This document shows, one piece after another, positions 1 through 60,534 of a DNA stretch of 60,534 nucleotides. Every line of letters starts with the position of its first letter. Position 1 is the first letter of the stretch. The notes under the pieces are model-generated. The model was not told the origin of the DNA. It worked only from the letters and a program-made list of their open reading frames with translations, and ran no database searches. The translations under genes were made by a program, and so were the position numbers. The stretch spans positions 319,482 through 380,015 of the forward strand of contig NZ_UEGO01000031.1 of the NCBI RefSeq assembly GCF_900465345.1, read 5' to 3'. Source of the DNA: Asaia bogorensis (GTDB lineage Bacteria; Pseudomonadota; Alphaproteobacteria; Acetobacterales; Acetobacteraceae).

Positions 1-945
1 CCAAAGCTGCCGGTCACGATCGACATAGGCAAAATGGATATCCTGCTCCCGGGCAAGATCGTGATTGGGCACACTCCAGTACTTTCCATTGAAGGAATGC
101 AGGCGGGTGCCGTCGAAAAACATGGTCGCATCGGATGACTCGACCACGAATGTTGGATGCTCAGTAATACTTGAGAAATCGAGTTTCCAATCAACCGGCA
201 GCTTCCTGACATAGCCGTTATCGTTCAGCAGGAGCAGGGCGTTGGTCTCCAGCGCATATAATCTGAGATCAGGCTCGTTGTTCGGCGACTTGAATATCTC
301 TGCATCCCAGGGAAGGCGCAACGTGCGCAACCCGGTGAGATCCCTCAGGACTGTGCTCGCGGGCTCGCGAAGAAAAACCCGTTCTCCGATCTGATAGACG
401 AGAGCCCGCGAACTCGCATCGACCGGCCGCGCAGGACATGCAAGCAACTCATCCTCTGGCGGATCACACAGATACACGCCGTGGTCGCTGACGATGACAA
501 GACGCCCCTCATCTGTGAGGATGTTGCGAACATGCCCTACGCCACTCAGCTTCAATCTGGTAAATTCGAGCTGAAGTGGTGATATCCGCTCGCTCGTGGC
601 CTGCTGGGAAATTGCCAGGGAACCCCGCTGCAGAACCACAACGCGGCCATCGGAGAGGAACCGCACACCATCTGCGTCACTGGACTGATTAGGTCCATGG
701 TGAACATTGATCCGGTAAAAGCGACGACCGGAAAAGAAGTACAGAGAGCGCTGCGTGAGGAGATAGAGGTAACCCTGCCTGTCCTGGGATAGCCCATAGA
801 TGTACGAATTATCCACGCCATCGCGCTGCGTGAAACTCTGCATGGTCAGATCAGCATCACCTGCTCTGGCCTGCAAGGCGCCCCATCCCGAGAACATCAC
901 CGTAATCAGTGCAAAGCACCGGGCATGACAAAGGAAGGCCGACAT
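1..945 (-). CDS. Two-component-regulator propeller (Reg_prop) sensor protein, N-terminal part, truncated by the window edge
   Basis: An uninterrupted minus-strand frame of 315 codons starts at an ATG at 945 and runs off the left edge, so there is no stop. The first ~28 residues form a signal peptide with a hydrophobic core and an ARA-type cleavage site. Residues ~45-65 (IYGLSQDRQGYLYLLTQRSL) and the last visible residues (HFAYVDRDRQLW) have the spacing of Reg_prop beta-propeller blades. That points to a periplasmic sensor region, as found in hybrid histidine kinases and some diguanylate cyclases. The output domain lies outside the window, so the class is not known. An AAGGAAG ribosome-binding site lies about 14 nt upstream of the start. 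Confidence 0.6.
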   Translation of the reverse strand, partial: MSAFLCHARCFALITVMFSGWGALQARAGDADLTMQSFTQRDGVDNSYIYGLSQDRQGYLYLLTQRSLYFFSGRRFYRINVHHGPNQSSDADGVRFLSDGRVVVLQRGSLAISQQATSERISPLQLEFTRLKLSGVGHVRNILTDEGRLVIVSDHGVYLCDPPEDELLACPARPVDASSRALVYQIGERVFLREPASTVLRDLTGLRTLRLPWDAEIFKSPNNEPDLRLYALETNALLLLNDNGYVRKLPVDWKLDFSSITEHPTFVVESSDATMFFDGTRLHSFNGKYWSVPNHDLAREQDIHFAYVDRDRQLW

Positions 946-1157
946 CGGATGTGTCGCACCTTCCTTGTTCTGACGGCTGCGCAGGACGGAGATCAGATGT
1001 CGTTCCTCAACGCGTAAATGCGCTCTCTTTCGATACTCTAATACAACTACCAGACTCCGTCGTTAAAAACTCGCGATAGCTGGCGTTACGAATAGAGCGC
1101 ATGCCCAGTGCAATGGGTATCTATCATCTGCTGTAGATCATGCCCCCCTGATATCGG

Positions 1158-1748
1158 TCAGGCCGTATGCTGACGGTTGCTGACAATGCAGGCACCGGGC
1201 TCGATGCACGGATCCCACTTCTGGCCAGCAGGCGGACGCGGGCCAGCATAGGCAACGTCCTGACGGTTGCTGACAATGCAGGCACCGGGCTCGATGCACG
1301 GATCCCACTTCTGACCAGCAGGCGGACGCGGGCCAGCATAGGCAACGTCCTGACGGTTGCTGGCAATGCAGGCACCGGGCTCAATGCACGGATCCCACTT
1401 CTGGCCAGCAGGCGGACGCGGGCCAGCATAGGCAATGTCCTGACGGTTGCTGGCAATGCAGGCACCGGGCTCAATGCACGGATCCCACTTCTGACCAGCA
1501 GGCGGACGCGGGCCAGCATAGGCAACGTCCTGACGGTTGCTGGCAATGCAGGCACCGGGCTCAATGCACGGATCCCACTTCTGGCCAGCAGGCGGACGCG
1601 GGCCAGCATAAGCCACGCTCGAGGAAGTGGACAGAACATGATGGGAGTTATCAGGAAGGGACGCCGAAGCCGCAACCCCCAAGCCGAGAATGGATCCTGC
1701 AAAAGCAAGTACCGAGAGAGTTTTTGATGCTGCTATGACAATAGACAT
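1158..1748 (-). CDS. Secreted protein made of five 30-residue tandem repeats
   Basis: 196 aa. Residues 1-29 are a signal peptide ending in ASA. From about residue 45 to the C-terminus the protein is five copies of a 30-residue unit that begins VAYAGPRPPAGQKWDPC and continues with a second Cys (C-I-E-P-G-A-C). There are ten cysteines in regularly spaced pairs, Pro- and Gly-rich, with no recognised domain. Only Ala/Val varies between copies. I chose this frame because it alone has a signal peptide; two other frames are open across the repeats simply because the unit is 90 bp. GGATTG precedes the ATG. A cell-surface or periplasmic structural role, perhaps with disulfide-linked repeats, is inference only. 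Confidence 0.75.
   Translation of the reverse strand: MSIVIAASKTLSVLAFAGSILGLGVAASASLPDNSHHVLSTSSSVAYAGPRPPAGQKWDPCIEPGACIASNRQDVAYAGPRPPAGQKWDPCIEPGACIASNRQDIAYAGPRPPAGQKWDPCIEPGACIASNRQDVAYAGPRPPAGQKWDPCIEPGACIVSNRQDVAYAGPRPPAGQKWDPCIEPGACIVSNRQHTA
1171..1620. repeat. Five tandem 90-bp repeats
   Basis: Copies start at 1171, 1261, 1351, 1441 and 1531 and differ at only a few positions. Copies 1, 3 and 5 carry CTGGCC where 2 and 4 carry CTGACC (synonymous Gly codons). Copies 1 and 2 share one Ala-to-Val variant and copies 3-5 the other. The alternation suggests a 180-bp dimer was once duplicated. The last copy, next to the unique N-terminal coding region, is the most diverged at its edge. 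Confidence 0.95.
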
Positions 1749-2232
1749 GAGACCAATCCATTTACATACGAAAGCTTGATTGCCTATTTATACAATGGTC
1801 TCTTTTATGACTCTCGTCTTGCACAGTTATGGAATGATTTGGAGGAAGAGTTATATCAGGAAGACATATTTTGTATTGTTTAGTATTTATGAGTGATTTA
1901 TATTTCGTCTATATTTCCATTTATGAGATTATCATCCAACAGACCGGCCTTACCTGCTTTCGGTTAATTTCATATTAAACCGACTTACTTCCTCCGCTCT
2001 TGTTGAGATTTGAGGGCTATTTGCTCCCGGATTGCCGCCGCCGTGCAACTCCGCACCGCAACCATCCCCCTGCGGGAACGCACCACAACCCAATATGTGG
2101 ATCACAACGATTTTGGTTTGAATTAACGTGACAAACCCTTAAAGATCACACCGACTTTGGGATTTCTCGTGTGACAACAGCGATTCCTCTGCAGGCCCGG
2201 CCCCAAGGCTTTCTCGACTAAGGTCTTCTCAT
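1749..2232. promoter_or_regulatory. AT-rich divergent intergenic region upstream of the repeat protein and the sugar symporter
   Basis: This 484-bp gene-free stretch is clearly more AT-rich than its surroundings, most of all at 1760-1980. It must hold the promoters of both flanking genes. Visible structure: an imperfect palindrome CGGTT...AACCG at 1961-1982, and two direct copies of a GATCACAnCGAnTTTGG element at 2100-2116 and 2144-2160. No confident -35/-10 pair could be assigned. Confidence 0.5.
2100..2160. promoter_or_regulatory. Pair of direct repeats upstream of the sugar symporter
   Basis: GATCACAACGATTTTGG (2100-2116) and GATCACACCGACTTTGG (2144-2160) match at 15 of 17 positions. Their starts are 44 bp apart, about four helical turns, and the second ends ~70 bp before the symporter start. 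This is the geometry of paired regulator sites on one face of the DNA. The regulator is unknown. Confidence 0.4.
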
Positions 2233-3636
2233 ATGAGTAACGTTACCTCGTCCAACCCAGTAGAAACGAAGCTTCCGCTGGTTGGAAAAATGATGCTTGC
2301 TGCAATTCTCGCGGCAGTCGCAGGATTGATGTTCGGTCTCGATATCGGCGTCATCTCCGGCGCCCTTGGCTTCATTGCCAAGGAATTCCAGGCCAGTGAC
2401 ACCGCTCAGGAATGGATCGTTTCTTCCATGATGTTCGGCGCGGCCCTTGGGGCACTCATTGCCGGCCGTCTTTCCTATAGCCTCGGCCGCAAGAAGGCGC
2501 TTGTCTTCAGTGCTGCCCTGTTCGTGATCGGCGCCATATGCTGTGTCGTGGCCCATTCTGTCGCTCTGCTGATCATCGCGCGCGCCATTCTCGGGCTTGC
2601 CATCGGTATCGCGAGCTTCGTCGCGCCGCTTTACATTTCGGAAGTGGCTGATGAACAGCATCGCGGTAGCCTGATTTCGGTGTATCAGCTCATGATCACC
2701 ATCGGGATTTTGCTCGCCTTCATCTCTGATGCCATGTTTGCTTATTCTGGGTCATGGCGCTGGATGCTCGGTATCGTCGCCGTTCCGGGTGCTGTGTTCC
2801 TTGTGGGCTCACTTTTCCTACCCGATAGCCCGCGTTGGCTGATGCTGCGTGGCCGTCACGCTGAGGCGCTCGAAACGCTGGCCTCGCTGCGCGCCTCGCG
2901 TGCCGAAGCCGAGAGCGAAATCCGTGACATCGAGGAAGGCCTGCAACAGAAGCAGCGCGGCTTTTCGATGTTCCTAGAAAACCCGAACTTCCGTCGCTCC
3001 GTCATGCTCGGCATTGGTCTGCAAATCGTCCAGCAGCTCACCGGCATCAACATCGTCATGTACTACGCCCCGCGTATCTTCGAAGTTGCCGGCTTCGGTC
3101 AGGACGGGCAGATGTGGGGCACCGCCATTGTCGGTCTGGTCAACATGCTGGCTACTTTCATCGCCATCGGTTTCGTCGATCGCTGGGGTCGTCGCCCGAT
3201 GCTCGTCGCCGGCTTCGTCATCATGGCCATTGGCATGGGTGCGCTCGCGATCCTGCTTTCCTTCGGCCAGGATTCGAGCACGATGATGCATTATCTCTCG
3301 GTCGGGGTTCTGCTGCTCTTCATCACGGGCTTTGCTTTCTCTGCCGGCCCGCTCATCTGGGTGCTTTGCGCCGAGGTGCAGCCGCTCCAGGGTCGTGATT
3401 TCGGCATTGCCTGCTCGACCTTCACCAACTGGATTGCGAACATGGTCGTAGGCGCCACGTTCCTGACGCTGCTTGGCACACTGGGCGCCTCGCACACCTT
3501 CTGGCTGTATGCTGCGCTCAATGCAGTGTTCATTCTCGTCACCCTCGCCTTCGTGCCTGAGACACGTGGCGTGTCGCTGGAGTCTCTCGAGCACAAGCTC
3601 AACAAGGGTATCCGCCTGCGCGACATCGGTCGCTGA
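2233..3636 (+). CDS. MFS sugar/H+ symporter (GalP/XylE type)
   Basis: 467 aa with twelve predicted membrane spans, the usual length for the sugar porter family. Signatures: [11 protein letters not shown] in TM1, GRKKAL in the loop after TM2, PLYISEVAD after TM4, LPDSPRWLM before the central loop, [16 protein letters not shown] in TM7, DRWGRRPM, and a C-terminal [10 protein letters not shown]. These place it with GalP, AraE and XylE, so proton-driven uptake of a hexose or pentose at the inner membrane is expected. The substrate cannot be read from the sequence. AAGG lies 9 nt before the ATG, and a strong terminator follows, so it is probably transcribed alone under the region with the two direct repeats. 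Confidence 0.92.
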
Positions 3637-3666
3637 AACACACGTGACGTGTGACGCACAGGTCAT

Positions 3667-3698
3667 GGGCTCCGCAGTCACTGCGGGGCCCTTTTTTT
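3667..3698 (+). terminator. Intrinsic terminator of the sugar symporter gene
   Basis: An 11-bp stem (GGGCTCCGCAG / CTGCGGGGCCC, one G-T pair) with a TCA loop is followed by seven T residues. It lies 31 bp after the symporter stop and ends 45 bp before ispDF. Confidence 0.9.
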
Positions 3699-3742
3699 CT
3701 TGGCTTGACGCGGCAGGGACAAATCCCCATTCCCTGAACATC

Positions 3743-4906
3743 ATGCGTATTGCTGCCATCCTCCTCGCCGCCGGTTCCGGTCGCCGCTTCGCTGATGCCA
3801 GCGCCGCGCCGGCCACCGGCCTGTCCGCCATGCCAAAGCAGTACCTCCTGCTTGGTGGCAAAACCGTCATTCGCCACGCGGCCGAAGCGCTGCGCGACCA
3901 TGTGACCCTCATCCAGCCGGTCGGTAATGACCCGCTACTGCTGCAGGCCCTCGATGGGATCGAGACATTACCGCCTGTCGCAGGTGGGCGTGAGCGTCAG
4001 GACAGCGTGCGCGCCGGGCTTGAGGCCCTAGCACGCCTGCCTGAGCCACCCGATCTTGTTCTGGTCCATGATGGCGCACGCCCCTACGTGCCAGCCGAGG
4101 TGGTACGGAACGTGCTCAAGGCGCTTGAAAAGCATCCGGGTGCGATACCAGCGGTTGCTGTGGCGGATACGCTCAAGCGCGGTCGCGACGGCCTGGTCGA
4201 CACAACCGTTTGCCGCGACTCCCTGTGGCGTGCCCAGACCCCGCAAGGCTTCCATTTCCCGCTTCTGCTCGACCTGCACCGCACACATCAGGGGCCTGTC
4301 ACCGATGACGCCGCCCTGCTCGAAGCCGCGGGTCATCCGGTCGCCCTCGTTCAGGGCGCTGAAGATAATATCAAACTGACCCTACCGGAGGATCTCGTGC
4401 GTCTCGAAAGACTGCTCGGCTCGACCCCACTCCCGCGCACTGGGCTGGGCTATGACGTTCATGCCTTCGAGGCCGGCCGTCCCCTGATCCTCTGTGGTAT
4501 CACCATCCCCCATGATCGCGGGCTGGCGGGCCATTCCGACGCTGATGTCGGTATCCACACCCTGTGCGACGCCATCTATGGTGCGCTCGCCGAGGGAGAT
4601 ATCGGCCGCCATTTTCCGCCTACGGATAATGAGTGGAAGGATATGGATTCCGCACGTTTCCTAATTCATGCGGGCGAGCGTATTCGCCAGCGCGGCGGCA
4701 TGCTGATCAATGCCGATGTAACGCTCATCTGCGAGCGTCCCAAGATCGGCCCTCACGCTCAGGCTATGCGCGAACGCCTTGCCTCGTTGCTTCAGGTCGA
4801 TGTGGACCGCATATCGGTCAAGGCAACCACCTCCGAGCGCCTTGGCTTCACGGGCCGCGAAGAGGGTATTGCCGCCACGGCTGTCGCCACAGTGCTCGTT
4901 CCCTGA
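3743..4906 (+). CDS. ispDF: Bifunctional IspD/IspF of the MEP isoprenoid pathway
   Basis: 387 aa. The N-terminal half is IspD (2-C-methyl-D-erythritol 4-phosphate cytidylyltransferase): [13 protein letters not shown] nucleotide loop, then [22 protein letters not shown] and WRAQTPQGF. The C-terminal half, from about residue 232, is IspF (2,4-cyclodiphosphate synthase): GLGYDVHAF, the metal-binding AGHSDADV, and the C-terminal [18 protein letters not shown]. The fusion is common in alphaproteobacteria and lets one protein catalyse two non-consecutive steps. A short insert (residues ~14-27) separates the nucleotide loop from KQY. The frame is open further upstream, but ATG 3743 matches the family N-terminus and avoids overlap with the preceding terminator. 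Confidence 0.95.
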
Positions 4907-4932
4907 GCGAGATACAGAGCGTGTAAAAGCAG

Positions 4933-4960
4933 AAAGCCCGGCCATTGCGCCGGGCTTTTT
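4933..4960 (+). terminator. Intrinsic terminator of ispDF
   Basis: A perfect 10-bp stem AAAGCCCGGC / GCCGGGCTTT with a 6-nt loop runs into a T-tract, 26 bp after the ispDF stop. Confidence 0.93.
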
Positions 4961-5052
4961 CGTTGCTGTGCAGCAAGGGTGGCAAGAGCTGCGCCCTTGG
5001 ACGGTTCATGCCGTGCGATCTTGCCTCCCGGCGGAGGCCGGATGAGCGAAAC

Positions 5053-5226
5053 TCAGCCTTTGATGGCGCAGATCACAACAATGACCGGGGTTGCTGCAAG
5101 GAGCAGCCAGACATTCTGGACGCAACGTGCCACGAAATGGGCAGAACGCACCTTGAACGGAATACGACGAATGAGATTTGCAGCAGCGGCGTTCTCATCC
5201 AGCACGGCCTGAATACGAGAAGACAT
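5053..5226 (-). CDS. Small single-span membrane protein, unknown function
   Basis: 57 aa. Residues 1-38 are polar to basic (RRIPFKVRSAHFVARC) and residues ~39-54 form one hydrophobic span (VWLLLAATPVIVVICA). The start at 5226 is preceded by AAGGATCAGGT, a good ribosome-binding site; an in-frame TTG 15 nt upstream lacks one. It is convergent with ispDF and lies beyond the ATP12 gene, separated from it by 133 bp, so it is probably transcribed alone. I do not recognise a family. Confidence 0.6.
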   Translation of the reverse strand: MSSRIQAVLDENAAAANLIRRIPFKVRSAHFVARCVQNVWLLLAATPVIVVICAIKG

Positions 5227-5359
5227 ACCTGATCCTTGCACAAATTCTTCCGATTACCTGACAACCCTCTAATAAATCGCGAAGAGCTGGTCGAGTAACC
5301 AATGGTCACCGAGTGTGATGACCACTGAAGGCAAGGGTTAAAGGCCGATCATGGCAAAA

Positions 5360-6091
5360 TCATGCCTGATTCGTCTCAGCTCCGTAAGAAAGCTCCAGAT
5401 ACCGTAACGCAATTTCCACATCTGCCGCGTTGCGATCAATCTCCTGCATCAGCGCGGCATCCTCGCCCCATTGCGCCATCTGATGCCGCTCCTCGACACT
5501 GGCCATCAGCCGTGCCGAGGCAGCGTCCACCCATCCCTCGACCAGGCCGATCGCCAGAATCAGGCTTCCCGTTGCAGGTGCGCAGATTGCGGCACAGGTC
5601 AGGGCTGCATCATCCATACGCTCAAGGGCGGCCCCGTAGGCTTTTTGAAGCTCAGGAGCGATGGAGAGCGGCAGAAGACTGCGCGTGACCTGAGGCAAAA
5701 CACCATGCCTGCTGCCAAACAGGGCCAGAACCGGATCAAACAGAGAATCCTGCTCCCGGCCAAGAGACCCGACAGCCCGGTAACAAAGCAGATCGTTTTC
5801 ACCATAAGCGCTAAGGCCACCAATGATCTGCTCGCGGTCAGGCCGGACACGCTCGATTTCCGTACCAGCCATCTGCGTCATGGGCAGATCTGCGGTCCGA
5901 AAGGCCTCTCCTTCGGGGATGGCCCGCCACTCGGCAGCAATAGCATCAGCCAGCCTTGCAGAGGATGTGGTCAGCATATTTCCGCCGGGCAGTCTGAAAG
6001 GGCGCCCATCAAGCATGACGGCGTAATGCCCATCGGGCCCATACGCTGCGACTTCAACGGCTTTCCAGAAACGTTTGATCGTCTGGCTCAA
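5360..6091 (-). CDS. ATP12-family chaperone for F1-ATPase assembly
   Basis: 243 aa, typical for bacterial and mitochondrial ATP12 proteins, which bind the F1 alpha subunit during ATP synthase assembly. Recognisable segments are the N-terminal KRFWKAVEV..., the LDGRPFRLPGG strand, AEWRAI, a DLLCYRA segment and a C-terminal helical region with GSLILAIGLVEG. The start is a TTG that overlaps the TGA of the upstream asmA gene, with GGGGA 8 nt before it, so it is translationally coupled. Last gene of the rarA-rluC-asmA cluster. Confidence 0.88.
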   Translation of the reverse strand: MSQTIKRFWKAVEVAAYGPDGHYAVMLDGRPFRLPGGNMLTTSSARLADAIAAEWRAIPEGEAFRTADLPMTQMAGTEIERVRPDREQIIGGLSAYGENDLLCYRAVGSLGREQDSLFDPVLALFGSRHGVLPQVTRSLLPLSIAPELQKAYGAALERMDDAALTCAAICAPATGSLILAIGLVEGWVDAASARLMASVEERHQMAQWGEDAALMQEIDRNAADVEIALRYLELSYGAETNQA

Positions 6092-8646
6092 TGCAATATC
6101 CCCAAACCATGCAGCAATTCAGAGGCCTGCGAATGCTTCTTGCGCTCGGGCGCTGCCTCACCTGACGTATTCTCACGCGCTGCGGAGAGGATATCGGGAC
6201 AGGTATCGGGCTGGCTGCCGCCGATTGTCAGCTGGAACCGCCCCCCTACGGTTGCCTCCTGGCTTGCCTTGGGTGCCTCGAGCGTTCCCTTGACCAGTAC
6301 CGGAGTTGAGGCCCCGGTGCCGCCAAAGCCGATACGCGGCACCAGATGCAGGTCGAGCATTTCGTCAGCGAGACCGTAAACACCGTGGCCAGACAGGGTA
6401 AGCGCACCAGCCTCCATACCGATCGTATCGAGTTGGGCCTGCCCTCCCTCGAACCGGGCGTGAAGCCCAAGGCAGCGCACCGGCAGTTCACGATGCGAAA
6501 GCAGCGAGCGCGCTGCATCGCCCAAATAGGCCCCAAGCCTGCTGGTATCGATCGTGCCACCCACCATGGAAAGGCCCAGATGCCCCTGCAGGGTGTCGCG
6601 CATCGCTGCGCGTGTCTCACCCCGTGCATCGAGCTCACCCACCAGCATCAGCGGCCCGTGAAACAGGTCCGGAATAGACAGCAGGGTCTGCGCCAGCGTG
6701 GCCGGGAAGAGTACCGGAGAGAAAACGACACTGACAGAGGCTGGCGACCCACTCCGGTCGTAAACGGCACGCCCGGCAAGCGTCATGCCATTGCCCGACC
6801 CCTTGATAGAGTCGATGGCCAGCTTTGCGTTATTCAACGCAATATGCCCGGAGACATCGCTGTAATCATCACCATTGAAACGCAGTTTCGCGACAGAAAC
6901 ATCGATCGATGCCTGCCCCCGGTCAATGAAGCGCTGCAAGCCAGTTGTGCTACCGGCTTTGTCCGCAACGTCGGTGGGTACAGCCGACATACCTGCCGGA
7001 TGAGGTATCACGGCGCTGTGTCCTGATGCCCCGACTTGACCTGCTATCGGCATTTGGACAGATGGGGCTGCCGTCGATGCGGGAGACGAGGCCTCAGCGG
7101 CGCCCGAGCCGGATGGCGCAGCAGTTTGCGCTGCCTCTCCGGTCTTGTCATGACGCCGTCCCAGCCAGAGATCCTTGAGAGCGTCAAGATCGAGAGCCGA
7201 GAACCGGACTGTTCCCTCTATGGCGGATGGGAGGGGGGCTTTGACCGAAGCATCGATCACACCCGTCGCCTCATGGCTTGTCAGGGTCAGTCCCTTGATC
7301 TGAATGGATCCGGACGCATCGCGCTGCACTTCACCTTTAAGCGCCACGTCGTGCAGCATTGCCTGCATGACATCGAGCGTGCGTGCCTGCCCCTCCAGAG
7401 ACAGCGCGGACTCGTCTGCACCGATCTGGCCCGACAGGTGGGCTGTGAGCCCCGTACCTGTCCCGATCTTGGCGGCATCCCGAAGATCCACCGCTACCGG
7501 AAGCGGCGTCGCAAGCCCCGATTGCCAGGCCGCGCCAGCCTGGGCCAAGGTTCCAAAACGCCCCTGCAGAGCTATGCCTGATGCCAGATCGCTGATCACG
7601 TCACCATTGACGACAGCACTCACCGCCAGAGCCGATGAAAGCGTGTCGGCATCGACATGCGCCGCGCTGAATGTCAGCCCGCGCCATGTCGGGCTGGAAT
7701 CGGCATGCAGATGCACATGGTTGATACCCAGACGGGAAAGACCAAGACCGGCCTCTTCCGTTTGCGGGTCAGCATCAAACACCCCGATCTCGCCCCCAAG
7801 CCCTTTCACATCGGGCAGATTGGCATGGGGGAATAAGGATTCGACATCCTTGAGCGAGGCCAGTTCACCACGCAATACGCCCGAGAAACCATGGAAGTGG
7901 CGCATATCGGTAATCTGGCCATCGAAATTGAGCCAGTCCTGCTGCTTGCCGTCATTGCCCAATGTCGCGCCAAGACTCACGGCCCAGGGGGGATTGCTCC
8001 CCTGGAACAGCGAAAGCGGCCCGATATGGCCGTTGACCCGGAACGGTACGTCCCCGCGGCGCCCGTGGACATCGAGATAGGGAGAAGGAGAAGAAAGACC
8101 GTCAAACTCGGCCCGTTCCACGCTTAACGTCCCACCATGATGCCCCTGCCGGTCATCCAGGGAAATCCTGATGTTATCGAGCTTCGCAGAGCCAATCTGC
8201 AACTTCCATCGGGCTTGCGGGCGAGACACGTGTCCCGATGAAGCGCCGGTTTTACCCGAGGGAGGATGAAACACCCAGTTCGCCTGACCGGACTCGTCGC
8301 GATGCAGGATTGCCGCACCGCGCATCACCGTCAGGTTTTCAAGACGGATCTCGCGCCAGAGCAACGGAATGAGCGCGATCGACGCGCGGATGTCGCGTGC
8401 GCGCAGCATCGGCGTCACGCCATCGCCCCCTTCGTCAGACAGCGTGACCTGATAGGCACTGAAGGACGGCCAGGGCAGTACGCCCACCGAGAAACGCGCC
8501 ATTGCGAGATCACGGCCGGTCTGTCGCTTGACCGCGGCAATCACATCCTCCTTCAGCGATGAACGATCGATCAGGATATGGGCCGTCACGGCCAGGCCTG
8601 CCGCCAGCACCAGAATGACGATGAGCGCCGCAGTCAGACGTTTCAT
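6088..8646 (-). CDS. AsmA-family protein
   Basis: 852 aa. An N-terminal signal anchor (residues ~4-24) is followed by the AsmA-type opening LPWPSFSAYQVTLSD, long beta-rich periplasmic repeats, a low-complexity Ala/Ser/Pro linker (about residues 535-600) and a C-terminal AsmA_2-like region ending in FQLTIGGSQPD and a Cys-containing tail. AsmA-like proteins are thought to form beta-groove bridges for phospholipid transport or outer-membrane assembly; the role here is inferred from the family. ATG 8646 has AAGGA 8 nt upstream and lies 16 bp after rluC. The longer frame starting inside rluC is rejected. Its TGA overlaps the TTG start of the ATP12 gene. Confidence 0.85.
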   Translation of the reverse strand: MKRLTAALIVILVLAAGLAVTAHILIDRSSLKEDVIAAVKRQTGRDLAMARFSVGVLPWPSFSAYQVTLSDEGGDGVTPMLRARDIRASIALIPLLWREIRLENLTVMRGAAILHRDESGQANWVFHPPSGKTGASSGHVSRPQARWKLQIGSAKLDNIRISLDDRQGHHGGTLSVERAEFDGLSSPSPYLDVHGRRGDVPFRVNGHIGPLSLFQGSNPPWAVSLGATLGNDGKQQDWLNFDGQITDMRHFHGFSGVLRGELASLKDVESLFPHANLPDVKGLGGEIGVFDADPQTEEAGLGLSRLGINHVHLHADSSPTWRGLTFSAAHVDADTLSSALAVSAVVNGDVISDLASGIALQGRFGTLAQAGAAWQSGLATPLPVAVDLRDAAKIGTGTGLTAHLSGQIGADESALSLEGQARTLDVMQAMLHDVALKGEVQRDASGSIQIKGLTLTSHEATGVIDASVKAPLPSAIEGTVRFSALDLDALKDLWLGRRHDKTGEAAQTAAPSGSGAAEASSPASTAAPSVQMPIAGQVGASGHSAVIPHPAGMSAVPTDVADKAGSTTGLQRFIDRGQASIDVSVAKLRFNGDDYSDVSGHIALNNAKLAIDSIKGSGNGMTLAGRAVYDRSGSPASVSVVFSPVLFPATLAQTLLSIPDLFHGPLMLVGELDARGETRAAMRDTLQGHLGLSMVGGTIDTSRLGAYLGDAARSLLSHRELPVRCLGLHARFEGGQAQLDTIGMEAGALTLSGHGVYGLADEMLDLHLVPRIGFGGTGASTPVLVKGTLEAPKASQEATVGGRFQLTIGGSQPDTCPDILSAARENTSGEAAPERKKHSQASELLHGLGILH

Positions 8647-8662
8647 TTGACGAGTTCCTTGG

Positions 8663-9658
8663 TCATTTCCTGCCGGTCTTGCCCCCGATCCGTTCGGGGC
8701 GCGGCGTCTCACCGGCGGTAAAGCCGAGATCCTTGAATGTGTCACGCATATGGGGCGGCAATGGGGCCGCTACGCGCAGGCGACCACCGGCAGGATGCGG
8801 AAACTCCAGTGCACGCGCATGAAGATGCAACCTGTCGATAAAACCCTCCATATGCGCGGCCTTGCCACCATATTTCGGGTCGCCAAGAATAGGCGTACCG
8901 AGGGTTTCGCAATGTACGCGCAGCTGATGGGTGCGGCCTGTGAGTGGCTTGAGCGCAAGCCATGAGAGGCGTTTGCCCGCCGCATCGACCACCTCATAAT
9001 CGGTCTTGGCCACCACGGCATCTTCGTCATCACGCGTGGCGGCAATCATGAGGGCGCCGTTACCGGCCCCAAGCTTTGCAAGCGGCTGATCGATCACACC
9101 TGAGCCGGGCATGGGGCGTCCGACGACAATCGCCCAGTAGGTCTTGTCCACATCGCGCCCGCGAAAGGCTGCGGCCAGCTTGGCGGCAACGCCTGGTGTA
9201 CGGGCGACCAGCAACAGACCGGACGTGTCGCGGTCGATGCGATGCACGAGGCGCGGCCGGTCAGGCAGATCGCCACGCAGGCCATCGAGCATCATGTCGA
9301 TATGCTTGGTGATACCGGGTCCGCCCTGCGTGGGCAGGCCGGATGGCTTGTCGAGCACGATCACCTGATCGTCACGATAGACCACCATGCGCTCGATCTC
9401 GCGGGCCAACTGCGGGTCCAGCGGGGCCGGACGGTCGGCCTGCGCCGCCATCGGCGCAGGCAGAGGCGGGATGCGCAGGCTCTGGCCGGGGGCAAGACGG
9501 CTTGCACCAGTCACGCGCTTGCCATCGAGACGCACCTGCCCTGTGCGGCACAGCTTTTGCAGCGCCCCCTGGGTGAGGTCGGGATAATGGCGGCGGAACC
9601 AGCGATCGAGGCGCATATCGGCCTCATCTTCACTGACAATACGGGTCGTAACACTCAT
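8663..9658 (-). CDS. rluC: RluC/RluD-type 23S rRNA pseudouridine synthase
   Basis: 331 aa. An N-terminal S4 RNA-binding domain (residues ~12-65) precedes the RluA-family catalytic domain with the motif RLVHRIDRDTSGLLLVA, whose Asp is the nucleophile for uridine isomerisation. LTGRTHQLRVH and GDPKYGG further downstream confirm the family. The S4 domain and length favour RluC/RluD over RluA. The ATG overlaps the rarA stop as ATGA, so the two are translationally coupled. Whether the targets are the RluC or RluD sites in 23S rRNA is not decided here. Confidence 0.9.
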   Translation of the reverse strand: MSVTTRIVSEDEADMRLDRWFRRHYPDLTQGALQKLCRTGQVRLDGKRVTGASRLAPGQSLRIPPLPAPMAAQADRPAPLDPQLAREIERMVVYRDDQVIVLDKPSGLPTQGGPGITKHIDMMLDGLRGDLPDRPRLVHRIDRDTSGLLLVARTPGVAAKLAAAFRGRDVDKTYWAIVVGRPMPGSGVIDQPLAKLGAGNGALMIAATRDDEDAVVAKTDYEVVDAAGKRLSWLALKPLTGRTHQLRVHCETLGTPILGDPKYGGKAAHMEGFIDRLHLHARALEFPHPAGGRLRVAAPLPPHMRDTFKDLGFTAGETPRPERIGGKTGRK

Positions 9659-11067
9659 GGGCGACGGCTTGCCCGTATTGCGGCCTGCCTGTCCAGATTT
9701 TTTCTGATTTCGCTTTCCCGACCACGATCGGTGGGCTGATAGAGTGACACGCGCGCCATCTCATCGGGGAAATAGTTCTGACCCGAAAATCCTTCCTCCG
9801 TATCATGGTCATATTCATAGCCCTTGCCGTAGCCGATCGACTGCATCAGCTTCGTAGGGGCGTTGCGTATATGGTGTGGCGGTCCAAGGCTGCCCGTTTC
9901 GCGGGCCAGTTTGCGGGCCTGGTTATAGGCACGATAGACGGCGTTCGATTTTGGTGCTGTAGCCAGATGCACGACCAGTTGCGCCAGGGCCAGTTCGCCC
10001 TCGGGGCTGCCCAGACGCTCATATGTTTCCCACGCGGCCACGGCCAGCGGAAGCGCTGTGGGGTCCGCCATACCCACATCCTCTGCGGCAAAGCGCGTCA
10101 GGCGGCGGGCGATATAACGAGGGTCTTCCCCGCCTTCGAGCATCCGGGCAAACCAGTAGAGTCCCGCATCGGGGTCTGATCCGCGCAGCGATTTGTGCAG
10201 CGCCGAGATCAGGTTGTAATGTTCCTCGCGATCCTTGTCGTAAAGCACCGCCCGACGGGCCACCACACCGGCCAGCCCCGCCGTATCAAGCAGCTCCCCG
10301 GCCGGCAGGGCCTGTATCTGTTCGACCAGATTAAGCAGATAGCGCCCATCGCCATCTGCCATGGCACGCAAGGCAGCGCGTGCCTCTGCGGTGAGTGGCA
10401 GCGCTGTGTCGGACAGGGCTTCGGCACGCTGGAGCAGCTTCTCGAGCCCGTTATCGTCCAGCCGGTTGAGCACCATCACCTGACAGCGCGACAGAAGCGC
10501 GCCATTGAGAGCGAAAGAAGGATTTTCCGTTGTCGCACCGATCAGGATGACGGTCCCACGCTCGACATAAGGCAAAAAGCCATCCTGCTGGGCGCGGTTG
10601 AAGCGATGGATCTCGTCAACGAAGAGTAACGTCCCTCGCCCTGTCTCCTGCTGGAAGCGCGAGGCGGTTTCGAAAGCCTTCTTGAGATCAGCCACACCCG
10701 AGAAAACGGCTGATATCTGCTCGAATCTGAGCTTGGCCTCACGAGCAAGCAGCCGCGCAATCGTGGTCTTGCCGCATCCGGGTCCGCCCCACAGGATGAG
10801 GCTTGGCAGCGTGTTACGGCTGAGCATTTGGCTTATCAGCCCTTTTGGGCCGAGAAGATGATCCTGACCAACGACCTCGGCCAGAGTGGAGGGGCGCAGC
10901 CTGTCCGCCAGCGGCTGCGTCTGTCGCGACGTCGGCATGGGCGAGGCGCCCGTTTGCGATGCAGGGGGCATCATCGGTGCGGAATGTGCCGCAGGGCGCC
11001 CGTGGCGTGCAGCTTCCTTGCGAGGGGAAGGCGTGCCGAACAGATCTGCATTTCCATCATCCTGCAT
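9655..11067 (-). CDS. rarA: Replication-associated recombination protein A (RarA/MgsA AAA+ ATPase)
   Basis: 470 aa. After a ~45-residue disordered N-terminus comes the clamp-loader-like AAA+ core: PLADRLRPSTLAEVVGQ, Walker A GGPGCGKTT, Walker B LLFVDEIHRF, sensor 1 GATTENPSF, then the MgsA tetramerisation domain with ALHKSLRGSDPDAGLYW. RarA acts at stalled forks with SSB. I chose the ATG at 11067 because AGGAAGGAAGAGG lies just upstream; an in-frame start 48 nt earlier lacks this. It is the first gene of the rarA-rluC-asmA-ATP12 operon, after a 218-bp gap. Confidence 0.94.
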   Translation of the reverse strand: MQDDGNADLFGTPSPRKEAARHGRPAAHSAPMMPPASQTGASPMPTSRQTQPLADRLRPSTLAEVVGQDHLLGPKGLISQMLSRNTLPSLILWGGPGCGKTTIARLLAREAKLRFEQISAVFSGVADLKKAFETASRFQQETGRGTLLFVDEIHRFNRAQQDGFLPYVERGTVILIGATTENPSFALNGALLSRCQVMVLNRLDDNGLEKLLQRAEALSDTALPLTAEARAALRAMADGDGRYLLNLVEQIQALPAGELLDTAGLAGVVARRAVLYDKDREEHYNLISALHKSLRGSDPDAGLYWFARMLEGGEDPRYIARRLTRFAAEDVGMADPTALPLAVAAWETYERLGSPEGELALAQLVVHLATAPKSNAVYRAYNQARKLARETGSLGPPHHIRNAPTKLMQSIGYGKGYEYDHDTEEGFSGQNYFPDEMARVSLYQPTDRGRESEIRKNLDRQAAIRASRRP

Positions 11068-11285
11068 CGCGCTGGCCTCTTCCTTCCTGCAATCCTGCTC
11101 TTCTCGACCTACCACGTATCTTATGGCGCCACCGCCAGCCTATGCAGGAACGTGCACATGCGGACGAACGTCGCACCGAGCAGACGCTTGAGATCCATGA
11201 TTCGCCGGAGCGATTACGGGCTATTTTCTACGCAAGGCCAATCATTGGGGCAAATATACCCTTCGTCAGACCGGTACAGGGTGCC

Positions 11286-14200
11286 CTATTTTGCGAGCTG
11301 ACGCATGACGCCGGGTAAAAGCATGGCAAATGGATTGATCGACAGATCCGGATTTCCCGCTGTTCCCTTGACCGTAAAGGTCGCGGCAAGAAAGCCGCCC
11401 CCTTTTTCCGGCGAGAACAGCTTGCCCACATTCGGCAGCCGCCCCGGTGCCGCGTTGAGGCCAAAAATAGGCACGACTGTCCCACGCAGATCGAGCCCGC
11501 CCTTGTCGAGATCGATCTTGCCTTCCAGCGTGGCCCCAAGCGCCGGGTTGCCAAGATGCCCCTCATGAATGGTCATGACGTCATCCCGCACCCTGATCGG
11601 CAGATGAAGATGCTGCACCTCAAACCGGTCATGGCTGGCCTGAGACCAGTTGAAGACAGAAAGATGGGTAGCCGCTGTCAGTGCCGCTGGTGGCTGCCTG
11701 AAGGCGAAGGGTGAGACGGAAATCATCCCCTTGAAAGGCGGAACGCGCCCCGTATCGCCGTCTCCTACCTGACCCGAAATCTGCGCACGCCCGCCCTCAA
11801 GGCGATCCGTCATACCGGTTTCGTTCAGAAACCGACCGAGATTGTCGATGCGGAGCATGAGCTGACGCCCGGCCTCATGCGGGGCCAGATCAAACGCCAC
11901 ACCAACAGGCTTGACCGCTGTAAACCGGGCACGGTCAAGCCGATCATGTCGATGCTCCAGATGGGCGGTCACACCCCCCAGAAACTTCTGGGCGTTGTAG
12001 AACAGGCGTTCGGTTGCGATATCAACGGTCCAGTCCTGACCCGGTGACGCCGTACTACTGCTGGATGCGCGATCAGCAGGACCGGTCGATGTGTTGCCGG
12101 TCACCATGCTGTCACCCTGCTCCTGCCCGGGCTTTGCATCGTCGCGGTGCAGCAAAGTCGCGATATCAAGGTCCTGCGCGTGGATATGCACCCCGATCGC
12201 CGCATTGGCCTGTGTCGGCAGCTCGATCACCGCGTCCCCATTGGAGCGGCCAATCATGAAACCGTTCAGATTGATGACCTGCACCTGCCCTTCAACCAGT
12301 CGGCTGTCGCCCTCGACATGCAGGTCTGGCCCCTCGGCACTGATGCGATCGAGTGCAACCATCTTGCCATCGCGCAGGCCGATATGGGCGGAAGCTGTTG
12401 TCGCGATACCGGCCGCTTTGCTCCAGACGGGAATCGTCAGGGCTGCCTGGGTGAGATCAAGTGCAAGATCCAGATTGGCATGACCATCGAATGCCGCGTG
12501 ATAGTCAGAGACGAGCTGCGCCGTGCCCTGAAACAGGCCGTTATTGGCGATATGGGCCTTGTTCAGAGCCTGTTCATCGAAAACCGATACGGCATGAACG
12601 CTCTCGCGCAGCCCGCCTGACCGGCTCAGGAAATTCTCGTTCAGCGTAGCATCGGTTGGCACACCATCGAGCAGACCGTGCCCCTGAAGCGCGAGCTTCT
12701 TTTCAGTCGCTTCCAGATTGCCCGACGCCTCGGTCAGCTCCCGCCCCAGAACAACATTGCCGAGGATGACGTGGTCAAACCGCGCCCGTGCGTTGACATG
12801 GATCTGGTCATTCTCGATATGCGACGAAAGCGGCAGCGTGATGGTTTCGCGCACTTTCACCGCACCTGCTGGATGCGTAAACGGCAGTGGATGCCGCGAG
12901 AGCAGATGCAGCCTTGGATGGGCAAGAAGGGTAGCGCAGTCGCCCAGATCGCAGGAGAGATCGAGCGATATCGTGCCGGTCTGATCATGGGCGAAAAGAT
13001 CGCTGATCAACATCGACCCACCATCGAGATGGATGAGACCGGCATGGGCCGCATCGGATGCGGGCTGGGTGCCATGCAGAAAGTCGATACGAAGGACATC
13101 CGGCGCAGCAAAGCTGAAACGCGCGGCGACATCACGGGCGGGCGGCACGGGCCGAAGCCAGTTCACGGTCGCATGCTCGATGGTCAGAGACGCGTCGGTC
13201 TTGCGGGGGCGTAGCTGATCCCAGCCCGCGTCACTGCCGAGAACGGCATCGAGATGCAGCGAATCTGTCGTGCCGGCGCTCAGATTATTGGTAACCCAGC
13301 GGCGCGCGCCCTTCATCAGGAAGCGTGGCCAGATGGACCCCAGATGGGGCACATCGAGTGGCGTCGCCGTCAGGGAAACACCTCCCGAAATCTGCCGGGC
13401 AGAGCGAAGCGAGTCCGCTTCGATATGGCCATGCGCCTGGAATGTGTCGGTTCTGCCTGTATCATCGACAAGCGCGATAGCGGCCTCGCTCCTGTCGACG
13501 ATCAGGCGCCCCTCAGGCAGGGCAATATGGGCGGAGACATGACCCGACTCCACGTTCAGAGGGTCACCTCCTGACTGATCAATCGTACCCTTGCCGAGAG
13601 AGAGGGCGACCTGCCCTTGCGTGACCGGAATACCTTGGAGCGGCGCATCGCCAGCAAGGTGTGGCGTTCCTGTGCTGCTCTTGATCAGAAGAGAGGCCTG
13701 CAATCCGACCGGCACATGCCAATCACCGGCATAGGGAACAAAACCGCGCAGGATATCAGGAGCGAAAGGGGTGACCGTCACGCGCCACGAAAGCCCCCCC
13801 GCCACGGGTGCACTCGCAGCGCTGAAGCCGATCGGCGGTTCATGACCCGGGCCCATCTTGCCCTCGGCCAACCCGGTCCATGCATAATCAGATGTCCGTG
13901 GATCGTGATGCAGCGCGATCTTGTTCAGAAGCAGCGTGGCATCGGCGCGATCGGCATAGGCTCCCATACCATTGGGTGACAGCGCGTGGCGAAGCTGCAC
14001 CGCAACAGCGTTCAGGTCGAGTGCCGCCAGATGGTCGAGTGAAAGTGGATTAGCGGCGTTTTTGCGATGTCGCGCGTCAGGCCAATCCAGATCGATCGAT
14101 CCGTCTTCATGACGATCGAGGATAATTCGTCCCGATTGTGCAGCAAGACGTGTGGGCTCAATGTGCCCGCGTAGCAAAGCCCCCATGCGCAGGGCCAGAT

Positions 14201-14543
14201 CGACCTGAGACAGCGCCAGCGTTGCGCTGCCGTCCTTGCGCAGAATACGCAGATCCTGCGCCTTGAGCACAAGTTCAGGATGAACATGACGCAGGCCGGG
14301 CTGCCAGCTCAGGAACAGACGCCCCCAGCTCAACCTGCCAGCAGGACGACCCGTCTCATTGCTGGCCTGGATTGCGACCGGCGCAAAGCGTGAGGCAACG
14401 GCTGTGACATCCAGCGGGCCAAGCGACAAGCGCCACAAACACGCCAGCCCAGCCACCGCAATGATGGCGACCGGCGTTACAACAATGAGCGTCCCGAGAC
14501 GGAACGCCCGCCAGGACGCACGATGGAAGGGATCGTGCGGCAC
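11286..14543 (-). CDS. YhdP/AsmA-like giant envelope protein (DUF3971 type)
   Basis: 1085 aa with one N-terminal membrane anchor (residues ~16-38) and a very long beta-rich periplasmic portion. Features typical of YhdP-like proteins are the central PRFLMKGARRWVTNNL segment (DUF3971) and the C-terminal AsmA-like region LDLRGTVVPIFGLN with ...LFSPEKGGGFLAATFTVKG. Proteins of this type span the periplasm and help carry phospholipids to the outer membrane. The start is GTG 14543 with a weak ribosome-binding site, 15 bp after bcp, so it is probably coupled. With the asmA gene at 6088-8646 the window carries two AsmA-superfamily members. Confidence 0.85.
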   Translation of the reverse strand: MPHDPFHRASWRAFRLGTLIVVTPVAIIAVAGLACLWRLSLGPLDVTAVASRFAPVAIQASNETGRPAGRLSWGRLFLSWQPGLRHVHPELVLKAQDLRILRKDGSATLALSQVDLALRMGALLRGHIEPTRLAAQSGRIILDRHEDGSIDLDWPDARHRKNAANPLSLDHLAALDLNAVAVQLRHALSPNGMGAYADRADATLLLNKIALHHDPRTSDYAWTGLAEGKMGPGHEPPIGFSAASAPVAGGLSWRVTVTPFAPDILRGFVPYAGDWHVPVGLQASLLIKSSTGTPHLAGDAPLQGIPVTQGQVALSLGKGTIDQSGGDPLNVESGHVSAHIALPEGRLIVDRSEAAIALVDDTGRTDTFQAHGHIEADSLRSARQISGGVSLTATPLDVPHLGSIWPRFLMKGARRWVTNNLSAGTTDSLHLDAVLGSDAGWDQLRPRKTDASLTIEHATVNWLRPVPPARDVAARFSFAAPDVLRIDFLHGTQPASDAAHAGLIHLDGGSMLISDLFAHDQTGTISLDLSCDLGDCATLLAHPRLHLLSRHPLPFTHPAGAVKVRETITLPLSSHIENDQIHVNARARFDHVILGNVVLGRELTEASGNLEATEKKLALQGHGLLDGVPTDATLNENFLSRSGGLRESVHAVSVFDEQALNKAHIANNGLFQGTAQLVSDYHAAFDGHANLDLALDLTQAALTIPVWSKAAGIATTASAHIGLRDGKMVALDRISAEGPDLHVEGDSRLVEGQVQVINLNGFMIGRSNGDAVIELPTQANAAIGVHIHAQDLDIATLLHRDDAKPGQEQGDSMVTGNTSTGPADRASSSSTASPGQDWTVDIATERLFYNAQKFLGGVTAHLEHRHDRLDRARFTAVKPVGVAFDLAPHEAGRQLMLRIDNLGRFLNETGMTDRLEGGRAQISGQVGDGDTGRVPPFKGMISVSPFAFRQPPAALTAATHLSVFNWSQASHDRFEVQHLHLPIRVRDDVMTIHEGHLGNPALGATLEGKIDLDKGGLDLRGTVVPIFGLNAAPGRLPNVGKLFSPEKGGGFLAATFTVKGTAGNPDLSINPFAMLLPGVMRQLAK

Positions 14544-14558
14544 GATATCCGGAAAACG

Positions 14559-15020
14559 CTATAGTTCAGCGGCGGCTTCAGTCACCAGCGCCACATGCTC
14601 TGCTGGCTTGACCTTGCGCCAGAGGGCCCGGATGACACCCTCGGCATCGACCAGGAACGAGCTGCGTTCCATGCCGAAATAGGTCTTGCCATACATGGTT
14701 TTCTCAACCCACGTACCGTACTCATCGGCAAGCTTGTGGTCCGCATCGCTGACCAGCGTGAAATCCAGCCCGTATTTCCGGGCGAAGCGATCAAGCTTCT
14801 CAACCGGATCGGGGCTGACCCCGATCACACGAAGACCAAGCGAACTGAGCGTCTGCTTCTGATCGCGCAGATCACAGGCCTGTGTCGTGCAACCGGGTGT
14901 ATCGGCCTTCGGGTAGAAATAAAGCAGATAAGGCTGCCCAATCAGGGCCTCGCTTTCGACAACCTGACCATTTGCGTCAGGCAAGGAGAAAGCGGGAGCC
15001 CTGTCACCAATGGAGACCAT
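14559..15020 (-). CDS. bcp: Thioredoxin-dependent peroxiredoxin Bcp
   Basis: 153 aa, a full-length Bcp/PrxQ. The peroxidatic Cys44 and resolving Cys49 lie in TPGCTTQACDLRD, an atypical 2-Cys arrangement that reduces H2O2 and organic peroxides in the cytoplasm using thioredoxin. FYPKADTPG, VIGVSPD and the C-terminal RSSFLVDAEGVIRALW support this. It is followed 15 bp later by the YhdP-like gene. The Gly/Pro-rich gene lies just downstream on the right, transcribed toward bcp. Confidence 0.95.
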   Translation of the reverse strand: MVSIGDRAPAFSLPDANGQVVESEALIGQPYLLYFYPKADTPGCTTQACDLRDQKQTLSSLGLRVIGVSPDPVEKLDRFARKYGLDFTLVSDADHKLADEYGTWVEKTMYGKTYFGMERSSFLVDAEGVIRALWRKVKPAEHVALVTEAAAEL

Positions 15021-15042
15021 GATGGATGCTTAGCCTTTGAAC

Positions 15043-15420
15043 TCAGTATGCCGGATAGGCGGGGTAAGACGGATAAACTGCAACCGGCGGCGGGTAAACC
15101 ACTCGCGGAGGCGGCTGATACACAACCGGCGGTGGGGGCGGCGCATAAACCACCGGGGGTGGCGGCGGTGCCACATAGGGCCGTGCAATCGCGCCGATTA
15201 CGGCACCACCGACAAGACCGCCAACGAGGCCGCCAACGAAGGCATTACCGCCGCGATGCCAGCCGCGATCACCGCGCCAGCCGCCACCATGCCAGCCACC
15301 GCCGCCGTGCCAGCCGGGACCACCCCAGCCTGGGCCGGGATGAGCCTGTGCCAGTGGAGCGCCTCCCATGAGGCCGATCAGGGGCAGAGCCGCAAGGCCA
15401 ATTTTCAGGATATGACGCAT
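15043..15420 (-). CDS. Secreted Gly/His/Trp- and Pro/Tyr-rich protein
   Basis: 125 aa. A signal peptide (cleavage after AQA, residue ~26) is followed by a Gly/His/Trp-rich stretch (GWHGGGGWHGGGWRGDRGW), a glycine-zipper-like hydrophobic segment (FVGGLVGGLVGGAVIGAIA, residues ~61-79), and a Pro/Tyr/Val tail of repeated PPPPPVVY units. Glycine-zipper segments of this kind occur in small outer-membrane or periplasmic proteins. AGGAGG lies 7 nt before the ATG, an unusually strong site. The His-rich part could bind metal, but this is speculative. It is 22 bp ahead of bcp in the same direction. Confidence 0.75.
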   Translation of the reverse strand: MRHILKIGLAALPLIGLMGGAPLAQAHPGPGWGGPGWHGGGGWHGGGWRGDRGWHRGGNAFVGGLVGGLVGGAVIGAIARPYVAPPPPPVVYAPPPPPVVYQPPPRVVYPPPVAVYPSYPAYPAY

Positions 15421-15588
15421 GAAGAAACCTCCTCGTCAGATCGGCCTGAAACGAGTGGCCGATCCGATATCCAGTTTATACCATCCATATGGTGTCGATT
15501 TTGGGACCAAACAGGACCAAAACCGGGCTAGAATGTAACATAATCGCGCAGACGCATTGATGGATCCCGTGGCGGGCATGGCCGTAAC

Positions 15589-15624
15589 AAAAAAGGGGCT
15601 TGCCGATGAGGCTGCCCCTTTTTT
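15589..15624 (-). terminator. Intrinsic, potentially bidirectional terminator
   Basis: A perfect 11-bp stem AAAAAAGGGGC / GCCCCTTTTTT with a 14-nt loop. T-tracts exist on both strands. It lies ~165 bp downstream of the aat operon's last gene on the minus strand. Confidence 0.85.
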
Positions 15625-15678
15625 GCGCGGTATCTGAAGTGTGGAAAGGCGAATGGTCGACCCACCCTTGTATCGCCA

Positions 15679-15774
15679 TACCTCTTGATCCGGTGAGGTG
15701 CCCCAGGATGCCGGATTTCTGAAACCCAGCGGCATCCTGAGGCACGCAGGCAGGTCGTCCCGCAACAAGAGGTA
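15679..15774. repeat. Nested inverted repeat (possible structured RNA or small mobile remnant)
   Basis: Outer arms TACCTCTTG (15679-15687) and CAAGAGGTA (15766-15774) are perfect 9-bp complements. Inner arms GTGCCCCAGGATGCCG (15698-15713) and CGGCATCCTGAGGCAC (15730-15745) pair over 16 positions with one mismatch, leaving a 16-nt loop. No T-tract follows on either strand, so it is not a standard terminator. It sits between the aat operon end (15788) and the terminator at 15589. I do not recognise a known RNA family. Confidence 0.5.
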
Positions 15775-15787
15775 CAGCTCGCTCCCC

Positions 15788-16432
15788 CTACTGATGATCA
15801 ACCTGTATGGGTTTGGTCTCATGGAAGCCTTCCGGCTCCCTGAAGATTTCTGGCCCTTGGGCAGTCATCGCGTAGGAAAGCGCCTTGATCACCTCCAGAC
15901 CGTTATGACTCGCGGATAACAGGACGCCGTTGTCATCGTAGCAGAAATCGCCGACCTGACCGTCTGTGTCCGTGGTGGTCCAGTGTGTGCATCCCTGCCC
16001 CGCGACACGATCCTGCGTCCCGCGTTGCCAGTGACCGGCAGCCGGGGTGCCAGGCGGGGCGAACTGCGCATCCGGTGCACCGGAGACCGTGTAGGTTTTC
16101 GTACGCGTATCGATCACTGAAAGACGATGCGCCTTGTAATCCGTCAGCATGATGAGCCCGGTCGTCTCCATATCGAGACGCTGCTGCCAATGGGCAGCGT
16201 TCCAGCGCATGCGCTGGCGATAGGCCTGACCATCGGGTCCCTTGGCTTCGTAGGTGACGTCCACATCGACGCGAGGTGTGACATAAGGCGTTGCCTGTAC
16301 GTCTTCAGCGTACGCCATGCCGGAATGGCCGGTCAGACCGAGCGCACCGACAGAGAGGGTGGCCAGCGCCGCCCTGCGCAGCGCGGCGCGTGTACGATTA
16401 TGCAGGCTGACCCTAAGCGATTGTTGGCTCAT
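15788..16432 (-). CDS. Exported protein, LolA/DUF4412-like, paralogue 2
   Basis: 214 aa. Twin basic residues and a hydrophobic stretch (residues ~18-41) form a signal peptide ending in AYA. The mature part has alternating strands with RVDVDVTYEAKGPDGQAYRQ, a ...LDMETTGLIMLTDYKAHRL... strand pair and two Cys (GQGCTHW, GDFCYDDNGVL). The layout matches the next gene upstream strand by strand, including the -C-x-x-W- and -C-x(2)-D-G-V-L- parts, so they are paralogues. A lipid- or metal-binding half-barrel is plausible but unproved. Its ATG overlaps the upstream stop (ATGA). Confidence 0.75.
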   Translation of the reverse strand: MSQQSLRVSLHNRTRAALRRAALATLSVGALGLTGHSGMAYAEDVQATPYVTPRVDVDVTYEAKGPDGQAYRQRMRWNAAHWQQRLDMETTGLIMLTDYKAHRLSVIDTRTKTYTVSGAPDAQFAPPGTPAAGHWQRGTQDRVAGQGCTHWTTTDTDGQVGDFCYDDNGVLLSASHNGLEVIKALSYAMTAQGPEIFREPEGFHETKPIQVDHQ

Positions 16433-17076
16433 CTGGGCGCCGCGGAGCTCTGCGGGCCAGCGCCATGCGGAATGGGCATCTGCGCCGTGATCTGCTGATA
16501 ATCAGCAGGCGGCTGGAACTGGGTATCGGCAACCGGGCCGTAAGTCACCTTCTGGGCTTCAAGCTTGCCATGCAGCCCGTCTGCATCCACGCCTTCCTCG
16601 CTCAGGATAACGCCGTCCTCGGTCACGCAGGCTGCCGCTTTGCCGTGGGTCGTCGTGATGGTCCACTTGTTGCAGACAAGCCCGGCCACCGTTGCGGTAC
16701 CATCCGGCGCATATTGCATGGACATGTCGAGCATGAACGGGTTGCGCAGGCCATGCTTGGGGGCAAAACTCGTATAGACGCGCTGCTTATGCATGATCAG
16801 CGTCACGCGCTGGGCGGGACGATCGAGAATGGTCGAGCCTGCATGGTCGGGCGAATCGATGCGAAGCTTGTCGCCCTCAGCCTTGAACTGCACGATAGCC
16901 TGTACCGGCTGGGGCATTTTCTCGGGCTGGACGGAATAGACCACCGTCACGTCACGCGCTGGCGAAAGCCGGGGGTGGGCGCCCGTGCTTTCCTGCGCCA
17001 TCGCCGTGGCGGCACCGGCCGTCATTGACAGGGCCAGCGACAGTAACGCCGCATTTCTTACATCGAATACCGACAT
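16429..17076 (-). CDS. Exported protein, LolA/DUF4412-like, paralogue 1
   Basis: 215 aa with a signal peptide ending TAMA (residue ~27). The mature chain has RDVTVVYSVQPEK, FKAEGDKLRIDSPDHAGS, RVTLIMHKQRVYTSFAP and GLVCNKWTITTTHGKAAACV, then EDGVILSEEGVD. It shares its strand order and two Cys with the following gene. Both lie directly behind aat (20-bp gap), so they are co-transcribed with it. The function is unknown, and the link to protein degradation via aat may only be positional. Confidence 0.75.
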   Translation of the reverse strand: MSVFDVRNAALLSLALSMTAGAATAMAQESTGAHPRLSPARDVTVVYSVQPEKMPQPVQAIVQFKAEGDKLRIDSPDHAGSTILDRPAQRVTLIMHKQRVYTSFAPKHGLRNPFMLDMSMQYAPDGTATVAGLVCNKWTITTTHGKAAACVTEDGVILSEEGVDADGLHGKLEAQKVTYGPVADTQFQPPADYQQITAQMPIPHGAGPQSSAAPR

Positions 17077-17096
17077 GGTGTTCCCTCCTTCATGCC

Positions 17097-17759
17097 TCAG
17101 CGAGCCTCTATACCATCGCGCAGACGGATGACTTCATCTCGAAGTCTGCCCAGTGAAACATCCTTGTTCCACGATGCCTCAATCCCGAGGGCATGGTCCA
17201 GTAGCAAGCGATAGGTGTGGTCTGGAACGGTCAGGCAGCCGAATGTTTCCAGATGCCGTGTGGGAAACTGGGCATCGAGCAGGGCGAAGCCCGCAAGGCG
17301 CAGTGCAGCGACGAGATGCACCAGCGCGATCTTGGACGCATCCGTGCAGAGCGAGAACATGCTCTCACCAAAAAAAGCCCCGCCGATCTGAACCCCGTAG
17401 AGCCCGCCAACCAACACATCGTCGCGCCATGTCTCGATGGAATGGGCATAACCGAGCTGGTACAGCACAGTATATCTGGCCTGGATACGACCGCTGATCC
17501 ATGTCTCGTCACGGCCGGGGGTTTCAGCGCAAAGGCGAATGACATCATTGAAGCAGCGATCGGTCGTCACCTCAAATCCGCCCTGCAACGCCGTGCGCGC
17601 CAGACGGCGCGAAAGGTGGAACCGGGAATCCAGCGGCAGAACGCCACGCTCATGCGGACGATGCCAGCTGATCTCGCTGGCGTCGCGCCCGTCCGACATA
17701 GGAAAAATGCCGTTGCGATACGCCTCGATCAGAAGCTCCGGTGTGATCGGATCCGTCAT
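17097..17759 (-). CDS. aat: Leucyl/phenylalanyl-tRNA-protein transferase
   Basis: 220 aa. Aat moves Leu or Phe from its tRNA to the N-terminus of proteins starting with Arg or Lys, marking them for ClpS/ClpAP degradation. Family features are LLIEAYRNGIFPM, WHRPHERGVLPL, YAHSIETW, GGLYGVQIGGAFFGESMF and the C-terminal LLDAQFPTRHLETFG. Length and motif order are canonical. A GGGA lies 6 nt before the ATG. First gene of a three-gene unit with two exported paralogues. Confidence 0.95.
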   Translation of the reverse strand: MTDPITPELLIEAYRNGIFPMSDGRDASEISWHRPHERGVLPLDSRFHLSRRLARTALQGGFEVTTDRCFNDVIRLCAETPGRDETWISGRIQARYTVLYQLGYAHSIETWRDDVLVGGLYGVQIGGAFFGESMFSLCTDASKIALVHLVAALRLAGFALLDAQFPTRHLETFGCLTVPDHTYRLLLDHALGIEASWNKDVSLGRLRDEVIRLRDGIEAR

Positions 17760-17920
17760 CCTCTGTCCCGTTTCGCAGTCTCATTGCAGCATAACGCATA
17801 GTTGGCAGGCCTCATGTCACCAGCTCCCGGCAACTCTTCTGCAAACCGGGATTTGTCATGGCCAGACAATGCAGCACCATGATAGGCGATCTGTCATTGC
17901 ATTCTGCCGGGAGGTTCACC

Positions 17921-18085
17921 ATGCCACTGACTTTTGTCTATCTCATCGGCATAGCGCTCAGCGCCGTGCTTGCGCTCGTGGCGCCACATTATCGCGGCCT
18001 CTGCTTCGTCATGACTGCCATCTTCTCATTGCAGATCGTTCCGGTCGGGCTGCTCGAGGCCTTTACTTCCCCGCGTGAGCGCTAA
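17921..18085 (+). CDS. Small two-span membrane protein, unknown function
   Basis: 54 aa. Two hydrophobic segments (residues ~4-20 and ~27-46) are joined by a short basic/His loop (APHYRGLC). GGGAGG lies 6 nt before the ATG, a strong site, which decides this start over an earlier in-frame one. A hairpin overlaps its stop codon. No family recognised; it stands alone between divergent aat and convergent ecsC-like genes. Confidence 0.6.
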   Translation: MPLTFVYLIGIALSAVLALVAPHYRGLCFVMTAIFSLQIVPVGLLEAFTSPRER

Positions 18086-18093
18086 GCTCACGC
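18073..18093 (+). terminator. Candidate hairpin terminator without T-tract
   Basis: A perfect 8-bp stem GCGTGAGC / GCTCACGC with a 5-nt loop overlaps the stop of the 54-aa membrane protein. No T-tract follows, so termination is uncertain. Confidence 0.4.
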
Positions 18094-18172
18094 AAGTCCC
18101 GTTCTCGTCAGTCCGACCCGTGGGCGAGGCATGCGCCATGGCACGACGTGGCGTTCTCTCACCTTACAACCG

Positions 18173-19009
18173 TTAGGCCGATGCGGCGTCAGCGCCTGTC
18201 TGGCGCATATGCTGGGCGGTATCGCGCACAATCGGGCCATGCTGACGCTCAAGGCGTCGGATAGTGAAATGCGCCCGGGCAAGCGCTCTGTAATGTGAGA
18301 GGAAAGCCGCGTTGAGCGACGCGCCGCAGAGCGCACCGGCAACCGGGACCATCTGCAGGGCAAACTTGCGCGAAAGCCCAATGCCGTAATGTGACGCGAC
18401 CTCCGCAATTAGGAGGACAATCGGCTTGCCTCGCATCAGGGCACGGGCAGAGAAAAAGCCCAGTTCGCTCTCATCAGCGTTCTGGCCCGCAAGAAATCCC
18501 TTCAGGGCAAATACTTCGAGGCAGGCGCGGCGGGTTTCGTCATCGCTCAGATCCTCACCTTCCTCACGGGCGATGCGAGCAATCTCGCGCATGATGGTGA
18601 GTGTGGTGAATCCGATATCGGGCATCAATCCGACCACGCCACCGAAACCGCCCAGCGCCCCTGAAACCGCAACTGCCGCCTGAGCCGCCGGGTCACGCCA
18701 TTTCGGAGCCTTGGTCACCGATTCCTGCGTCATGCCGAGCACCGCAATATCGAAGGCACGGGCAATCGAGGCTTCAGCCAGACCCTGAAGCTTTGTCTGG
18801 ATCGCCGGGGCCATGCCCAGCCCCTGCATGCCGATACGGGTCGCCTGACCCACAGCGCCACCCATCAGATCCGCAAGGCGCACGAGCACGCCGCGCCCAT
18901 GTTCGACCTTGGCCAGAGCCGCCTGAAGCTGGGCGAGCGACTCGCTATCGAGATTCATCGGGGCGATCTCACCGATTCCGGGGATCGTCGATCCGTTTGC
19001 TGTAGCCAT
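18173..19009 (-). CDS. EcsC-family protein
   Basis: 278 aa. The central region fits the EcsC protein family: AVAVSGALGGFGGVVGLMPDIGFTT, TIMREIARIAREEGEDL, LEVFALKGFLAG, then ...KFALQMVPVAGALCGASLNAAFLSHY. Members are alpha-helical, often membrane-associated, and their biochemical role is unclear; the founding EcsC sits next to an ABC transporter in Bacillus, but no transporter is nearby here. It is divergent from the exported protein at 19234 and convergent with the 54-aa gene. Confidence 0.82.
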   Translation of the reverse strand: MATANGSTIPGIGEIAPMNLDSESLAQLQAALAKVEHGRGVLVRLADLMGGAVGQATRIGMQGLGMAPAIQTKLQGLAEASIARAFDIAVLGMTQESVTKAPKWRDPAAQAAVAVSGALGGFGGVVGLMPDIGFTTLTIMREIARIAREEGEDLSDDETRRACLEVFALKGFLAGQNADESELGFFSARALMRGKPIVLLIAEVASHYGIGLSRKFALQMVPVAGALCGASLNAAFLSHYRALARAHFTIRRLERQHGPIVRDTAQHMRQTGADAASA

Positions 19010-19233
19010 GGGTCACGTTCTCCCTGCACTGGCGTTCGGGCCTCGGGCTCCTGCTTTCGCGGGTCGCCTGCACAGCCTGCGCCGAATTCGTTTCATGACG
19101 GGCAACGCCCGACGGATGCGGCAGTCACCAATAATTGTGACAAAGCCTGTTTTTTTACATCTTACAGGTTCATAGAAAAACGAAACAGACGCGCCCCTGT
19201 TAGCACCCTACAGAGGCAGGCAGGAGCACGGAC

Positions 19234-19716
19234 ATGCCCGGATCACGTTTCACCACCCCACTTACCCGCATTTTCACCGCATTACTTTTCATGGCGCCAT
19301 TCGGTACCGGCATGGCGCTGGCCGATCCGGCCTCGCAGCTCAAGGCGATGGAACACCCCCTCACCCCGGTTGAAAAAGTGGCCCTGCCCGATGGCGGCGC
19401 CCCGCCGCCGCCGCACGGCTATGTCGTGACCGAGGATTTCGACAACTCGCTGCGGGACTATTCGTACAAGGTCCGCGCCCATCCGGCGCTGGGTCTGCCG
19501 AATTCGGAAGCTCATCAGAGCACCCAGATCCCCAATGACGCCCCGTCCCATTTCTCGTTTCTGGGCTGGCCGGTGAAATTCAATGCGCCTGTGCGGCCGC
19601 CTTATACCAACGGGGTCTATCACAACTACGCCGGCTCACCCGGCAACGGCCAGACCGATGTCGTGGCGCAGTCCGATGCGGCAGGCACGGCAATGTGGCA
19701 CAACAACCAGAGGTAA
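19234..19716 (+). CDS. Exported hypothetical protein preceding an aldehyde dehydrogenase
   Basis: 160 aa. Signal peptide (residues 1-31, cleavage near ALA-DPA). The mature part is Pro-, His- and Tyr-rich (GGAPPPPHGYVV, YTNGVYHNYAGSPGNGQ) with no cysteines and no recognised domain. AGGAG lies 8 nt before the ATG. Its TAA is 5 bp before the aldehyde dehydrogenase start, so the two share a transcript. Function unknown. Confidence 0.7.
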   Translation: MPGSRFTTPLTRIFTALLFMAPFGTGMALADPASQLKAMEHPLTPVEKVALPDGGAPPPPHGYVVTEDFDNSLRDYSYKVRAHPALGLPNSEAHQSTQIPNDAPSHFSFLGWPVKFNAPVRPPYTNGVYHNYAGSPGNGQTDVVAQSDAAGTAMWHNNQR

Positions 19717-19721
19717 AGATC

Positions 19722-21104
19722 ATGACCCATCCTGCGTCAGACGATTGCGTATTCACGGTCAATCCGGCCACCGGAGAAACGCTGGGGCGCTACCCGTTTC
19801 TGTCGGAGCAGGCGGTCGATGACATGCTGGTCCGCGCCCAGGAGGGGTTTCTGTCATGGCGCGCCAAAACCCTGGGTGCACGGCTTGATCTGCTCCACCG
19901 TCTTGCGGCAGGACTCCGTGCGCGCAAGGAGGAACTGGCGTGCCTTGCCGTCAGTGAAATGGGCAAAACCATTACTTCAGCGCTTGCCGAAGTCGAAAAA
20001 TGTGCCTCAGTCATAGACTGGTATGGCGAACACGCACCTGCCCTGCTGAGGGACAAACCCATGCCCGTACCGATGGGCAAGGCCCATCTGAGCTATGCGC
20101 CAACCGGCATTGTGCTGGCGGTCATGCCGTGGAACTTCCCGTACTGGCAGATCATTCGCGCCGCCGTGCCCATTCTGGCCGGAGGCAATGGTTTTATCGT
20201 GAAGCCTGCCGAAAACACGCTGGGCTGCGGCGCATTGCTGAATGAGATCGCGCAGGATTGCGATCTTGGCGATGTGTTCATCTCCGCCAATCTCGCTCGT
20301 GAGCAGACCGCACGGGTCAGCGCCGATGAGCGGATTTCGGGCGTGACAGTCACGGGCAGTGTCAGGGTCGGGCGTCTCCTCGCTGGGATGGCCGGTGAAA
20401 ATGGCAAAAAAACCGTTCTGGAACTGGGTGGGTCTGACCCGTTCATCGTGCTGGCTGATGCCGATCTGGACAAGGCCGTCGATGCCGCCGTGACAGCGCG
20501 CTTCGCAAATTGCGGGCAGGTCTGCATTGCCGCGAAGCGGATCATCCTCGAAGCACCGATCGCCGAGGCCTTCACGGAACGTTTTCTCGAAATGGTAAGA
20601 GCGCTTCGTCTCGAAGACCCCATGAGCGATGGCGCCTTTATCGGCCCGATGGCACGCACCGACCTGCGCGATGGCCTGCACAAGCAGGTGCAGCAGAGCA
20701 TCGCGGAAGGTGCGCGGCTTGTGGTCGGCGGCGAGGCTGTGAACCGTCCCGGTGCATGGTACGAGCCGACCGTGCTGCTGGACGTCACTCCCGGCATGAC
20801 CGCGTTCAGGGAAGAGCTCTTCGGGCCAGTCGCCTGCCTGATTACGGCGCGGGATGTCGATCATGCCATTACGCTGGCCAATGACAGTGCCTACGGCCTT
20901 GGCGCGAGCCTGTGGACACAGGATGAGCGCCTTGGTCTCGCTCTGTCACAGCGCATCGAATCGGGTGGCGTATTCATCAACCGCATCACGGCCTCGGATC
21001 CCGCTTTGCCGATCGGTGGCGTGAAGGCGAGTGGCTATGGGCGCGAACTGACCGAACTCGGTCTGCATGAGTTCATGAACATCAAGACGGTCTGGGCCTG
21101 CTGA
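19722..21104 (+). CDS. NAD(P)+-dependent aldehyde dehydrogenase, succinate-semialdehyde dehydrogenase (Sad/GabD) type
   Basis: 460 aa, the short form typical of Sad/YneI-like enzymes. Motifs: PWNFPYWQIIRAAVP, KPAENT, the general-base region LELGGSDPFIV, catalytic Cys268 in NCGQVCIAAKR, EELFGPVA and the C-terminal GGVKASGYGREL. It oxidises an aldehyde (succinate semialdehyde or a relative) to the acid in the cytoplasm. The QVCxAAKR version of the active-site motif is common in Sad rather than GabD. AGAGG lies ~8 nt upstream. The substrate is inference. Confidence 0.88.
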   Translation: MTHPASDDCVFTVNPATGETLGRYPFLSEQAVDDMLVRAQEGFLSWRAKTLGARLDLLHRLAAGLRARKEELACLAVSEMGKTITSALAEVEKCASVIDWYGEHAPALLRDKPMPVPMGKAHLSYAPTGIVLAVMPWNFPYWQIIRAAVPILAGGNGFIVKPAENTLGCGALLNEIAQDCDLGDVFISANLAREQTARVSADERISGVTVTGSVRVGRLLAGMAGENGKKTVLELGGSDPFIVLADADLDKAVDAAVTARFANCGQVCIAAKRIILEAPIAEAFTERFLEMVRALRLEDPMSDGAFIGPMARTDLRDGLHKQVQQSIAEGARLVVGGEAVNRPGAWYEPTVLLDVTPGMTAFREELFGPVACLITARDVDHAITLANDSAYGLGASLWTQDERLGLALSQRIESGGVFINRITASDPALPIGGVKASGYGRELTELGLHEFMNIKTVWAC

Positions 21105-21120
21105 ACCAGTCAGATTCTCT

Positions 21121-21190
21121 TTCCGGTCCTGACGCCATCAGCGCTCCTACGGCGCCTCCCCGGCTTCATTGACCGGGATCAGGACCGGAA
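21121..21190. other. Three-way-junction-like inverted repeat
   Basis: Perfect 12-bp outer arms TTCCGGTCCTGA (21121-21132) and TCAGGACCGGAA (21179-21190) enclose two smaller hairpins: CGCC/GGCG (21133-21136 with 21151-21154) and CCCGG/CCGGG (21159-21163 with 21173-21177). There is no T-tract. It lies 17 bp after the aldehyde dehydrogenase and ~165 bp before the PadR gene. It could protect the 3' end of the transcript, act as a factor-dependent terminator, or be a leader RNA; no known family recognised. Confidence 0.5.
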
Positions 21191-21309
21191 CCGGGAAGTA
21201 CCCTTGCTCTCTCACCCTTGCATCCGGCAATCCGAGCGCACGCATAACGACACGCCTCGTTCTTTCTCCCTCCAAGCACAGGGCAAATCAGTCTTACGAA
21301 AGTTCTTGC

Positions 21310-21345
21310 GTTATATCTTAAGATAGAACAGTCTAAAGATATAAC
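21310..21345. promoter_or_regulatory. Likely operator of the PadR/YqjI-like regulator
   Basis: Perfect inverted repeat GTTATATCTT (21310-21319) and AAGATATAAC (21336-21345). The left arm is also part of a 12-bp palindrome TATCTTAAGATA (21314-21325). It ends one base before the GGAGG ribosome-binding site of the PadR gene, so a bound regulator would block transcription. TTATATC-type sites are typical of YqjI/PadR autoregulation. Confidence 0.65.
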
Positions 21346-21356
21346 GGAGGATATAG

Positions 21357-21992
21357 ATGTTTTTTCGCCATCATTTGCGTCATGCCCTCAATCGCCATGA
21401 CGGTTTCGGTCACGGGTCTGATCATCGCTTCGGCGGTGGCATGGGCGGGGGTTTCGGGGGCCGTTTCGGCCGCCGCCGGGGCGGTGACATTCCGGGCGGT
21501 CGCAAGCTGAGTGCCGAAGAACTGCAACTGGTCATTCTCGCCCTGCTGGCCGAGAGTCCGGCGCACGGTTACGAAATCATCCGCCGCCTCGAGGAGCGGA
21601 CAAACGGTTTCTACAAGCCGAGCCCCGGCATGGTGTACCCTGCCATGACCTATCTGGAAGAGATCGGCCAGGCCGAGGTCACTCAGGAAGGAACCCGCAA
21701 ACTCTACACCCTGACAGATCAGGGGCAGGCTTACCTGACGGAAAACCGTGCAGAAGCCGATCGTATTCTTGAAATCCTGACACGCATTGGCAGCCGCATG
21801 AGCGAGGTTCGCGAAGCATTTGCCGGGCTGCATGATGTCGATCCCGAGGCCGCAGACGGGCTGCACAAGGCGCGTCATCACCTCAAGGCAGCGCTCTACA
21901 AGCATCGTGGCTGCAGCCCTGTCGAAGCCAGACGGATCGCTGCCATCCTGATGCGCGCTGCCGCTGAAATCATGGGCAGGGAATCATCATGA
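21357..21992 (+). CDS. yqjI: PadR-family regulator with His/Gly-rich N-terminus (YqjI-like)
   Basis: 211 aa. Residues 1-48 are His-, Gly- and Arg-rich (HHLRHALNRHDGFGHG...), a likely metal-binding tail. Residues ~50-130 are a PadR winged helix (LSAEELQLVILALLAESPAHGYEIIRRLEE, read in two parts, then PSPGMVYPAMTYLEE). A C-terminal helical dimerisation region follows. This architecture and the gene order match E. coli YqjI, a Ni/Fe-responsive repressor of yqjH. The inverted repeat at 21310-21345 is the probable autoregulatory site. The stop overlaps the next start (ATGA). Confidence 0.85.
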   Translation: MFFRHHLRHALNRHDGFGHGSDHRFGGGMGGGFGGRFGRRRGGDIPGGRKLSAEELQLVILALLAESPAHGYEIIRRLEERTNGFYKPSPGMVYPAMTYLEEIGQAEVTQEGTRKLYTLTDQGQAYLTENRAEADRILEILTRIGSRMSEVREAFAGLHDVDPEAADGLHKARHHLKAALYKHRGCSPVEARRIAAILMRAAAEIMGRESS

Positions 21993-22792
21993 CCAGCAAT
22001 CTGCCCCCTCTGCCCCCCACCAAGATCCGCCATCCGCTTCGCCTGAGGCAGATCGAGGTGGCACGAATCATCCCGCTATCCGACACCATGCAGCGCGTCG
22101 TCTTTACGGGCCCTGACCTGCATGATTTCGTCACCGCCGGGACTGATGACCATGTGAAGCTGTTCTTTCCCCAGCCCGGCGAGACCGATCCTGTCCTGCC
22201 TGACATGAATGCCGACCGTACGGCACCGCGTGATCCGCGTATCATCGCCCGCGACTATACACCGCGGCGCTTTGACGAGGAAAACGGCGAACTCACCATC
22301 GATTTCGTGCTGCACGACTCAGGTCCGGCCACCCAATGGGCGGCCCAGGCCAGACCGGGGCAGCGTCTTGGGATGGGCGGCCCTAAGGCCTCGAATATCC
22401 CGCATGAGCGCCTCACCTCGCATCTGCTGATCGCCGATGACACGGGCCTGCCCGCCATCGCCCGTACGCTGGAAGAGTTGTCGCCCGAACACAGCGCCGT
22501 TGTGGTGCTCGATACGCAGGAAAGCGACAAGACCTACCCGCTGACGAGCCGTGCCTGGGTCGATCTCTTCCGCTGTGACAGGCCCGCTGGCCAAAGCCTC
22601 GCCGATCTCCTGCGCCTGGTCGTTCTGCCTGCCCCAGAGACGCTCAATGTCTGGATTGCGGCCGAAATTGATACGGTGCGTGCCCTGCGCGACCATCTGG
22701 TGAATGAGGAAGCCATCCCACGCAGCCGGATCAGGGCAGCCGGATACTGGCGTCGTAACACCGAGGCGGGCGGTGCACGGGTGGATGACTGA
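21989..22792 (+). CDS. yqjH: Siderophore-interacting FAD-binding ferric reductase (YqjH-like)
   Basis: 267 aa. Siderophore-interacting protein family: an N-terminal FAD-binding barrel with VKLFFPQPG and RDYTPRRFD, and a C-terminal SIP domain with LIADDTGLPAIARTLEEL, then IWIA-type AAEIDTVRALRDHL and AAGYWRR. Such enzymes reduce ferric siderophores or citrate to release iron in the cytoplasm. It is translationally coupled to the YqjI-like gene, so it is under the same metal-responsive operator. A 10-bp inverted repeat downstream separates it from the convergent PhyH gene. Confidence 0.9.
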   Translation: MTSNLPPLPPTKIRHPLRLRQIEVARIIPLSDTMQRVVFTGPDLHDFVTAGTDDHVKLFFPQPGETDPVLPDMNADRTAPRDPRIIARDYTPRRFDEENGELTIDFVLHDSGPATQWAAQARPGQRLGMGGPKASNIPHERLTSHLLIADDTGLPAIARTLEELSPEHSAVVVLDTQESDKTYPLTSRAWVDLFRCDRPAGQSLADLLRLVVLPAPETLNVWIAAEIDTVRALRDHLVNEEAIPRSRIRAAGYWRRNTEAGGARVDD

Positions 22793-22806
22793 CCATCCGG
22801 AAAACC

Positions 22807-22860
22807 CAGGCCCTGAGCAGTGAACTCATCCCTTACCCGTAAACCGGTGTTCAGGGCCTG
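22807..22860. terminator. Candidate hairpin between convergent genes
   Basis: CAGGCCCTGA (22807-22816) and TCAGGGCCTG (22851-22860) are perfect 10-bp complements with a 34-nt loop, midway between the convergent yqjH-like and PhyH-like stops. There is no T-tract, so it may terminate weakly or stabilise both 3' ends. Confidence 0.4.
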
Positions 22861-22921
22861 AGGTATCATGGATGTTCGCCTCGTTCAGTCATCAGATGGT
22901 GCAGAGCTAACTTGCCCCCGC

Positions 22922-24118
22922 TCAGGTTTGGGTGCATCGCACACGTTCATCGAGTGCCGCTTCGAAACGCGACGGCTCCCAGTTTTCCTGCAAGGCCTGG
23001 GTCATGAGGGCTTGCTGACTTTGCGGCGCCAGACCATTGATCGGTGGGTCACGATCGAGATTGGTCGGGAAGGCATAACCCTCGGCACAGGCTGCAACAG
23101 CGTGCATTACGGCACCGCGCCCAAGCGCCCGCTCGGTCTGGAGACGTTGGAGCACAGGGTAAAGAGCCTTGGCCATGCGCGCGCGATCCATGTTTTCCAT
23201 TGCACGGCCGAAGGGGGAGGAAACCTGGAGGAGATTGGCCATCCTGCGTATGGACCGGGAATGATTCCTCCCGGCAGCATGAAAGAGCGCCGGGTTGAAG
23301 AACACGGCATCGCCCTTTTCCAGAGGGAGCTGGACATGGGTGTTCCGGAACCACTCCCTGACCTCGGCACTCTGGGTTGCCAGATAACCGGGCCCATATT
23401 GCTGGGTGAATGGCTTGTAGAGCGTCGGTCCGCTCTCGAGCGGCATGTCACAATGGGCGACCGCCCCCTGCAGAGTCAGGAAAGGTGAGACAGCGTGCAC
23501 ATGCACCGGATAGCGGATGACCTGCTCGGTGGACTGAAATCCGAGATGATAGTCGCGATGGACCGTCTGTGCCTCACCGCCGGGATTAACCACATTAACC
23601 TGTGACGTGATCTGGTAAGCCGGGCCAAGCCAGGCCTCACTTACGAGCGCGACCATTTCATTGCTGTAGTAACGGGCGAACCCTTCCGGATCGAAAAGGC
23701 AGAGTTTTTCCAGTGCGTTCCAGACGCGATCATTGGCTCCGGCCTTGGCGAAGTGATCGCCCGACTGCACCCCATCGCGTTTTTGCAGAGTGATCAGCGC
23801 GTCGAACTGATGCGTCACGTGGTCAAGTGCGGCCATATCGTCAAAGGCCTTCTTGAGCACCACAATGCCCGGGCCGTCGCGCAGCGCCTGCGCCCATTCG
23901 GCCATCACCAGCTCACGTCCCTCCTGGGTCAGGGTAAGGCGCCGGATATCACCGCAATCGTAAAGGGGAACCTGCCCGGCACCGATAGAGGCAGCCAGAG
24001 GATAATCGCGCAGCGTGATCTGCCGCTCGGTCAGCGTTTGCAGCTCTTCCAGCGTGGCATGATCCGGGGAGTACCAGTTGCGGCTTGCCCGCAATACAGA
24101 GAGATTGTCCGCTTTCAC
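22922..24118 (-). CDS. Phytanoyl-CoA dioxygenase (PhyH) family Fe(II)/2-oxoglutarate-type oxygenase
   Basis: 398 aa. The metal-binding facial triad is visible: His187 and Asp189 in TVHRDYHLGF, and a distal His near FHAAGRNHSRS. The Arg shortly after (SIRR) would bind 2-oxoglutarate. ...QITSQVNVVNPGGEAQ precedes the first His, as in PhyH enzymes. The substrate is unknown. The start is GTG 24118 with GGAG 9 nt upstream. It faces a LacI-type gene across a 175-bp region containing a palindrome, so it is probably regulated by that protein. Confidence 0.8.
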   Translation of the reverse strand: MKADNLSVLRASRNWYSPDHATLEELQTLTERQITLRDYPLAASIGAGQVPLYDCGDIRRLTLTQEGRELVMAEWAQALRDGPGIVVLKKAFDDMAALDHVTHQFDALITLQKRDGVQSGDHFAKAGANDRVWNALEKLCLFDPEGFARYYSNEMVALVSEAWLGPAYQITSQVNVVNPGGEAQTVHRDYHLGFQSTEQVIRYPVHVHAVSPFLTLQGAVAHCDMPLESGPTLYKPFTQQYGPGYLATQSAEVREWFRNTHVQLPLEKGDAVFFNPALFHAAGRNHSRSIRRMANLLQVSSPFGRAMENMDRARMAKALYPVLQRLQTERALGRGAVMHAVAACAEGYAFPTNLDRDPPINGLAPQSQQALMTQALQENWEPSRFEAALDERVRCTQT

Positions 24119-24194
24119 TTGTCGATCTCCATCTTGTCGATCCCTGCCTGAAACCGGGCGGCTTTCCGTCGGGCTATCGCAGGCAACGCCAGAA

Positions 24195-24212
24195 GATTAC
24201 AATCGTGTAATC
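24195..24212. promoter_or_regulatory. Palindromic LacI-type operator candidate
   Basis: GATTACA-ATCG-TGTAATC, perfect 7-bp arms with a 4-bp spacer, in the region between the divergent PhyH gene (start 24118) and the LacI-family gene (start 24294). Size and position suit a site that regulates both. Confidence 0.6.
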
Positions 24213-24228
24213 GCACGCCCCATACGGT

Positions 24229-24250
24229 AAACACCTCAGAAACACCTCAG
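24229..24250. repeat. Perfect tandem 11-bp duplication near the LacI-family promoter
   Basis: AAACACCTCAG occurs twice back to back (24229-24239, 24240-24250), 44 bp before the LacI-family start. It may be a slippage duplication or a second factor's site. Confidence 0.6.
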
Positions 24251-24293
24251 GACAGTTTCAACGCTTCTTCATGGAATCCGGAGGAGACGCAGC

Positions 24294-25388
24294 ATGGCCA
24301 TCGCCCATTCACTCAAGGACATATCCCGTCAGGCCGGGGTCAGTCTCGCCACCGTTGATCGGGTGTTGCATGATCGCAAGGGCGTGCGTGACAGCATGCG
24401 ACGCCGCGTGCTTCAGGCCATGGACGAACTCTCCCGCCAGACCCTCGAACTTTCCCTGCATGGCAGCCGGCTGACAATCGATCTGGTCATGGAAGCGCCC
24501 GATCGCTTCTCCTCAGCTGTAAGGCTGGCGCTCGAAGCCCAGCTTCCGGCGCACCTCCCGGTATTGATGCGCGTACGCGCTCATCTGGGCGAGACAGCGA
24601 CCGGTGAGGAAATTGCCGCCATCATGGCGCGTATCAGGAAGCGCGGTTCCAACGGCATCCTGCTGAAGGCACCCGATCACCCCTCCATACGTGCAGAGAT
24701 ACTGGCCTGCGCAAAGGCACGTATCCCGGTCGTCACTCTGGTGACGGACCTGCCGCACTCCGCCAGACAGGCCTATGTCGGCATGGATAATCATGCTGCG
24801 GGAGGCATGGCCGCATGGCTGGCTTCGGGCTGGATGCCCGCCGAGACCCATGCGGGGCGATCCATTCTCGTCGTGGTTTCAAGCAACCGCTTCGTTGGCG
24901 AGGAAGAGCGCGCCCGCGGGTTTCGCGAATGGCTGCAGCAATATGCGCCGCATCTTGCCATCGTCTCGCTTGGTGAGGGGCGCGGCCTGGACTGGCAAAC
25001 CTACGCTCTCGTTGCCAACACCCTGCGGGACCGTCCCGATATCGCCGGTATATACTCGATCGGTGGCGGCAATCACGCCATTGCCAGAGCCTTGCGGGAC
25101 TGTGCAATCGAGCCGCACCTTTTCATCGCGCATGATCTCGACCGCGATAACAGGGCGCTTCTCTCCGATGGAACCATCACAGCGGTACTGCATCACGATC
25201 TGACGGCTGACATGCTTCTGGCTTGCCGGATTTTCACAAGCGCCAATCACTTGCGCCCACCGGTTCAGAATATATGCCCGAGCCCCGCCCAACTGATCAC
25301 ACGCTTCAATCTGCCTCCGATAGGACAGCAACTAACTGATAGTCTCTCGAATGCATTTACCCATCGGCATGCACGACCGGGTGAGTGA
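24294..25388 (+). CDS. LacI-family transcriptional regulator
   Basis: 364 aa. Residues ~5-28 are a LacI helix-turn-helix (LKDISRQAGVSLATVDRVLH); the rest is a periplasmic-binding-protein-like sensor with AYVGMDNHAAGGMAAWL, GFREWLQQ and DIAGIYSIGGGNHAIARAL. The TVDRVLH variant of the second helix is found in regulators of catabolic genes for inositol-like or sugar compounds. GGAGGAG precedes the ATG. It is divergent from the PhyH gene and probably controls it and itself through the 24195 palindrome. The ligand is unknown. Confidence 0.88.
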   Translation: MAIAHSLKDISRQAGVSLATVDRVLHDRKGVRDSMRRRVLQAMDELSRQTLELSLHGSRLTIDLVMEAPDRFSSAVRLALEAQLPAHLPVLMRVRAHLGETATGEEIAAIMARIRKRGSNGILLKAPDHPSIRAEILACAKARIPVVTLVTDLPHSARQAYVGMDNHAAGGMAAWLASGWMPAETHAGRSILVVVSSNRFVGEEERARGFREWLQQYAPHLAIVSLGEGRGLDWQTYALVANTLRDRPDIAGIYSIGGGNHAIARALRDCAIEPHLFIAHDLDRDNRALLSDGTITAVLHHDLTADMLLACRIFTSANHLRPPVQNICPSPAQLITRFNLPPIGQQLTDSLSNAFTHRHARPGE

Positions 25389-25432
25389 CAACTTGCGCGG
25401 TCGCAACTCCGGTAACGGACAACGCTGCGCTT

Positions 25433-26071
25433 TTAGGCCAGAAATTTTGCCTGTGCCTTGCGCAGCGACGCGGGAGGCAGCGTGCCTTCAGGGGTATGGC
25501 CATCCTGCACGCCTGTCCCGAGAGCGGTCACAACCGGCACTACGCCGCCCCACTGCGTGGAGGGCAGATCGGCATCGTCCTCAACCGGGCCGCCTGTTCT
25601 GATCTTTGCGCTGGCTGCCTCGATGTCGAGAGCAATGACGCCCGTGGCCTTGCGTTCCTGCGCCGTCATGGCCCGCACCTCACCCGAACGGCCCGGCAGG
25701 AGATGATCGGTTATGGCATCGAGCGCCAGCTGATGCTCCTCCGCCAGAACCTTCCTCGCGGTGCCATGCACAACCGCACTGCGGTAATTGACCGAGTGAT
25801 GAAACGCTGAGCGGGCCACGACGATCCCCGTCAGTTGGGTCACGGTCAGGCAGAGCTTCTGGCCATCCAGCGCCATGATCCGTGTCTTGGAAGCGCCATG
25901 CAGATAGAGCGTGCTGCCAATACGGGCATAGGCCATCGGTATGACCATCGGACGCTCATCGGCCACAAACCCCACATGCCCGACCAACCCCGTATCGAGA
26001 ATGGCATGGATGGTCGCTTCATCATAATGCGCGCGCCGTGCCTGCCTTGCCTTGGCGTAATCGGGAATCAT
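25433..26071 (-). CDS. Pyridoxamine 5'-phosphate oxidase-like FMN-binding split-barrel protein
   Basis: 212 aa. The fold is indicated by GHVGFVADERPMVIPMAYARIGSTLYLHG, in which strands and the ...IPM... flavin loop are typical (shown in parts), followed by KLCLTVTQLTGIVVARSAFHHSVNYRSAVVHG (read as KLCLTVTQLTG and SAFHHSVNYRSAVVHG). Members bind FMN or F420 and act as oxidoreductases or storage proteins; this one is not clearly PdxH. It faces a MocR regulator (26179), a pairing often linked with vitamin B6 metabolism. Confidence 0.85.
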   Translation of the reverse strand: MIPDYAKARQARRAHYDEATIHAILDTGLVGHVGFVADERPMVIPMAYARIGSTLYLHGASKTRIMALDGQKLCLTVTQLTGIVVARSAFHHSVNYRSAVVHGTARKVLAEEHQLALDAITDHLLPGRSGEVRAMTAQERKATGVIALDIEAASAKIRTGGPVEDDADLPSTQWGGVVPVVTALGTGVQDGHTPEGTLPPASLRKAQAKFLA

Positions 26072-26178
26072 GGCTCTCTTCTCCTTGCTCGGCGTGTGGC
26101 CCCTGATCCGGCGCCGTTCGTAAAGGCGTTAGCGCAGGAACTGGACTGATCCGAGAGCCTGTTTTAGAATTTTTTATC

Positions 26179-27615
26179 ATGCCAGTTTACCTGCCCGCCC
26201 TGTTCAGCATCGACCCACACGCATCTGACCCCTTGCCGGTCCAGCTTTTCGCTGCTCTGGGTCGCGCCATAAAATCGGGCAAACTGGGACATGGTGAAGC
26301 CTTGCCTTCCACGCGACAGGCCGCCGCCATGCTCGGCCTGTCGCGCAGTTCGGTCGCCACGGCCTACGACCTGCTTCGGGCGGAAGGTATTCTCGATATG
26401 CGGGCCGGACGACGCCCGGTTGTGCATTGCACGAACCTGCCCTCACCCCGGACGGTTACGGGGGGCACGACCGCCCTGTCGGACAGAGGCAGGATTCTTG
26501 CCCAGGACCCACGGGCAGCAAGCTACCAACGCGATACAGGCCGCTTATCCCCTGGTGTCCCGGATGAGGCACAGTTTCCCGCCGATCTGTGGGCCCAGAC
26601 CCTGCGTCGTGTTGCGCGCCATAATCACGGCGATGAAGCCGCCTATGGCGGGTATCACGGGGCTCACGCCCTGCGTGAGGCGATCAGCACCCGTCTCGCG
26701 AGCGATCGCGGGCTGCGTGTCAGCCCCGGGCAGATCATCATCACGCCAGGCACTCAGGCATCGCTCACGCTCATCGCGCAGGTCATGACCGACCCCGGTG
26801 ATGTGATTGCCGTGGAGGATCCCGGCTATCTGGGTGCCCGCGCGAGCTTCATGGCATCAGGCGCACGCATCGTCCCCATTCCGGTTGATGATCACGGGAT
26901 GCAGGTCAGCCAGCTGCCGCGCGAAGCGCGTCTCGTCTATATCACGCCATCGAACCAGTTCCCTCTGGGCGGTCGCATGGGGCTGGACAGACGTCTCGCC
27001 CTTCTTGACCGCGCCAGAGCCCAGAATGCGCTGATACTCGAGGACGATTATGACAGCGAATTCCTGTGGCATGGTCGCGAAATTGCCGCGCTTGCCGCGC
27101 ATGGCACGGGGTGTGAATGGCTCTATCTTGGCTCCGCCTCGAAAGCCTTGCTGCCCGGATTAAGGCTGGGCTGGATGGCTGTGCCCGAGCCCCTGGTTGC
27201 ACCCTTGCGGGCGGCACACCGCACGATGGGTCTGGCCGCCAATCTGCACGCCCAGCTTGCCCTCGCGGCCCTTATGGAAACAGGGCAATACCGGGCGCAT
27301 CTGCGCCGTATCGCGCGTCTTTACCAGCAGCGGGGCATGGCCCTTTATCATGCGCTTTCAACCGTGGAAGGGCTGCATGTCACGCCGCCGCATGGCGGGG
27401 TGCAAATCGGCGCGATCCTTGAACATGCGGGTTTCGAGACAGCCTGCCTGACAGCGCTCAGTGCAGCGGGGTATCGCATGGGGCGTCTGTCAGCCCTTTG
27501 CCAGCAGACAAAGCTGGAGGGGCTCATCATGGGCTTTGCCTCGCTGCGAGAAGACGACCCGGCCAGACTTGCCGCCCTTTTGCGCGGCGTCCTTGAAGGT
27601 GCGCCGGGCGTTTGA
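26179..27615 (+). CDS. MocR/PdxR-family regulator (GntR helix-turn-helix + aminotransferase domain)
   Basis: 478 aa. Residues ~15-85 are a GntR winged helix (LPVQLFAALGRAIKSGKL, LPSTRQAAAMLGLSRSSV). From ~125 on is a fold-type I aminotransferase domain with ITPGTQASL, EDPGYLGARA, DDYDSEF and the PLP lysine in LGSASKALLPGLRLGW. Such proteins sense PLP or amino acids. It diverges from the FMN split-barrel gene across 107 bp, so that gene is the likely target. It ends in a hairpin shared with the convergent EVE gene. Confidence 0.93.
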   Translation: MPVYLPALFSIDPHASDPLPVQLFAALGRAIKSGKLGHGEALPSTRQAAAMLGLSRSSVATAYDLLRAEGILDMRAGRRPVVHCTNLPSPRTVTGGTTALSDRGRILAQDPRAASYQRDTGRLSPGVPDEAQFPADLWAQTLRRVARHNHGDEAAYGGYHGAHALREAISTRLASDRGLRVSPGQIIITPGTQASLTLIAQVMTDPGDVIAVEDPGYLGARASFMASGARIVPIPVDDHGMQVSQLPREARLVYITPSNQFPLGGRMGLDRRLALLDRARAQNALILEDDYDSEFLWHGREIAALAAHGTGCEWLYLGSASKALLPGLRLGWMAVPEPLVAPLRAAHRTMGLAANLHAQLALAALMETGQYRAHLRRIARLYQQRGMALYHALSTVEGLHVTPPHGGVQIGAILEHAGFETACLTALSAAGYRMGRLSALCQQTKLEGLIMGFASLREDDPARLAALLRGVLEGAPGV

Positions 27616-27634
27616 GCCCGCTGCCGCAGGCTCA
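27613..27634. terminator. Hairpin containing the stop codons of both convergent genes
   Basis: TGAGCC (27613-27618) pairs with GGCTCA (27629-27634). The left arm begins with the TGA of the MocR gene; the right arm ends with the complement of the EVE-gene TGA. No T-tract; a weak terminator or 3' stabiliser at most. Confidence 0.35.
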
Positions 27635-28054
27635 GCCCTCTGGCTTGTTCCACCCTCCCATATGGCAGAGATGATGCCATTCATCTTCGGTGACAGGCGC
27701 TACCGAGAGACGTGACTGACGCAGAAGCGCCATGTCAGCCAGAGCCGGATCAGCCTTGATGGTCGCAAGAGAAACCGGATTTTCAAAGGCCCCACAGGCC
27801 TGAACATCCACGCAAACCCATTTACCGCCTTCGGCGCTCGGATCGGGATAGGATTCACGGACAACCCGGACCACACCCACGATCTCCTTGTCCGAAACCG
27901 AGTGATAGAAAAATGCCAGATCGCCACAACGCATGGCGGCGAGATTGTTGCGCGCCTGGTAATTGCGCACACCGGTCCAGGGCTCAATGTCGTTGCGCAC
28001 CTGCTGCTGCCATGAGAAGGCCTCGGGTTCGGATTTGATCAACCAGTACTGCAT
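27632..28054 (-). CDS. EVE-domain protein
   Basis: 140 aa, a single EVE/PUA-like domain. Signatures are YWLIKSEPEAFSW at the N-terminus, WTGVRNYQARNNL, GDLAFFYHS and the C-terminal LSVAPVTEDEWHHL. EVE domains bind modified bases in DNA or RNA (for example 5-methylcytosine derivatives); a target here is not known. The start at 28054 has AGAGAGGGA 6-8 nt upstream; a much longer in-frame extension is rejected. Confidence 0.9.
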   Translation of the reverse strand: MQYWLIKSEPEAFSWQQQVRNDIEPWTGVRNYQARNNLAAMRCGDLAFFYHSVSDKEIVGVVRVVRESYPDPSAEGGKWVCVDVQACGAFENPVSLATIKADPALADMALLRQSRLSVAPVTEDEWHHLCHMGGWNKPEG

Positions 28055-28111
28055 TATCGTCCCTCTCTTATCGGCCTGACCTGTCTGGGTTATCGGAAGA
28101 AACTGCACCTT

Positions 28112-28234
28112 ATGGCCTCCCTCCCCCGCCACGAATCCCGTATCAGGACGGCTTTCCGTCAAAACCCGCATTGGATGGTGGCTGAAGCGGGCTATATCAT
28201 GACCGCGATCGAGGGGGAGAGAAGCACGAAGTGA
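28112..28234 (+). CDS. Possible 40-aa ORF translationally coupled to ccmC
   Basis: An ATG-started frame of 40 codons ends in a TGA that overlaps the GTG start of ccmC (GTGA), as overlapping cluster genes do. Residues include RIRTAFRQNPHWMVAEAGY; no known family. The ribosome-binding site (GGAAG, ~13 nt) is poor. It could be a leader peptide, a remnant of an upstream ccm gene, or chance. Confidence 0.25.
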   Translation: MASLPRHESRIRTAFRQNPHWMVAEAGYIMTAIEGERSTK

Positions 28235-29031
28235 CAGGAAATGCGCAAGATACCAAGGGAGGCAAAAGCGTGGAACGGCCCGTACGGGGAACGTTCCTGC
28301 ATCGTTACGCCAATCCGGGGCGCTTCCTGAAGCTGGCGCAATGGCTGTTGCCGCTCCTGGCCCTTCTGTCATGCCTGACGCTTGGTGTCGGTCTGGTCTG
28401 GGCGCTGGTCTGGTCGCCAGCAGACTGGCAGCAGGGGGATGCCGTGCGGATCATGTATATCCATGTTCCCATGGCGATACTGGCCTCGGGTGGCTATGCC
28501 GCTCTTGCCATATGCGGGGTTCTGTCCCTCGTCTGGAAGCATCCTCTGGCCGACCTTGCCGCCGTCGAGATCGGGCCATTAGGCGCTGCCATCACGGCGC
28601 TTTGTCTGATCACCGGTTCGCTCTGGGGCAAGCCCATGTGGGGGACGTGGTGGGTGTGGGATGCGCGGCTGACCTCAGTGCTCGTGCTGTTTTTCCTGTA
28701 TCTCGGTCATATTGCGCTGATTCAGGCCTTCGACGACCCGCAGCGCGGTTATCGTGCCGCGGCTGTTCTGGCCATCGCCGGTGTCATTGATCTGCCCATC
28801 ATCAAGTTCAGTGTCAGCTGGTGGAATACCCTGCACCAGCCCGACAGCATCACGCTTACCCATGCCCCTGCCATGCCGCCCTCCATGCTGCTGCCGCTTT
28901 CATGCTGCATGGCCGGCTTTGCCTTCGGCTTCGCCGCCCTTGTGACAGGCCGCCTCAAGGCCGCCATTCTCGAAGCCCGGGCCCGACAGATCATGACCCG
29001 ATCGCTCATGCAGGAGGGACCGGCTGCGTGA
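28231..29031 (+). CDS. ccmC: Heme exporter membrane protein CcmC
   Basis: 266 aa with six membrane spans. The tryptophan-rich heme-handling loop WGTWWVWDARLTS and conserved histidines (YIHVPMA; HAPAMPPS) define CcmC, which loads heme onto CcmE at the periplasmic face. The start is GTG 28231. The gene overlaps ccmD at its stop (GTGA). It is first in this ccmCDEFGHI series; ccmA and ccmB are not in the window. Confidence 0.95.
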   Translation: MTGNAQDTKGGKSVERPVRGTFLHRYANPGRFLKLAQWLLPLLALLSCLTLGVGLVWALVWSPADWQQGDAVRIMYIHVPMAILASGGYAALAICGVLSLVWKHPLADLAAVEIGPLGAAITALCLITGSLWGKPMWGTWWVWDARLTSVLVLFFLYLGHIALIQAFDDPQRGYRAAAVLAIAGVIDLPIIKFSVSWWNTLHQPDSITLTHAPAMPPSMLLPLSCCMAGFAFGFAALVTGRLKAAILEARARQIMTRSLMQEGPAA

Positions 29032-29225
29032 CCCATCTGCCCTATATCGTTGCCTCCTATGCCGTGACGCTTGCGATGATCGGTGCCTTTACCCTGCCAC
29101 TTGTGATGCGGCTACGCCGCGCCAGAGCCCGCCTTGCGCTGCTCGAACAGCGGCAGGGAGCCAGACAACTCAGCATCGGAAGCCCCGGTACCGGGTCGAT
29201 CCCCAGCCAGGGGGTGCCCCCATGA
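29028..29225 (+). CDS. ccmD: Heme exporter protein CcmD
   Basis: 65 aa. One N-terminal span (YIVASYAVTLAMIGAFTLPLV, in parts residues ~5-25) followed by a basic stretch RLRRARARLALLEQR, the standard CcmD pattern. CcmD helps release holo-CcmE from CcmABC. Start GTG overlaps the ccmC stop; its own stop overlaps the ccmE start (ATGA). The Gly/Ser/Pro C-terminal tail is not conserved in the family. Confidence 0.85.
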   Translation: MTHLPYIVASYAVTLAMIGAFTLPLVMRLRRARARLALLEQRQGARQLSIGSPGTGSIPSQGVPP

Positions 29226-29776
29226 GCGACGCACTGTTTCAGGCACGTCCCAGACGTCGCATGACCCGAAAATCCCGCCGGTTATGGCTCGTAATGAGTT
29301 GCCTCGCCTGCTTCGCTGTTGCGACGGCACTGGTACTGAATGCGTTTTCCTCCAGCATTGTCTTCTTCATGGCGCCCTCACAGCTTGTGCAAAAACTACC
29401 CGCGCCTGACCGGGTGATCCGTCTTGGCGGCATGGTCGTGGCGGGGTCGCTCCGACGCGAAACGGATGGCAAGACACCGGTCAATTTCTTCAGGGTCACG
29501 GATGGGCAGGCCGCCGTCGAAGTACGCTTTGAGGGCATCCTGCCGGATCTGTTCCGGGAAGGGCAAAGTGTGGTCGCCCTTGGCAGCTATCATGTCGGCG
29601 CGCCCTTTGCAGCCTCTGAAGTTCTGGCCAAGCATGACGAGACCTATATGCCTAAAGAGGTGGCCGAAGCCTTGCAACGCAGCGGCAAATGGGACCCGCG
29701 CTTTGGCAAACCGCCCAGTTCCGAAAGCTGGACGAGCATGATTCGTGACGATGCCAAGGGTCATACAACACCATGA
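29222..29776 (+). CDS. ccmE: Periplasmic heme chaperone CcmE
   Basis: 184 aa. N-terminal anchor (residues ~22-42), then the OB-fold with IRLGGMVVAGSL, VNFFRVTDG and EGILPDLFREGQSVVALG. His138 in LAKHDETYMPKE is the covalent heme ligand; Tyr142 is the conserved partner (HxxxY). It carries heme from CcmC to the CcmF/H ligase. Poly-basic N-terminus orients it into the periplasm. Confidence 0.96.
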   Translation: MSDALFQARPRRRMTRKSRRLWLVMSCLACFAVATALVLNAFSSSIVFFMAPSQLVQKLPAPDRVIRLGGMVVAGSLRRETDGKTPVNFFRVTDGQAAVEVRFEGILPDLFREGQSVVALGSYHVGAPFAASEVLAKHDETYMPKEVAEALQRSGKWDPRFGKPPSSESWTSMIRDDAKGHTTP

Positions 29777-29786
29777 TGTCTGTCGC

Positions 29787-31805
29787 ATGATTTCTGTCCT
29801 GGGGGCCGAACAGGGCCATTATGCACTGGCTCTAGCCTGCGTGATCGCACTGGCCCAGTTCATCCTGCCGCTCTGGGGGGCCGCACGCGCCAGGGTTGCA
29901 CTGCTCGATCTAGCCCCGGCGCTGGCTGTAGCCCAGCTGCTGGCACTGGGCTTTTCCTTCGCAAGCCTGATTGCCTGCGCGGTAAGTGATGATTTCTCGG
30001 TTCAGAACGTGGCCGCGAATTCTGCCCTGAGCAAGCCGTTGCTCTACAAGATCACGGGCGTCTGGGGTAATCACGAGGGGTCGGTTCTGCTCTGGGCGCT
30101 TATCCTTGCCCTGTGCGGAGGCGCCGTGGCCCTGTTTGGCCGCAACCTGCCGCTTGTGCTCAAGGCCCGCGTGCTGGCCATTCTGGGTGGCGTATCGACC
30201 GGGTTCCAGCTTTTCTGTCTGCTCACCTCCGACCCTTTCGAGCGCATCTGGCCAGCGCCCGATGACGGGCAGGGCATGAACCCGCTTCTGCAGGACCCCG
30301 GCCTCGCTTTCCACCCGCCCATTCTCTACACTGGCTATGTCGGGTTTGCCGTGCCCTTCGCCTTTGCTGTCGCTGCGCTGATTGAGGGCCGTGTGGATGC
30401 GGCCTGGGGCCGCTGGGTCCGCCCCTGGGCCGTGGCAGCCTGGGCCTTTCTCACATGCGGCATCGCGATGGGCTCGTGGTGGTCCTATTATGTGCTGGGC
30501 TGGGGCGGCTACTGGTTCTGGGACCCGGTAGAAAACGCCTCGCTTATTCCCTGGCTGACCGGAACGGCCCTCGTTCATTCGGCCATCGTGGTGGAAAAAC
30601 GCGATGCCTTGCGTATCTGGACCGTTCTGCTGGCCATAGCGAGCTTCTCGTTCTCGCTTTCAGGCACGTTTCTTGTACGTTCGGGTATTCTCAATTCGGT
30701 TCATGCCTTCGCGAATGACCCAGCCCGCGGCATTTTCATTCTGGGTCTGCTCGCGCTCGTCATAGGCGGGTCGCTTGTGCTTTTTGCCTGGCGCGCGCCC
30801 TCACTCACCTCGGGGGGCATCTTTGCCCCGTTTTCACGCGAAGGCGGGCTTGTGCTCAATAACATCCTGCTTTGCGCCCTGTGCGCGGTGGTGGTGACCG
30901 GCACCATGTACCCCCCCTTCATGCAGATCCTGACAGGACGTACCCTCTCGGTCGGCAAGCCGTTTTTCGATGCCACCACCATTCCCCTGGCACTGCCCCT
31001 CCTGCTCGCGATGGGTATCGGCCCTCTGCTGCCCTGGAAGCGTGCACGCCTCTCGCCGGCGCTGCGGCGCCTCTATCCGGCGGCCTGTTTTGCTGCGGTT
31101 GGGCTTGCAACCACGCTCATTCTGCTCGACGGCCTCCTCCCCGCGCTCTGTGGGGCGGCGGGGCTGTGGGTCATTGCGGCCAGTCTTTCCGATCTGGCCA
31201 TCCGTCTTGGCATCACCACGACCCGGTGGACCGCAATACCCCGGACCATGCGCCAGCGCATGGCGGGACTTCCCCGCGCCGTATGGGGCGGGGCTCTGGC
31301 TCATATCGGCGTGGGTGTGACAGTGCTGGGCCTTACTGGCATGTCACAGGCGAGCCATTCTGTTGTGGAACTCGGCGTGGGGGAGACGATCCAGCAGGGT
31401 GCGCTGGTCTGGCGGCTCGATGGCGCCAGACAGGAGGACGGTCCGAATTACCGCGCGCTCGTGGCCGACCTGACTGTCTTGCGTGGCGGGCGTGTCATTG
31501 CCCATCTGCATCCGTCGCGTCGTGATTTCACAAGCCAGCATCAGGTGACGACCGATGTCGCCATAAGAACCAACCTGCTGCGTGACCTCTATGCTGCACT
31601 AGGTGAGGCTCATGGTACAGGCGCGCAGACCCGCTATGTGCTGCGCCTTCACAATAATCCGCTTGCCCCCTGGATATGGCTTGGCGGTGTGATCATGGCT
31701 CTCGGGGGGGCGCTTTCGCTGTCGGATCGACGCCATCGCCTCGGTGCGCCCGGCAGAGGCCGCACAGCCTCTACCTTTCCGGTCGCTAAGGAGATACGCC
31801 CATGA
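29787..31805 (+). CDS. ccmF: Cytochrome c heme lyase subunit CcmF
   Basis: 672 aa with about 15 membrane spans. The tryptophan signature WGGYWFWDPVENAS and the LLYKITGVWGNHEGS motif mark CcmF, the core of the heme ligation complex. The start is uncertain: GTG 29745 and ATG 29751 overlap ccmE; I prefer ATG 29787 because GAEQGHYALAL then aligns with family N-termini, though its ribosome-binding site is poor. It is followed directly by ccmG (4-bp overlap). Confidence 0.93.
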   Translation: MISVLGAEQGHYALALACVIALAQFILPLWGAARARVALLDLAPALAVAQLLALGFSFASLIACAVSDDFSVQNVAANSALSKPLLYKITGVWGNHEGSVLLWALILALCGGAVALFGRNLPLVLKARVLAILGGVSTGFQLFCLLTSDPFERIWPAPDDGQGMNPLLQDPGLAFHPPILYTGYVGFAVPFAFAVAALIEGRVDAAWGRWVRPWAVAAWAFLTCGIAMGSWWSYYVLGWGGYWFWDPVENASLIPWLTGTALVHSAIVVEKRDALRIWTVLLAIASFSFSLSGTFLVRSGILNSVHAFANDPARGIFILGLLALVIGGSLVLFAWRAPSLTSGGIFAPFSREGGLVLNNILLCALCAVVVTGTMYPPFMQILTGRTLSVGKPFFDATTIPLALPLLLAMGIGPLLPWKRARLSPALRRLYPAACFAAVGLATTLILLDGLLPALCGAAGLWVIAASLSDLAIRLGITTTRWTAIPRTMRQRMAGLPRAVWGGALAHIGVGVTVLGLTGMSQASHSVVELGVGETIQQGALVWRLDGARQEDGPNYRALVADLTVLRGGRVIAHLHPSRRDFTSQHQVTTDVAIRTNLLRDLYAALGEAHGTGAQTRYVLRLHNNPLAPWIWLGGVIMALGGALSLSDRRHRLGAPGRGRTASTFPVAKEIRP

Positions 31806-32392
31806 CACGCCTGACAAGACGCCAGATGTTCATGGCGCTTCCCGTAGCCGGGGCGACTCTTGCGGGGCTGGGATGCTGGAAGATGCTGGCGGCGATGCAG
31901 GACGGTTCCTTCGACCCTCACGCCATCCGCAACGATCAGGCGAGCGAGACGATTCCGGATTTTTCGCTACCCGGTCTGAGCGGGCAAACTAACGGCTTCT
32001 CAACCGCCGATCTCAAAGCCAGCCCTGTGCCTGTGCTCGTGAATTTCTTCGCCTCCTGGTGTATCCCCTGCGTCGCAGAAATGGCCGCCCTGCGGGTGAT
32101 CAGCCGCGACCTTGCTCTTTGGGGCATTGCCTACAAGGACAAGCCGCAGGATGCCCGTCGTTTCATCGAGCGCGATGGCTCGCCTTATGCACGCACCGGC
32201 CTGGATGAAAGCGGCATGACCGCCATCGACTGGGGCGTGACCGGTGTGCCCGAAAGTTTTCTTGTCATGCCGGGTGGGCATATTGCCTGGCACGGCGCGG
32301 CCGCGCTTGATGAAGCCCTGTTTCATCACACGATCCTGCCTCTCGCCAAGCACGCGTCTGCCCCATCTACAGGTGATGGCAGGTCGCCATGA
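31802..32392 (+). CDS. ccmG: Thiol:disulfide interchange protein CcmG/DsbE
   Basis: 196 aa. N-terminal membrane anchor, then a thioredoxin fold with the active site FFASWCIPCVAEM and the cis-Pro region GVTGVPESFLV. CcmG reduces the CXXCH cysteines of apocytochrome c (via CcmH) before heme attachment. Starts inside the ccmF stop (ATGA overlap), ends overlapping ccmH. Confidence 0.93.
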   Translation: MTRLTRRQMFMALPVAGATLAGLGCWKMLAAMQDGSFDPHAIRNDQASETIPDFSLPGLSGQTNGFSTADLKASPVPVLVNFFASWCIPCVAEMAALRVISRDLALWGIAYKDKPQDARRFIERDGSPYARTGLDESGMTAIDWGVTGVPESFLVMPGGHIAWHGAAALDEALFHHTILPLAKHASAPSTGDGRSP

Positions 32393-32901
32393 GCCCGTCG
32401 GGATTGGCCTTTCGTTCTCTCGCTCCGGCATGGCTTGGTGTTGTTCTGCTGACAGCGCTGCTGGCTTTCACACCCCTGATATCCGGCCGGGCTCTGGCGC
32501 TGGACGATCCGTCCGAGATGCTGCACGACCCCGCACAGGAAAAGCGGGCGGCTGCCATAGGTGCCCAATTGCGCTGTCTGGTGTGCCAGAACGAATCCAT
32601 TGAGGACAGCAGCGCAGGGCTGGCGCGCGACTTGCGCCATGTCGTGCGCGAGCATGTGGCGAAAGGCGAGAGCGACGCCCAGATCATGGCGTGGATGACC
32701 CATCGCTATGGCGAGTTCATCCGGTTGAAGCCGCAATTCTCGATGGCCACATTATTGCTCTGGATCATGCCGGCTCTGGCAATTGCCGTCGGTATTGGCG
32801 CGGCGCTTGTGATGATGCGCCGCAAGCAGGAAGAACCGCCCCTGACTGAAGCCGAAGCCACGCGTCTGGCCAGTCTGCTGCGTGAGGAGAGCAAGTCATG
32901 A
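32389..32901 (+). CDS. ccmH: Cytochrome c maturation protein CcmH (CycL)
   Basis: 170 aa. Signal sequence, then the CcmH signature LRCLVCQNESIEDSSA, whose Cys pair handles apocytochrome thiols, a three-helix bundle and a C-terminal membrane span (MATLLLWIMPALAIAVGI, residues ~113-135). It is the short, single-domain form; the TPR part is the separate next gene, ccmI. Confidence 0.94.
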   Translation: MSPSGLAFRSLAPAWLGVVLLTALLAFTPLISGRALALDDPSEMLHDPAQEKRAAAIGAQLRCLVCQNESIEDSSAGLARDLRHVVREHVAKGESDAQIMAWMTHRYGEFIRLKPQFSMATLLLWIMPALAIAVGIGAALVMMRRKQEEPPLTEAEATRLASLLREESKS

Positions 32902-33695
32902 GCTGGACCGGTTTCCTGCTTGTCACGCTTCTGGCCCTCTCGCCGCTGCTTTGGCTGATATTCCTCCAGTCGAAGCGCCAGATCCCACCCGTCGGGCCAC
33001 GCCTGTCAGCGCTTTCGCTGTATCGCAAGCAGTTAAGCGAACTCGACCGGGATATAGCCTCCGGGCTGATCGACCCCGCTGAGGCGGGTAAGGCACGGCT
33101 GGAGATACAGCGTCGCATTCTTGCCGCCGACGCGCTGCCTGATGACGGACTCACAGCCCGCGCCCTGCCAGCAGGGCGTGTGGATCCTGATAATCGCGAG
33201 GGCCATCGGGCGCAGGTTTCACAAGGTATGCGGCGCGGGAAATCCGTGCTCTGGCTACCCGTGCTGCCCATCGCTGGGCTCGCGCTTTACCTGGTGAACG
33301 GTCATCCGTCACTTCCACCCCAGCCGCATCAGAACCGCGCGCGCAGTGTCTCGCCGGAACTGCAGGCGCTTTTCGGCAAGTTGGCCCGGCAGGTGGCAAC
33401 ACTCTCCCCTCAGGACCCGGATTTCATCCGATCGGCCCTGCTGCTGGGTCAGGTGGATGAGGCCATTAATCGCCCTGGTGAGGCTATCGGCCTGTATCGT
33501 CGTGTTCTGGCTGTACGCTTCATCCCCGATCTGGCCGTGCAGGTGGCAGAGCTTCAGACACGCCGTGACGGTCACATCTCACCCGATAGTCTCGCTTTGT
33601 ATCGGCGCGCTGTGGATGAAGCCCCGGCAGATGCCCCGTGGCGTCTGGCGGTCGAGGCCCGCATCGCAACGGGCGAGCACGAGAACACCCCCTGA
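32898..33695 (+). CDS. ccmI: Cytochrome c maturation protein CcmI (apocytochrome chaperone)
   Basis: 265 aa. N-terminal span (residues ~4-22), then the CcmI-1 domain with LYRKQLSELDRDIASGLIDPAEA, a second span (SVLWLPVLPIAGLALYLV) and a TPR-like periplasmic region (residues ~150-250). CcmI binds the C-terminus of apocytochrome c for the ligase. Overlaps the ccmH stop. Last gene of the cluster; convergent with the hypothetical gene at 33745. Confidence 0.88.
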   Translation: MSWTGFLLVTLLALSPLLWLIFLQSKRQIPPVGPRLSALSLYRKQLSELDRDIASGLIDPAEAGKARLEIQRRILAADALPDDGLTARALPAGRVDPDNREGHRAQVSQGMRRGKSVLWLPVLPIAGLALYLVNGHPSLPPQPHQNRARSVSPELQALFGKLARQVATLSPQDPDFIRSALLLGQVDEAINRPGEAIGLYRRVLAVRFIPDLAVQVAELQTRRDGHISPDSLALYRRAVDEAPADAPWRLAVEARIATGEHENTP

Positions 33696-33744
33696 AATCA
33701 GCCCAAGACCTGCCGCCACACTTCCTGCCCGAATTCAGCGCGCC

Positions 33745-35898
33745 TCAGAGCCGACGCGCGATCGCCGCCCGAACGCGCTGCCACGTCTTGCGCAGCCCGT
33801 AAAAACGGGTCTGCTCAAAAGCGGGCCTGACTGTGCAGCTATTGCCGAATTTCGGGGCAAAATCGACAACTGCTCCTTCGCGCACATAACGCCGGTAAAG
33901 CGCTTGGGTCTGGTCGGTCTGCCACCCAGCTGCCTGGCAGAGCACCGCCGCGAAAGCCTGCGAGCGCGGAGGAAGGAGGTCAGCCGCATGGGACGCATAG
34001 CTGACGGCAAGCCAGCGATAATGATAGCGCGCATCGGGCTTGACTGCACTGCTGTCGAACCGGGCGATTTCCTGCGCCGTGACGAAGGTTCTTGAGGCAG
34101 GCGGCTTCTGGCCAGCTTGGCCTTTGACCGGATGGGGATTGATATCGGCCCCCCAACCATAGGTCCCGCCCCAGATATGATAATCTGGCCCCAGCTCCGT
34201 GCCGGTCAGCTCCATACCATAGAGCTTCACAATCCGTGCCGCCAGAAACCAGGCCTCGGCGCGCCCTGCCCGTGTCCAGCGCGATTTTGCGTCCGAAAGC
34301 GCCTGCGCATAGGTCTTGATCAGTTGATCATAGGTCAGATTGAGCGGCTGGCCTTGCGCGCTCTCGAGCGCGAACCCCGCATTCGGGTTGTGATCCGTAT
34401 AATTCAGGGCTTCTGCAAAGCGGTTTTCGCGAATTAGGCGTCTCACGAGGAGCGAACGCAGTACATCCGGCATCGTCTCGACGGGCGGCTCTCCCGCTGG
34501 TTCTGCCTGGCCATTCTGCGCCCCGGATGGTCTGGTGCCGGATGCCTCGGTCGGCGTTGGGGGCACGTTGGCATCCACAAACTGCCTGAGTTCATCGACA
34601 CTCAGAACGCGCTCAGCGACATAGGCGACATCGATCCCGACATCGCTGCCCGGTCCGGCCTGCTGCGCAGCTTTATAGAGCCAGAGAAGCGCCTGCACAT
34701 ATTCGCCACGCGATAGCGCCAGCACACCCTGCTCGCCCTGCATACGCACTGCAATGGCAGGGTCTTGCGCAGGCAACAGTGTCGGGAACCCTTTGGTCGC
34801 TTCGGCATAAGCAAGCGTTGCGGCTTTTGTGTCATTGGCACGGACAGCCAGCTTGGCGCGCACCCAGGCAGCCAGAGGGGACGGATTCTGTGTAGCGAAA
34901 TCCCGCGCGAGATCGAACTGACCCTGACGATAGGCCGCGGCCGCCAACAGATCGGTTCCGTCATCCGGTTTAACGCCCTGCTCATGCACGGCAGTCGCAA
35001 GATTTTTCAAGGCTGAATGGGCGAGGTCACCGTCATAGTCGAAAGACAGGGCATAGGCACTGAGCAGCTTGCGCGACAGCGGATCAGCGGCGAGCACTCT
35101 TACCAGATCGGGATATTGCGAGACCCAGGCCAGGACGTAACGCAGGGAGTCCTCACCGGCGTAGGATCCGGACTCGACCTGATGCACATAAAGAAGGAGC
35201 GCCTTGCCAATCAGATCCTTCCTCAGGCTGCTCGTGCACGGGGCGTGAGTCTCCATTTCGTGCCAGCCGCACAGACCATTGGCACCGCGCAGATAGAGCT
35301 TCGCCTCTTCACCCCATGAGGCCTGAGCCAGGGCGTCAGGATCATTTACGCCTGCCTCGACCAGCGACCGCGTCAGGGCAAAGGCCCGGGCGGCTTCGGT
35401 CAAGTCATGCTCCGGATCGTTGGCTGACGCAAAAGCCGAAGCACTATACGCCTTGCCCAACATGAAGGCTGCCGCGACTTTCTCATGCGCGTTGCTTGTG
35501 TCTGGAAGCGCAAGAACCGCCTTGAATGCGTCGATCCCGTGATCGGCGCTATTGGGGTCGCGATAGGCCTGCGCGCCGCTTTGGTAGAGATCACGTGCCC
35601 GGGCGTCGGCTGGGTTATCCTCATCCGGAGGCGACACAGCCCCTGATCCTGGCGACGGCTCTGGCGTTACCTCCTGTCCGGGATAAAGATGTCTAATTGC
35701 ATAGGAGAACGAAAAAGCAGGCAGCTTCTCAAGCGTGTGTGCACGGTCATTCAGCAACGGCTCGGGAAAGAACGGACCGCAGGCCATGACGCCGACAAGG
35801 CTTGCAGGCACCAGAACCAGCACGCCAAACAACGCGCCCTGCCGTGCTGTCAGTCGCTTGCGGCTTGGGGCACGGCCTTCAGAAGCGTCGGGAGACAT
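33745..35898 (-). CDS. Large lipoprotein-like repeat protein with CGPFFP motif
   Basis: About 717 aa. A basic N-terminus and hydrophobic segment end in VMACGPFFPEPLL; the VMA-C could be a lipobox, although its n-region is long. The body is helical, rich in Ala, with many TPR/SEL1-like pairs (AAAFMLGKAYSASAFA, LYRRYVREGA) and a Pro/Gly linker (residues ~435-465). Two starts are possible, 35913 and 35898 (ATG with family-like start); both overlap the upstream DUF3142 gene, so the two are coupled. No function is known. Confidence 0.75.
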   Translation of the reverse strand: MSPDASEGRAPSRKRLTARQGALFGVLVLVPASLVGVMACGPFFPEPLLNDRAHTLEKLPAFSFSYAIRHLYPGQEVTPEPSPGSGAVSPPDEDNPADARARDLYQSGAQAYRDPNSADHGIDAFKAVLALPDTSNAHEKVAAAFMLGKAYSASAFASANDPEHDLTEAARAFALTRSLVEAGVNDPDALAQASWGEEAKLYLRGANGLCGWHEMETHAPCTSSLRKDLIGKALLLYVHQVESGSYAGEDSLRYVLAWVSQYPDLVRVLAADPLSRKLLSAYALSFDYDGDLAHSALKNLATAVHEQGVKPDDGTDLLAAAAYRQGQFDLARDFATQNPSPLAAWVRAKLAVRANDTKAATLAYAEATKGFPTLLPAQDPAIAVRMQGEQGVLALSRGEYVQALLWLYKAAQQAGPGSDVGIDVAYVAERVLSVDELRQFVDANVPPTPTEASGTRPSGAQNGQAEPAGEPPVETMPDVLRSLLVRRLIRENRFAEALNYTDHNPNAGFALESAQGQPLNLTYDQLIKTYAQALSDAKSRWTRAGRAEAWFLAARIVKLYGMELTGTELGPDYHIWGGTYGWGADINPHPVKGQAGQKPPASRTFVTAQEIARFDSSAVKPDARYHYRWLAVSYASHAADLLPPRSQAFAAVLCQAAGWQTDQTQALYRRYVREGAVVDFAPKFGNSCTVRPAFEQTRFYGLRKTWQRVRAAIARRL

Positions 35899-37126
35899 CC
35901 TGCGCTGAGACATTGATCTGATCTTTCTTTTTCTGGCAGGTCAGCCAGCCTGCAACAATTTCCCGTCCGACCGGCAGAAGCGCCTGACCAGTTCTGACAA
36001 GAACCGGGCCAGTCTGGTCGTAATCGAGACGATAAGGCCCTTGCGCCCCCATACCGGCGCAGTCCTTGTCAGCATGGATAATGAGCGGCAGCGTGGCGTC
36101 AATCGCGCCGTCATTTCGTAACACGATATGATACAAAGCTGCATCTTGCGGGTTCAGGCCAAGCGAGAGTGCCCGGCGCAATGGCTCGTGCCTGACCAGC
36201 GTCAGCCACGCAGGAAGGCTCCAGGCGCGTCGGTCACCCGCAACCGGCAGGCGGAACCAGATCCATCCTATCAGACCCGCTGGTGGCGCGTGTTCGATAC
36301 GCTCCATGAACCGCGCAACCTCCTCCGGAGCAACGGTCAATTCCTGCCCCGCCCCTCTGGCAATGCCGCGTGCCGTCTCGCTTTCGACCGCGACCGGCTG
36401 CCCCGCCTCACCCCAGATGATTTTCGTACCGTAGCTTGGCAGCGCAATCTGCCACGGAACAGGTGAAATCCTGCCAAAGCGGGAAGCATCGCGCTGGGCC
36501 TCATGGGCCCTGAACAATCCACCCGCCGGATTGCTGACGGCGTGAAGCTGAAGGACGACGCCCTCAACATGGGACAGGACCGAACCGAGCGCCGGGGCGC
36601 CGATCCAGCTTGGCAAGGCTGTAATCGTCAGACGGTAGCGCCCCGACAATCTGCGATGGAGTGCATCGAGCCATGTCGCATAATCGCCAAGCCGGGCGGT
36701 GGGGCAGTCATGATCGATCTCAATCCCCTCTGGCGTAAGGCCGAGCGTCTGCCATCGGGCGAGCACCTGCTCGATATGGTGGCCTGTTTGCTCAGGATCG
36801 AGCGCCTCTATCCGGCCGCTGAGTCGGAACACGGCGATCACACGATGCGATGCCAGAACCTGTTTTGGGCTAAGCAACGCCGTATCATGCCACTGGCCGG
36901 TCTGGTCGAACTCGGCAGCGAGAATGTGCCAGGTCTGGATAGAGGGCGCAGCCTGCGCGATGGAGCGTACCAGTTCGTCCCGCCATTGGCGCTGCCAGAT
37001 ATAGGCATCCGATGGCAGCTGCACGGACGCGAGTCCGACAGGCCGCATCGCTGAACCCCCTGCGAGGCCAATCAGAGCAGCGAGAAGAACGAAGGCCCCG
37101 GCGAGTGCGGCGCGCCAACTGTGCAC
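35879..37126 (-). CDS. DUF3142-family exported protein (TIM-barrel-like)
   Basis: 415 aa with an N-terminal signal anchor (residues ~5-27). DUF3142 signatures include a conserved acidic motif GIEIDHDCPTARLGDYATWL, resembling the acidic strand of glycosidase-type barrels, and ALPSWI and QIALPSYGTKIIWGEAG further on. The protein probably acts on a glycan at the cell surface; this is inference. The start is GTG 37126 with an excellent AGGAGGTGA upstream. It is the first gene of a two-gene unit with the repeat lipoprotein. Confidence 0.8.
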   Translation of the reverse strand: MHSWRAALAGAFVLLAALIGLAGGSAMRPVGLASVQLPSDAYIWQRQWRDELVRSIAQAAPSIQTWHILAAEFDQTGQWHDTALLSPKQVLASHRVIAVFRLSGRIEALDPEQTGHHIEQVLARWQTLGLTPEGIEIDHDCPTARLGDYATWLDALHRRLSGRYRLTITALPSWIGAPALGSVLSHVEGVVLQLHAVSNPAGGLFRAHEAQRDASRFGRISPVPWQIALPSYGTKIIWGEAGQPVAVESETARGIARGAGQELTVAPEEVARFMERIEHAPPAGLIGWIWFRLPVAGDRRAWSLPAWLTLVRHEPLRRALSLGLNPQDAALYHIVLRNDGAIDATLPLIIHADKDCAGMGAQGPYRLDYDQTGPVLVRTGQALLPVGREIVAGWLTCQKKKDQINVSAQDVSRRF

Positions 37127-37488
37127 AGTTCACCTCCTGCATTCAGGCGCAGCCATCGAGGCTCTGGTCTCCACGGAGGGAGCTTGTCAGGATGATCTAG
37201 ACGGGGATCATACACCTTGCCAAGAGATGCGACTAAGGGAGGCCGTGCCTGACATTTCATATTCCTCACCGAGACCCGCGGCGGCAGGCACGTTCAGGGC
37301 CTTCCCCGCACCCTCGCACAATCAAGGGCGATCAGATGCCTGCCAGAGAGTGCAATACGATAGCGCCGCGCAAGCCCGCGGCCTGATCAGGCCGCGGTGA
37401 CTGGAAACAGTCCTGCCTTGGTCTCAGCGCGCCATCTTGCCTGATTTTCATATTGCGCTGCCCCCATGCTTCGCGGCATGTGCACTTC
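37127..37488. other. Divergent intergenic region with strong palindromes
   Basis: This 362-bp stretch separates the DUF3142 gene (minus) from the zinc-ribbon gene and the lpt operon (plus). It holds a 22-bp perfect palindrome (37376-37397) and a GAAA-tetraloop hairpin (37399-37412). No gene or tRNA was found. Confidence 0.6.
37376..37397. repeat. 22-bp perfect palindrome
   Basis: Half-site CCGCGGCCTGA is followed immediately by its exact complement with no spacer. Next to it, 37399-37412 forms GACTG-GAAA-CAGTC, a short hairpin with a GNRA loop. Without a T-tract they do not look like a terminator. A regulatory site or RNA structure are both possible. Confidence 0.8.
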
Positions 37489-37842
37489 ATGGCGCGTCTC
37501 TCCCCCCTGCCCCGACAAAGATCGGTCATCACCGGCAATTATCTTCCTGTGCCTCGACCACCGGCGCAGGAAACGGTCGTTCTTTGCCCGGTCTGCCGCG
37601 GCAAGATGCAGCGCACGGATGAAGAATGCCCTACCTGCCATGCCCAGCGTCATTTCGGCCCCACCCGTCGTGAGGCAATTGTCAGCACGCTGATCGGACT
37701 TGTCGCGGCTCCCGCCCTGTCCCTCCTGCTGATACGTCCTTCCGGCTGGACATTCGCCTTTGCCGTGGCGGGTCTGCTGTCCGGTTTCTTTGTGGCGCAT
37801 AGCCGCCACACCGGCGATCGCTGGTTGCGTAATCCGCGCTGA
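37489..37842 (+). CDS. Zinc-ribbon membrane protein
   Basis: 117 aa. A Cys4 zinc ribbon (LCPVCRGKM...ECPTCHAQ, residues ~35-57) precedes two hydrophobic segments (IGLVAAPALSLLLI; FAFAVAGLLSGFF). The start is uncertain: the chosen ATG has no clear ribosome-binding site, and an upstream in-frame ATG exists at 37453. It lies 64 bp before lptF in the same direction, so may be co-transcribed with the lpt operon. I do not recognise a named family. Confidence 0.6.
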   Translation: MARLSPLPRQRSVITGNYLPVPRPPAQETVVLCPVCRGKMQRTDEECPTCHAQRHFGPTRREAIVSTLIGLVAAPALSLLLIRPSGWTFAFAVAGLLSGFFVAHSRHTGDRWLRNPR

Positions 37843-37906
37843 TCCTGAACATTCGTAACAAGATGCAGCTTTCGGCACGTCCGGCGAAACGCTAAGGGCA
37901 ATACTC

Positions 37907-39058
37907 ATGTCTGCTTCGGCTTCACGCTCCAAACAACGCTCTCTCCTGCTGCTGCGCGAACGCTATATCCTGCGTCAGCTTTTCCTTGGGTTGGTCGGCA
38001 TTACCAGTGGTGCCATTGCGCTCATCTGGCTTATGCAGTCGTTGCGCTTCGTATCACTTGTCGTGGATCGTGGCCTGTCGCTGCGCGTGTTCATTCAGCT
38101 CACTTCCTTGATGATCCCCTCTTTCCTCGCGGTCATCCTGCCAATCACAACCTTCCTGGTCGTCCTGTTCGGCTATCAGCGTATGTCGGGTGATCGTGAA
38201 CTGACCGTGATGCAGGCAGCGGGGCTTTCGCCGTTCCAGTTGGCGCGGCCAGCCATGGCCTGTGCCCTGATCACGACCGTTATCGGGTATATTCTCAATC
38301 TGTGGCTTGTCCCGGTCTCCTATCACGCGTTCAGGCGCTATGAATTCGAGATACGCAATCGTATGGCGGCCTTCCTGCTTCAGGACGGTGTGTTTGCCCA
38401 ACTCTCGAAGGATATGACCGTCTATGTGCGCAGCCGCGACCGTGATGGGGAAATGCACGGGGTGTTTGTGGAAGATGACCGCCAGCCGGAAGCACGCGCA
38501 ACCATCATCGCTGAACGTGGAACAATGGTGGTGGTCGATAACCAGCCGCGCGTGGTGCTCTTCAACGGCTCCCGACAGGAGATCGATCACCATACCGGGC
38601 GGCTTAATGTCCTGACATTCACGCGAAATTCAATCGATCTTTCCAGCAGCAAACAGGCCGACACCGAAGTGCGCGACGCCTCCGAAATGTCTCTTCCCGA
38701 GCTCTTTCACCCTGACCCGCGCTATGTCTCGCAGCGAGACTGGGGCAAGTTCGCCGTGGAAGGGTGGAGGCGCCTGACCTCACCGCTCACCACCTTGTCA
38801 TTCAGCATGATCGCACTTGTTGCCGTACTGAGCGGTGCCTTCTCGCGCCACGGCAACATCAAACGCCCGCTAGCCGCCATTCTCTCTGTGGTGGGGCTGA
38901 TGGCCATGTCTCTCATGTTGCAAAATCTGGCTGGACGAAATCTGGGCCTCGTTCCCCTGCTATGGGCCGTGGCGATCCTGCCTGCAATTGGAAGCGCCTT
39001 CTGGCTTTTTCTGCCCAGGGGTCGAAAGTCTGGCGGGAAGACATCTCATGGCGCGTAA
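37907..39058 (+). CDS. lptF: LPS export permease LptF
   Basis: 383 aa. YjgP/YjgQ family: six spans with a periplasmic jellyroll domain between. Landmarks are LRERYILRQLFLGLVG at the N-terminus, the cytoplasmic coupling helix GDRELTVMQAAGLSP, and the last spans beginning RRLTSPLTTLSFSMIALV. LptF and LptG form the permease, with LptB as ATPase, that pulls LPS from the inner membrane. First clear gene of lptF-lptG-lptD-surA-rsmA; the stop is overlapped by lptG. Confidence 0.95.
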   Translation: MSASASRSKQRSLLLLRERYILRQLFLGLVGITSGAIALIWLMQSLRFVSLVVDRGLSLRVFIQLTSLMIPSFLAVILPITTFLVVLFGYQRMSGDRELTVMQAAGLSPFQLARPAMACALITTVIGYILNLWLVPVSYHAFRRYEFEIRNRMAAFLLQDGVFAQLSKDMTVYVRSRDRDGEMHGVFVEDDRQPEARATIIAERGTMVVVDNQPRVVLFNGSRQEIDHHTGRLNVLTFTRNSIDLSSSKQADTEVRDASEMSLPELFHPDPRYVSQRDWGKFAVEGWRRLTSPLTTLSFSMIALVAVLSGAFSRHGNIKRPLAAILSVVGLMAMSLMLQNLAGRNLGLVPLLWAVAILPAIGSAFWLFLPRGRKSGGKTSHGA

Positions 39059-40199
39059 TACCCTGGCCCTGTTCCGAGGCACATCCGCGGGCGTTTCAGT
39101 CACACTCTCTGTTTATATCTCGCGGATCTTCACGCTGTTTTCCCTTGCGATGATCGCCGCGCTGACAGGCCTCGTCTCCCTGTTCGACTTCATCGATCTG
39201 CTTCGACGTGTCGCCACCAAGCCCGACGTTCCAACCAGCCTCGTGACCGAAATTGCCGGGCTGCATATGCCATATTTCATGATCATGATCATGCCGTTTG
39301 GTATCCTGCTGGGCGGTATCGTGTGCTTCTGGCGCCTGACGCGCTCATCCGAGCTGATTGTTGCCCGTGCAGCGGGCATCTCGGCCTGGCAGTTTCTGGC
39401 GGCGCCGCTGGCCTGCGCCATTCTGATGGGCGCTTTCGGGACGATGGCGCTCTCACCGCTTTCCTCATCCATGTTCCGCAAGGCGGAGCTGCTGGACGAA
39501 GCCTATCTGAAGACAGGCGGGGGGCCGCTTTCGCTCAATGGCGGTGCGCTATGGCTGCGCCAGCTCGATGATGAGCAGGGCGGACAGGGTGTTGCTATCC
39601 TGCACGCGCGTCACGTCTTTCTGCGGGACCGCAAATTGCAGATCAACGACATCAGCATTTTCCGCCTCGACGCGCGCGATCAGCTTGTCATCCGTATCGA
39701 GGCCCCCCGTGGCGAACTGGTGGAAGGTGCGTGGAAGCTGGAAAATGCCGCGACAGTCAGGCCGAACCACTTGCCGATCCATATCGGCGATTATCTTCTG
39801 CCAACCAATCTCTCGCTGCGTCGCGTAGAGCAGAGCTTTGCGTCACCCGATACATTGTCCGTCTGGACGCTGCCGGGTTTCATCCATCTTCTCGAGCGGT
39901 CCGGTTTTTCCTCCATCCGGCATCGACTGCACTTCCAGACTCTGTTAGCTCTTCCGATCCTGTGCGGTACAATGGCACTCGTCTCTGCCGGCTTCTCGAT
40001 GCGCCCTACCCGGCGCGGCGGTGTGGCCAGGATGCTGGGCTCGGGAATCGCGGCGGGCTTCGCGCTCTTCACCATCTCGAAGGTGGCGGCGCAATTTGGT
40101 GAATCCGGTGCGTTGCCGCCTGTCATGGCGGCATGGGCACCGACTGGCGCGGGTCTCTGCTTGGCGGTAGCCTTGCTTCTGCATCTGGAGGATGGTTGA
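39048..40199 (+). CDS. lptG: LPS export permease LptG
   Basis: 383 aa, same fold as LptF. Starts at ATG 39048, 11 bp inside lptF. Features are YISRIFTLFSLAMIAALTG, SELIVARAAGISAWQFL (coupling helix) and the last spans ...LLALPILCGTMALVSAGFS. The periplasmic domain (residues ~130-260) includes GGALWLRQ. Its stop is overlapped by lptD as TGATG. Partners: LptF, LptB2, LptC. Confidence 0.95.
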   Translation: MARNTLALFRGTSAGVSVTLSVYISRIFTLFSLAMIAALTGLVSLFDFIDLLRRVATKPDVPTSLVTEIAGLHMPYFMIMIMPFGILLGGIVCFWRLTRSSELIVARAAGISAWQFLAAPLACAILMGAFGTMALSPLSSSMFRKAELLDEAYLKTGGGPLSLNGGALWLRQLDDEQGGQGVAILHARHVFLRDRKLQINDISIFRLDARDQLVIRIEAPRGELVEGAWKLENAATVRPNHLPIHIGDYLLPTNLSLRRVEQSFASPDTLSVWTLPGFIHLLERSGFSSIRHRLHFQTLLALPILCGTMALVSAGFSMRPTRRGGVARMLGSGIAAGFALFTISKVAAQFGESGALPPVMAAWAPTGAGLCLAVALLLHLEDG

Positions 40200-42511
40200 T
40201 GTCGAAACGGCGCGTTGCGCATCACAGGCGCAGGTCATGGCTTGCCGCCTCCATGCTGGCGGGCACGGCGACATTCGGTGCCATTCCTGAGGCGGATGCA
40301 ACCATGCAGCGCCAGGCGGGGCCGAAAGTTGCCGTCGGCAAGCCGTCTTCACAGTCCGATCCTGTCACCTATCTTGCCGATAATGAAAGCTACACCCGCA
40401 GCGGTGTGGCGACATGGACCGGGAACGTGCAGGTCTGGCAGGGCGAGCACGCGCTTCGTGCCGACAAGATCGTGTTCGACCGCAACACCGGCATTCTGAC
40501 GGCCACAGGTCACGTTGCAATGGTCGAGCCGGATGGCAGCACCAGCTTCGCGGACTATGTCGAGCTGAGCAACGGCATGCATGATGGCATTGCGCGTGGC
40601 ATCTTCCTGCGCATGCAGGATAACGCCAAGCTTGCAGCCAACGGCATGAGGCGAACGAATGGCAAGATCAACGATATGGCCAAGGCTGTCTATACGGCCT
40701 GCCAGATCTGCGCCAAGGATCCGTCACGCCCGCCCTTCTGGCAGCTGCGCGCCTATAATGCGACCCAGGATGCCGAACACAAACGCATCGAGTTTAGCCA
40801 CGCCTATCTGGACATGTTCGGACTGCCGATCATGTACCTGCCTCTGTTTTCGATGACGGACCCCAGCGTGAAGCGTCAGAGCGGCTTCCTGATCCCGGGG
40901 ATCAACCCGCATGACCGTTATCTGGGCACCTACTTCACCATTCCCTATTTCTGGGCGATTGATGACCAGCAGGATCTGACCGTCCAGGGGCTTGTCTCGA
41001 CCCGCACAGGACCGCAGATCAGCGGGCAGTATCGAAACCAGCTCAATTTCGGCAAGATCAACTTTACGGGTGGCGTGGCCTATAGCACCCACAAGGAAGG
41101 CAGCTACGTCAACACGTTCGGCAATACGGTTGATGGAACAAACGACAACGGCATCCAGGGCTATGTGCGTGGCAATGCCGTTTTCGATATCAATGATCAC
41201 TGGCGCGCTGGCGCAAACGTCAATCTTGCCTCTTCAGCCAACTATATGCGTGACTATCGCATCACAGGCTACGGCAACGAAACGCTGCAATCGACCGCCT
41301 ATATCGACGGTTTTGGCGTGGGCTCATACACGCGTCTCGACGGGCAATTCTATCAGGGCCTGAACCAGGGCGTTATCCGCAACTCGAATCTGCCTTTCGT
41401 CCTGCCGCGCTTTACCTATGCGTTTCAGGGTGAGACGGATCCGCTGGGTGGCACGTTCTCGCTCAGCACGAACGACTTCAACGTCTATCGCCCCGAGGGA
41501 ACACGCGATCAGCGCGGGCAGATCCAGATGAACTGGAACCGGCCATTCCATAATGTGCTGGGCCAGATCTGGCTGCTGACAGCGCGTCTCGATGCCACGG
41601 TTTATCAGGCGAGCCACCTGACAGAGCAGCCAACCTATTATACCGATACCGGCACGCATACGACGGGCTGGGTCCTGCCCACTGTGGCCCTGAAGATGAA
41701 CTGGCCTTTCATGCGCAGTTTCGCGCATGGTCATGGCTCTCAGGTGCTCGAGCCCATCGTGCAGGCGATTGCCGCACCCAATATGGGCAATAGTGCCACG
41801 CGCATGATCCCGAACGAAGATTCGCTGCAATACGAGTTCACGGACAGCACCTTGTTCGCACTGAACCGCTATACCGGCACGGATCGTCTGGATGGCGGCC
41901 TGCGCGGCAATATCGGGGTGCACGGCAACTGGACGTGGCGTGGTCATGTGGTTGATTTTCTGGTGGGTGAGAGCATCCAGCAGCACGTTACCCAGAACCG
42001 CATCCCCTATTCGGGCCTGTCTCATCACCTCTCGTCACCTGTGGCGCGTGTGCGCGTCAGTCCCAACCGCTATCTCGATCTGACGGCCCGTGGCCGCTAC
42101 GACCCCTATCGCAAGAGCTTCGATTATGGCGAGGGACTGGTCAGTGTCGGCGTGCCCATATTCCATGTGAATGCCGGGTATATCTATGAGCCTGTCACGC
42201 CCTATTACTTCTACGCGACGAACTATCGACTGAATGGTCCGACGCAGGTCTATTATACAAAGACAAATGAAGTAACGGCTGGCGTCTCAACGGCCTATAA
42301 ACAATACCACGCTTCGATCTATGGTCGCCGTTCGCTGTCACGCAAGGAGTTTGTCAGCCTGGGTGGCGATATCGGCTACTCCAATGACTGCTTCGGCTTG
42401 GACATCCTTGCGATCAAGCAATATACCTCGATCGGTGGCCAGCAGCGTAATACGACGGTGCTGTTCAATCTCACCTTCAAGACAATCGGTACCTTCGGAA
42501 TCAATGGCTGA
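40199..42511 (+). CDS. lptD: LPS-assembly outer-membrane protein LptD
   Basis: 770 aa. Signal peptide (residues 1-35, EADA). An N-terminal OstA jellyroll (residues ~55-170: DNESYTRSGVATWTGNVQV, LTATGHVAMVEPDG) leads to the LptD barrel domain, with MYLPLFSMTDPSVKRQSGFL and PYFWAID at its start and a C-terminal strand pattern ending FNLTFKTIGTFGING. The N-terminal domain has few cysteines (TACQICAKD), as in many alphaproteobacteria, so LptE-dependent disulfide rearrangement may differ. Overlaps lptG and the next gene. Confidence 0.95.
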   Translation: MSKRRVAHHRRRSWLAASMLAGTATFGAIPEADATMQRQAGPKVAVGKPSSQSDPVTYLADNESYTRSGVATWTGNVQVWQGEHALRADKIVFDRNTGILTATGHVAMVEPDGSTSFADYVELSNGMHDGIARGIFLRMQDNAKLAANGMRRTNGKINDMAKAVYTACQICAKDPSRPPFWQLRAYNATQDAEHKRIEFSHAYLDMFGLPIMYLPLFSMTDPSVKRQSGFLIPGINPHDRYLGTYFTIPYFWAIDDQQDLTVQGLVSTRTGPQISGQYRNQLNFGKINFTGGVAYSTHKEGSYVNTFGNTVDGTNDNGIQGYVRGNAVFDINDHWRAGANVNLASSANYMRDYRITGYGNETLQSTAYIDGFGVGSYTRLDGQFYQGLNQGVIRNSNLPFVLPRFTYAFQGETDPLGGTFSLSTNDFNVYRPEGTRDQRGQIQMNWNRPFHNVLGQIWLLTARLDATVYQASHLTEQPTYYTDTGTHTTGWVLPTVALKMNWPFMRSFAHGHGSQVLEPIVQAIAAPNMGNSATRMIPNEDSLQYEFTDSTLFALNRYTGTDRLDGGLRGNIGVHGNWTWRGHVVDFLVGESIQQHVTQNRIPYSGLSHHLSSPVARVRVSPNRYLDLTARGRYDPYRKSFDYGEGLVSVGVPIFHVNAGYIYEPVTPYYFYATNYRLNGPTQVYYTKTNEVTAGVSTAYKQYHASIYGRRSLSRKEFVSLGGDIGYSNDCFGLDILAIKQYTSIGGQQRNTTVLFNLTFKTIGTFGING

Positions 42512-44036
42512 CGGACGCGCAATGACCCTTACCGCCCCCTTCCTCCGGGCTGCCCCGCAATCCGGCGCTGCCCGGCCCCTGCGTGCGATACTTATGGGCT
42601 TTGCCACCTGCCTCGTCCTGCCTGCTCTGACAGCAGAGGCAGCAACCCCGCATCACGCCACCCATGCCCGCCCGGGCCATGGCAGCGTCGCACCGGCGGC
42701 CAATCCGCCGGAAGATGCCATTCTGGGAACGATCAACGGTCAGGTTCTGACCGAGCGTGACGTCGATAACCGCGGCAAGCTTTTTGCACTCTCTACAGGA
42801 CTGAATATCAGCGCCGACCTGATGCAGCGCCTGCGCCCGCAGATCATTCGTCAGCTGGTCGATGAGCGCATCAAGACGCAGGAAATCCTCAAGCGTCACA
42901 TCAATGTCGAACCGCAGCAGATCGCCCAGGCCATCAACAACATCGAATCCCGCAATGGTATGCCCAAGAATGCCCTGCGTGACCGACTGGCGCAGGACGG
43001 TGTGTCGCTGACCACCCTGATCGACCAGATCCGCGTGCAGATCGGCTGGATGCAGGTGCTTCGTGAGGAAATTTCGGGTCGTGGACGCATCACGGCGCGT
43101 GAAATCGCGCAGCGTGAGGAAGCCCTCCGTGCCGAGGAAGGCCGCGCGCAGTACAATGTGAGCGAGATCTTCATTCCGGTCGCCGATCCGCGCCATTCGG
43201 AAACCGAGCTGGAATTTACCAAGACAATCATTACGCAACTGCGCAACGGGGCGCCTTTCCCTATCGTCGCCGCGCAGTTTTCGCAGGCCCAGACCGCGCT
43301 TGACGGCGGAACAATGGGCTGGGTGCAGGAAGATAGTCTCGACCCGCCGGTTGTCGAGATCGTGCGCCAGATGCCCATCGGGGCCATTTCGAACCCGGTG
43401 AAGGTGGCGGGCGGCTACGTGATCGTCACGGTCAACGGCAAGCGCACCATCGGCCATCAGAACGTCACGATGATTTCGGTGCGTCAGGCCTTCTTCCCCT
43501 TCTCCTCACCGCTCAACCCGCAGGCGCCGACGGATCAGCAGAAGCTGGCCCTTCAGAAAGCCACGGCCGCCGCACAATCCGTGCATGGCTGTGAGTCAAT
43601 GGAGGCGCTCAATCGCTCTCTGGGTGAGAAGCATCCTTCCGATCCAGGCGGTCAACTCGTCCTTGAGCGCCTGAACCCGCAGATGCGTCAGGTACTGGCC
43701 GATCTGCCCGTCGGGCAGTCGAGCCGCCCGCTTGTCTCCTCCGATGGGATCGCGCTGCTGACGGTGTGTTCCAAGGGGCAGAAGAATATTGCCCAGCAGA
43801 GCCCGAGTGAAATTGCAGACAGCCTGATGAATGAGCGCGTCGAACAGGCCTCGCGTCAGCTCGAGCGTGATCTGGAGCGCCGTTCCGTCATCGAGATGCG
43901 CAAGGACGACAAAACCGCTTCGGCCAAGGCAAGCGATGAAGCTGCCGCCGATGATGAGGCCCCCACCAAGCCAGCTCCGCATGGCTCGGCGCAGGGTAGC
44001 AAGCCCCGTGGCAAGAGCACATCGGACCAGGGATGA
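42504..44036 (+). CDS. surA: Periplasmic peptidyl-prolyl isomerase/chaperone SurA
   Basis: 510 aa. Signal peptide (about residues 1-47), SurA N-terminal domain beginning ILGTINGQVLTERDVDNRG, one clear parvulin domain (residues ~210-315: YNVSEIFIPV, APFPIVAAQFSQ, GGTMGWVQEDSLDPPV), a degenerate second PPIase-like part with one Cys pair and a charged Ala/Lys-rich tail. SurA brings unfolded outer-membrane proteins, including LptD, to BamA. Starts ATG 42504 or 42522 are both possible; the first overlaps lptD by 8 bp. Confidence 0.92.
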   Translation: MADGRAMTLTAPFLRAAPQSGAARPLRAILMGFATCLVLPALTAEAATPHHATHARPGHGSVAPAANPPEDAILGTINGQVLTERDVDNRGKLFALSTGLNISADLMQRLRPQIIRQLVDERIKTQEILKRHINVEPQQIAQAINNIESRNGMPKNALRDRLAQDGVSLTTLIDQIRVQIGWMQVLREEISGRGRITAREIAQREEALRAEEGRAQYNVSEIFIPVADPRHSETELEFTKTIITQLRNGAPFPIVAAQFSQAQTALDGGTMGWVQEDSLDPPVVEIVRQMPIGAISNPVKVAGGYVIVTVNGKRTIGHQNVTMISVRQAFFPFSSPLNPQAPTDQQKLALQKATAAAQSVHGCESMEALNRSLGEKHPSDPGGQLVLERLNPQMRQVLADLPVGQSSRPLVSSDGIALLTVCSKGQKNIAQQSPSEIADSLMNERVEQASRQLERDLERRSVIEMRKDDKTASAKASDEAAADDEAPTKPAPHGSAQGSKPRGKSTSDQG

Positions 44037-44851
44037 CCCTTCCATCCCTGCGTGACGCAATCCGGATTCATGGTCTGGATGCGAAAAAATCCTTCGGTCA
44101 GCATTTTCTTCTCGATCCGGGAATTGTTGCCCGGATCGCCGCACTGGCTGGCGACATGGCTGGACGGCAGGTGGTCGAGATCGGCCCCGGTCCCGGTGGC
44201 CTGACACGCGCCCTGCTGGATACGAAAGCCGATGCGGTGCATGCGGTTGAGATTGATCAGCGCGCCTGGCCTCTGCTGGATGAACTTGTCGCCCACGCGC
44301 AAGGCAGGCTGCATCTGATCAAGGCGGATGCCACGTCTCTGGACTGTGCCACGCTATGCCCCGCGCCACGCAAGATCGTGGCCAACCTGCCCTATAATGT
44401 CGGCACGCCTCTCCTGGTCGCATGGTTACGTCAGGCAGCGTCTTGGGAACGCATGACACTCATGTTCCAGCTTGAGGTGGCCGAGCGTATCTGTGCCGCA
44501 CCCGACACCGGTGCCTATGGCCGATTGGGCGTACTGGCGCAGTGGTGCGCAAGCTGCAATGTCGTGATGAAAGTCCCTGCGGGTGCCTTCTCGCCCCCAC
44601 CGAAGGTAGAGTCGGCTGTGGTCGATATCGTCCCGAAACCCACCCAGCCTTCAGCGTCGATGTTCAAGGCGATGGAGCATGTGACGCACCTCGCCTTCGG
44701 GCAGAGAAGAAAGATGCTTCGCGCCTCGCTGCGTCCCATTGGCGGCGAGGCCCTGCTTGAAAAGGCAGGAATCATCGCAACGAGGCGAGCCGAAACACTG
44801 TCGATCGATGAGTTTGCCACGCTTGCAAAACTGGTCTGCAAAGACGACTGA
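44033..44851 (+). CDS. rsmA: 16S rRNA (A1518/A1519) dimethyltransferase RsmA/KsgA
   Basis: 272 aa. SAM-binding EIGPGPGGLTRALL, KSFGQHFLLD at the N-terminus, and the catalytic NLPYNVGTPLL. It dimethylates two adjacent adenines in the 3' hairpin of 16S rRNA late in 30S maturation. The start overlaps the surA stop (ATGA). The pdxA gene often found between surA and rsmA in related bacteria is missing here. Confidence 0.96.
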   Translation: MTLPSLRDAIRIHGLDAKKSFGQHFLLDPGIVARIAALAGDMAGRQVVEIGPGPGGLTRALLDTKADAVHAVEIDQRAWPLLDELVAHAQGRLHLIKADATSLDCATLCPAPRKIVANLPYNVGTPLLVAWLRQAASWERMTLMFQLEVAERICAAPDTGAYGRLGVLAQWCASCNVVMKVPAGAFSPPPKVESAVVDIVPKPTQPSASMFKAMEHVTHLAFGQRRKMLRASLRPIGGEALLEKAGIIATRRAETLSIDEFATLAKLVCKDD

Positions 44852-44854
44852 GCC

Positions 44855-44883
44855 TCGCTCAGTGCTTGCACTGGACTGAGCGA
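44855..44883 (+). terminator. Candidate hairpin at the end of the lpt operon
   Basis: Perfect 9-bp arms TCGCTCAGT (44855-44863) and ACTGAGCGA (44875-44883) with an 11-nt loop, starting 4 bp after the rsmA stop. No T-tract, so possibly Rho-assisted or a 3' stabiliser. Confidence 0.5.
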
Positions 44884-45017
44884 AAGCCCATACAGGGTAG
44901 ACGCGGGTGCTTTTGGCCGGGACTGCGGGTGCATGTGGCGCCCGAGACAGAACCACGAGAGCATGTTTGCACGCATAATTCTTCTGCGTGGCCGCTATAC
45001 TATCAAGGAGCCTTGCT

Positions 45018-45224
45018 ATGGCAACAGGCACCGTCAAGTGGTTCAACTCAACAAAGGGCTATGGCTTCATCAAGCCGGATGCCGGTGGCGACGATGTGTT
45101 CGTGCACATTTCTGCCGTTGAGAAGGCCAACCTCTCCTCCCTCAATGACGGCCAGGCGCTCTCTTATGAGACCGAAGTTGGACGCAACGGCAAGACCTCG
45201 GCAGTAGCTCTCAAGCTCAGCTGA
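45018..45224 (+). CDS. Cold-shock protein (CspA family)
   Basis: 68 aa, a single cold-shock domain. RNP1 KGYGFI and RNP2 VFVHISAV are intact. It binds single-stranded RNA and melts structures. AAGGAG 7 nt upstream. The preceding ~165 bp serves as leader and carries a CACGCA...TGCGTG hairpin; cold-induced csp genes often have structured leaders, but induction is not shown. A palindromic hairpin follows (45231-45246). Confidence 0.94.
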   Translation: MATGTVKWFNSTKGYGFIKPDAGGDDVFVHISAVEKANLSSLNDGQALSYETEVGRNGKTSAVALKLS

Positions 45225-45230
45225 ATCCAC

Positions 45231-45246
45231 CCGTTACGGGTAACGG
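45231..45246 (+). terminator. Hairpin after the cold-shock gene
   Basis: CCGTTA-CGGG-TAACGG, 6-bp stem with a 4-nt loop, 6 bp after the stop. No T-tract. Confidence 0.4.
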
Positions 45247-45393
45247 ATTCCGGTAGAAGAAAGCGAACATATCCAGTTGGGCTCACAAGAGCCTCCTTTG
45301 GTGACCGTTCATGTCTCGCCGGATCTGTCCCGTCTCTGCACGGGGAGGACCATTTCCTCCCCCTTGGGCGGCATTCAAGCCCCCGCTCTCCCC

Positions 45394-46475
45394 TCAAAAT
45401 GCAATCAGTATCGCGACGCAAGCTTCCTCTTTGCCCAAGCTATTGCGATCAGCCGACTCCGTCGAAGCGATGATATAGCGCTGGTTGAGCCGATTGACCG
45501 TATTGAACTGAAGGCTGATCTGCCGCGCAAAGCCTGCCCTCACAGTTCCAGAAGCCAATTCGTCAACCTTTCCGTAAACCGGCTTTCAAAAATCTTGCCC
45601 GGTGCAGTCGCGATCTTCTGTCAGATGCACCTTACCGCCTACGCGCATCGAGACACGGCGCCACAGTAAGACACTATTCCCAAAGAAAAACCACGCCGCG
45701 ATCGGGCACATCTTCTCAGTCGACATTTAGGCAAGGGTGCGCGCCACCCCAGCGCTCATGATGCCAGTTAAGTGTCGATACCACCACGAACCTCTAGTTG
45801 GCACCAGAATGACGCCAGTACTTCTCTCGGCGGCAACCACCAATCAGGCGGGTAACCAACGCCCCCCCCAAAAGCGCCAAAGACCGGATTCAATGGTCTC
45901 GACAGTCACCTTACCAACCGGCTCCCGCATGCCGTAGAACAGTGAGGCTGGCCCTTTGAGGATTGCGGGGCGCTCGGCGGTATCACCCTGATCATTGCGT
46001 CCAATAGGCATCCTCACCCCGCCCCGCAGGATGAGCCCGTCGTCGATGGCCCGGAAGCCGTGTTTGATAAGTGCATTCCATATGCCACCGAAATTAGTCC
46101 CGCTTGCCCTGCAGGATACTATTTCGCCATGCTTTCCATGGTCTGCGGTGAGAAATCCGCGAGTGCCTGGCGGTGGACGACATCGCTGGTCGGGGTCTGT
46201 TGCAAGAACGGGGTGGCGCGCTTGTCCCCCATAACGCCCTCGGCGGCGGTCTGGCCACCACGAGCGCCCGTCAAGGTCAGCGCCTCACGGCTCTGGAAAT
46301 GCCCGTCATTCGTCTTGCCTCCCCGGCCTTCTCGGCGCAGGCGGGTGACATATTGCATCGGTTGGTCACGCGCGACGATATTGCTATTCATGCGCCTGGC
46401 GCTGACAACGTCGCTGCCAAATATACCCCGCGCCGGAGCATCAGGCGTCAAGACCGTGCCAGACACCGACAAGGA
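45394..46475 (-). pseudogene. Decayed TonB-dependent siderophore receptor
   Basis: The minus strand keeps pieces of a TonB receptor in more than one frame. At 46117-46475 are ...GVMGDKRATPFLQQTPTS and VHRQALADF, resembling the start of a plug domain; a stop (46116) interrupts it. At 45900-46090 another frame has NFGGIWNALIKHGF and the diagnostic AERPAILKGPASLFYGM followed by EPVGKV, matching the plug's ER-x-LKGPASLLYG motif. At 45394-45540 lies a receptor-like last strand, ISLQFNTVNRLNQRYII then LGKEEACVAILIAF and stop. The barrel between is lost, so the gene is internally deleted and frame-shifted. Confidence 0.7.
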
Positions 46476-46510
46476 TGCTTCTAGAGCCAGCCAGGCGGAA
46501 CAACCCAGCT

Positions 46511-47710
46511 CTAGCCCCCGGCCATATAGTCGCGGGTCAATGGAACAGCGTCGATATCGGCAGTCAGCTGAAGCTGGAAGTTCATGTGGCCCTGCAGTCT
46601 GAAAGACAGTTCGGCCCCAACGAGGTAGAACTCGAACATACGGCAGAAGCGCTCGTCATAGAGCGCCTTGATCTTCTCGCGATTGGCCGCAAAGCGCTCA
46701 CGCCAAAGCCGGATCGTTTTCGCGTAGTGCAAGCGCAGGATCTCGCAATCCGTCACCCAGAGGCCGGCCCGCTCGATTGCAGGAAACACTTCGCTCAAAG
46801 CCGGGGAATACCCACCGGGGAAGATATATTTGTCGATCCAGGGATTTGTGGAACCCGGCTCGTCCATACGTCCGATCGAGTGGACGAGCGCCACACCGTC
46901 AGGCCGAAGCGCCTTGCGCAGGGTGCGGAAATAGGTGTCGTAATGACCTATGCCGACATGTTCAAACATGCCGACTGAAACGATACGGTCATACTGCCTG
47001 TCGAGCTTGCGGTAATCCATGAGCTTGAAGGTTACCAGCCCTTCAAGCCCCGCCGCACGGGCACGCTCGCGGGCAACCTGAAGCTGTTCCTGCGAGAGCG
47101 TGATGCCTGTCACCTTGGCACCGTAGTCACGCGCCAGCGTCAGGGCCATGCCTCCCCAGCCGCAACCGATGTCGAGCACATCAAGGCCGGGCCGGTCGAG
47201 TTGCAGCTTGGCGGCAATATGATGCTTCTTGGCGAGCTGCGCCTCTTCCAGTGTCATATCGTCAGAAGAGAAATAGGCGCATGAATATTGACGGTCTTCA
47301 TCGAGGAAGAGGTCGTAGAGTTTTCCGTTCAGATCATAGTGATGAGCGACATTGCGACGTGAGCGCCTCTGCCCGTTCCATTGCCGGAGAAACCGCGTGA
47401 CGAAACGGGCCTTTTCCTCAACGCGATTGAGCAGGTGATGACTGCTGTGGATGTTGAGCATGAGAACGCTCAGCACGTCCTCAAGTGAGCAGTCCACCGA
47501 GACGATGTCGCCATCCATCCAGCCCTCACCAAAGGCGAGCCCGGAATTCAGAAGCAGCGCTCTCAGCGCCTTGTCTGTCTTGACATGAATGGCTGCGCTC
47601 GGACCGGGACGCGTCCCCATGTAGCGGCGTTTTTCACCACTGGGCAGGATGACGTCGAGTGCTCCGGCACTGATAAAGCGCTTCAGAACACGGTCCAGAA
47701 GAAATATCAT
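46511..47710 (-). CDS. cfa: Cyclopropane-fatty-acyl-phospholipid synthase
   Basis: 399 aa. SAM-dependent methyltransferase core LDIGCGWGGMALTLA, substrate/bicarbonate region YSCAYFSSDDMTLEEAQ and GMFEHVG, and PGGYSPALSEV near the C-terminus. Cfa methylates cis-unsaturated acyl chains to cyclopropane rings in membrane lipids, often for acid tolerance. ATG 47710 is chosen over an earlier TTG at 47716 because GGGA is better spaced. The pseudogene lies directly downstream. Confidence 0.94.
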   Translation of the reverse strand: MIFLLDRVLKRFISAGALDVILPSGEKRRYMGTRPGPSAAIHVKTDKALRALLLNSGLAFGEGWMDGDIVSVDCSLEDVLSVLMLNIHSSHHLLNRVEEKARFVTRFLRQWNGQRRSRRNVAHHYDLNGKLYDLFLDEDRQYSCAYFSSDDMTLEEAQLAKKHHIAAKLQLDRPGLDVLDIGCGWGGMALTLARDYGAKVTGITLSQEQLQVARERARAAGLEGLVTFKLMDYRKLDRQYDRIVSVGMFEHVGIGHYDTYFRTLRKALRPDGVALVHSIGRMDEPGSTNPWIDKYIFPGGYSPALSEVFPAIERAGLWVTDCEILRLHYAKTIRLWRERFAANREKIKALYDERFCRMFEFYLVGAELSFRLQGHMNFQLQLTADIDAVPLTRDYMAGG

Positions 47711-47789
47711 GGTCAATCCCGCTCTTCTCTCATCAATTCAAGTAATTGAACGAGGAAAACCTGGGATCGTCAACTGGCCCCAATAACAC

Positions 47790-47820
47790 AAAACCCGACT
47801 GCCTGAGGCAGCCGGGTTTT
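47790..47820 (-). terminator. Intrinsic terminator of the rpsF-rpsR-rplI operon
   Basis: Stem AAAACCCGACTGCC / GGCAGCCGGGTTTT with a TGA loop and one mismatch, 29 bp after the rplI stop. Read on the minus strand it ends in a T-tract; it may also act in the other direction. Confidence 0.9.
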
Positions 47821-47848
47821 GCAATCAATCGCTAAGCGATACGTCTTT

Positions 47849-48427
47849 TCAGACAGCAGCGCCTTCGACTTCACCTTCAGCCGCGGCGTCTTCACCCTCG
47901 ACTTCGGTTTCGAGAACGTATTCGTCCTCTTCAGCGACGATGGCTTCGCCACGTGCCTGACGCTCGGCTTCTTCTTCCGAACGGGCCACGTTGACCGTAA
48001 CCGGGATCGACACTTCCGGGTGGAGGGCAACGCGTGCCTCGACCAGACCCAGCAGCTTGATCGGCTCGGCGAGGACCACCTGGTTGCGGCTGACGCTCAG
48101 GCCAGCAGCCGTCACGGCAATCGCGATGTCGCGCGTCGTGACGGAGCCGTAGAGGCTGCCGCTGTCACCAGCCTGGCGGATGATGACAACGCTCAGGCCA
48201 TGCATACGCTCGGCAAGACGCTCGGCCTCTTCACGACGCTTAAGGTTCTGGGCCTCAAGCTGCGCACGCTCGGTCTCGAAGCGCTGACGGTTCTGGGCGT
48301 TGGCGCGGAGCGCCTTGCCCTGGGGCAGCAGGAAGTTACGGGCATAGCCGGGCTTCACGCGGACGATATCGCCCATCTGGCCCAGATGCTCAACGCGCTG
48401 CAGCAGGATGACTTCAGTCTGTGACAT
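47849..48427 (-). CDS. rplI: 50S ribosomal protein L9
   Basis: 192 aa. N-terminal L9 domain [20 protein letters not shown] and [13 protein letters not shown], then the long helix and C-terminal domain. Unlike standard ~150-residue L9, it has an acidic Glu/Ala-rich tail (residues ~155-192, [19 protein letters not shown]). Third gene of the S6-S18-L9 operon, 10 bp after rpsR. Confidence 0.97.
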
Positions 48428-48437
48428 GCCTGTCTCC

Positions 48438-48719
48438 TCAGTTCATCACGTAGGGGAGCAGGGCAAGGAAGCGGGCGCGCTTGATCGCCTGCGCCAGCTC
48501 ACGCTGCTTCTTGGCCGAAACCGCCGTGATGCGGCTCGGAACGATCTTGCCGCGCTCGGAGAGGAAGCGGCTCAGCAGACGCACGTCCTTGTAGTCGATC
48601 TTCGGCGCGTTGGGGCCGGAGAACGGGCAGGACTTGCGGCGGCGATAGAACGGACGACGGGCGCCGACGGCAATGCGACGGGCGGCCGGGTTGATTTCGT
48701 TGGTGTTCTCGTCAGACAT
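48438..48719 (-). CDS. rpsR: 30S ribosomal protein S18
   Basis: 93 aa. Core motif [33 protein letters not shown] and [20 protein letters not shown] (in part). Pairs with S6 on the 30S platform. A short unstructured N-terminal extension ([14 protein letters not shown]) precedes the core. It lies between rpsF and rplI. Confidence 0.97.
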
Positions 48720-48724
48720 CGCGA

Positions 48725-49189
48725 TTACTCCGCATCCATCTCGGCACCCTCACGGGCGCGGTATTCTTCACGATCGTCGCCACGACGGCCGCCACGGCCG
48801 CTGTCGAAACGACCAGCAGGCTTGGAGTTGCCACCACGGAAATTGCCACGATCGCCACGATCATCGCCCTTGCGGGACAGGATCGGAGACGGGTCCTGGG
48901 TGATTTCCTCAACGCGCAGCGTGAGAACGCGCAGAACGTCTTCGTTCAGGCTCAGCTGACGCTCCAGCTCGCGGATCTGGTCCGGACGGGCATTCAGGCC
49001 AAGAAGGACATAGTGGCCCTTGCGGTTCTTCTTGATGCGGTATGCGAGCGAACGCAGACCCCAGAATTCGCGCTTCTCGATGGAACCGCCATCCTGGGTG
49101 AGGAGGGTTTCGATCTGCTCGACGAGGGTTTCGACCTGCGCCTGCGAGATATCATTACGTGCGATGAGCACGCTTTCGTACAACGGCAT
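48725..49189 (-). CDS. rpsF: 30S ribosomal protein S6
   Basis: 154 aa. N-terminal [15 protein letters not shown], strand [10 protein letters not shown], typical ferredoxin-like fold. The C-terminus extends with Arg/Gly/Asp-rich sequence (residues ~105-154, [13 protein letters not shown]). AAGGGAG 6 nt upstream. The 5' leader contains a stable hairpin (49224-49241), a possible S6:S18 autoregulatory element. Confidence 0.97.
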
Positions 49190-49223
49190 ATGAGCTCCCT
49201 TCGGATTGCTTCAACCCAACCAC

Positions 49224-49241
49224 CCGACCGGGACCGGTCGG
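49224..49241 (-). promoter_or_regulatory. Hairpin in the rpsF leader (possible S6:S18 site)
   Basis: Perfect 7-bp stem CCGACCG / CGGTCGG with a 4-nt loop, 35 bp before the rpsF start on the minus strand. Many bacteria have an S6:S18-binding leader there; the CCG-containing stem fits this idea but the full consensus was not checked. Confidence 0.35.
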
Positions 49242-49415
49242 ATCAGCGCCTCTTCCACAAGGCTCGGGTATAGCCGGGACGATGCCTTCGTCCGGCAGGG
49301 AAAGGCGGCATAAAGCACATACGTCCCTACGGGGGCAAGAGTTTTCCTGCCTCGGAACGCTTCCGTGCGAGCGACAGCCTGCTTTCCCGCCTATTTGTCC
49401 AAGCGATGGGTGCGC

Positions 49416-50000
49416 TCAGGGGCGGAGCAGATGGGCCGGCAGGGTGAGGCCAAGATCGTCGGGCACCGCCCAATGCTCTTCCTCGACCATGATCGGCACG
49501 AAGCCCGCAGCCTTGTAGGTGGGGAGCGCATTGGGGTGATCGGCCGTGCAGGTATTGACCCGCATGACCCGCGTAACCTTGCGCCAGCCATGAGATATGG
49601 CAGCCGCCAGCAATTTGCGACCAAGCCCCTTGCCTTGCGCGCCTGGCACGAGCCCGAGATAGGACAGATAAGGGGTTTCCGGCTTGTGCATATCAAGCTC
49701 GAAAAAACCGGCCACGCCCTGCGGCCCCATCAGACGCCAGATTTCCGTATGGCGTGAAGCGATGATGCGATGAAGGGTGTCAGCAGGCATCATGTACCGC
49801 ATCCACCAGCAATGCGGAGCGCCGATCAGACGGTAGAGCGCCAGATAATCATCCACATCCGGATGCCAGCGCTCGATGTGATAGCCTTCAGGCCAGCCGA
49901 TATGGGCCGAAGGTGGCGGCCTGAGACGTTCGAGGAACGTCACCTCGACCGTGACTTCGGTCGTGGGACGCTCCGGAACCGTCTCAAGCCAGGGCTCCAT
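49416..50000 (-). CDS. GNAT-family N-acetyltransferase
   Basis: 194 aa. GNAT fold with the acetyl-CoA pyrophosphate loop LVPGAQGKGLGRKLL and neighbouring YLSYLGL strand; then MRVNTCTADHPNALPTYKAAGF, the usual core end (in part). The acceptor substrate is unknown. It follows rpoD by 16 bp in the same direction, so it sits at the end of the yqeY-dnaG-rpoD unit. Confidence 0.88.
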   Translation of the reverse strand: MEPWLETVPERPTTEVTVEVTFLERLRPPPSAHIGWPEGYHIERWHPDVDDYLALYRLIGAPHCWWMRYMMPADTLHRIIASRHTEIWRLMGPQGVAGFFELDMHKPETPYLSYLGLVPGAQGKGLGRKLLAAAISHGWRKVTRVMRVNTCTADHPNALPTYKAAGFVPIMVEEEHWAVPDDLGLTLPAHLLRP

Positions 50001-50016
50001 GAGCCGTTCCCGCCGA

Positions 50017-51966
<1,950 letters not shown>

Positions 51967-52212
51967 ACCCTACTCCCTGCTCCCGCACGCCCTATCGAAC
52001 GCCGCACTTAAAACCAGCCATGAAAGAAACGCGCTTGGCCAGCGCTCTGCAATCACAGAACGCCGCCCCACCCGTCAGCCTGAGGCCGACCTGTCTTTCA
52101 TTTGCGATCCACCAGCGCGAGCGCCAGCAATTTCGGCATCGTGCAGGTGGGCGATACGGGCCACGAAGTCAAGGGCCGGGGGCGCTCTTTTCGCGTTACG
52201 AAACCTGCATCG

Positions 52213-54027
52213 TCAATCTGCGTCATCGCCCTCTTCGCCGCGGCGCAGGCGCTCGAGCACCTGCAGCCTCACGAGTAGTGACTGGGGCAGTCCATCTCGC
52301 GCCGCTGGATCTGCGAGAGCCGCAAGGGTGTCGCGCTCCACCTCTCTCTTAAACATCGGGAAATTTACGAAGCCGAAAAAATGCCACCATTGCTGAAGCG
52401 GGGCCTGATTGAAAAGTCCGCCCGTTTCGGCTTGCGCAGAGGGCACAACGCCCCGCGCAATCAGTTGCCGGGCCTCATCGCCCAGCCCCTCATGATCGAG
52501 CGCCGCAAGGGCATTCTGTTCTGTCAGGAGGTCCGGCGAACCGATTTCGGCAAACCAGTCGAGAATCGTGTCGCGGATCTCATCGAGCGGATGGAGCAGA
52601 TCGAGGCGGCCATAGGGGTCTTCGATCTGCGGCAGAATGGACGGGTGGCGCAGCACCAGAACCGTCAGCACCCGCAGACGCTCTCCAGCCCCGTCCCCTA
52701 CAGCAATATTGCGCACCCGGCTCTTGCCGGAATCCGGCCGTGAAGGCCCACCCCGCCCCTTGCCCCGACGTGACGATGCAAAGAACCGCTCCATCAGGGC
52801 GCGCCGGTACTCAGCGGCAAGGTCCTTGTCCGCCACCAGTGCGGCAGAGGCCTCCAGCCGCTTTTTCAGCGCTGCACGCTGCTCGGGCACATCCTGCTTC
52901 ACACCGGCCTGCATGAGCTGGAACAGCTCGTCCGCGAGAGAGGTTGCTCCATCAAGCACCTGACGCATGGCTTGAGGGCCGTCGCGTCTGATCAGACTGT
53001 CCGGGTCATCCTTGGGGTCGAGGCGGCAGAATTGCAGACTGCGCTCCGGTGTCAGAAGAGGCAGGGCCAACTCAGCCACACGAAGCGCCGCCCGCGCCCC
53101 GGCAGCATCGCCATCAAGGCACAGGATGGGATGCGAGGCCTCGCGCCACAGAAGCTCGAGTTGTTCAACACCCATCGCCGTGCCGAGCGGCGCAACCGCC
53201 GCCTCGAACCCGGCCTGTGCGAGGGCGATCACATCCATATAGCCCTCAGCCACAACCAGCTTCTGTGCCGGATCGCGCAAGGCATTACGGGCCTGATCGA
53301 GATTGTAGAGTGCGCGCCGCTTCGAGAACAACGCCGTCTCGGGGCCATTCACATATTTAGGCTGAGCATCGCCAAGAGTGCGTCCACCGAATGAGATCAG
53401 CCTGCCCCGCCGGTCGCGGATAGGGAACATGACACGCGAAAAGAACAGCTCGCCTCGCGGTGCGCCATGTTCATCTACACGCATCAGCCCGGCCTGCAAA
53501 AGCTGCTCGGCCGTAATATCCTGCCCGCGCAATGCCTGAAGCAGCGCCCCCCGTTCCTCGCCCGCCCAGCCAAGGCCAAAGCGCTCAATCGTTGCCTCGG
53601 TCAGGCCGCGTCGCCTGAGATAGGACAGTGCCTGACGCCCTTCAGGCGCATAGAGCGCCTGGCGATAGACGTTCTGTACAGCCTCGAGCACATCGCCAAG
53701 AGATCGCGCCTCGCGCGATCGGGCCTCCTGCCGGGGGTCCTGCCGGGGCATGTCGAGCCCGGCTTCATTCGCCAGCTGCTCGACAGCCTCCGGAAAGCTG
53801 CGTCCCTCGCTTTGCATGACGAAGGAGATCACATCGCCATGCACGCCGCAGCCAAAGCAATGGAAGTGATCGTCATAGACATAGAAGGATGGCGTCTTTT
53901 CCCCATGGAAGGGGCAACATGCCTTCCAGTTGCGGCCTGAACGGCTGAGCTTGGTGCGGCGCCCGATCACCGCTGCAATCGGGGTGCGGGCACGCAGCTC
54001 GTCCAGAAAACCGGGATCGAACGCCAT
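52213..54027 (-). CDS. dnaG: DNA primase DnaG
   Basis: 604 aa. N-terminal zinc-binding domain CPFHGEKTPSF...HCFGCGVHGD, TOPRIM catalytic core VVAEGYMDVIAL with LCLDGDAAG, RNA-polymerase-like domain and a C-terminal helicase-interaction region (residues ~430-604). Makes RNA primers for DNA replication. Starts 14 bp after the yqeY stop. The order yqeY-dnaG-rpoD resembles the macromolecular synthesis operon. Confidence 0.97.
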   Translation of the reverse strand: MAFDPGFLDELRARTPIAAVIGRRTKLSRSGRNWKACCPFHGEKTPSFYVYDDHFHCFGCGVHGDVISFVMQSEGRSFPEAVEQLANEAGLDMPRQDPRQEARSREARSLGDVLEAVQNVYRQALYAPEGRQALSYLRRRGLTEATIERFGLGWAGEERGALLQALRGQDITAEQLLQAGLMRVDEHGAPRGELFFSRVMFPIRDRRGRLISFGGRTLGDAQPKYVNGPETALFSKRRALYNLDQARNALRDPAQKLVVAEGYMDVIALAQAGFEAAVAPLGTAMGVEQLELLWREASHPILCLDGDAAGARAALRVAELALPLLTPERSLQFCRLDPKDDPDSLIRRDGPQAMRQVLDGATSLADELFQLMQAGVKQDVPEQRAALKKRLEASAALVADKDLAAEYRRALMERFFASSRRGKGRGGPSRPDSGKSRVRNIAVGDGAGERLRVLTVLVLRHPSILPQIEDPYGRLDLLHPLDEIRDTILDWFAEIGSPDLLTEQNALAALDHEGLGDEARQLIARGVVPSAQAETGGLFNQAPLQQWWHFFGFVNFPMFKREVERDTLAALADPAARDGLPQSLLVRLQVLERLRRGEEGDDAD

Positions 54028-54041
54028 CGTTCAGCCTGCCT

Positions 54042-54494
54042 TCAGGACAGACGGGCTTTGACGACAGGATTGACGCGACCCATATCGAGGGCGCTGCCAA
54101 ACTTGGCCTTGAGCACGCCCATGACCTTGCCCATCTCCTTCATGCTGGTCGCACCAGCCTCGGCAATCGCCGCGTCGATCTCGGCATTGAGGGTTACCTC
54201 GTCCATCTCGGGCGGGAGATAGGTCTTGATCGTCTCGATTTCGGCTTCTTCCTTTTCCGCCAGTTCGGGACGACCGCCTTCGCGATACATCGTGGCGGAC
54301 TCGGTGCGCGACTTGATCATGCTGCGCAGCATCGGGAGGATGTCCTCGTCATCGACTTCCTTGCCATTGGCACGCGCTGCAACATCCAGATCCTTGATAC
54401 GGGCCGTGATGCCACGAATCTGGGCCACGCGATCCATTTCCTTGGCCTTCATGGCGGTCTTGAGATCGGCGGAGATCTGTTCTCTCAGGGACAT
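54042..54494 (-). CDS. GatB/YqeY-domain protein
   Basis: 150 aa. YqeY-like helical domain: LREQISADLKTAMKAKEMD, DEDILPMLRSMIKSR, YLPPEMDEVTLNAEID and KEMGKVMGVLKAKFG. It resembles the tRNA-binding tail of GatB and often sits beside dnaG-rpoD in proteobacteria; its role is unclear. AAGGA lies 8 nt before ATG 54494; an earlier GTG in frame is rejected. It diverges from carA across the region with the two GGGAA-N5-TTCCC palindromes. Confidence 0.9.
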   Translation of the reverse strand: MSLREQISADLKTAMKAKEMDRVAQIRGITARIKDLDVAARANGKEVDDEDILPMLRSMIKSRTESATMYREGGRPELAEKEEAEIETIKTYLPPEMDEVTLNAEIDAAIAEAGATSMKEMGKVMGVLKAKFGSALDMGRVNPVVKARLS

Positions 54495-54531
54495 TGTCTC
54501 ATTCCTTTTTCGGATCACGCCACATGATTTC

Positions 54532-54585
54532 GGGAATATTTTTCCCACATATCAGGCAACGCATGTGAGTGGGAAAAAACTTCCC
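54532..54585. promoter_or_regulatory. Two identical-pattern palindromes in the yqeY-carA divergent promoter region
   Basis: GGGAATATTTTTCCC (54532-54546) and GGGAAAAAACTTCCC (54571-54585) both follow GGGAA-N5-TTCCC and start 39 bp apart, near four helical turns. The second is 75 bp before the carA ATG; the first is 38 bp before the yqeY start. They look like a dyad operator pair for one regulator; the HTH at the N-terminus of CarA is a candidate. Confidence 0.6.
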
Positions 54586-54659
54586 AATCTCGTCTCAAGG
54601 GCTTATCTAGCACCAACCACGCGAGCGTCCGAGTGGAAAAGGACGCAAGGGAGACGGGT

Positions 54660-56012
54660 ATGGATATCGACGAGATCATCGAGAAGGCCGGTGGCGCCGA
54701 GGCGCTGGCGAGCCTGACCGGCGTTGGCACCGAGGCCATTCGCAAATGGCGCCAGTCGCGTGCCATTCCCGGCAAGCACTGGGCCGCATTGCTGCGCCTG
54801 CCCGGCATTTCCCTTTCGGACCTCGATCCGCAGACGCCTCAGGAGGAAACCCCGACAATGACAGAGACCTGCCCTGACGGCGCGAATGCCGCCCTCGTTC
54901 TCGCTGATGGCACCGTTCTGTGGGGCGTCGGCTTTGGCGCCCATACGGATGGCGCAGCCATTGGCGAGCTCTGCTTCAATACCGGCATGACCGGCTATCA
55001 GGAGACGCTCACCGACCCGTCCTTCGCCGGGCAGATCGTGACCTTCACCTTCCCCCATATCGGCAATGTCGGCACGAACGCCGAGGATGACGAGGCCCAG
55101 CGCGTGGCCGCACGTGGCGTGGTGGTGAAGGAAGACGTTACCCTGCCCGCCAACTGGCGCTCGACCCAGAAGCTCGCGCAGTGGATGATCGGCCAGAACC
55201 TGCCTGGCATTGCCGGCATCGACACACGCCTGATCACCCGCCGCCTGCGCGATGGCGGCCCGCAGACTGCCGTGCTCGCCTTCCCGAAGAATGGCCAGTT
55301 CGACCTCGCCGCCCTGCGCGCCCAGGCCGTTTCATGGCCCGGCCTTGAAGGCATGGATCTGGCAAAGGATGTGACCTGCGCCCAGAGCTATAGCTGGGAT
55401 CTGGGCGTGTGGCAGAAGCCCGCTGCCGAGCGCAGCACGCGCCGCCGTGTGGTCGCTGTCGATTATGGCGCCAAGCGCAACATCCTGCGCTGCCTCGTGA
55501 CCGCAGGCTGTGATGTGACGGTGGTGCCTGCCACCGCAACGGCCGAGGAAATCCTGCGCCACAATCCTGAGGGCGTGTTTCTCTCCAACGGCCCCGGCGA
55601 CCCGGCGGCAACCGGCGTTTATGCGGTGCCCGCCATCAAGGGCGTGCTGGATGCCAATATCCCGGTCTTTGGCATCTGCCTCGGTCACCAGCTTCTGGCG
55701 CAGGCACTTGGAGCAAAGACCTTCAAGCTGGAGCGCGGCCATCGCGGCGCGAACCAGCCGGTCAAGGACCTCGCCTCGGGCCGCGTGGAGATTACGAGCC
55801 AGAATCACGGCTTTGCAGTGGATGACAAATCCCTGCCCGAGGACGTGATCATCACCCATACCAGCCTGTTCGATGGCTCGAATGAGGGTATCCGCAGCAC
55901 GAAGCTCGATGCCTTCTCGGTTCAGTATCACCCCGAGGCCAGCCCCGGCCCGTCGGATTCATTCTATCTCTTCGAGCGTTTCGTCGCGCTCATGGACAAG
56001 AAGGCAGCCTGA
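54660..56012 (+). CDS. carA: Carbamoyl-phosphate synthase small subunit with N-terminal helix-turn-helix domain
   Basis: 450 aa. Residues ~67-450 are a complete CarA: N-terminal domain with GELCFNTGMTGYQETLTDPS, then the class I glutaminase with Cys340 in FGICLGHQLLA and SVQYHPEASPGP. It releases ammonia from glutamine for CarB. Residues ~1-55 are extra: IIEKAGGAEALASLTGVG, TEAIRKWRQSRAIP, LLRLPGISLSDL, a YdaS/Cro-like helix-turn-helix. The ATG at 54660 has AAGGGAG 6 nt upstream. Met67 (54858), with AGGAGG 11 nt upstream, could give a normal 384-residue CarA, so two products are possible. Confidence 0.93.
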   Translation: MDIDEIIEKAGGAEALASLTGVGTEAIRKWRQSRAIPGKHWAALLRLPGISLSDLDPQTPQEETPTMTETCPDGANAALVLADGTVLWGVGFGAHTDGAAIGELCFNTGMTGYQETLTDPSFAGQIVTFTFPHIGNVGTNAEDDEAQRVAARGVVVKEDVTLPANWRSTQKLAQWMIGQNLPGIAGIDTRLITRRLRDGGPQTAVLAFPKNGQFDLAALRAQAVSWPGLEGMDLAKDVTCAQSYSWDLGVWQKPAAERSTRRRVVAVDYGAKRNILRCLVTAGCDVTVVPATATAEEILRHNPEGVFLSNGPGDPAATGVYAVPAIKGVLDANIPVFGICLGHQLLAQALGAKTFKLERGHRGANQPVKDLASGRVEITSQNHGFAVDDKSLPEDVIITHTSLFDGSNEGIRSTKLDAFSVQYHPEASPGPSDSFYLFERFVALMDKKAA

Positions 56013-56015
56013 TCC

Positions 56016-59000
56016 ATGCCGAAACGTACAGATATCTCGTCGATCCTCATCATCGGCGCTGGCCCTATCGTGATCGGTCAGGCCTGTGAATTCGATTACT
56101 CCGGCACGCAGGCCTGCAAGGCGCTGAAGGAGGAAGGCTATCGCGTCATCCTCATCAACTCCAACCCGGCCACCATCATGACCGATCCGGGTCTGGCCGA
56201 TGCCACCTATGTCGAGCCGATCACCCCGGAATTCGTCGAGCGCATCATCCTCAAGGAAAAGCCTGACGCGGTTCTGCCGACAATGGGTGGCCAGACGGCG
56301 CTCAACGCCGCCATGGCGCTCGACAAGTCGGGCTTCCTCAAGAAGCATAATGTCGAGCTGATCGGCGCCAATGCTGAAGTCATCGACCGCGCCGAGGACC
56401 GTCAGAAATTCCGCGAGGCCATGGACGAAATCGGCGTGGAATCCCCGCGCAGCACCATCGCCCACACGCTCGAAGAAGCCCGCGCGGCGCTGGAATCAGT
56501 GGGCCTGCCCGCCATTATCCGCCCTTCCTTCACCATGGGCGGCGCCGGTGGCGGCATTGCCTATAACCGTGAGGAATTCGACCAGATCGTGGCCGGCGGT
56601 CTCGATGCCTCCCCCACCACCGAGGTTCTGATCGAGGAATCCGTGCTGGGCTGGAAGGAATTCGAGATGGAAGTCGTCCGCGACAAGGCGGATAACTGCA
56701 TCATCGTCTGCTCCATCGAGAATATCGACCCGATGGGCGTGCATACGGGTGACTCCATCACCGTTGCCCCGGCCCTGACGCTGACCGACAAGGAGTATCA
56801 GAAGCTCCGCGATATCTCGATCGCCTGTCTGCGCAAGATCGGTGTCGAAACCGGCGGGTCGAACGTGCAGTTCGGCATCAACCCCGATGATGGGCGTATT
56901 GTCGTCATCGAGATGAATCCGCGCGTGTCACGCTCTTCCGCGCTGGCCTCCAAGGCAACGGGTTTCCCCATTGCCAAGATCGCAGCCAAGCTGGCTGTGG
57001 GCTACACGCTGGACGAACTCGCCAACGACATTACCGGCACGACGCCTGCCAGCTTCGAGCCGACCATCGACTACGTTGTCGTGAAGATCCCGCGCTTCAC
57101 CTTCGAGAAATTCCCCGGTGCCCCCGCCCTGCTCTCGACCTCGATGAAGTCGGTGGGTGAAGCCATGTCGGTTGGCCGTTCCTTCGCCGAGGCCCTGCAG
57201 AAGGGTCTGCGCTCGATGGAAACCGGGCTGACGGGCCTCGATCCTGTCGAAGCGCCGGGCGATGGCTCGCTCGATGCCTATCGCGCTGCGCTTTCCGAGC
57301 CGCGCCCCGAACGTATTCTCATGGCCGCACAGGCCATGCGCGCCGGACTTTCGCTTGAGGACATCAACGCCGCCTGCCGTTTCGAGCCGTGGTTCCTGCG
57401 CCAGCTCCACGACATCGTGGTGTCAGAAAACGAGATTGCCGCCAATGGCCTGCCGCAGGATGCTCGCAATCTGCGCCGCATCAAGGCGCAGGGCTTCTCC
57501 GACCGCCAGCTTGCCCGCTTGACGGGACAGAGCGTCGAGGAAGTGACGACATTCCGCCTCAAGCTCGCTGTGACGCCCGCCTATAAGCGCATCGATACCT
57601 GCGCGGGCGAGTTTGCTTCTGACACGCCTTACCTCTACTCGACCTATGAAGGCGGGTTCGGTGTGCCGGAATGCGAAAGCCGTCCGACGGACCGCAAGAA
57701 GATCGTGATCCTCGGTGGCGGTCCCAACCGTATCGGTCAGGGTATCGAATTCGATTATTGCTGCGTTCATGCCGCCTATGCGCTGCGTGAGGCCGGGTTC
57801 GAGACCATCATGGTCAACTGCAACCCCGAGACCGTCTCGACCGATTACGACACTTCCGATCGTCTCTATTTCGAGCCGCTGACCGATGAGGATGTGATCT
57901 CTCTCATCCGCACCGAGCAGGCTGGTGGCGAGATTCTGGGCTGCATCGTGCAATATGGCGGCCAGACCCCGCTGAAGCTGTCCCGTGCGCTGGAAGCCGC
58001 CGGCATCCCGCTGCTCGGCACCCCGGCTGACGCCATTGACCGTGCGGAAGACCGCGAGCGCTTCCAGGCCCTGCTGCGCAAGCTCGGCCTGCGCCAGCCC
58101 GAGAACGGCATTGCCCGCACCCCGGGTGAGGCCGAGGGCGTCGCTGAAAAGGTTGGTTACCCTGTCGTGGTTCGTCCGTCCTATGTGCTGGGTGGCCGCG
58201 CGATGGAGATCGTTTACGACCCGGCAGGGCTGCAGCGTTACCTGCGCTCCACCCTCCTGCTGGCGGGTGCCGAAGTCGCCAATGGCCCGATCCTGCTCGA
58301 TCGCTATCTGAACGACGCCATCGAAGCCGATGTGGACTGCATCTGCGACGGTCAGGATGTCTATGTTGCAGGCGTGATGGAGCATATCGAGGAAGCCGGC
58401 ATCCATTCCGGTGACTCTGCCTGCTCGCTGCCGCCTTATACACTCTCACCGGCTATCGTGACCGAGCTGAAAGCCCAGACCGAAGCCATGGCCCGTGAGC
58501 TTGGCATTGTGGGCCTGATGAACGTGCAATACGCCATCAAGGATCAGGAAGTCTTCGTGCTCGAGGTGAACCCGCGCGCCTCGCGTACGGTGCCCTTCGT
58601 TGCCAAGGCGACCGGCGTGCCGGTGGCCAAGATCGGGGCCTGCGTGATGGCAGGGGCCAAACTCTCGAGCTTCAAGCTCGATGGCGACGCCATCTCTCCG
58701 CACGTGGCTGTCAAGGAAGCTGTCTTCCCGTTCCATCGCTTTGCCGATACCGACACCATTCTCGGTCCGGAAATGCGCTCCACGGGTGAGGTTATCGGTC
58801 TCGACAGCAGCTTCGAGCGCGCTTTTGCGAAGTCGCAGCTTGGTGCCGGGGTGGTTCTGCCCCAGTCGGGTGCGGTGCTTCTTTCGGTGCGCGACGGTCA
58901 CAAGACGCAGGTTCAGGCACTTGGACGCAAGCTGATCGAAATGGGTTTCAGCATTCTCGCCACACGCGGCACGGCTGCCCGCCTTGAAGAGGCAGGCATT

Positions 59001-59270
59001 CCCGTCAAGCGCGTGAACAAGGTGCTGGAAGGCCGCCCGAACTGCGTGGACGCCATCCGCTCGGGTGACGTGCAGCTGGTCATCAACACGGCGCAGGGCG
59101 CCCAGGCCGTGCGCGACAGCTTCGATATCCGTCGCTCCTCGCTGCTTGGCGGTGTGCCGCATTTCACCACCCTTGCCGGGGCACGTGCGGCGATCTATGC
59201 CATTTCGGCCATCAAGGATGGCGGGCTGGATGTGGCGCCCCTCCAATCCTACTTCAAACGCGCTTTCTGA
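56016..59270 (+). CDS. carB: Carbamoyl-phosphate synthase large subunit
   Basis: 1084 aa. Two ATP-grasp halves: the first with [21 protein letters not shown] and [17 protein letters not shown], the second beginning [20 protein letters not shown] and [19 protein letters not shown]-terminal MGS-like domain (residues ~940-1084, [16 protein letters not shown]) is the allosteric part. With CarA it makes carbamoyl phosphate for pyrimidines and arginine. Only 3 bp separate it from carA, so they are one operon. A hairpin follows at 59299-59318. Confidence 0.98.
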
Positions 59271-59298
59271 GACCACGGGGCTTTGTCCTTTTCCCCTG

Positions 59299-59318
59299 CC
59301 CGGCTGTTTCAAGCCGGG
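59299..59318 (+). terminator. Candidate hairpin terminator of carAB
   Basis: Perfect 7-bp stem CCCGGCT / AGCCGGG with a 6-nt loop, 28 bp after carB. Followed by GTGGGGGG rather than T, so strength is uncertain. Confidence 0.5.
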
Positions 59319-59356
59319 TGGGGGGTTTGACGAGGCTCTGCCTCACGCTCCGGTGT

Positions 59357-59400
59357 AGCGGGACATCGATCTTGGAACAGCGGGACATTGGAGTTGGAAC
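59357..59400. repeat. Two tandem 22-bp repeats, possibly the end of an insertion sequence
   Basis: AGCGGGACATCGATCTTGGAAC and AGCGGGACATTGGAGTTGGAAC (quoted here as a start, AGCGGGACAT, and an end, TTGGAAC) match at 18 of 22 positions and lie back to back. Repeats of this size and spacing occur at ends of IS21-like and other elements. No transposase is visible in the window. They sit between carB and the prophage genes. Confidence 0.4.
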
Positions 59401-59523
59401 CCTTTTTGACCACTCCGTTCGAGACAATCGCCCACATTCCAAGCCCGATCAAACACCCCTTCAAACGCTGTCTAAGGGTGCTTTAGACACCGCGTCCTGC
59501 GCGGCTCCATCGCCCTCTTTCGA

Positions 59524-59919
59524 CTAGGCAACGGGGCTCTCTGGTGTTACTCGCCATGGAAAAGCTGGGATGAGGGGGAAGTCGGTTGGTGGTAGTCCGA
59601 AGCGCATTTCGACATCGTGACATCTAAGCCTCGCGCCGACCAGGTCTATGTGGATCTCCTGCAGAAGATCGCCGGTCGCCACCTCCCGCGCACGAGCAGA
59701 GAGCTCATTAGCCAAAGATCGTTCAAGAGCTGCTGAAAGCATCGCCTGCTGTTTTTGGCTTTGTTCGACGAGAGTAAGGGCCTGCTGTCCTGCGTCCAAG
59801 CGGTTACGTTGTGCCTGCAAACGCGCACGGATCACCGTTCCACCCCAGGTGAGGAACCCTCCGATAATGGCACCTCCTGGGCCGCTCCATGTTTCCCACA
59901 GGGACGCGATGTTGATCAT
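59524..59919 (-). CDS. Phage protein with one membrane span and a coiled helix
   Basis: 131 aa. MINIASLWETWSGPG leads into a hydrophobic segment (residues ~15-32, AIIGGFLTWGGTVI), then a long charged helix (RARLQAQRNRLDAGQQALTL, KQQAMLSAALERSL). This resembles inner-membrane spanin or holin-accessory proteins of phage lysis modules but has no certain match. The ATG overlaps the stop of a 26-codon ORF (ATGA), so it is coupled. A longer GTG start at 59976 is possible. Confidence 0.6.
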   Translation of the reverse strand: MINIASLWETWSGPGGAIIGGFLTWGGTVIRARLQAQRNRLDAGQQALTLVEQSQKQQAMLSAALERSLANELSARAREVATGDLLQEIHIDLVGARLRCHDVEMRFGLPPTDFPLIPAFPWRVTPESPVA

Positions 59920-59996
59920 GAGCGGACGACGCTCCTGGTGAGCTCGGCACTGTTGTCGCCAAAACGCACGATCCACGCTGGTGAGCGGCAGGTCAT
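59916..59996 (-). CDS. Short phage ORF (26 aa)
   Basis: 26 aa starting ATG at 59996 (AAGG 9 nt upstream) with WIVRFGDNSAELTRS; its TGA overlaps the next start (ATGA). No family recognised. Its position in a tightly packed row of phage genes is the main support. Confidence 0.4.
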   Translation of the reverse strand: MTCRSPAWIVRFGDNSAELTRSVVRS

Positions 59997-60008
59997 AGCT
60001 GATTGCCT

Positions 60009-60137
60009 TTAGCTTGCCGGTTTAGCGGGGAGGACAGTGTTTGACGTGTCCGTTCCATCCGCAATGGCCGTGAAATTGCCCGCGATCTGAGCAGGCAGAT
60101 ATGGCAGGATTGATTGGAACAGAGTTGTCCAGTCCAC
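60009..60137 (-). CDS. Short phage ORF (42 aa)
   Basis: 42 aa from GTG 60137 with GGAG 9 nt upstream: MDWTTLFQSILPYLPAQIAG at the start, then GNFTAIADGTDTSN. It begins 66 bp after the tail-protein stop and ends 13 bp before the 26-aa ORF. No known family; the even spacing supports a real gene. Confidence 0.45.
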   Translation of the reverse strand: MDWTTLFQSILPYLPAQIAGNFTAIADGTDTSNTVLPAKPAS

Positions 60138-60202
60138 CGTTCAGGTCTCCAAATATAAAAAAACTGCCCGGAGGCGGCGATGTATCTGCATCAGCGCGAA
60201 TG

Positions 60203-60534
60203 TCATTTGCTGGCGGCGATATTCCCGGCACTCAGCCATTTGGCAGCCGATGCGCTCCAATGAACCTCGACGCCAGCCACTGAATTGAGCGTGCAATCCA
60301 TGCAGTAAGCGCGCTGGCCCTCGGTGCCACTGGTTGGGAGTGATGCGAGCGTATAGGACGGAACAGGCTGTCCGGTGACGGGCTGATAATAGCCAAACGC
60401 CGTATTCGGCCCGATAGCGCCTTGGGTGTTGCTGCTCAGGTCGTTGTCCTGACCGATACGGGCAACGCTCGCTGTAGGAATAGTGCAGGAGCCGTTTGCG
60501 GTCGTACCCGCGTAAACGCCGTATTCCTGCGTTG
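60203..60534 (-). CDS. C-terminal part of a phage tail/fibre-type protein, truncated
   Basis: About 110 residues of an open frame entering from the right edge: VARIGQDNDLSSNTQGAIGP, AFGYYQPVTGQPVPSYTL, LPTSGTEGQRAYCMDCTLNS, then VEVHWSASAAKWL and stop. The TSGTEGQRxYCxDC-type ending is seen at the C-terminus of phage tail or virion proteins from acetic acid bacteria; the start is outside the window. Confidence 0.55.
   Translation of the reverse strand, partial: TQEYGVYAGTTANGSCTIPTASVARIGQDNDLSSNTQGAIGPNTAFGYYQPVTGQPVPSYTLASLPTSGTEGQRAYCMDCTLNSVAGVEVHWSASAAKWLSAGNIAASK

Follow-up and report, generated by a model that had tools for sequence, protein, structure and literature searches.

The small CPSase subunit encoded in the window, as we call the whole 60,534-nt stretch of the Asaia bogorensis contig NZ_UEGO01000031.1 analyzed here, is a CarA protein with an in-frame N-terminal helix-turn-helix (HTH) head, and we consider it probable, at roughly 80%, that this HTH-CarA is a trigger enzyme whose paired head would bind two dyads located upstream of the gene and regulate the carAB operon, most likely by repression. 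Judged from comparative sequence analysis, HTH-CarA very likely controls its own gene.

The fusion gene (54660..56012, + strand) is an intact open reading frame of 450 amino acids. Residues 3-56 (54666..54827, +) form a Cro/YdaS-like HTH, recognized by a match to the NF046037 (carph-isopro) family with an E value of 1.3e-19 and by the predicted fold, and a variable linker (residues 57-76; 54828..54887, +) connects it to the CarA body (residues 77-450; 54888..56009, +), which matches the profiles of the CPSase small chain and class-I glutamine amidotransferase. In a profile search, the CarA domain spanned residues 77-446, with an E value of 1.2e-134 and a score of 448.8 bits against the cut-off of 307.35 for the equivalog-domain model TIGR01368, so that the protein qualifies as a CarA. 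Residues C340, H424, and E426, which we take to be the catalytic residues of the glutamine-hydrolyzing CarA, are invariant in 49/49 proteins compared. A long open reading frame 3' of carA (56016..59270, +), named by eye, encodes the large subunit, CarB, and is assigned to the same operon by its position. Among the 80 of 345 loci kept, the closest named relatives of the window locus are Asaia species. The in-frame HTH-CarA fusion claimed in the first-pass annotation is thereby confirmed by the intact reading frame, by the matches to NF046037 and TIGR01368, and by the protein-level selection on the head described below.

The head had also been described as Cro- or YdaS-like, and both profile and structure comparisons bear this out. 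When residues 1-66 alone were compared with HTH families, NF046037 scored 70.1 bits (65.4 bits with the whole protein), above its curated cut-off of 38, which makes the head a member of this family. The Pfam models YdaS_toxin (PF15943; E value of 5.3e-6, 26.6 bits, under the gathering score of 30) and P22_Cro (PF14549; E value of 5.2e-4, 20.2 bits, under the gathering score of 30.2) also gave matches, and by sequence the HTH is related to both, yet it is a member of neither by Pfam's own rule. The name carph-isopro appears to mean carbamoyl-phosphate and isopropylmalate synthase, going by the fusions seen. AlphaFold2 modeled the 58-residue HTH alone with a mean pLDDT of 91; in the model of full CarA, ten-residue blocks up to residue 50 reached pLDDT values of 84-95, and residues 58-66 of the linker fell below 50. 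The predicted helices span residues 3-10, 13-20, 24-33, 38-44, and 52-55, the third of which (TEAIRKWRQS; 54729..54758, +) is, from the HTH fold, the putative recognition helix. In a Foldseek search, the top match of the predicted head was the Xfaso 1 Cro protein (3bd1; TM score of 0.84, rmsd of 1.3, E value of 0.014), followed by N15 Cro, the structure of which has been solved with operator DNA (TM score of 0.63), whereas YdaS ranked 48 in the list (TM score of 0.67). The head is thus predicted to have the helical fold of Cro-like repressors.

As judged by substitution patterns, the head is under strong purifying selection at the protein level. Between the window sequence and four close relatives, pN of the HTH is 0.008-0.033 vs. 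a pS of 0.21-0.35, and the CarA body is similar. Across 41 family proteins, the mean pairwise identity is 0.61 for the HTH, 0.81 for the recognition helix, 0.24 for the linker, and 0.72 for CarA. The head is also widespread, being in frame with CarA in 153/158 of the Acetobacteraceae loci examined, a sample that was drawn from part of the family genomes found and consists of 30, 2, 30, and 16 loci from successive searches (one set of 30 being the best matches of genomes picked as low-scoring or unlisted) and 80 regions, mostly one or two per genus. Because pN is far below pS and the frame is maintained in 153/158 loci, the head is neither a chance extension nor the product of a mis-called start. 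All 200 Acetobacteraceae genomes searched gave some match at an E value of 0.001, and in 6/46 family genomes that were searched again, a CarA match at an E value of 1e-20 was not found.

The five exceptions among the 158 loci differ in kind. Locus L139 is cut by a contig end and is uninformative on the head; L159, L160, and L163 encode family CarA without a head; and in L130/L404, both head and dyads are present, with the HTH in a frame other than that of CarA, near a C/G homopolymer, which suggests an assembly error or a natural split rather than loss of the head. A survey of CarA N-termini had been proposed as a check of the fusion, and results speaking against it were exceptional (3/158 without the head and 1/158 with the head in another frame). 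Outside the Acetobacteraceae, all 27 loci of the class that were read encode CarA without a head. In a CarA tree of 124 of the 185 rows, built from few columns and weakly resolved, these 27 outside-family CarAs fall among the family rows on weak forks, which precludes a reliable tally of head gains and losses, a single gain included. HTH matches elsewhere in the class were considered as further CarA fusions and rejected, those read being mitofilin-like proteins, HisZ, PyrB, ArgB, and others; similarly, a match running across a stop in one genome was considered as an unfused HTH gene, but reading the sequence showed none.

It had further been suggested that the cell makes both a DNA-binding and a plain form of the enzyme, the latter from Met67 (ATG at 54858..54860, +) with its own AGGAGG. 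This Shine-Dalgarno candidate is present at 54841..54846 (+), and an internal start near Met67 finds statistical support in the linkers of the family: a Shine-Dalgarno sequence precedes 70/115 of the in-frame linker ATGs vs. 601/4255 of the non-ATG linker codons, both counts coming from related sequences that are not independent. These figures make a second start at Met67 plausible, but the predicted short form would not be universal because 62/153 loci have no in-frame linker ATG. From Met67 or its equivalents, up to 70/153 of the species examined may also make a shorter CarA, which would lower the share of the DNA-binding form. Even odds can be given to the alternative that only the long form is made and that the Met67-like ATGs are relics of the original carA start. 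Besides the loci without a linker ATG, in 21 of the 91 loci that do have one none bears a Shine-Dalgarno sequence, and in 80/91 the nearest linker ATG is 10-21 codons upstream of CarA residue 77, a possible starting point for an unfused CarA. The enrichment of Shine-Dalgarno sequences at linker ATGs argues against this alternative, as does the observation that, by a similar test, just 49/153 first starts have such a sequence.

Two 17-bp dyads lie upstream of the fusion gene in the window, the putative distal operator CGGGAA-TATTT-TTCCCA (54531..54547) and the putative proximal operator TGGGAA-AAAAC-TTCCCA (54570..54586), 39 bp apart from center to center and sharing the motif TGGGAA-N5-TTCCCA. 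The segment 54532-54585, proposed earlier as DNA for a binding assay, contains nearly all of both. With two or fewer mismatches allowed, the full motif is present within 400 nt upstream of 142/153 HTH-carA genes, compared with an average of 2.1 and a maximum of 19 for 59 dyads with permuted arms, and the 11 genes without the full motif have variants of the same dyad, mostly of the CGGAA type. The exact core GGAA-N5-TTCC was found within 320 nt upstream of 150/153 HTH-carA genes (average of 1.8 in shuffles), and the core with up to one mismatch was found in 153/153 (average of 26.4), the controls being 10 rounds of dinucleotide shuffles, with plain shuffling as the fallback for incomplete dinucleotide walks. 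Within the 200 nt upstream, the exact core reaches a density of 7.79 per kb (238 in 30,569), vs. 0.008 per kb downstream (2 in 252,822). Two dyads are present in 140/153 HTH-carA upstream regions, 37-44 bp apart in 121 of those 140. A pattern with a 4-nt spacer was rejected, since its 48 sites vs. 68 for the backward control do not exceed chance; the spacer is in fact 5 nt long.

The dyads follow the head. At the 27 HTH-less carA genes outside the family, the full motif was found in none and the exact core within 320 nt upstream in none (1/27 with up to one mismatch), and the three HTH-less family members L159, L160, and L163 likewise have neither the full motif (0/3) nor the exact core (0/3), with a one-mismatch core in L163. 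L159 and L160 are a sister pair, and L158, sister to that pair, keeps the HTH and two exact dyads; L163 is placed elsewhere in the tree. These loci would therefore represent two apparent co-losses of head and dyads, one in L159/L160 and one in L163. A cognate site that is conserved with its regulator and lost with it is what is expected of a trigger enzyme, and this is the pattern seen here for the exact core (150/153 vs. 0/27 and 0/3). Covariation between recognition helix and operator was considered as strong support as well and set aside: CCGGAA-type dyads accompany 7/8 loci with the helix sequence RKWRS vs. 2/143 RKWRQ loci, with 11 more mixed, but the six RKWRS rows in the tree form one clade and hence count as one event (L161 and L225 are outside the tree), and L161, with RKWRS, keeps TGGGAA.

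The exact full dyad has a single copy in the window's genome, the proximal dyad at carA. Among the matches listed, there are six other one-mismatch sites in this genome, away from carA, and at two or fewer mismatches, 70 dyad sites vs. 60 for the backward control. These counts give no indication of a wider regulon, and because of the one exact genomic copy and the near-background number at two or fewer mismatches, the site that follows the head appears to serve a single promoter.

By eye, a weak candidate promoter can be discerned at 54581..54609 (+), with TTCCCA (54581-54586) as the -35 element, a 17-nt spacer, and TATCTA (54604-54609) as the -10 element; the -35 candidate, a poor match, is the end of the proximal dyad. 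For Gluconobacter oxydans 621H, a map of transcription start sites has been published (PMC5756330). In the mechanism that we propose, the Cro-like heads would be paired either through CPSase oligomerization or through the head itself, and the paired heads would bind both 17-bp dyads upstream of carAB, thereby regulating that operon. Repression over activation is our preference by about two to one, as the proximal dyad and the likely -35 element overlap, and repression would then consist in covering this element at the proximal dyad. The regulation may also be coupled to CPSase effectors. In Escherichia coli, CPSase with UMP is described as essentially heterodimeric, and tetramer formation is promoted by ornithine (PMC6245113); if the same applies here, the number of heads, and hence the grip on the paired dyads, would depend on the oligomer state. 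Should UMP break the oligomer, simple repression would give pyrimidine feedback the wrong sign, and activation would fit better.

We also weighed the reading that HTH-CarA binds the dyads but is an activator of carAB, which might, for instance, recruit polymerase while bound at the distal site, and consider it rather unlikely. The poor -35 candidate TTCCCA would suit an activated promoter, and the sign would be sensible if, as reported for the E. coli enzyme, UMP breaks and ornithine builds the oligomer (PMC6245113), but the proximal dyad covers the -35 candidate, and in many family members, the distance from the start of this dyad to the HTH coding sequence is no more than about 35-45 nt, a position suited to a repressor.

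Heads of the same family are found on other enzymes, two of which allow a comparison with HTH-less relatives. In another class of the phylum, 13 loci encode LeuA (2-isopropylmalate synthase, identified by eye) with an N-terminal HTH, and the head is present in 11 of the 71 genomes that gave a match (80 searched). The dyad TTAGAC-N5-GTCTAA, with two or fewer mismatches, is located upstream of LeuA in 9/11 HTH-bearing vs. 0/17 HTH-less cases (average of 0.22 and maximum of 2 in 60 arm permutations), and with three or fewer mismatches, in 10/11 vs. 1/17. The controls derive from 60 matching headless genomes, which yielded 19 loci, of which 18 were entered and 17 parsed, their HTH-less status resting on the alignment start position. 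In one family, PyrB (aspartate carbamoyltransferase) carries an N-terminal HTH at three loci, each preceded, at a distance of some 60 nt, by a perfect TTGCG-N5-CGCAA dyad; allowing one mismatch, this dyad was found upstream of 3/3 HTH-bearing vs. 0/5 HTH-less genes, in a sample where 2/11 genomes gave no match and one locus was unparsed. The geometry of the dyad, 6-5-6 over 17 bp, is the same for CarA, LeuA, and PyrB; the letters differ. Together with the co-occurrence and the apparent co-loss, these parallels support the earlier suggestion that the upstream DNA is the likely target of the CarA head. That the dyads are instead read by another transcription factor, with the CarA HTH serving protein contact or oligomerization, is improbable in view of the apparent co-loss of head and dyads in two lineages, the 27 HTH-less carA genes without the exact core or full motif, the single exact genomic site with a background count at two or fewer mismatches, which is unlike a regulon, and the enzyme-specific 17-bp dyads of HTH-bearing LeuA and PyrB.

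NF046037-type heads are also attached to HisZ, PyrB, ArgB, pyruvate dehydrogenase E1, CoaBC, GlmU, a crotonyl-CoA-reductase-like dehydrogenase, and mitofilin-like proteins (names beyond Pfam were assigned by eye). In a blind test on 22 other HTH-enzyme promoters, perfect 17-bp dyads were found in 7, vs. 5 for 16-bp controls, and most of these other fusions seem unconvincing when taken one by one; given the HTH-less controls, dyads are claimed for LeuA and PyrB only.

Several individual cases deserve a record. Three HisZ loci of one family have two ATTCAT-N5-ATGAAT-like dyads about 39 bp apart upstream, without an HTH-less control, and four further loci encode HisZ-like proteins with an N-terminal HTH. 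Five ArgB-like amino acid kinases with an N-terminal HTH are preceded by dyad-like repeats discerned by eye, again without an HTH-less control. At seven loci, the head is joined to pyruvate dehydrogenase E1, CoaBC, GlmU, a crotonyl-CoA-reductase-like protein, or an NAD(P)H-hydrate epimerase/dehydratase-like protein, several of them named by eye. Many of the NF046037 matches in the class, ten of them recorded here, are the N-termini of apparently membrane-anchored mitofilin-like proteins, on which a DNA-binding-like head is odd; the Pfam Mitofilin domain was tested and found for one of these (L253) only. Finally, a 4.6-kb contig of the window's genome, perhaps a small mobile element, contains two weak matches to the NF046037 family.

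We lean slightly toward a broader reading, in which a Cro-like head would have been attached repeatedly to pathway enzymes across Proteobacteria (CarA, LeuA, PyrB, ArgB, HisZ, and others), yielding single-promoter autoregulators with their own 17-bp operators, and in which the internal start of CarA would add an HTH-less isoform and so set the regulator-to-enzyme ratio. If true, enzymes would have a general, modular way of becoming self-regulating. The presence of the NF046037 head on LeuA, PyrB, ArgB, and HisZ suggests a reusable design, with pairs of enzyme and operator that could be read from genomes.

The domain architecture (NF046037) and the existence of transcription-regulating enzymes (PutA, BirA, and PepA) are already known; what is new, as far as literature searches reach, is the operator, along with its apparent loss together with the head and the parallels in LeuA and PyrB. 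The window HTH is a member of NF046037 by score, and this family provides a domain name only, without a function or operator; a literature search found no paper on the carph-isopro head or on the function of HTH-CarA. The DNA-binding domain of PutA is a ribbon-helix-helix, and the HTH of BirA is a winged HTH. PutA is described as a proline dehydrogenase that directly represses its own put operon (PMC6978683) and, as a metabolic enzyme acting on its own operon, resembles HTH-CarA, for which repression is proposed; it differs in its catabolic role, HTH-CarA being a biosynthetic enzyme with a Cro-like HTH. BirA, according to the source cited, is both biotin ligase and repressor, with an N-terminal HTH on an enzyme that controls its pathway (PMC4016012); the N-terminal HTH is shared with HTH-CarA, whereas the enzyme is another one and the genes controlled are those for biotin. 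Phage Cro and YdaS resemble the CarA head in its predicted fold but are free-standing phage or prophage proteins, unfused to enzymes.

Carbamoyl phosphate supplies the synthesis of arginine as well as that of pyrimidines. Several separate regulators act on carAB in E. coli, and a bacterial family whose enzyme itself bears the head that reads DNA would have a minimal form of feedback loop. Because the oligomer state of CPSase shifts with UMP and ornithine in E. coli, such a loop would be directly testable. The E. coli carAB promoter is reported to be controlled by PepA, ArgR, PurR, RutR, and IHF, with PepA as a trigger enzyme (PMC6245113). The two systems are thus alike in that control is exerted at the promoter, in E. 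coli partly by a trigger enzyme, and they differ in that the E. coli regulators named in that account never include CPSase itself (PMC6245113), the enzyme that in the Acetobacteraceae would carry its own DNA-reading head.
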